Virus record (IMG/VR): IMGVR_UViG_3300045999_009044
Coordinates: 1 to 20,224 of that record
Direction: 5' to 3' (one strand)
Length of the DNA: 20,224 bases
DNA from: a virus
Shown piece by piece: positions 1-20,224 of the stretch. The stretch's first letter is position 1, and every line of letters starts with the position of its first letter. The position numbers were made by a program, and so were the translations under genes. Under the pieces are notes generated by a model that had not been told where the DNA came from, made no database searches, and saw only the letters and a list, made by a program, of their open reading frames with translations.

Positions 1-18
1 AAATTTTATGAGATGTGA
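1..18 (+). CDS. 3' end of an upstream gene (partial)
   Basis: The first bases read in frame 1 as K-F-Y-E-M followed by TGA at 16-18. That stop shares its last base with the ATG at 18 in a TGATG overlap, the junction style used throughout this window. Only five codons are visible, so the product is unknown; the call rests on the junction. Confidence 0.35.
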   Translation, partial: KFYEM

Positions 19-665
19 TGTTTTCTCTATTAAAAAATAATATGGAATATTTTGACAAAGCGTATTGCATTAATTTAGATTCTCGGAAAGATCGTTGGGA
101 TGAATCTAAGGAAGAATTTGATCGGAATAACATAAATGTAGAACGAGTATCTGCATTTGATGGATCTAAATTAAATTTAAATTTTCCTCCAGAAATTAAA
201 GAAGGAGCAGTTGGATGCAGTTTTTCACATTTATATGTGATGAAAATGGCAAAGCAACTAAATTTAAGTAATTACTTAGTATTGGAAGATGATATAAAAT
301 TTGTGGATAATTTTATAGAAATTTTTCCACAAGTAATGAGTCAAGTTCCTTCTGACTGGGATATGTTATATCTTGGTGGGCAACATATTCATGGAAGAAA
401 TTTGAAAAAAATAACGGAAAATATATACAAATGTGAGTATACATTAACTACACATTCATTTGCAGTAAGAAATACTGTTTATGATCTTTTTATAGATAAA
501 TTAATGGATATAACAAAACCATGTGATGTCCACTTTGCTGAACAACATAGAAATATTAATGCTTATGTATGCATACCGCATTTAACTTGGCAAAAACAAG
601 GATATTCTGATGTTGAGAAACAGAATGTAAATTACGAATTTTTAAAATATCATAGGTATATGTAA
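18..665 (+). CDS. Glycosyltransferase family 25 protein, copy 1
   Basis: Probable sugar transferase of the LPS-biosynthesis GT25 family, 215 residues. The family pattern is visible in order: an N-terminal I-N-L-D followed by basic residues (18-26), A-F-D-G (46-49), a G-C-S-x-S-H block (66-71) and the L-E-D-D metal/nucleotide-sugar motif (89-92). Family members transfer sugars onto lipopolysaccharide or glycoprotein; the phage substrate is not visible. I chose ATG 18 because it overlaps a TGA in TGATG; a GTG at 15 and an ATG at 42 are alternatives. The stop overlaps the next gene's start (TAATG at 663-667), and the next gene is a second GT25, so the two are probably co-translated. The coding sequence is strongly AT-rich compared with the ferredoxin region downstream. 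Family confidence is high; the role in phage or host surface modification is inference. Confidence 0.85.
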   Translation: MFSLLKNNMEYFDKAYCINLDSRKDRWDESKEEFDRNNINVERVSAFDGSKLNLNFPPEIKEGAVGCSFSHLYVMKMAKQLNLSNYLVLEDDIKFVDNFIEIFPQVMSQVPSDWDMLYLGGQHIHGRNLKKITENIYKCEYTLTTHSFAVRNTVYDLFIDKLMDITKPCDVHFAEQHRNINAYVCIPHLTWQKQGYSDVEKQNVNYEFLKYHRYM

Positions 666-1471
666 TGGAATCTTTATTGGATAACATCATTGATAGTTCA
701 ACTGTTAAGAAGAAACTAAAAGGTATCGGACATTTTCTTTGGATTAATCTTGATACTGAAGTGAATAGACAAAATCATATGAACGCTCTATTTGATGAGT
801 ATGGAATAGAGAATACTAGAATATCTGCTATAGATGCTAGAGGGGATAATGATGTAAGTGATTTGCTATTGGGGAGATTTCCTTCGTTGCTAACTCAAGG
901 AGAACTTGGATGCACAATGTCTCATTTGAAAGCTATAAAATATTTTTATGAGCAAACAGACTTAGAATATATTATAATATGCGAAGATGATATTGTATTT
1001 GATACGGTTCCATATTGGCCTTTTACTTGGAAAGATTTTATGTCTAAAGTCCCTTATGATTGGGATGTTTTGCAATGCGCTATAACTAGCACTAAAAATT
1101 TACGAGCTAATTTACATCCTAGGTTAATTAATGATTTTTGTGCGGCTTTTTACGTGATAAGTAGACATCATGCTGCAAAAATAATTAAAAATCATATTCG
1201 GGGAGATAAATTTAAATTAGATCAAAATATTAAACCGAGAGCTGCATCTGAAGAGATTATATACAATTCTGGAAAAACATACTCATTACCATTGTTTACC
1301 TATAGATATGATTTTGATTCTGGAATTCATCAAGAGCATATAGAAATTTTTCATAAACAAAATGTTGAGGGTGTGTTGAATTTTTGGAAAACAAGACCAC
1401 CAGAACTTACAACTGAGTCTTTATTAGATTATGAATTTTATGAATTTTGGGAACCACTTATTGGTGAGTAA
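665..1471 (+). CDS. Glycosyltransferase family 25 protein, copy 2
   Basis: Second GT25-type glycosyltransferase, 268 residues, tandem with and distantly similar to copy 1. It shows W-I-N-L-D near residue 26, A-I-D-A (55-58), a G-C-T-M-S-H block (82-87) and the C-E-D-D motif (106-109). Like copy 1, it has W-D after the E-D-D region, as family members often do. Its ATG overlaps the copy 1 stop, so translation is probably coupled. The last ~50 residues are rich in aromatic and acidic residues and match no motif I know. A strong terminator lies 30 bp after the stop, closing this operon. The substrate cannot be read from sequence; sugar addition to lipopolysaccharide or to a virion glycoprotein are both possible. 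Confidence 0.85.
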   Translation: MESLLDNIIDSSTVKKKLKGIGHFLWINLDTEVNRQNHMNALFDEYGIENTRISAIDARGDNDVSDLLLGRFPSLLTQGELGCTMSHLKAIKYFYEQTDLEYIIICEDDIVFDTVPYWPFTWKDFMSKVPYDWDVLQCAITSTKNLRANLHPRLINDFCAAFYVISRHHAAKIIKNHIRGDKFKLDQNIKPRAASEEIIYNSGKTYSLPLFTYRYDFDSGIHQEHIEIFHKQNVEGVLNFWKTRPPELTTESLLDYEFYEFWEPLIGE

Positions 1472-1500
1472 ATCCTAACAAACTAAGTATAAATTACTAC

Positions 1501-1528
1501 GAAAGGGGCTTGACGCCCCTTTCTTTTT
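1501..1528 (+). terminator. Rho-independent terminator closing the GT25 operon
   Basis: Perfect 9-bp stem GAAAGGGGC (1501-1509) and GCCCCTTTC (1515-1523) with loop TTGAC (1510-1514), followed by five T (1524-1528). It sits 30 bp after the GT25 stop. Its loop also forms the -35 box of the promoter described next. Confidence 0.92.
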
Positions 1529-1538
1529 GCTATATAAT
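1510..1538 (+). promoter_or_regulatory. Sigma70-type promoter for the hli-petF cassette
   Basis: TTGACG (1510-1515), a 17-bp spacer and TATAAT (1533-1538) form a near-consensus sigma70 promoter. Expected transcription start is near 1545, about 20 bp before the hli ATG. The -35 box occupies the terminator loop plus the first base of its right arm. Sigma70-like promoters in T4-like cyanophages are generally read by unmodified host polymerase early in infection, so early expression is inferred. Confidence 0.8.
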
Positions 1539-1565
1539 TTTGTAATACTTCTTTACATAACTTAA

Positions 1566-1760
1566 ATGACTGTAACAACTAACGAATATGGGCAGCAAAA
1601 TATGTTTGCCAAAGAACCTACAATGTATTACGAAAATTATGGAATGCTAACTCCTAATGAAGTTAAGGAGAGAACTAATGGGCGCTGGGCAATGGTCGGT
1701 ATTGTTGCTGGTTTTATTTCTTATACTATCACTGGCAACTTCTTCTTCGGAATCTTCTGA
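1566..1760 (+). CDS. hli: High-light-inducible protein (HLIP), longer copy
   Basis: Single-helix chlorophyll a/b-binding-like protein, 64 residues, expected in the thylakoid membrane. The signature is E35-R-T-N38-G-R40-W-A-M-V-G followed by a hydrophobic helix (about 42-62). In the HLIP family the E, N and R residues bind chlorophyll and pair helices, and the proteins protect photosystem II from excess light. Cyanophages carry them to maintain photosynthesis during infection. The ~30-residue N-terminal extension is hydrophilic. Start ATG 1566 is the only sensible one; no strong Shine-Dalgarno is visible. It is the first gene after the promoter at 1510-1538. Confidence 0.95.
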   Translation: MTVTTNEYGQQNMFAKEPTMYYENYGMLTPNEVKERTNGRWAMVGIVAGFISYTITGNFFFGIF

Positions 1761-1773
1761 TAATTGATTGACA

Positions 1774-1860
1774 ATGACTTCACTTTTCCTTACAATAACA
1801 TCCGTTGCCTTCTTCGTATTGTTGGCAGCATCCGTAGAAAAACTTTGTGAGACTTATTAA
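1774..1860 (+). CDS. 28-residue single-helix membrane peptide
   Basis: Small ORF of 28 codons filling the space between hli and petF. It begins M-T-S-L-F-L and consists almost entirely of one hydrophobic helix (about residues 3-20), ending in a short polar tail V-E-K-L-C-E-T-Y. The stop TAA (1858-1860) overlaps the petF ATG (TAATG), which argues that it is translated and coupled to ferredoxin. I do not recognise the family. Size and topology resemble the tiny single-helix subunits of photosystems, cytochrome b6f and NDH-1, but no subunit-specific motif is visible, so that is only a suggestion. Confidence 0.55.
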
Positions 1861-2153
1861 TGGCTACCTTTAACGTTATCCTTCAATCCCCTGATGGATC
1901 CGAAACGACTATCCAATGTCCTGACGATCAATATATTCTCGACGCTGCTGAAGAAGCTGGCGTTGATCTACCTTCCAGTTGCCGTGCTGGTGCTTGCTCT
2001 GCTTGTGCTGGCAAACTGATTAGCGGCACTGTAGATAATGAGGAGCAATCATTCCTTGATGATGACCAGATTGCTGAAGGTTGGGTGCTCACCTGTGTGG
2101 CATATCCCACCAGCGATTGTGTGATTCTTACTCAACAGGAAGAAAACCTGTGA
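1860..2153 (+). CDS. petF: Plant-type [2Fe-2S] ferredoxin
   Basis: Soluble electron carrier of 97 residues, full length for the family. The cluster ligands are in canonical spacing: C41-x4-C46-x2-C49 and C79, in the contexts [11 protein letters not shown] and L-T-C-V-A-Y-P. Plant-type ferredoxins take electrons from photosystem I and pass them to ferredoxin-NADP reductase, bilin reductases or thioredoxin reductase. Phage copies are thought to redirect host reducing power, for example to phycobilin reductases or nucleotide synthesis. Translation is coupled on both sides: the start overlaps the 28-residue ORF and the stop overlaps the GTG of the next gene. Confidence 0.96.
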
Positions 2154-2362
2154 GTTCTGGAATGCTAGGGCAATTCAACCTTGCCCTTCAAGAGTTGGTT
2201 GATAGCGGTGCCTGGGATCGAGATGTAGAACTAGAAGTTAAAATCGCAGGTACTCTTAAAAATGATAAGTTTATCGTTATTAAACCCACAAAACAAAAAA
2301 TGGTTTGTAATCCAAACCCAGAACTTAAACAACAACACCCCTATCAAGGAGAAAAGAAATGA
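2150..2362 (+). CDS. Conserved-looking hypothetical protein after petF
   Basis: Protein of 70 residues with no motif I recognise. It reads [10 protein letters not shown] at the start, has a predicted short helix and strands in the middle (V-E-L-E-V-K-I-A-G) and a basic, Pro/Gln-rich tail. I chose GTG 2150 because it overlaps the petF TGA and has an AGGAAG Shine-Dalgarno 6-7 nt upstream; ATG 2162 is the alternative. Longer readings start inside petF and are unlikely. Its stop overlaps the ATG of the second HLIP. Position suggests work with the ferredoxin or HLIP products, but nothing in the sequence shows it. Confidence 0.7.
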
Positions 2363-2478
2363 ATAAAATTTTTACTGAAACTGCAGAGCGTTGGAATGGG
2401 CGACTGGCAATGATGGGATTTCTAGCTGCTGCTGGTTCATATCTCACCACTGGGCAAGTAATTCCAGGAATTTTCTGA
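2359..2478 (+). CDS. hli: Minimal high-light-inducible protein (HLIP), 39 residues
   Basis: Second HLIP, short enough to be missed by length-filtered gene finders. It carries the core signature E10-R-W-N13-G-R15-L-A-M-M-G-F followed by a hydrophobic helix and the ending T-G-Q-V-I-P-G-I-F. It is almost nothing but the chlorophyll-binding helix, with nine residues before the signature compared with ~34 in the 1566 copy. The ATG overlaps the upstream stop (ATGA) and the stop overlaps ATG 2478 in the peroxiredoxin frame (TGATG). Expected function is pigment binding and photoprotection in the thylakoid membrane, probably as a dimer, by analogy with the family. Confidence 0.9.
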   Translation: MNKIFTETAERWNGRLAMMGFLAAAGSYLTTGQVIPGIF

Positions 2479-2489
2479 TGGAGGTTTCT

Positions 2490-3017
2490 ATGCGTAGAGA
2501 AGGATACCAAATCCCTCAAGTGGAATTTGTGTTTCGTGAGAATGGCGAATTTGTAAATAGAACATCTTCGGAAATTTTTGATGGCAAACGTGTTGTTATC
2601 TTTAGTTTGCCTGGTGCTTTCACTCCTACTTGTAGTGCCTATCAGCTACCTGGATTTGAGGAGAAATATGACGACTTTATTGGTAGTGGCATCGATGCTA
2701 TTTACTGCATCTCTGTTAATGATGGGTTTGTAATGAATGCTTGGGCACAAGACCAAAACATCAAGAATGTCCAATTCATCCCTGATGGTAATGCACACTT
2801 CACACGATCAATGGGTCAACTAGTTCGTAAATCTAATCTTGGTTTTGGCGAACGTTCTTGGCGTTATGCTGCTGTTGTTGACAATAGTATGATTGAAAAA
2901 CTTTTTGAAGAACCTGGTAAGTGTGATAATGCAAAGGAAGATCCATATGGTGAAACTACTCCAGAGAAAGTTTTGGAATATGTAAAATCTACTGTTCGTG
3001 AAGTAGTTTCTGTTTGA
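2490..3017 (+). CDS. Peroxiredoxin, Prx5/type II-like
   Basis: Thiol peroxidase of 175 residues that reduces hydrogen peroxide or organic peroxides. The peroxidatic cysteine is C48 in the family motif P-G-A-F-T-P-T-C-S, and C73 (I-Y-C-I-S-V-N-D) sits where type II peroxiredoxins have their resolving cysteine. The following D-G-F-V-M-N-A-W block is also typical. ATG 2490 has a strong GGAGG (2480-2484) five bases upstream; ATG 2478, overlapping the hli stop, would add four residues. The electron donor is not shown; thioredoxin or glutaredoxin is usual. As last gene of the cassette before a terminator, it fits defence against photosynthetic oxidative stress during infection. Confidence 0.92.
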   Translation: MRREGYQIPQVEFVFRENGEFVNRTSSEIFDGKRVVIFSLPGAFTPTCSAYQLPGFEEKYDDFIGSGIDAIYCISVNDGFVMNAWAQDQNIKNVQFIPDGNAHFTRSMGQLVRKSNLGFGERSWRYAAVVDNSMIEKLFEEPGKCDNAKEDPYGETTPEKVLEYVKSTVREVVSV

Positions 3018-3040
3018 TAAAATAAATAACTTTATTCAAA

Positions 3041-3075
3041 CTCTGTTGCTAAATAAGCAGCAGAGTTTTTTTTTT
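3041..3075 (+). terminator. Rho-independent terminator after peroxiredoxin
   Basis: Stem ACTCTGTTGCT (3041-3051) with AGCAGCAGAGT (3057-3067), one G-T wobble and loop AAATA, followed by a run of T ending at 3075. It closes the photosynthesis/redox operon 23 bp after the peroxiredoxin stop. An ATAAATA motif lies just upstream at 3023-3029. Confidence 0.92.
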
Positions 3076-3080
3076 GTATT

Positions 3081-3245
3081 ATGCCAAGAGGACAATTAAC
3101 AAAAGATAATATTAAGTGTGACGTACTGAAAATAAAGGCAAATTTAGATAAGGAATGGATGAATAAATCTGGTTATGATCCAAAATGGTTAGCACATGAG
3201 TATCTTAATAAAGTTTTAGATAAGATAAATGAATATCGATATTGA
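3081..3245 (+). CDS. Small hypothetical protein (54 residues)
   Basis: ORF of 54 codons beginning M-P-R-G-Q-L-T-K-D-N-I-K five bases after the terminator T-run. It is charged, with a helical middle (about 14-25) and a second helix (about 33-50) containing W36, A-H-E-Y-L and K-V-L-D-K-I. No signal peptide, membrane segment or known motif. It resembles in style the short conserved proteins of T4-like cyanophages, but I cannot name a family. Confidence comes from composition and the tight fit between the terminator and the next gene. Confidence 0.7.
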   Translation: MPRGQLTKDNIKCDVLKIKANLDKEWMNKSGYDPKWLAHEYLNKVLDKINEYRY

Positions 3246-3277
3246 TAAATATTTTAGTTCCAATTGTGGAAGATAAT

Positions 3278-3949
3278 ATGACCCTAGATCTTCATAACTT
3301 TTTTAAGTATTATGATGATAAGAACCCCAACCATGTTGCAGCGGTTCAGTGGTTGGAGGATAATCTTCCTGAAAAATTTTTAGATGATTCTCAATCTGAT
3401 TGGGTAAGCATTTTTAGAACTTCTCCACCAGCACCTGCGGTTCTAGATGTTCCTTATTTTAATCAAGTAGATAATTATAGAGATGCACATAGAACTTGCA
3501 ACTCTTCATCATGTGCTATGTGCCTTGCTTTCCTTAAGCCAGGAAGTATTAAAGGTGATGACGAATATGTTAAGAAAGTATTCGCAATCGGTGATACAAC
3601 CGACCACGCGGTTCAGACAAAGGTTCTCGCTGGTTATGGGGTTAAGTCTCATTTTAGCTACAATCTTTCCTTTTCTGATATTGATAAGAGCCTTGATAGT
3701 GGGAAGCCCGTTGTTATTGGTATTCTCCACAGGGGATCTTTAACTAGTCCCACTGGTGGACACATGTGCGTAGTGATTGGTAAGACCCCAGACGGTAAGG
3801 GATATTATGTAAATGATCCATATGGTTCTTTAAATGATAATTATTCTGGTCCTGTGACTAACGGTAAGAAAACCATTTACACCAAAGCAGTTCTTAAGCA
3901 CCGTTGGTGTCCAGGAGGTAATGATGGCTGGGGAAGAATCTTCGACTAA
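3278..3949 (+). CDS. C39-like papain-fold cysteine peptidase with N-terminal paralogous module
   Basis: Protein of 223 residues in two parts. Residues 1-47 (L-H-N-F-F-K-Y-Y-D-D, A-V-Q-W-L-E-D-N-L-P, ending W-x-x-I-F-R) closely match residues 1-47 of the gene at 4048. Residues 55-223 look like a peptidase C39-type domain: V-P-Y-F-N-Q63, candidate nucleophile C74 in R-T-C-N-S-S-S, H162 in G-G-H-M-C-V-V-I-G and D180 in V-N-D-P-Y-G. The usual C-G-P-T around the nucleophile is replaced by C-N-S-S. Related domains cleave peptides or peptidoglycan cross-bridges, so a virion or lysis hydrolase is likely but the substrate is unknown. ATG 3278 is preferred over a TTG at 3242 because it matches the paralogue's start and has GGAAG upstream. 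Confidence 0.75.
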   Translation: MTLDLHNFFKYYDDKNPNHVAAVQWLEDNLPEKFLDDSQSDWVSIFRTSPPAPAVLDVPYFNQVDNYRDAHRTCNSSSCAMCLAFLKPGSIKGDDEYVKKVFAIGDTTDHAVQTKVLAGYGVKSHFSYNLSFSDIDKSLDSGKPVVIGILHRGSLTSPTGGHMCVVIGKTPDGKGYYVNDPYGSLNDNYSGPVTNGKKTIYTKAVLKHRWCPGGNDGWGRIFD

Positions 3950-4061
3950 TTTCAAAGCTAAGATGCTTAAAGTGATTAAGGATCTTACAAATAACGGAAA
4001 GCATAAGGAAGCAAACGAACTCTATCAAAAGTATTTCGGAGGAAACGATGGCAAGAGTTGA
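3924..4061 (+). CDS. Small charged hypothetical protein (45 residues)
   Basis: ORF of 45 codons that overlaps the end of the peptidase gene by 26 bp and the start of the next gene by 14 bp, filling the gap between them. It begins M-A-G-E-E-S and is a Lys/Asn-rich amphipathic helix (A-K-M-L-K-V-I-K-D-L, E-A-N-E-L-Y-Q-K-Y-F). A very strong AGGAGG (3913-3918) lies five bases before ATG 3924, which argues that it is translated. No family recognised; it could be a small regulator or partner of the two flanking hydrolases. Confidence 0.6.
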   Translation: MAGEESSTNFKAKMLKVIKDLTNNGKHKEANELYQKYFGGNDGKS

Positions 4062-4272
4062 TTTACATAACTTTTTCAAATTTTATGATGATAGGAATCC
4101 AAGCCACGTCAAAGCAGTACAGTGGTTGGAAGATAATCTTCCAAATGATGTGCTTGAAGATGACGCAGATTGGGCAGATATTTATAGAGGAAAATCTGGT
4201 GGTGGATTATCTTCTGCTGCAGCACCTGCTGGTGATGTTTGCCCTCACTGCGGAAAATCTCTGGGAAAGTAA
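4048..4272 (+). CDS. N-terminal module and CPxCG knuckle, 0-frame product of a probable frameshift gene
   Basis: 74 residues in the 0 frame. Residues 1-47 are a paralogue of the N-terminus of the C39-like peptidase (shared L-H-N-F-F-K, D-D-x-N-P-x-H-V, A-V-Q-W-L-E-D-N-L-P). A Gly/Ala/Ser linker follows (about 48-62), then C-P-H-C-G-K, which looks like half of a zinc ribbon. The frame stops at TAA 4270-4272 directly after the heptamer GGGAAAG (4263-4269), and the -1 frame continues into the lysozyme. ATG 4048 has GGAGG (4038-4042) five bases upstream. I read this as the 5' half of a gene making a short product and, by -1 frameshifting, a 244-residue module-lysozyme fusion. A plain frameshift mutation or two separate genes are the alternatives. 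Confidence 0.8.
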   Translation: MARVDLHNFFKFYDDRNPSHVKAVQWLEDNLPNDVLEDDADWADIYRGKSGGGLSSAAAPAGDVCPHCGKSLGK

Positions 4273-4306
4273 ATAGCGGCGGTGGTGCTTCTGCTCCTGC
4301 TGCCGC
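4263..4306 (+). promoter_or_regulatory. Probable -1 programmed ribosomal frameshift signal
   Basis: The heptamer G GGA AAG (4263-4269) has the X XXY YYZ form in the correct frame and is the same heptamer used for the phage lambda G-T tail frameshift. The 0-frame stop TAA follows immediately. After a 6-nt spacer (4270-4275), bases 4276-4285 pair with 4297-4306 in a hairpin of ten pairs, including three G-U wobbles, with an 11-nt loop. After the shift, reading resumes at GTA 4269 and runs open to 4781. All three parts of a canonical signal are present; frequency and function are inferred. Confidence 0.75.
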
Positions 4307-4781
4307 AAGTGGTGATGATGTCCCTATGATGGGCATTAAGTTAATTAAGGAATTTGAAGGATGTCATTTATCGGCATATCCTGATCCTTTAACTGGTGGA
4401 CTTCCAATCACGATTGGTTGGGGTTCTACCAGAAACAAGAATGGGCAACCATTTCAAATGGGTGATACAATCACTCAGCAAGAAGCAGATGATCTGCTAA
4501 TTAGTCAGTGTAAGAACCAGTTTCTTCCTGCCCTTCGTAAAATCCCACATTGGAATGAAATGTCAGATGGAAAAAGAGGCGCTCTGCTCAGCTTTGCTTA
4601 TAATCTTGGTGCCGGTTTTTACGGTGGTGATAACTTTAATACTATTACTAAACGCTTGAAGAATAAAGAATGGGACTTAGTTCCCGATGCACTATTCCTC
4701 TACCGCAATCCTGGTTCAAATGTAGAAGCAGGACTTGCTCGCAGAAGAAAGGCAGAAGGTGAAGCTTGGAAGAAAAATTAA
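4269..4781 (+). CDS. GH24 (T4-type) lysozyme/endolysin, -1 frame half of a fusion
   Basis: Muramidase-type endolysin that cleaves peptidoglycan glycan strands. From ATG 4326 the catalytic domain has 151 residues, with E11 in K-E-F-E-G, D20 in Y-P-D-P and T29 in T-I-G-W-G, the family's Glu-Asp-Thr arrangement. Later family blocks include A-L-L-S-F-A-Y-N-L-G and a terminal G-L-A-R-R-R-x-x-E. Upstream of ATG 4326 the same frame encodes a Gly/Ala/Ser linker (V-N-S-G-G-G-A-S-A-P) continuous with the frameshift site, and no good Shine-Dalgarno precedes ATG 4326. The simplest reading is translation from 4048 with a -1 shift, giving a 244-residue protein. A standalone lysozyme from ATG 4326 or 4329 remains possible. 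A likely membrane protein follows, as in lysis cassettes. Confidence 0.9.
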   Translation, partial: VNSGGGASAPAAASGDDVPMMGIKLIKEFEGCHLSAYPDPLTGGLPITIGWGSTRNKNGQPFQMGDTITQQEADDLLISQCKNQFLPALRKIPHWNEMSDGKRGALLSFAYNLGAGFYGGDNFNTITKRLKNKEWDLVPDALFLYRNPGSNVEAGLARRRKAEGEAWKKN

Positions 4782-4835
4782 CTTCACTTACCAACTAAAA
4801 TGGAAAACATTAAGGCTAAAAAAAGAGAGGCATGT

Positions 4836-5228
4836 ATGAATAGCGTGATTCGTGTTGCCATTCTTGGATGGGCTGCTGCTCTACTTACCGCAAGTTATGC
4901 TGGTATGCTCTCCAAGATGGACCCAACTTTTATCGCTACTGTTTTCACAGCATCTGCTGCTACCTTTGGTATTAATACCATGAAGAAAGGTGATGATGAC
5001 GATGATAAAAAAGCAGAACTAAAAAGAGAAGAATTTGTAGAAACACCTCCAAATCCTCCAACACCACCAGAACCAGTTTGGGAAGAACCAGTTCAAACAA
5101 GAACTGAAGAATTATCATTAGTTGATACTGGAAACTCTGAAACATCAGATTCTTCTCTTGAGGAAAGAGTAGAAGCACTTGAGGCAAAAGTCGATGAAGA
5201 AAAACCATTTCAAAGAGGAGATCTCTAA
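4836..5228 (+). CDS. Two-helix membrane protein, candidate holin
   Basis: 130 residues with two hydrophobic segments (about 4-23 and 29-48) separated by a short turn, then an acidic, Pro-rich tail (P-P-N-P-P-T-P-P-E-P) and a possible coiled coil near the C-terminus (L-E-E-R-V-E-A-L-E-A-K-V). Position directly after the lysozyme and the two-helix hairpin suggest a class II holin, but holins usually lack such a long soluble tail, so a structural or spanin-like membrane protein is possible. ATG 4836 has GAGAGG (4825-4830) five bases upstream; ATG 4800 would add twelve basic residues. The stop overlaps the next start (TAATG). Confidence 0.65.
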   Translation: MNSVIRVAILGWAAALLTASYAGMLSKMDPTFIATVFTASAATFGINTMKKGDDDDDKKAELKREEFVETPPNPPTPPEPVWEEPVQTRTEELSLVDTGNSETSDSSLEERVEALEAKVDEEKPFQRGDL

Positions 5229-5335
5229 TGTCAAAATCAGCAAACAAAGGTAAAAATGGATCTGCTGGAAATAAAAAGCAGAATCAAGGTAATGCGACTG
5301 CGAAAAAAGCAAAGAATGGCGGTAAGAAAAAGTGA
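5228..5335 (+). CDS. Very small lysine/asparagine/glycine-rich basic protein
   Basis: 35 residues, beginning M-S-K-S-A-N-K-G-K-N-G and ending G-G-K-K-K. About a third of the residues are Lys, most of the rest Asn, Gly, Ala and Gln, with no hydrophobic core, so it is probably disordered. Its ATG overlaps the upstream stop in TAATG, and GAGGAG (about 5215-5220) provides a Shine-Dalgarno. The composition suggests binding to nucleic acid or another polyanion. Function unknown. Confidence 0.6.
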   Translation: MSKSANKGKNGSAGNKKQNQGNATAKKAKNGGKKK

Positions 5336-5364
5336 TTTTGCTTGAAATTCTTATTGCGGGACAT

Positions 5365-5499
5365 ATGATGATTGGACCAAATTTATGTCAGATTGATTTT
5401 GTGCAAAATGGACAACTTTACACGGTTGAATATATATGCCAAGAGAATGGAATACTCCTAAAAGAGAGTGTTGGAACGGACCAATCCACAACATTCTAA
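5365..5499 (+). CDS. Small hypothetical protein (44 residues)
   Basis: ORF from ATG 5365 (M-M-I-G-P-N-L-C-Q-I-D-F-V) to TAA 5499, overlapping the next gene by 64 bp in another frame. The alternating pattern Q-I-D-F-V-Q-N-G-Q-L-Y-T-V-E-Y-I-C suggests two beta strands joined by a turn, and two cysteines are present. An upstream TTG at 5338 would add nine residues. Without it, 5336-5435 would be empty in an otherwise gapless region. No known family. Confidence 0.5.
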   Translation: MMIGPNLCQIDFVQNGQLYTVEYICQENGILLKESVGTDQSTTF

Positions 5500-5636
5500 A
5501 AGCAATAGATAATCACACCCGTCTTCATATGAAGACGGGTGATATTTGGCATGAAGAACAGGCCCAGATCTTGAGAAAGTATGTAAAAGATTTGAAAGTC
5601 TGGATACACAAAGAAGAAGGATGGTGGAATGAATGA
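5436..5636 (+). CDS. Small Trp-rich hypothetical protein (66 residues)
   Basis: 66 residues beginning M-P-R-E-W-N-T-P-K-R-E-C-W and ending E-G-W-W-N-E, with five tryptophans, several His and many Lys/Glu, predicted largely helical and cytoplasmic. A perfect 26-bp palindrome lies inside it (5516-5541). The stop overlaps the next ATG (ATGA at 5633-5636), so it is probably coupled to the secreted protein downstream. No family recognised. Confidence 0.7.
   Translation: MPREWNTPKRECWNGPIHNILKAIDNHTRLHMKTGDIWHEEQAQILRKYVKDLKVWIHKEEGWWNE
5516..5541. repeat. Perfect 26-bp palindrome inside a coding region
   Basis: CACCCGTCTTCAT (5516-5528) is followed directly by its exact reverse complement (5529-5541). 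In RNA it would form an 11-bp stem with an AUAU loop. There is no T-run, so it is not a standard terminator. It starts 17 bp after the stop of the 5365-5499 ORF and is read through as N-H-T-R-L-H-M-K-T-G. Confidence 0.9.
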
Positions 5637-6379
5637 AAAAATTCCTCACAGCAATCGGTTTATCCTTAACATTAACATTTCCCGCAATTGCCTCATCACT
5701 TGCACCTAAACAACCAACAGTGAGACCCTACAGTGCTGAAGCAATGGGTTGTATGATTCTTTTGGAATGTACTGAGGGAGTTGAAAAATTATCGGCAGAG
5801 TCGGAATTTTTAAAAGACCCAGATTTCGATCCGTTCAGGGAAGAAATAGTAAGGATTATAACTGCTCTGGATAAACTTGAAGTTCCTGTTTATGTTGCTC
5901 CGGAAAGATATTTTACTCCAAGAACAGTTGGTCTTTATAAACCTAACTACAATCGCTTCTTTATCAATGAAACTCTTTTAAAAGATGAGAGAGAGTTTTT
6001 GGGAACACTAAGACATGAAGGTTGGCATGTAGTTCAAGATGCAATGGGTGGTGGATTAAAAACTTCTTTTATGGCACAAGTACATCAGGATTCTGAAATT
6101 CCTGCTTGGGTGATGAAACAAACTAGATTAACTTATGAATCTATGATGCAGAGTCGTGCTATTCCTTGGGAAGCAGATGCCAATTGGGCAGAAGAGCAAC
6201 TTAACCAAACTGCCAGATATCTAGAAATGGCAGCAGAAAAACCATTGTGGGAACAGGTAATTCCAACACCAATGACTAAAGAATGGTTGATTGGTTGTGG
6301 ATGGATGAAACCACAAGACGGTTTGTATCCTTATTATCCAAACAAAAAAGTTCAGTATTGCACAGAGGGTAAGTATTGA
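5633..6379 (+). CDS. Secreted HExxH putative metallopeptidase
   Basis: 248 residues. It starts with a clear signal peptide (K-K-F-L-T-A-I-G-L-S-L-T-L-T, likely cleavage after A-I-A-S near residue 21). H128-E-G-W-H132 is a zinc-binding HExxH motif in a helical context (T-L-R-H-E-G-W-H-V-V-Q-D), and E180 in P-W-E-A-D-A is a plausible third ligand, the gluzincin arrangement. The C-terminus has W-L-I-G-C-G-W-M and a final Cys. If active it would cleave proteins or peptides in the periplasm of an infected cell, or reside in the virion. Activity and substrate are inference. It overlaps both neighbours by a few bases. Confidence 0.72.
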   Translation: MKKFLTAIGLSLTLTFPAIASSLAPKQPTVRPYSAEAMGCMILLECTEGVEKLSAESEFLKDPDFDPFREEIVRIITALDKLEVPVYVAPERYFTPRTVGLYKPNYNRFFINETLLKDEREFLGTLRHEGWHVVQDAMGGGLKTSFMAQVHQDSEIPAWVMKQTRLTYESMMQSRAIPWEADANWAEEQLNQTARYLEMAAEKPLWEQVIPTPMTKEWLIGCGWMKPQDGLYPYYPNKKVQYCTEGKY

Positions 6380-6531
6380 TGGATCAGTTTCCTTGGGGAG
6401 TTGTTATAATATTATCTTGTGGACTTATTTTTACTGGTTACGTAATTTACTACATATTAAAGTTAGCACATGAGGAGATGAAAGATGAAACATCTGAGTC
6501 TAATTCTATCAATCACAAGTCTGGGCATTAG
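6379..6531 (+). CDS. Small single-pass membrane protein (50 residues)
   Basis: ORF of 50 codons whose ATG overlaps the previous stop (TGATG at 6377-6381). One transmembrane helix (about residues 7-27, V-V-I-I-L-S-C-G-L-I-F) is followed by a polar tail rich in Glu, Ser and His. It overlaps the next gene by 47 bp in another frame. No family recognised; an envelope role is suggested only by topology and by its membrane or secreted neighbours. Confidence 0.6.
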   Translation: MDQFPWGVVIILSCGLIFTGYVIYYILKLAHEEMKDETSESNSINHKSGH

Positions 6532-6697
6532 TGCTGCTATTGGTGTAGGTGCTTATATTACCTACCAAAAAGCACAGAAGATTCTAGACAATCCAGAAGC
6601 ATTTGTTGGTGCTGTTGTAGAGAAGCAAGTATCCAAAGCATTTGAAAAATTACCTATTCCTAAACTAAATACTGAGAAGTTTAAATTACCATTCTAA
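6485..6697 (+). CDS. Small membrane-anchored protein (70 residues)
   Basis: 70 residues beginning M-K-H-L-S-L-I-L-S-I-T-S-L-G with an N-terminal hydrophobic segment (about 4-27) that could be a signal anchor, then a soluble stretch (Q-K-A-Q-K-I-L, V-V-E-K-Q-V-S-K-A-F) and a basic tail ending F-K-L-P-F. GAGGAG (6472-6477) precedes ATG 6485 by seven bases. The stop overlaps the start of the nuclease gene. Function unknown. Confidence 0.7.
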   Translation: MKHLSLILSITSLGISAAIGVGAYITYQKAQKILDNPEAFVGAVVEKQVSKAFEKLPIPKLNTEKFKLPF

Positions 6698-7128
6698 TGG
6701 CAGATAAAGATCCATACATTTATAAAATTAAATCAGTTGGAAGAGTTGTTGATGGTGATACTATTGACGCATCAATTGATTTGGGATTTGATGTAAGTTT
6801 AGAAAAAAGAATTCGTCTTGCTGGTGTTGATACTCCAGAAAGCAGAACAACAGATAAAGAAGAAAAAGCACTTGGGTTAGATGCTAAGAATTGGTTGAAG
6901 CATCGTTTAGAAGAAGCAAAAGATATTATTATTCGTACACAACTTCCAGATTCCACTGAGAAGTATGGGAGAATTATTGGACAACTTTATATAAATGGTG
7001 AAGAAGTATCTTTGAATAAACAAATGATTAATGAGGGATATGCTCGTGAATATTTTGGAGATACAAAAAATAAAGATTGGGAACCACTTAAAGAAATCAG
7101 AAGAAAAAACGGAACCTTAGTAGAATGA
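6697..7128 (+). CDS. Thermonuclease (staphylococcal nuclease family)
   Basis: Calcium-dependent phosphodiesterase of the SNase family, 143 residues, just the catalytic domain. Conserved blocks are V-V-D-G-D21-T-I-D, R40-L-A-G-V-D45-T-P-E48 and K-Y-G-R92-I-I-G-Q. These correspond to D21, R35, D40, E43 and R87 of the staphylococcal enzyme, so all catalytic and metal residues are present. No signal peptide is seen, so it probably acts inside the infected cell, for example on host DNA or RNA. Its start overlaps the preceding stop (TAATG) and its stop overlaps the next ATG (ATGA). Confidence 0.93.
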   Translation: MADKDPYIYKIKSVGRVVDGDTIDASIDLGFDVSLEKRIRLAGVDTPESRTTDKEEKALGLDAKNWLKHRLEEAKDIIIRTQLPDSTEKYGRIIGQLYINGEEVSLNKQMINEGYAREYFGDTKNKDWEPLKEIRRKNGTLVE

Positions 7129-7358
7129 AACTTTTTATCTTAGATATTTTAATAGTTCTAAGATTATTAACAAATGACGGCATAATGCTTGAGAATAGAA
7201 GACCTATTCCCAAGAGACAACCACCAGAAGTATTTCGTTTTGTTAGGAGACCCGCACGAAGAGGGCGTAAAAAATCTTTACAATTTGATGTTTCTTTATT
7301 AAATAGTAAAGATTTGTTTAAGGTGTTACACAATGACCACGGCACCAGCAAAGGATAA
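7125..7358 (+). CDS. Small basic hypothetical protein (77 residues)
   Basis: 77 residues: a short hydrophobic start (M-K-L-F-I-L-D-I-L-I-V-L), then a very basic Pro/Arg-rich middle (R-R-P-I-P-K-R-Q-P-P, R-R-P-A-R-R-G-R-K-K) that could bind nucleic acid or membrane phosphates. The ATG overlaps the nuclease stop. If ATG 7185 (M-L-E-N-R-R-P) is the true start, the hydrophobic segment is lost. No family recognised. Confidence 0.6.
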   Translation: MKLFILDILIVLRLLTNDGIMLENRRPIPKRQPPEVFRFVRRPARRGRKKSLQFDVSLLNSKDLFKVLHNDHGTSKG

Positions 7359-7467
7359 GCGTAAAGAAGAGAAGGATAATATTTTTCTAGAAATTCTTTA
7401 TAACGTTTTAGTTCAATTGCCAGCAGTGATTATTGTGTGGATTATTTCTAAATTCACTTCAGATTGA
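7333..7467 (+). CDS. Small C-terminal-anchored membrane protein (44 residues)
   Basis: ORF of 44 codons overlapping the previous gene by 26 bp. A charged head (M-T-T-A-P-A-K-D-K-R-K-E-E-K) is followed by one transmembrane helix (about 20-40, ending A-V-I-I-V-W-I-I-S-K-F). It is the last plus-strand gene before the minus-strand block, and its stop lies within the last codons of the convergent gene. Function unknown. Confidence 0.6.
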   Translation: MTTAPAKDKRKEEKDNIFLEILYNVLVQLPAVIIVWIISKFTSD

Positions 7468-8334
7468 AAACTTAGCCGATAATTTCTTAGCAATTTTTTT
7501 AGCAGGGGCAAAGAGAGGTTTAAATCTTTCTTTGCCTTCTTTTGTGAACTTATCTTTTATTACATCATCAATGATGATTTTATTATCAATCTCATAGAGA
7601 GCATTGATTTCTACTTGGTCACGAATATATTGTTCTACATTGGATACTTGTTCTATTAAACGAGTTCCTTCTGCAGAATATTCAAAAACATCTACATGTC
7701 CACCCTCTGCTAGGACATAATGTAGAACGGGTTTAACTTGTTTGATTTTAATTTTGAACTTGTTCTTTGTTGCTTCTTTGATAATTGGTTCTGCTGCGTT
7801 TTTCAGAGCATTCAGGACAGTTGTTGATGTTATTGTTGCAGCAGTCGTAACTACTGCGACAGCACCAGCCGTAGCAACAAGAGAAGGGTCAGGTAAATTA
7901 ATATCGATTCCATTTATAGTAAAAGTTGGAGTAGTAGGTTTGTCTGCTGGTATTTCAGCAATTGGTGTTTGCGGTAGGGGGATTTGAGCAACCTGAGGCA
8001 GTTGAGGGGGAGGGGTGGTATCTGGCAATCCTCTTTCTTTTGGTTTTTCTTCCTGTTTTTGTTTTTCTCTTTCTGCTTTTACTGCAGCATCAAACTCTGC
8101 TTGAGTTGGAACATTAATGACTGGATATGGTATTCTTGTATTTGGAACATCAACAATGGGAACTTCTAACCCACGAACAACTGGTGCCTCAACATCACGA
8201 ATTGCTGGCTTTTCTATAGTGGAAATTACAGAAGGACCAGCAATTTTATTGATGTTTGAATTGGGAACATTAATCGGATTATTTCCGATTATAGGTCTTA
8301 AACTAGAAGTATCAATTGGCTTTATTGGTTCCAT
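7459..8334 (-). CDS. Proline-rich protein with one hydrophobic segment, possible virion structural protein
   Basis: 291 residues. The N-terminal third is rich in Ile, Pro, Val and Asn in short repeated phrases (N-P-I-N-V-P, V-E-A-P-V-V-R, V-P-I-V-D-V-P-N). A charged helix (A-E-R-E-K-Q-K-Q-E-E-K-P-K) and a Pro/Gln-rich linker follow. Next comes an Ala/Thr/Val-rich hydrophobic stretch (about 152-178, V-A-T-A-G-A-V-A-V-V-T-T-A-A), then a mixed soluble C-terminal domain with a basic end. Last gene of the four-gene minus-strand operon, overlapping its upstream neighbour by 23 bp and the convergent plus-strand gene by 9 bp. No enzyme motif; a structural role is a guess from composition. Confidence 0.72.
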   Translation of the reverse strand: MEPIKPIDTSSLRPIIGNNPINVPNSNINKIAGPSVISTIEKPAIRDVEAPVVRGLEVPIVDVPNTRIPYPVINVPTQAEFDAAVKAEREKQKQEEKPKERGLPDTTPPPQLPQVAQIPLPQTPIAEIPADKPTTPTFTINGIDINLPDPSLVATAGAVAVVTTAATITSTTVLNALKNAAEPIIKEATKNKFKIKIKQVKPVLHYVLAEGGHVDVFEYSAEGTRLIEQVSNVEQYIRDQVEINALYEIDNKIIIDDVIKDKFTKEGKERFKPLFAPAKKIAKKLSAKFSI

Positions 8335-8896
8335 TTACTACGTCCTCAACCTTTGGATATTTCACAACAACATCTGCACAAACTTTATAGTAAGGACTTT
8401 CTGGATGGAACATTACTCCATTCTTGTATGCTTCTCCACATTTTAATAATCTAACTAATTCAAAATCTAGTCTTGCTTTATCGGTTTCTACTTGCTGCCT
8501 AGCAATTTCAGTTGCTGCTCTTTTTTTGCACAAATCCATTAGATTCCCATCTAATGGAATATTCAGTCCAGCTGAAATTCCCCAGTTGCCATTGCGAGAA
8601 GCGAAACTTTCCGGATCATCACTATTATTTCCACTGTGCATTAAAAATGGTGAGATACTAAAAGTTGCTCCTTGGCAACTAACTCCTCCACCATATGTAT
8701 TCACTGCATATGGTCCTTGAAGAACTTGAACTGCTTGATTGGTTACATTGCCAGTAGCACTTGCACTTGGTCCAGCAATATTTGTATTACTAGGTGCAGG
8801 AGTGCTTTGGGCAAATGCAGTTCCTGTTGAGATTATTGCGTAAAGACAGAGATTGATGTAGTGGTTGATTGTGTTTCTGTAGTGCGATCTATCCAT
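8312..8896 (-). CDS. Secreted hypothetical protein of the minus-strand operon
   Basis: 194 residues. A polar 14-residue start is followed by a hydrophobic core and A-F-A-Q-S, a good signal-peptidase site near residue 29. A Ser/Thr/Asn/Pro-rich stretch leads into G-G-G-V-S-C-Q-G-A-T-F-S-I-S-P-F. A later helix (A-A-T-E-I-A-R-Q-Q-V-E-T-D-K-A-R) and a Cys-containing C-terminus follow. The paired cysteines and export signal suggest an envelope or extracellular protein. The ATG lies 64 bp inside the upstream gene; no later standard start exists before the signal-peptide core, so the overlap seems real. No family recognised. Confidence 0.7.
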   Translation of the reverse strand: MDRSHYRNTINHYINLCLYAIISTGTAFAQSTPAPSNTNIAGPSASATGNVTNQAVQVLQGPYAVNTYGGGVSCQGATFSISPFLMHSGNNSDDPESFASRNGNWGISAGLNIPLDGNLMDLCKKRAATEIARQQVETDKARLDFELVRLLKCGEAYKNGVMFHPESPYYKVCADVVVKYPKVEDVVNGTNKAN

Positions 8897-9198
8897 GTTT
8901 CTTTTGCCACTCCTGGGCCAAGATATGTCTCACTAAATTGAAATGGAGCACCTTGAGTCATGATGCTATAACTGGCACCTTTTTGTGGATTTCCAGGGAT
9001 GTTAATATTTGTGCCACTTACCGTATAAGATTCACCAGTTGTATATTCGACTTGACGAATGGTTTCTATAATTTTTGTTGTTGATTCTGTTGTTGCATTG
9101 ATTGTACCTCTGGTGAAATTTGGTACAACACTATCAGCATAAACGGGAGTACAAATGACTCCCGTTGCTAAAAGCAAAGCGGGAGTTAAATGTTTCAT
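8833..9198 (-). CDS. Secreted beta-rich protein, paralogue of the adjacent gene
   Basis: 121 residues with a typical signal peptide (M-K-H-L-T-P-A-L-L-L-A-T-G, cleavage likely after V-Y-A, residue 21). The mature part is Thr/Ser-rich. Its block G-E-S-Y-T-V-S-G-T-N-I followed by G-A-S-Y-S-I-M-T-Q-G-A-P-F-Q-F-S-E matches the neighbouring gene (G-A-S-Y-S-A-S-G-T-N-I and Y-D-I-N-T-P-G-Q-A-F-T-F-S-E), so the two are diverged duplicates. Overlaps both neighbours. Function unknown. Confidence 0.72.
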   Translation of the reverse strand: MKHLTPALLLATGVICTPVYADSVVPNFTRGTINATTESTTKIIETIRQVEYTTGESYTVSGTNINIPGNPQKGASYSIMTQGAPFQFSETYLGPGVAKETWIDRTTETQSTTTSISVFTQ

Positions 9199-9656
9199 TT
9201 AAATACGCTTAATTCAATGGATCTTTGAGCAGTAGCACTTGTTCCAGCACCACCAGCAGTAACAGTAGGAACGCCAGTTGGGGAAAGAGTACCTGCAAGG
9301 GTTCCTTTTTCGCCACCAACTTGAGTTATGCTATCTCCATAGAGATTTGGTGTTCCAATTACGCCATTCGTAACTGTTTGTGTATTAACTGGGGTATCCG
9401 CAGCATTAAAACTTTCGGAGAAAGTAAATGCTTGACCTGGGGTATTAATGTCATAGGTTCCAGCACCACCTACACCACCAAAGGATGTCGATTGGATATT
9501 GGTTCCTGATGCTGAATAAGAAGCACCAATTCTGGTTGATTGAACTGCGGCACCATCAACTTTCAATTGCACAGAGTCAGTGATTCTTGATGTGATTTCA
9601 GCAGCATTAACTGGGATTGCGAAGAATAACGAAAAGGCCAATAGAAGTCTTTTCAT
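9195..9656 (-). CDS. Secreted Gly/Thr-rich protein, first gene of the minus-strand operon
   Basis: 153 residues. Signal peptide M-K-R-L-L-L-A-F-S-L-F-F-A with likely cleavage after V-N-A (residue 18). The mature part is rich in Gly, Thr, Ser and Val with G-G-V-G-G-A-G-T-Y and T-A-G-G-A-G-T-S-A-T, suggesting beta structure, and ends R-S-I-E-L-S-V-F-K. It shares the SGTNI...FxFSE block with the next gene downstream. The stop of this gene overlaps the start of that one by 4 bp. A CTAAATA motif upstream (9689-9683 on the minus strand) may be its late promoter. Confidence 0.74.
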   Translation of the reverse strand: MKRLLLAFSLFFAIPVNAAEITSRITDSVQLKVDGAAVQSTRIGASYSASGTNIQSTSFGGVGGAGTYDINTPGQAFTFSESFNAADTPVNTQTVTNGVIGTPNLYGDSITQVGGEKGTLAGTLSPTGVPTVTAGGAGTSATAQRSIELSVFK

Positions 9657-9682
9657 TTTCTTGTGGTGATAAAAACTACAAG

Positions 9683-9689
9683 TATTTAG
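9683..9689 (-). promoter_or_regulatory. Possible late promoter for the minus-strand operon
   Basis: CTAAATA on the minus strand, 27 bp before the ATG at 9656. T4-type late promoters consist of one -10-like element near TATAAATA, and CTAAATA-like variants occur in cyanophages. The intergenic region is very AT-rich, so a chance match is possible. Confidence 0.4.
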
Positions 9690-9703
9690 TAAATAATAGT
9701 AAA

Positions 9704-9710
9704 ATAAATA
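9704..9710 (+). promoter_or_regulatory. T4-type late promoter-like motif before the S74 fibre gene
   Basis: ATAAATA 25 bp before the GTG start at 9736, back to back with the minus-strand motif at 9683-9689. Together they would form a divergent late promoter pair between the two gene blocks. Confidence 0.5.
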
Positions 9711-9735
9711 ATAGTATAAAAAATTTTATTAATAA

Positions 9736-11631
9736 GTGGCACTCAGAAAACCTTCAGATTTTTTTAGAAAAGAAAAAGAGGAATCCAACGTTTTAGTTGT
9801 GGAGCCTGATGAAACTTTGCGTGAAGATTTAAGCAAAGTAGAAAATCTTTCAAGTCAAATACTTCAGTTGCAGCAAGAACTTGCTCAAAAAGTAGTTAAA
9901 AATGATTTGGAAACTTTAATTCTTTCTCAAATTAGTGAAATGAGAGAGAAATTTGAGTTTTTAAAGAATGATATTAAAAATTCAAATAATAATGATATTG
10001 CTATTTTTAATACGTCATTATCTGAAGTTGTAGATATTGTTAACAATTTAGTTGAGAATGAGATACCAAAATATAAAAAACAGATTACTAAAAACGAAGT
10101 TTATGTTGGAGAGAAAGTAAATCAGATACAAGAAACAATAGATAGGAATATTTCTGATATTCGTGAAGAAGTTGAGGTCAAATTTGATGAGATTGCAGAA
10201 GTTGTTGACAATAATTTAGACTATTTTAATCAACAACTTCAAGAGTCTTCTTTTCAAGTTAAAAAAACTACTGAAACATACTTCAATCTCTCAAAAATTT
10301 TAGAGAATAAAGTTTTAAGTGAAAACGAAAAACTTAAAGAATATTCTCAAGAAATTGAAAAACTTCAAAAAACATTTACGGAACTACATAAAAACTTAAC
10401 TGAGGAAATAGATTCACACCAAGAATCGATAAAAAATAATGTAGAAGACAGAATCAATTCTTTTATTTCTAATGTTGATGAAGATGTACAAAATGTTTTT
10501 AAAAAAGTAAATGATATTCAAAATCAAGTAAGTTCGCAGATTTCAAATATTAAATCTGATGTTGTAATTTTTGAAAAGCACAATAAAGAAACAACAAGAA
10601 TAATTGAAGAATTTTCAAATGAGATTTCTAGAATAACTAAACTTGATAATAATATTAATGTTATTGAAAATAATGTTGAGATATTGCAGAATGAATATGA
10701 ACTGATTTCAAATAAATCTATTGAGACAAAGAAAAATTTGGAGGTTATTGAAAAATACATTCAAAACCATCATCAAGATATTATTGACCTTAAAGAAGAA
10801 GTTTTTGTAGAAATCGAAAGACTTTTTTCGGGAAATTTTCAAGAAAATATTGAAAGACTCGAAAAGAAAATTGATTTTATTCGGGAAACTTATTCTAAGA
10901 TTGAACCTGAAATTATTGTAAAAGAAGTTATTGGGGAAGGTGTTCTTAATGAACCACCTGATGTAAAAAATTCCGACCCACTTACTCCTCTTAATCAGAA
11001 TTTTGTAACTTTAGATCAACTTCAAGGACATTACCGATTATTTCTTAATCGTATTCAACAGCAACTTGCAACGATTGGTGGAGGCGGAGAAACTCGTCTT
11101 AAATATCTTGATGATATTGTTGGAATTGCTACAAATGCAAGTGCTTATGATGGTAAATTTTTAAAGTATAATCATTCAATTGGAAAATTTGAATTTGTTA
11201 CCGTTTCTGTTAGTGGAGATTCTGCTTGGTCGCAGACTGATGGTGGTATTGTTGTTGCATCTAATATTGGTATTAATACAAATAATCCATCCTCTGCTCT
11301 TACTGTTAATGGTGATGCCAGTGTTAGTGGAATTGTTACTGCAACTGATTTTAATTCTGCATCAGATATAAACTTAAAAGAAAATATAAGTCCAATTGAA
11401 AACCCCTTAGATAAAGTTATTAAATTGGAAGGAGTTAATTTTCAATGGAAAGAAAGTGGTAAGAAATCTTTAGGTGTCATTGCTCAAGAAGTTGAAAAAG
11501 TTCTACCTGAATTGGTTTCCGGAGAAGAAACTAAAACTGTGAATTATAACGGTATTATTGGACTTCTTATTGAATGTGTTAAAAAACAGCAAGAAGAAAT
11601 TAATGAACTAAAACGACTTATCGATAAATAA
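9736..11631 (+). CDS. Coiled-coil fibre protein with C-terminal S74 self-cleaving chaperone
   Basis: 631 residues. About residues 25-420 form a long charged coiled coil (many Glu/Lys/Asn/Ile heptads), the shaft of a trimeric fibre. A Gly-rich turn (T-I-G-G-G-G-E-T-R) leads to beta-like segments (G-I-N-T-N-N-P-S-S-A-L-T-V-N-G). The C-terminal domain has the Peptidase S74 intramolecular chaperone signature S-D-I-N-L-K-E-N-I, with S543 and K548 spaced like the endosialidase Ser-Lys dyad, then G-V-I-A-Q-E-V-E-K-V-L-P-E and a terminal coiled coil. In that family the chaperone folds the trimer and then cleaves itself off just before the Ser. GTG 9736 is the only sensible start, without a clear Shine-Dalgarno. 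First gene of the late fibre block. Confidence 0.85.
   Translation: MALRKPSDFFRKEKEESNVLVVEPDETLREDLSKVENLSSQILQLQQELAQKVVKNDLETLILSQISEMREKFEFLKNDIKNSNNNDIAIFNTSLSEVVDIVNNLVENEIPKYKKQITKNEVYVGEKVNQIQETIDRNISDIREEVEVKFDEIAEVVDNNLDYFNQQLQESSFQVKKTTETYFNLSKILENKVLSENEKLKEYSQEIEKLQKTFTELHKNLTEEIDSHQESIKNNVEDRINSFISNVDEDVQNVFKKVNDIQNQVSSQISNIKSDVVIFEKHNKETTRIIEEFSNEISRITKLDNNINVIENNVEILQNEYELISNKSIETKKNLEVIEKYIQNHHQDIIDLKEEVFVEIERLFSGNFQENIERLEKKIDFIRETYSKIEPEIIVKEVIGEGVLNEPPDVKNSDPLTPLNQNFVTLDQLQGHYRLFLNRIQQQLATIGGGGETRLKYLDDIVGIATNASAYDGKFLKYNHSIGKFEFVTVSVSGDSAWSQTDGGIVVASNIGINTNNPSSALTVNGDASVSGIVTATDFNSASDINLKENISPIENPLDKVIKLEGVNFQWKESGKKSLGVIAQEVEKVLPELVSGEETKTVNYNGIIGLLIECVKKQQEEINELKRLIDK
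11624..11630 (+). promoter_or_regulatory. T4-type late promoter-like motif overlapping a stop codon
   Basis: ATAAATA built from the last two codons and stop of the S74 fibre gene (GAT AAA TAA), 35 bp before the collagen-like fibre ATG. Confidence 0.5.
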
Positions 11632-11665
11632 TAACAACTACCCAGCAGTATTGCGAAGACGGTAA

Positions 11666-13219
11666 ATGGCAATAAAAATACAAGGGAATATAATAATTGA
11701 TGATGGTAGAAATATAGTTAATGCTGGAATTTCTACTTTAAGTGGTGTTACTGTAAAATCTGGAATCATAACAGCATCTCCAAGTGTTGGAATAGTAACT
11801 TATTATGGGGATGGGCAATACTTGTTAAATATACCTGGTTCTTCAGGTTCTCAAGGAACTCAAGGAACTCAAGGTATAACTGGTTCTCAAGGAACTCAAG
11901 GAACTCAAGGTATAACTGGTTCTCAAGGAACTCAAGGAACTCAAGGTATAACTGGTTCTCAAGGAACTCAAGGTATAACTGGTTCTCAAGGAACTCAAGG
12001 AACTCAAGGTACTTCTGGTCCAGTAGCGGGTTCTGCCAATCAGGTTGTTTATAAAGATGCTTCTAACAATCCTACTGGTTCTGGAAATTTAACTTTTGAT
12101 GGTGCTAATCTTTATGTTGGTGGTAATGTTACGATTGGTGGAACAAGTTTTATTGTTGCTGCTAATACATTAACAGTAAAAGATAAGGATATTGTTGTTG
12201 GTCTTGCTACTACTGCCGGTGGTATTGATATATCTAATGATACGACAGCAAATCATGGTGGTGTTGCGGTTGCTTCAACTGAAGGAAGTCCATTAATTGA
12301 TATTAATGCTGGTGTTGGTACTGATGACATTCCATCCACATATAAGCAAATTATGTGGATTAAGTCTGGTACTTTTTCTGGATTGAATACTGATGCTTGG
12401 ATATTTAACTATGGTGTTGGTATTGGAAGCACTCAAATTCCTAATGGGGTAAGACTTGCTGCCGGTGGTATGCAGGTTACTGATAGTACATTAAGTATTC
12501 CTCAACTTAATATTTCTGGCGTTTCTACCTTTAGTGGCACATTAGAATTATCTGGTGGTCTTAAAGATAAATTTAATACTGTTGGTGTCGCTGGTTCTAT
12601 TCTTATTTCCACTGGTGCTGGGATTTCTTGGACAGCACCTTATGCTGCTGGTCTTCAAGGAATACAAGGAATTCAGGGTACTCAAGGAACATTGGGTACT
12701 CAAGGAATTCAGGGTACTCAAGGAACATTGGGTACTCAAGGAATTCAGGGTACTCAAGGAACATTGGGTACTCAAGGAACATTGGGTACTCAAGGAATTC
12801 AAGGTATAAGTGTGCAAGGAATTCAGGGTACTCAAGGAACATTGGGTACTCAAGGAATTCAAGGTATAAGTGTGCAAGGAATTCAGGGTACTCAAGGAAT
12901 TCAAGGTATAAGTGTGCAAGGAATTCAGGGTACTCAAGGAACATTTGGTACTCAAGGGATTCAAGGTATTCAAGGACCTTCTGGATCAGGAAGTGTTGGC
13001 ACTGGAGTTTCAATCTATGTTTCATCATCTCCTCCAAATATTTCTACTTCTGTTGGGAATTATTGGGTTGATGAAGATGATGGCGTAACTTATACATGGT
13101 TTGATGATGGTAATTCTAAACAGTGGGTTGAATTTGGCCCTACTCCTCAAACTATCTCTACCACTTCTGTTAGTGTTGGTGGTGGTTTTAATGAATTGGA
13201 TGCAGCACTATTCTCATAA
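11666..13219 (+). CDS. Collagen-like repeat tail fibre protein
   Basis: 517 residues. An N-terminal beta-like section (I-I-D-D-G-R-N-I-V-N-A-G-I-S-T-L) is followed by a first collagen-like Gly-X-Y array (about 58-117) made of a 12-residue unit G-S-Q-G-T-Q-G-T-Q-G-I-T. A central non-repetitive beta-rich domain (about 118-328) follows. The second Gly-X-Y array (about 329-438) uses units such as G-T-Q-G-I-Q and G-T-L with three I-S-V-Q interruptions. The C-terminus has a short domain (N-Y-W-V-D-E-D-D-G-V-T-Y-T-W-F-D-D-G). Collagen-like arrays in phage proteins form trimeric rods, so this is probably a long fibre or a linker holding the small proteins downstream. A late-promoter-like motif precedes it. 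The partner at 13242 is probably co-expressed. Confidence 0.85.
   Translation: MAIKIQGNIIIDDGRNIVNAGISTLSGVTVKSGIITASPSVGIVTYYGDGQYLLNIPGSSGSQGTQGTQGITGSQGTQGTQGITGSQGTQGTQGITGSQGTQGITGSQGTQGTQGTSGPVAGSANQVVYKDASNNPTGSGNLTFDGANLYVGGNVTIGGTSFIVAANTLTVKDKDIVVGLATTAGGIDISNDTTANHGGVAVASTEGSPLIDINAGVGTDDIPSTYKQIMWIKSGTFSGLNTDAWIFNYGVGIGSTQIPNGVRLAAGGMQVTDSTLSIPQLNISGVSTFSGTLELSGGLKDKFNTVGVAGSILISTGAGISWTAPYAAGLQGIQGIQGTQGTLGTQGIQGTQGTLGTQGIQGTQGTLGTQGTLGTQGIQGISVQGIQGTQGTLGTQGIQGISVQGIQGTQGIQGISVQGIQGTQGTFGTQGIQGIQGPSGSGSVGTGVSIYVSSSPPNISTSVGNYWVDEDDGVTYTWFDDGNSKQWVEFGPTPQTISTTSVSVGGGFNELDAALFS
11844..12016 (+). repeat. Collagen-coding repeat array 1
   Basis: Tandem 36-bp units coding G-S-Q-G-T-Q-G-T-Q-G-I-T: three full copies, one copy lacking a 9-bp triplet, and a last copy ending G-T-S. 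Near-identity at DNA level suggests recent slippage or recombination. Confidence 0.9.
12654..12980 (+). repeat. Collagen-coding repeat array 2
   Basis: About 330 bp of near-identical Gly-X-Y coding units (GGAATTCAGGGTACTCAAGG and close variants). Very similar DNA recurs in the same orientation at 15421-15740, which gives substrate for homologous recombination. Confidence 0.9.
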
Positions 13220-13222
13220 ATA
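13216..13222 (+). promoter_or_regulatory. T4-type late promoter-like motif overlapping a stop codon
   Basis: ATAAATA containing the TAA stop of the collagen-like gene, 19 bp before ATG 13242. It lies in one of the few gaps in this block. Confidence 0.5.
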
Positions 13223-13241
13223 ATTAAAAAAGTGCATAATA

Positions 13242-13643
13242 ATGGGACTTAGACGAACTAAACTTTTATCAATACAATCAATTACTGGTATTGCAACAGT
13301 TGGTATTTTAACTGTGGGAACCACGCAAACTGCAGGTGGAGTTGGAATTGCCTCTACAACATACCTTCGAAGTATTATTATGCATAATACTGGATTGGGA
13401 ACAGCAACATCATCAATTTATGTTTACCCAAGTACAGAAACTGTTTCTGGAGTTGGTAAAACGGCATATCGTTTAGCAAGAGTTGATCTTGCTTCGAATG
13501 AAACTTATTTCTTTGAATTAAATTATCCTTTAGTTTTGGTTCATCAAGATAAATTAGTTGTTGAAATTACTGCACCTGCTTCCGGAGGAAGTGGAATAGG
13601 TAGTATTGTGAATTATCAAATTATTGGAGATACTGATATTTAA
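13242..13643 (+). CDS. Small beta-rich fibre-associated protein A
   Basis: 133 residues, mostly predicted beta strands. It is a paralogue of the gene at 15817: both have Y-x-R-S-x-I-x-H-N, then a Thr/Ser variable part, then T-Y-F-F-E-L-x-Y-P and a final hydrophobic strand ending in G-D. Each lies directly after a collagen-like fibre gene, so the likely role is a cap, tip or connector for that fibre; this is inferred from position. No enzyme motifs. A TAAATA element overlaps its own stop. Confidence 0.75.
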   Translation: MGLRRTKLLSIQSITGIATVGILTVGTTQTAGGVGIASTTYLRSIIMHNTGLGTATSSIYVYPSTETVSGVGKTAYRLARVDLASNETYFFELNYPLVLVHQDKLVVEITAPASGGSGIGSIVNYQIIGDTDI

Positions 13644-13648
13644 ATAAT

Positions 13649-14209
13649 ATGGGATTCAGGAGTTCAAAAAAAATATCAATATCAGGGCAACAAATTTTAG
13701 ATGGGAAGGGATTGAAATTTTTTTCCAGCAGAAGAACTGGTGGTGGAACAAACGCTTCTGGGCCAATTTCTAGTTATAGGTATATAAGATGGGTAATAAC
13801 AGACCTTAAAAATTTTTCAACAGCAAACTCTGTACAAGTATCTGAGTTTGTATTGAGAAATAATGGTGTAGATATTTCTATGAGTGGATCAACTGTAACA
13901 AATCCCGGAGGAAGTAATCCGGGTACTGAAGGACCATCTAATCTAAAGGATGCCAGCGTTTCAACAAAATTCTTAGACTTTAATATTAAAAATTCACCAT
14001 TTACTTCAACTGTTATATTTGATATGGGAACATCAACTACTTTTAACGGATATCGTTGGGCAACTGCAAATGATTCTGAGGAAAGAGATCCAAAATCTTG
14101 GACTATATCTGGATCTAATGATGGTACAAATTATACTACGTTGCATACAGTAACTGGATTTTCTGCAACATCTACAAGACAAGCGTATCAAACTGCACAA
14201 TCCTTTTAA
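13649..14209 (+). CDS. Discoidin-like (F5/8 type C) binding protein
   Basis: 186 residues. The first ~35 residues end in S-S-R-R-T-G-G-G-T-N, a module shared with the next gene. The rest resembles a discoidin/F5-8C jelly roll: Y-R-Y-I-R-W-V-I-T, V-S-E-F-V-L-R-N-N-G, D-A-S-V-S-T-K-F-L-D-F, I-F-D-M-G-T-S-T-T-F-N-G-Y-R-W and P-K-S-W-T-I-S-G-S-N-D-G. Such domains bind sugars or other surface molecules, so a receptor-binding or decoration role is likely. It lies 5 bp after the previous stop. The domain call is motif-based and fairly firm; the ligand is unknown. Confidence 0.75.
   Translation: MGFRSSKKISISGQQILDGKGLKFFSSRRTGGGTNASGPISSYRYIRWVITDLKNFSTANSVQVSEFVLRNNGVDISMSGSTVTNPGGSNPGTEGPSNLKDASVSTKFLDFNIKNSPFTSTVIFDMGTSTTFNGYRWATANDSEERDPKSWTISGSNDGTNYTTLHTVTGFSATSTRQAYQTAQSF
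13730..13752 (+). repeat. 23-bp direct repeat, copy 1 (module seam)
   Basis: Bases 13730-13752 are identical to 14303-14325 and encode most of R-R-T-G-G-G-T-N in both genes. The repeat sits at the junction between the shared N-terminal module and the different binding domains. Confidence 0.9.
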
Positions 14210-14215
14210 TTAATT

Positions 14216-15016
14216 ATGCCAGTAAGAACAACAAATAAAGATTCAAAAGGACTTGGTTCCAACAAAGTTTTGGATTCTCATTCTCTAGAATTCTTAAGTA
14301 CTAGAAGAACTGGTGGTGGAACAAATTTTGTTCCTCCACCATCTTATGTGACAACCAATCTTTTAATGTATGTTGATGCTTCAAACTCAAATTCTTATTC
14401 TGGAAGTGGAACAACTTGGGCAGATTTAAGCGGAAATGGTAGAAATATGACTCTAATAAATGGACCTAGTTTTATTAGTGGAACTCCTTCTTTTTTTGCT
14501 TTCGATGGTACTAATGATTATGCAGGAACCAGTATAACTACCTTTAACAATACAAATAATGTTTCGGGAACTATAGAAGGATGGGTGCAAATTCCAGATA
14601 CAACTGGATATAGGCATATATTTGGAATGAGGTCAAATAATAATTCTTTCTTTTTCTTACTTTTGTCTGACAGTACAACTACTGAGGCTAGAGTGACGGT
14701 AAATGGTATTAACATGGATATAAATTATAATCCTGGGGGTACTTTTTGGAATAATTGGAGACAAATAGTTTTTACATTTGACAGGTCCGATCATAAAACT
14801 AGACTTTATATAAATGGAAGTATAGTTGGAACTAGTTCTGGGACAAATACTAATACTTATGGAACTCTACCAGATTTTCAAGTTGGTGGAGAAACTAATA
14901 ATAGTTTTTATTCCAATATATATGGTTCAAAGTTTTTAGTTTATAATAAAGCTCTTTCATCGGGTGAAGTTACTCAAAATTATAATGCATTCAAATCCGA
15001 GTTTGGTTTAACTTAA
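14216..15016 (+). CDS. LamG/concanavalin-like lectin-domain protein
   Basis: 266 residues. The N-terminal ~40 residues (ending F-L-S-T-R-R-T-G-G-G-T-N) resemble those of the discoidin-like gene. Residues ~50-266 fit a LamG-like jelly roll: L-L-M-Y-V-D-A-S-N, W-A-D-L-S-G-N-G-R-N, F-A-F-D-G-T-N-D-Y, G-T-I-E-G-W-V-Q, W-R-Q-I-V-F-T-F-D, R-L-Y-I-N-G and a final L-V-Y-N-K-A-L-S-S-G-E-V. These domains typically bind carbohydrates, here perhaps host lipopolysaccharide. It starts 6 bp after the previous gene, and the next gene begins immediately after its stop. Confidence 0.82.
   Translation: MPVRTTNKDSKGLGSNKVLDSHSLEFLSTRRTGGGTNFVPPPSYVTTNLLMYVDASNSNSYSGSGTTWADLSGNGRNMTLINGPSFISGTPSFFAFDGTNDYAGTSITTFNNTNNVSGTIEGWVQIPDTTGYRHIFGMRSNNNSFFFLLLSDSTTTEARVTVNGINMDINYNPGGTFWNNWRQIVFTFDRSDHKTRLYINGSIVGTSSGTNTNTYGTLPDFQVGGETNNSFYSNIYGSKFLVYNKALSSGEVTQNYNAFKSEFGLT
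14303..14325 (+). repeat. 23-bp direct repeat, copy 2 (module seam)
   Basis: Identical to 13730-13752, 573 bp away, at the same protein position in the LamG-like gene. Recombination between the copies would swap or delete a binding domain. Confidence 0.9.
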
Positions 15017-15271
15017 ATGGAAAATAATAAAAAATATTTAATTATTCCACTGGAAGAAATTTCTAAAGTAGATTTCTCATTAGTTTGTGAGACTTCTATA
15101 AACACTTTACGAAAATCTATAGATGAATCCAAGACTTTTGTTAAATGGATTGATGATGAAAGTACTGATGTAAGTAGTCTTTTAAGTATCCCAAACTGTG
15201 AAGGTCCATATTCTCATGGTGAAATTTTAAAAATATTATCTACATCCGAATGGATTAAAGATAACATTTAA
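15017..15271 (+). CDS. Small hypothetical protein between fibre genes (84 residues)
   Basis: 84 residues, acidic, soluble and mixed alpha/beta. It begins M-E-N-N-K-K-Y-L-I-I-P-L-E-E-I and ends S-E-W-I-K-D-N-I. Two cysteines and a P-Y-S-H-G-E-I-L-K-I-L block are visible. It starts directly at the end of the lectin gene (TAA then ATG) and is not repetitive, so it is probably not a fibre itself. A fibre-assembly chaperone is plausible from position, since T4-like phages place such genes near fibres, but I see no chaperone motif. Confidence 0.65.
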   Translation: MENNKKYLIIPLEEISKVDFSLVCETSINTLRKSIDESKTFVKWIDDESTDVSSLLSIPNCEGPYSHGEILKILSTSEWIKDNI

Positions 15272-15280
15272 TCATTTGCA

Positions 15281-15287
15281 ATAAATA
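15281..15287 (+). promoter_or_regulatory. T4-type late promoter-like motif before the second collagen-like gene
   Basis: ATAAATA in the 44-bp gap between 15271 and 15316, 28 bp before the GTG start. This is one of the larger gaps in the fibre block. Confidence 0.5.
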
Positions 15288-15315
15288 CAAAATATAGTGT
15301 ATTAATAAAATAATT

Positions 15316-15792
15316 GTGGCAATAAATTTTCCATCTTCACCTACAATTGGATTAACAACCACCACAGGATCAAAAACGTGGGAGTGGACTGGTGAGGCTT
15401 GGAAATTGCAAGCAGTTGCTGGAGTGCAGGGGATTCAGGGGATTCAGGGATTACAAGGATCTCAAGGAATTCAAGGTCTTCAGGGAACTGATGGACAATT
15501 TGCCGGGCAAGGTATCCAGGGTATCCAGGGTATTCAGGGATATCAAGGAATTCAAGGAATAGAAGGTGCCCAAGGGACATTGGGAACTCAAGGAATACAA
15601 GGTACTCAAGGAACATTGGGTACTCAAGGAATTCAAGGAATTCAAGGAATAGAAGGTGCTCAAGGAACATTGGGTACTCAAGGAATACAAGGTATAAGTG
15701 TACAAGGAATTCAGGGTATTCAAGGACCTGCCGGAAGTGGGGGGACTGGAGATGCCGCATTAGACATTATAGAAATAATGTTATTCGCATAA
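15316..15792 (+). CDS. Short collagen-like repeat fibre protein
   Basis: 158 residues. A 35-residue N-terminal domain (M-A-I-N-F-P-S-S-P-T-I-G, then K-T-W-E-W-T-G-E-A-W) is followed by an almost continuous Gly-X-Y array (about 36-142) with one I-S-V-Q interruption and a short hydrophobic tail. The array DNA closely matches the second array at 12654-12980. The N-terminal W-E-W-T-G-E-A-W motif is common in phage tail proteins of this type. Probably a short trimeric fibre or connector working with the partner at 15817. The start is GTG. Confidence 0.82.
   Translation: MAINFPSSPTIGLTTTTGSKTWEWTGEAWKLQAVAGVQGIQGIQGLQGSQGIQGLQGTDGQFAGQGIQGIQGIQGYQGIQGIEGAQGTLGTQGIQGTQGTLGTQGIQGIQGIEGAQGTLGTQGIQGISVQGIQGIQGPAGSGGTGDAALDIIEIMLFA
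15421..15740 (+). repeat. Collagen-coding repeat array 3
   Basis: About 320 bp of Gly-X-Y coding repeats, near-identical in places to array 2 (for example CATTGGGTACTCAAGGAAT in both). It has the same orientation as array 2, and about 2.4 kb of adhesin genes lie between them. Confidence 0.88.
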
Positions 15793-15795
15793 ATA
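15789..15795 (+). promoter_or_regulatory. T4-type late promoter-like motif overlapping a stop codon
   Basis: ATAAATA containing the TAA stop of the short collagen-like gene, 21 bp before ATG 15817. The arrangement is the same as at 13216-13222. Confidence 0.5.
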
Positions 15796-15816
15796 CTCAA
15801 AAACTATAAAGATATA

Positions 15817-16176
15817 ATGGCACTTGCAAAGGTAGGATTAGGAACGGTTACGAGAGTTGCACTCGGAACTACATCAACTGTTTATACTGTTGGTTCCGCA
15901 AAAACATCTTATATTCGTTCTGTTATAATTCACAATATTGATACCGTAAATTCAAGTACGGTTAGAATTCATATTGTTCCAAACTCGGGTGGTTCTGTTG
16001 GAACTGCAAGTTCTATTAATCAACTTGCACAACTTTCAATTCAACCAGTAGATACTTATTTCTTTGAACTTGCATATCCAATTACACTAGCAAGTAATAA
16101 CGATACGATTCAGGTTTATAACGCAAGCACAACAGATGCAATTAATGTTTTAATTCTTGGTGATAAGGAGGCTTGA
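15817..16176 (+). CDS. Small beta-rich fibre-associated protein B (paralogue of A)
   Basis: 119 residues, paralogous to the 13242 gene: Y-I-R-S-V-I-I-H-N near the start, T-Y-F-F-E-L-A-Y-P-I-T-L in the middle and a final I-N-V-L-I-L-G-D. Both copies follow a collagen-like gene and a late-promoter-like motif, so the two-gene unit seems to have been duplicated. A fibre cap or connector role is inferred. Its 3' end contains AAGGAG, which serves as Shine-Dalgarno for the next gene. Confidence 0.75.
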   Translation: MALAKVGLGTVTRVALGTTSTVYTVGSAKTSYIRSVIIHNIDTVNSSTVRIHIVPNSGGSVGTASSINQLAQLSIQPVDTYFFELAYPITLASNNDTIQVYNASTTDAINVLILGDKEA

Positions 16177-16179
16177 TAA

Positions 16180-18051
16180 ATGGCAGGTAAAAGTGCAAAC
16201 TCTTTTGGTGCAAAGAATTGGTCTCCAGGACCTCCATCAACAAGATATAATGTTAGTGGCAAAAATCATGATTTTTATACTTTTGAAAATGCTCCTGGTT
16301 TAGGTGCTTATGCTACTGGCGGTACTATTATTGATGGTGGTGATGGGTACATTTATCATATCTTTACAGGTGCTGGAACTTTTCAAGTCAATCGTCCGCC
16401 AGCAGCAATTGATAGTGTTGATTATTTGATTGTTGCCGGTGGAGGAGGTGGTGGAGCATTTGGCGGTGGTGGAGGTGCTGGTGGGTTGAGATTTGGGAGT
16501 GCCTCTGTTGGTATCGGTTCTTATCCAATTGCAGTAGGAGGAGGTGGTTCTGGTTCTGGAACTGCTCCTACTAGAAATGGAAATCCTTCAAGTGCTTTTG
16601 GACTAACTGCAACAGGTGGAGGTGGAGGTGGAACTCCAGGATCACCAAACCCTACTTTTTATCCAGGAGCACCAGGAGGTTCTGGTGGTGGAGGTTATGG
16701 TGCGGCGCCAGTTTCTGGATCTCCTGGGATAGGAGATACTCCACCAACAATTCCGCGGCAAGGTTATTCTGGTGCTTTTCAACCGGGACCAGGGGGACCT
16801 AATAATGGAGGTGGCGGTGGTGGCGCCGGTGGACCTGGATATGTTAATCTGCCAACAGCAAGTCCAACTAAAGGTGTTGGTGGTCCTGGTAGAGTAGTCA
16901 GTGAATTTCCTGCACAAATAGTCAGTAAAGCATTTTCCAATATTCCAACTTGGTATTCTGAAGTTAATACCAACGGATTTGCACGAGGTGGATATGGTTG
17001 GAGTGGCAACCCATCTCCAAATACACCTACAAATACCGGTTATGGTAGTCCAGGAACTGGTCCAGTAGCAGCTGCCGGTGCTTCTGGTATAGTTTGTGTG
17101 AGATATAAAAAAACTGCAGCATATCAAAGAGCAACTGGTGGAACTATAGAACCAAATACTCATCCAGAACATCCTGGTGTTTGGAGACATATTTTTACGT
17201 CTCCTGGCGATTTTACTATCACTGACCCAACCCTTCAGTGGGTTGATTATCTTGCTGTTGGTGGCGGTGGAGGTGGTGGAGGAAGTCCTGCTTTTCACGG
17301 GGGTGGTGGTGGAGGTGGAGGTTTTGTATCTTCAATCCATACTTCGCCAACAACACCGGCTATTATCTCCGATGCATATCCTTGGAATCCTGGATATTCA
17401 GTACAAGTTGGAGAGCAAATGCCTGTTGGAGTCGGAACTTATCCGATAGGTATTGGAACTGGAGGAAATGCAGCAACTGCCGGAAACAATACAACAATAG
17501 GTGTTCCTGGAGCGAATCAAATTATTGCATATGGCGGCGGAGCTGGTGCTACGGCACCGGGAAATGGTGGAAATGGTGCTTCTGGTGGAGGAGGTGCCAA
17601 ACCTTTTCCGAGTGCTGTTGCCGCAACTGGAGGAACTGCAACTCCATCTCCAAATATACAAGGTAATGCTGGTAATGGTAGTGGAACTCTACCATCAGCA
17701 TATGTGGCAGGCGGGGGTGGAGGAAGTGGTGGCACTTCGACCCCCGGCACTGTTTATCCCGGAGGTCCTGGTTGGTATTCTGTCTTATCGCCATCTGCAT
17801 ATGGAACACCAGGACCACTTACTCCAACGTCAATATATAGATACTTCGGCGGCGGCGGTGGTGGAGTTTTTTCTCCTGGTACCAATCCTGTCGCAGGTGG
17901 TGTTGGGGGTGGTGGTGCTGGAAATGTTTCTTCGCCAAATTCAGGAACTCCAGGAACTACGAATACTGGAGGTGGAGGAGGTGGAGGATTTGGAGGAACG
18001 GGGGGAGGAACTGGTGGTCCTGGTATCGTTATTATTCAATATCCAGAATAA
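16180..18051 (+). CDS. Large glycine-rich adhesin-like tail protein
   Basis: 623 residues, very Gly-rich (many runs of five to eight Gly), with two similar halves (about 45-312 and 318-623). Each half begins A-T-G-G-T-I, continues with a Y/W-R/Y-H-I-F-T block, a V-D-Y-L-(I/A)-V strand and a G-G-G-G-G region, and ends near a G-I-V-x-(V/I)-x-Y strand. Poly-glycine segments of this kind form packed polyglycine-II structures in the tip adhesins of T-even-like phages (S16 gp38 type), whose variable loops recognise the receptor. A tip adhesin is therefore a reasonable inference, though this protein is longer and internally duplicated. AAGGAG (16165-16170) precedes ATG 16180 by nine bases. Confidence 0.8.
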   Translation: MAGKSANSFGAKNWSPGPPSTRYNVSGKNHDFYTFENAPGLGAYATGGTIIDGGDGYIYHIFTGAGTFQVNRPPAAIDSVDYLIVAGGGGGGAFGGGGGAGGLRFGSASVGIGSYPIAVGGGGSGSGTAPTRNGNPSSAFGLTATGGGGGGTPGSPNPTFYPGAPGGSGGGGYGAAPVSGSPGIGDTPPTIPRQGYSGAFQPGPGGPNNGGGGGGAGGPGYVNLPTASPTKGVGGPGRVVSEFPAQIVSKAFSNIPTWYSEVNTNGFARGGYGWSGNPSPNTPTNTGYGSPGTGPVAAAGASGIVCVRYKKTAAYQRATGGTIEPNTHPEHPGVWRHIFTSPGDFTITDPTLQWVDYLAVGGGGGGGGSPAFHGGGGGGGGFVSSIHTSPTTPAIISDAYPWNPGYSVQVGEQMPVGVGTYPIGIGTGGNAATAGNNTTIGVPGANQIIAYGGGAGATAPGNGGNGASGGGGAKPFPSAVAATGGTATPSPNIQGNAGNGSGTLPSAYVAGGGGGSGGTSTPGTVYPGGPGWYSVLSPSAYGTPGPLTPTSIYRYFGGGGGGVFSPGTNPVAGGVGGGGAGNVSSPNSGTPGTTNTGGGGGGGFGGTGGGTGGPGIVIIQYPE

Positions 18052-18065
18052 GGAGGTAAAGTTAT

Positions 18066-18458
18066 ATGGCACACTTTGCACAAATTGGTTATGATAATAA
18101 AGTTTTAAGAGTAGATGTTGTAAGAAATGAAGATATTCTTGACGAAAATGGAAATGAAAGTGAAGAAATTGGAATACAATTTCTGAAATCAGTTCACGGT
18201 CATTTAACAAATTGGATTCAAACTTCCTACAATAATAATTTTAGACATCGTTATGCTGGAATGGGAATGATTTATGATAATCAACACGATGTATTTTTAT
18301 ATCCCCAACCATATCCATCTTGGATTTTAAATACTGAAACTTATGAATGGGAACCTCCAATACCAGAACCAGAACTTACAGAAGAGCAAAAAGAATCTGG
18401 AAGTTATTATGAATGGAATGAAGAACTGCAAGAGTGGGAATTAAAAACTATAAGTTGA
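18066..18458 (+). CDS. Hypothetical protein at the end of the fibre block (130 residues)
   Basis: 130 residues, soluble and rich in Trp, Tyr and Glu. It opens M-A-H-F-A-Q-I-G-Y-D-N-K-V-L-R-V, passes through a basic/aromatic middle (R-H-R-Y-A-G-M-G-M-I-Y-D) and ends with W-I-L-N, E-W-E-P-P-I-P-E-P-E and Y-E-W-N-E-E-L-Q-E-W-E-L. The pattern Y-P-S-W-x-L-N followed by W-x-P-P recalls a small conserved cyanophage protein found near tail genes, but I cannot name it or its role. AGGAGG (18051-18056) gives a strong ribosome site. Last gene of the adhesin block. Confidence 0.72.
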   Translation: MAHFAQIGYDNKVLRVDVVRNEDILDENGNESEEIGIQFLKSVHGHLTNWIQTSYNNNFRHRYAGMGMIYDNQHDVFLYPQPYPSWILNTETYEWEPPIPEPELTEEQKESGSYYEWNEELQEWELKTIS

Positions 18459-18483
18459 GGGTTCTGTAAAATTAATATATAAT
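18454..18483 (+). promoter_or_regulatory. Possible sigma70 promoter for the oxygenase pair
   Basis: TTGAGG (18454-18459), an 18-bp spacer and TATAAT (18478-18483). The -35 overlaps the end of the previous gene, and the start lies 32 bp before the TTG start at 18515. The -10 is perfect, the -35 four of six. Confidence 0.5.
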
Positions 18484-18514
18484 GGTGATGAATAGATTAT
18501 AAGGAGATTGAAAT

Positions 18515-19135
18515 TTGGCATTCCAATCAATTTGGTATTTTTCTGATATTCCAGAAAAAATTGTAGAAATAATTGAAGAAGATTTAACAGATAATTTTCA
18601 ACAACAAATGGGAGATTCCCGACTTATGGGAGATGCTCTCAATCGTGATAAAAGAAATTCAAAAAACGCTTGGATTCCAACAAATAACTGGACTGCTGGA
18701 TTTGTTTGGCACTATGTGGAAAGAGCAAATCGTGAAAACTTTCTTTATGATATAAGAAATATTGATGGTGAGTCTATGCAGTTCACTCAATATGGAGTTG
18801 GTGAGTTTTATGGTTGGCATAATGACGCGGGTATTTCCTGCCACTATAAACCAGTGTCTGTTGGCAATCATCACGAAGGAAGAGCACAAGATTATTTGAA
18901 TGAAAATTTAGAACTTGTAAGAAAACTTTCATTCGTAGTTCAACTTTCCGATCCTGATGATTATGAAGGTGGAAATCTTCAACTCCTTGCTGAAGATGGA
19001 AAGTCTTATTTTGCTCCAAGAAAAAGAGGAACAGTAATTGTTTTTGATTCACGAACTCAACATCGTGTTCTTAAAGTCACTAAAGGAACTCGTAAGAGTC
19101 TTGTTGGTTGGGTAGTTGGTCCGAGGTGGAAGTGA
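18515..19135 (+). CDS. 2-oxoglutarate/Fe(II)-dependent oxygenase 1
   Basis: 206 residues, non-heme iron dioxygenase with a double-stranded beta-helix fold of the prolyl-4-hydroxylase type. The facial triad is H102-x-D104 (in G-W-H-N-D) with distal H183 (T-Q-H-R-V), and R193 ten residues later is placed to bind 2-oxoglutarate. The block G-G-N-L-Q-L before the distal His is also typical. Members hydroxylate proteins, nucleic acids or small molecules using O2 and 2-oxoglutarate; the substrate here is unknown. The start is TTG at 18515 with AAGGAG (18501-18506) eight bases upstream. The next gene, also an oxygenase, begins two bases after the stop. Confidence 0.88.
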   Translation: MAFQSIWYFSDIPEKIVEIIEEDLTDNFQQQMGDSRLMGDALNRDKRNSKNAWIPTNNWTAGFVWHYVERANRENFLYDIRNIDGESMQFTQYGVGEFYGWHNDAGISCHYKPVSVGNHHEGRAQDYLNENLELVRKLSFVVQLSDPDDYEGGNLQLLAEDGKSYFAPRKRGTVIVFDSRTQHRVLKVTKGTRKSLVGWVVGPRWK

Positions 19136-19136
19136 T

Positions 19137-19856
19137 ATGGCAGAACAAATGACAGAAGAGCAACTCTTCTACCAAGAAAGGCAAAATACAGGAACTTCTT
19201 GGACTCGTAATGAACAGTTTGAAACGGATGGGTACTTAGTCGTAAAAAATCTATGGGATCCAAAAGAACTTCATCGTCCTGTTCCAGAAGAACGAGGGCA
19301 AATTAATTACTGGGGAAAGAGATTAGATCAATTTACTTACACTGAAGTTGAACAGCAAGTAGAAGGTTCTCTAGCTTGTTATTGGCACCCACAATATCGG
19401 TCAATTCATTCTAGTATTCGTATTAAATTAGAAAAAGAACTTGGGAGAAAACTTTATAATACTTATTATTACGACCGTTTTTATTTTCCAGGACAAGCAC
19501 TAACAAGACACGCAGATCGTGATGCTTGTGAGATTTCCGTAACAGTTCATATTAGTTCTAATATCCAAGAACCTTGGCCGATTTGGATTAAGACTCCAGA
19601 TACTTATGCAGATAAGAAAAAAACTTTAATTACTCAAAGAGGCGAAAATCGTTCAGTGATTTTAAATGCTGGAGATGGAATGGTTTATAAAGGATGTGAG
19701 AGACCTCATTGGAGAGATCCAATGCCAACTGAATATCAAAGAACTTGGTATGGTAAAAGAGTAGAAAAAGATGGACTTTATTATCATCAAATCTTTTTTC
19801 ATTATGTTCTTGCAGATGGTCAAAGAGTGCAATATGCAAATGATATGGCAAAATAA
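19137..19856 (+). CDS. 2-oxoglutarate/Fe(II)-dependent oxygenase 2
   Basis: 239 residues. It has H125-A-D127 (in L-T-R-H-A-D-R-D) as the first two iron ligands and H191 (G-C-E-R-P-H-W-R) as the likely distal His, preceded by the usual G-D-G-M-V-Y turn. The sequence differs greatly from its neighbour at 18515, so the two are not recent duplicates. Residues 28-36 (F-E-T-D-G-Y-L-V-V) resemble the start of phytanoyl-dioxygenase-like proteins. Substrate unknown. I chose ATG 19137; earlier in-frame starts lie inside the preceding gene. It is followed by the psbA leader. Confidence 0.85.
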   Translation: MAEQMTEEQLFYQERQNTGTSWTRNEQFETDGYLVVKNLWDPKELHRPVPEERGQINYWGKRLDQFTYTEVEQQVEGSLACYWHPQYRSIHSSIRIKLEKELGRKLYNTYYYDRFYFPGQALTRHADRDACEISVTVHISSNIQEPWPIWIKTPDTYADKKKTLITQRGENRSVILNAGDGMVYKGCERPHWRDPMPTEYQRTWYGKRVEKDGLYYHQIFFHYVLADGQRVQYANDMAK

Positions 19857-19876
19857 AAAATACTTTTTGAAATCGC

Positions 19877-19905
19877 TTGACACCCTCAGAGGTCGGTGTT
19901 ATGAT
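19877..19905 (+). promoter_or_regulatory. Strong sigma70 promoter for psbA
   Basis: Perfect TTGACA (19877-19882), a 17-bp spacer and TATGAT (19900-19905). Predicted start is near 19912, giving a leader of about 160 nt before the psbA ATG. An ATAAATA late-type motif overlaps its -10. Confidence 0.85.
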
Positions 19906-19984
19906 AAATAGGTAAACAAATGTTAAGGAATTCACACAATTCTTAACATTGTCAACACCCTGTAAACCGAGACCTCTAGGGTGT
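19880..19984. repeat. Interrupted inverted repeat spanning the psbA promoter and leader
   Basis: ACACCCTCAGAGGTC (19880-19894) is the reverse complement of GACCTCTAGGGTGT (19971-19984) except for one extra base. The left arm overlaps the -35 box and the right arm lies in the leader. An operator or a duplicated site is possible. Confidence 0.7.
19904..19910 (+). promoter_or_regulatory. T4-type late promoter-like motif overlapping the psbA -10
   Basis: ATAAATA at 19904-19910 shares two bases with TATGAT. If both are used, psbA would have overlapping host-type and late phage promoters with nearly the same start. Confidence 0.45.
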
Positions 19985-20024
19985 ATAAATTACGTCTCTC
20001 ATACCCCGCCTGAGGGTGGCGGGG
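19919..20024 (+). promoter_or_regulatory. Structured psbA 5' leader with three hairpins
   Basis: Three stems can be drawn: 19919-19932 with 19938-19950 (13 pairs, one bulged base, loop CACAC); 19955-19961 with 19978-19984 (7 pairs); and 20004-20010 with 20018-20024 (CCCCGCC/GGCGGGG, loop of 7). None has a T-run, so they are not standard terminators. They could control mRNA stability or translation, as leaders of psbA messages do in cyanobacteria. The rest of 19857-20074 holds no convincing ORF. Confidence 0.65.
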
Positions 20025-20074
20025 GAATAGTATAACCACCATTTCCCTGATGGTCTTACTACTCTTTTAAACAA

Positions 20075-20224
20075 ATGACTGCTTCAATCGCTTCACGCCG
20101 TTCTGGCGAAAACCTCTGGGAACAATTTTGCCAGTGGGTAACTTCAACCGATAACCGTCTTTATGTTGGTTGGTTCGGTGTCCTGATGATTCCAACGCTG
20201 CTTGCTGCTGCTACTTGTTTCATC
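20075..20224 (+). CDS. psbA: Photosystem II D1 protein (5' part, runs off the window)
   Basis: First 50 codons of psbA. The N-terminal sequence includes [12 protein letters not shown], then [13 protein letters not shown] and I-P-T-L-L-A-A-A, the start of the first transmembrane helix, all highly characteristic of cyanobacterial D1. D1 is the reaction-centre subunit of photosystem II that turns over under light stress; cyanophages express their own copy to sustain photosynthesis during infection. The codons look more GC-rich than the adjacent fibre genes, as expected for a host-derived gene. ATG 20075 follows a long structured leader. The remainder lies outside the window, so intactness cannot be judged. 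Confidence 0.97.

Follow-up and report, generated by a model that had tools for sequence, protein, structure and literature searches.

A probable programmed -1 frameshift between an N-terminal module and a lysozyme, with a signal conserved among cyanophages

The module-lysozyme locus

The window, that is, the whole stretch of 20,224 nt of viral DNA analysed here (IMG/VR record IMGVR_UViG_3300045999_009044), carries next to a peptidase gene a short open reading frame that is followed by a lysozyme in the -1 frame. The locus comprises the following features:

3278–3949 (+): adjacent gene for a module and a C39-like peptidase; same N-terminal module as the short product, ends GRIFD before the stop, without a heptamer
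4038–4042 (+): Shine-Dalgarno-like GGAGG, read directly
4048–4272 (+): 74-aa short product made up of N-terminal module, linker and CPxCG knuckle; Shine-Dalgarno-led start, kept in 29 distinct relatives
4048–4194 (+): N-terminal module, 49 aa (DLHNFF...QWLEDNLP...W..IYRG); matches phrog_10051 and phrog_3617
4240–4269 (+): CPHCGKSLGK, a single CxxC zinc-knuckle-like end with the heptamer within its last codons; from the sequence and its relatives
4263–4269 (+): slippery heptamer G_GGA_AAG; invariant in 29/29 distinct relatives, with zero synonymous variation of GGA and AAG
4269–4325 (+): -1-frame linker VNSGGGASAPAAASGDDVP; reachable from 4048 solely by frameshift, no -1 stops in relatives
4270–4272 (+): 0-frame stop TAA (TAA or TAG in relatives), directly 3′ of the heptamer
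4276–4306 (+): GC-rich RNA hairpin, probable stimulator, spaced 6 nt from the heptamer; relatives retain the stem and show compensatory changes
4332–4781 (+): GH24 lysozyme domain in the -1 frame, including its stop; PF00959, E=5.8e-22, E-D-T triad

The short 0-frame ORF encodes 74 aa with the C-terminal end ...CPHCGKSLGK, and its last codons read TCT CTG GGA AAG TAA. The heptamer lies in the 0-frame register X_XXY_YYZ with the stop adjoining, a register that permits simultaneous slippage to GGG AAA and has GTA as the next -1 codon. From 4269 the -1 frame is free of stops as far as 4779–4781, giving a predicted frameshift product of 74+170=244 aa; heptamer, stop, spacer, hairpin and -1 ORF stand in the right order for a -1 frameshift. 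The lysozyme frame matches the Phage_lysozyme profile PF00959 over 125/125 positions, with candidate triad residues at E4356, D4383 and T4410, which we take from family knowledge to be the E-D-T triad of GH24 lysozymes. At its end (GGDDVP) the linker shows homology to that of the in-frame fusions. Heptamer, stop, hairpin and -1 frame had been noticed in an earlier sequence-only reading of the window: the in-frame heptamer before TAA proved correct when read again, as did the -1 frame open through the linker into a full GH24 lysozyme.

Start signals differ between the two frames. The ATG at 4048 has GGAGG 5 nt upstream; by contrast, the first lysozyme ATG (4326) is preceded at ~10 nt only by a weak GGTGA, which doubles as linker coding sequence, in agreement with the earlier remark that it lacks a good ribosome site. 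Because the -1 frame opens 27 nt ahead of the heptamer and includes a TTG (4239), the window taken alone leaves room for a weak internal start, and it is the sequences of the relatives, not its own, that exclude one. The heptamer itself is not unusual by frequency (3 copies of GGGAAAG observed in the window vs 3.2 expected); we therefore rejected its occurrence as evidence on its own, and the whole case rests on comparison. Judged in this way, the position, register and conservation of GGGAAAG exceed chance.

The hairpin placed by the sequence-only reading six bases downstream of the heptamer has a predicted energy of -20.9 kcal/mol, and 0/200 dinucleotide shuffles of the region 4270–4310 folded as well. 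A role as terminator was rejected since no U run follows it, and Rfam held no known RNA family at the frameshift site at gathering level.

The 49-aa module heads both the short product and the neighbouring C39 peptidase. It matched no Pfam or NCBIfam family above cut-off, no solved relative was found and its AlphaFold model is weak (pLDDT 59). Its place at the head of both a peptidase and a lysozyme points to targeting as its possible role. A further ORF of 46 codons (MMAGEESSTNFKAKMLKVIKDL...), closely preceded by AGGAGG, occupies 3921–4061 (+) and, in frames different from theirs, runs across the 3′ end of the C39 gene into the beginning of the module gene; the corresponding position in DSL-LC02 holds a hypothetical gene of 127 aa.

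Conservation of the signal in two gene contexts

Using the module and the lysozyme as queries, we collected ~155 viral loci; in those whose module ends CPHCGK(S/P)LGK, the stop is immediately preceded by GGGAAAG and a -1-frame lysozyme follows. To avoid circularity, we searched IMG/VR for the peptide CPHCGK[x]LGK followed by a stop while allowing synonymous codons at the heptamer (YTN GGN AAR). All 37 of the 37 contigs recovered, representing 29 distinct sequences, had GGGAAAG before the stop and then a -1-frame lysozyme. The Cys, Pro, His, Gly and Lys codons that shortly precede the heptamer differ in their third positions (for one Gly codon GGT 16, GGA 6, GGC 6 and GGG 1 among the 29 distinct sequences), and no upstream Shine-Dalgarno-like stimulator is conserved in these relatives. 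The heptamer codons GGA and AAG, on the other hand, have zero synonymous entropy, vs a mean of 0.82 bits for the module codons, and the Leu codon before GGA ends in G in every distinct relative. In the genes of the window AAG makes up 22% of Lys codons, GGA 45% of Gly codons and CTG plus TTG 19% of Leu codons.

In just over half of this group the -1 frame is closed by a stop 6 nt upstream of the heptamer, which confines the frame change to the stretch between that stop and the 0-frame stop. In two loci of the group, L010 and L029, the -1 linker from heptamer to lysozyme is devoid of ATG, GTG and TTG; a possible -1-frame start upstream of the heptamer is present in 12/27 loci. Not one -1-frame stop was found in the 619 linker codons of 27 GGGAAAG relatives, nor in the 1291 linker codons of this and the C39 group combined. 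The earlier proposal of a probable -1 programmed frameshift is strengthened by the 37 contigs, and the loss of the heptamer with both frames kept, a pattern that would speak against it, occurs in 0/29 sequences here and once, accompanied by GTGA, in the C39 group (L268).

The same arrangement is present on module-C39 peptidase genes of other cyanophages. In the cultured phage S-PM2 the gene ends GAT GCA AAA AAG TAA, its stop adjoining A_AAA_AAG, and is followed by a -1-frame lysozyme that lacks a start codon; the site is identical in two genome records. Genes of this type end GRIFDAKK or similar, compared with the plain GRIFD of the window's equivalent. We compared distinct C39 loci with a lysozyme within 160 nt (n=53) and without one (n=123). 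The lysozyme was in the -1 frame in 53/53 cases, and a heptamer stood at the 0-frame end in 52/53 (48 AAAAAAG, 3 TTTTTTT, the S-CAM7 type that is the same in three isolates, and 1 AAAAAAA), vs 0/123 genes without a following lysozyme (Fisher p=3e-44, uncorrected for relatedness and to be taken cautiously, since relatives are not independent). The sole locus without a heptamer is again L268, where a restart-like GTGA overlap is found instead. Between the point at which the -1 frame opens and the lysozyme, 31/47 loci of this type have no ATG, GTG or TTG. The annotated lysins of S-PM2 (S-PM2p157, L195 3229–3447) and likewise of S-CAM7 (L198 2699–2971, L306 1753–1971) were called from internal ATGs, which leaves out the catalytic N-terminal part; on the sequences at hand, these should be read as putative -1 extensions of the upstream gene.

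ATGA or GTGA overlaps were seen at the C39-lysozyme junctions of L199, L234, L247, L262, L263 and L268. L247, with AAAAAAA, and L268, without a heptamer, may represent a switch from frameshift to coupled restart. That some C39-type phages combine the heptamer with such an overlap or replace it by one suggests coupled restart as the nearest alternative route to the lysozyme in these phages.

Downstream stems and in-frame relatives

A stem can form behind the heptamer in nearly all loci of both groups, mostly 2–8 nt downstream and with 7–16 bp; in the window's group the helix begins 2–6 nt after the heptamer in 26/27 loci. Pairing is kept despite differing sequence, as in GGGACAGCA/TGCTGTCC of L017 vs GGGGCAGTA/TACTGCCC of L030, next to the GCGGC/GCCGC stem in the window's set, and the C39 group likewise has stems of differing sequence (GCCAACTAA/TTAGTTGGC, TCAACACCACA/TGTGGTGTTGA and CTCTACTCC/GGAGTAGAG). 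In a 19-member subfamily of the C39 group, 98.1% of cells pair and 4 pairs are changed on both sides, whereas control structures slid by 1–3 columns pair at only 29–49%. Against synonymous recoding, the mean z was -2.1 for the window's group, -2.0 for the C39 group and -0.8 for in-frame fusions. The stability beyond that of synonymous codons is real but moderate because Gly/Ala-rich linkers fold well anyway.

Around 100 related loci fuse module and lysozyme in one frame. They form a separate sequence type with another linker and no heptamer; some, e.g. L031–L033, L035 and L036, carry the single CxxC knuckle, still without GGGAAAG. In-frame C39-lysozyme fusions without a heptamer are also found in other cyanophages (ACG-2014f and others). 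Set against the possibility of an indel that joins both parts in one frame, the split arrangement is met again in many contigs that are independent of each other. The length of the linkers varies freely. On the lysozyme tree, split and fused forms are interleaved, with 15 changes in all and weak support. Close relatives being fused in frame and interleaved with split ones, a frameshift is not required for the enzyme as such, and the trait appears to be gained, lost or exchanged rather easily.

Two cyanophage genomes show other arrangements. S-CREM1 (L196 2980–4161) has the reversed order, lysozyme followed by module and C39 peptidase, in one frame. In S-CRM01 (L194 2286–3595) it is the lysozyme domain that is divided over the 0 and -1 frames, near AAAGAAAAAGATGG; further on, the -1 frame encodes a stretch that by eye resembles an L,D-transpeptidase (HGGG..THGCIRM). 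This split is either an error or another frameshift; with no canonical heptamer and a single genome, we set it aside as a further case.

Interpretation and alternative routes to the lysozyme

We consider a -1 programmed ribosomal frameshift that gives a short product and a minor lysozyme-bearing extension to be the most probable reading of the locus (probability about 0.9), and its best supported part is that the putative signal is conserved over a wide group of cyanophages. Ribosomes would start at ATG 4048 and most would stop at TAA 4270, yielding the 74-residue module protein. A fraction would slip at G_GGA_AAG to GGG AAA with the hairpin 6 nt ahead, read GTA and pass the flexible linker into the GH24 lysozyme, yielding the minor 244-residue fusion. 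In S-PM2, S-CAM7 and many uncultivated relatives, A_AAA_AAG or U_UUU_UUU ends the module-C39 gene, and the S-PM2-type device would yield the peptidase alone and a peptidase-lysozyme. The common theme would be an N-terminal partner, module or module-peptidase, made in excess. We infer that the signal sets the ratio of this short product to the lysozyme-bearing one, which would leave the lysozyme-bearing endolysin sub-stoichiometric to its partner, and that both products matter, the lysozyme-bearing form being the minor one.

The lysozyme might instead be a separate gene, translated from its own ATG through leaky or coupled re-initiation by ribosomes that have terminated at 4270, with the heptamer incidental. 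ATG 4326 with its weak GGTGA, the restart-like ATGA or GTGA overlaps in S-SRM01, L234, L247, L262, L263 and L268 and the lost heptamer of the C39-type L268 would fit this, but start codons are lacking between the -1 opening and the lysozyme in the majority of C39-type loci and after the heptamer in L010 and L029, the linker ahead of the ATG contains no stop and resembles that of the in-frame fusions at its end, and the heptamer is invariant at synonymous sites. Taken together, this makes an own start very unlikely. Somewhat more room, while still improbable, is left for a neutral 'saviour' frameshift, in which a linker indel landed at slippery codons and was tolerated and the short product has no role. 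The interleaving of in-frame and split forms on the tree and the freely varying linker length are compatible with such an origin; on the other side stand the several kinds of heptamer in two gene contexts with the stop almost directly behind, the stimulatory-looking stem with its compensatory changes and the wide persistence of a state from which in-frame mutants are just one indel away.

RNA polymerase slippage on homopolymers, in place of ribosomal slippage, is plausible for the eight-T run of S-CAM7 and for A6/A7 runs, but GGGAAAG has no run longer than 3, the codon register relative to the 0-frame is conserved and the stem sits at ribosomal spacing; we regard it as a still fainter prospect than an own start of the lysozyme. 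Least credible is that the split stems from faulty sequencing or assembly or from the decay of a fusion gene. The source is a metagenomic contig and in-frame fusions are common among the relatives, yet the split form is common to the 29 distinct sequences in 37 contigs, an analogous site exists in the isolates S-PM2 (two records) and S-CAM7 (three isolates), and the lysozyme and linker frames are intact. All records would need one shared artefact, and the explanation is already contradicted.

The proposed ribosomal frameshift has several known counterparts. Among tailed phages, the best-known cases of programmed frameshifting are in tail assembly genes, and G_GGA_AAG is the heptamer of the lambda G/G-T tail assembly chaperone frameshift. 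There and in other tail -1 frameshifts with this heptamer, the minor product is a C-terminal extension of the major one, as predicted here; in the present case the product is a lysis enzyme (GH24, PF00959) beside a C39 peptidase and not a tail chaperone, with a stem-loop 2–8 nt after the heptamer and the stop directly behind it. The S-PM2-type sites share heptamer and downstream stem with the A_AAA_AAG frameshifts of E. coli dnaX and IS elements but differ in that no conserved upstream Shine-Dalgarno-like stimulator was seen and the extension adds a catalytic domain. The cyanophage endolysins of phrog_3617 and phrog_10051 (module-C39-lysozyme and lysozyme-module-C39), including the fused ACG-2014f, have the same domains in one frame, where here they would be joined by a -1 frameshift. 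Frameshifting of the X_XXY_YYZ type is well known, and G_GGA_AAG is highly shift-prone in E. coli (PMC5009743).

The statement of the sequence-only reading that it knew of no described frameshift-controlled phage lysozyme stands for cyanophages, for which no description was found in the literature searched, and the portion of the Atkins 2016 review covered here names no lysozyme or endolysin case. For phages in general it needs a qualification: the PRFect paper (PMC10885494) names lysins as one of the kinds of gene with a known frameshift and refers for this to Shearman 1994 on the lysin of a lactococcal phage. That lysin, from another host, consists of two overlapping genes and is said to involve a frameshift. 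A conserved frameshifted cyanophage lysozyme thus seems not to have been described previously. A full enzyme and a shorter partner are likewise obtained from one gene in the internal-start endolysins Lys170, CTP1L, CD27L and LysP7951, whose two polypeptides provide extra C-terminal binding domains that assemble with the enzyme (PMC9430671, PMC4777826). These share the C terminus, use in-frame starts and are described from phages of Gram-positive hosts, whereas here the N terminus would be shared and the join is out of frame. An internal start alone cannot produce a shared N-terminal part, whereas a frameshift can, and stopping some ribosomes early would be a way to extra N-terminal partner.

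Tentatively, and with rather low confidence, we suggest that the abundant 0-frame product, be it the module with its CPxCG knuckle or the module-peptidase, assembles with the rare extension into a multi-subunit endolysin built by frameshifting, in which the slip rate sets the subunit ratio and thereby the timing or strength of lysis. If true, this would be the N-terminal counterpart of the internal-start endolysins, in phages of a Gram-negative-type host. The main reading by itself, a frameshift acting on a lysis enzyme, would cover two gene contexts and several kinds of slippery site, conserved among freshwater and marine cyanophages, the cultured S-PM2 included. Being read by frameshift would account for the lysozyme without a start codon in many genomes, and the lysin genes of S-PM2 and S-CAM7, now annotated from starts that remove the catalytic N-terminal part, would be corrected. 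The slip rate offers a testable handle on the amount of lysozyme that such phages make, and frameshifting may be a general way for a single gene to supply an enzyme with additional N-terminal partners.

The gene that immediately follows the lysozyme, at 4800–5228 (+), codes for a small protein that has two hydrophobic segments and a tail of charged residues; it matches phrog_721, 2714 and 21865, all of unknown function, and is a holin candidate by position. Elsewhere in the window, long collagen-like GTQGIQG repeats at 11666–13219 and 15316–15792 (+) mark probable tail fibre proteins, and a PhotoRC-II RNA (RF01717, 86.4 bits), a cis-regulatory RNA in Rfam, lies at 19944–20038 (+).
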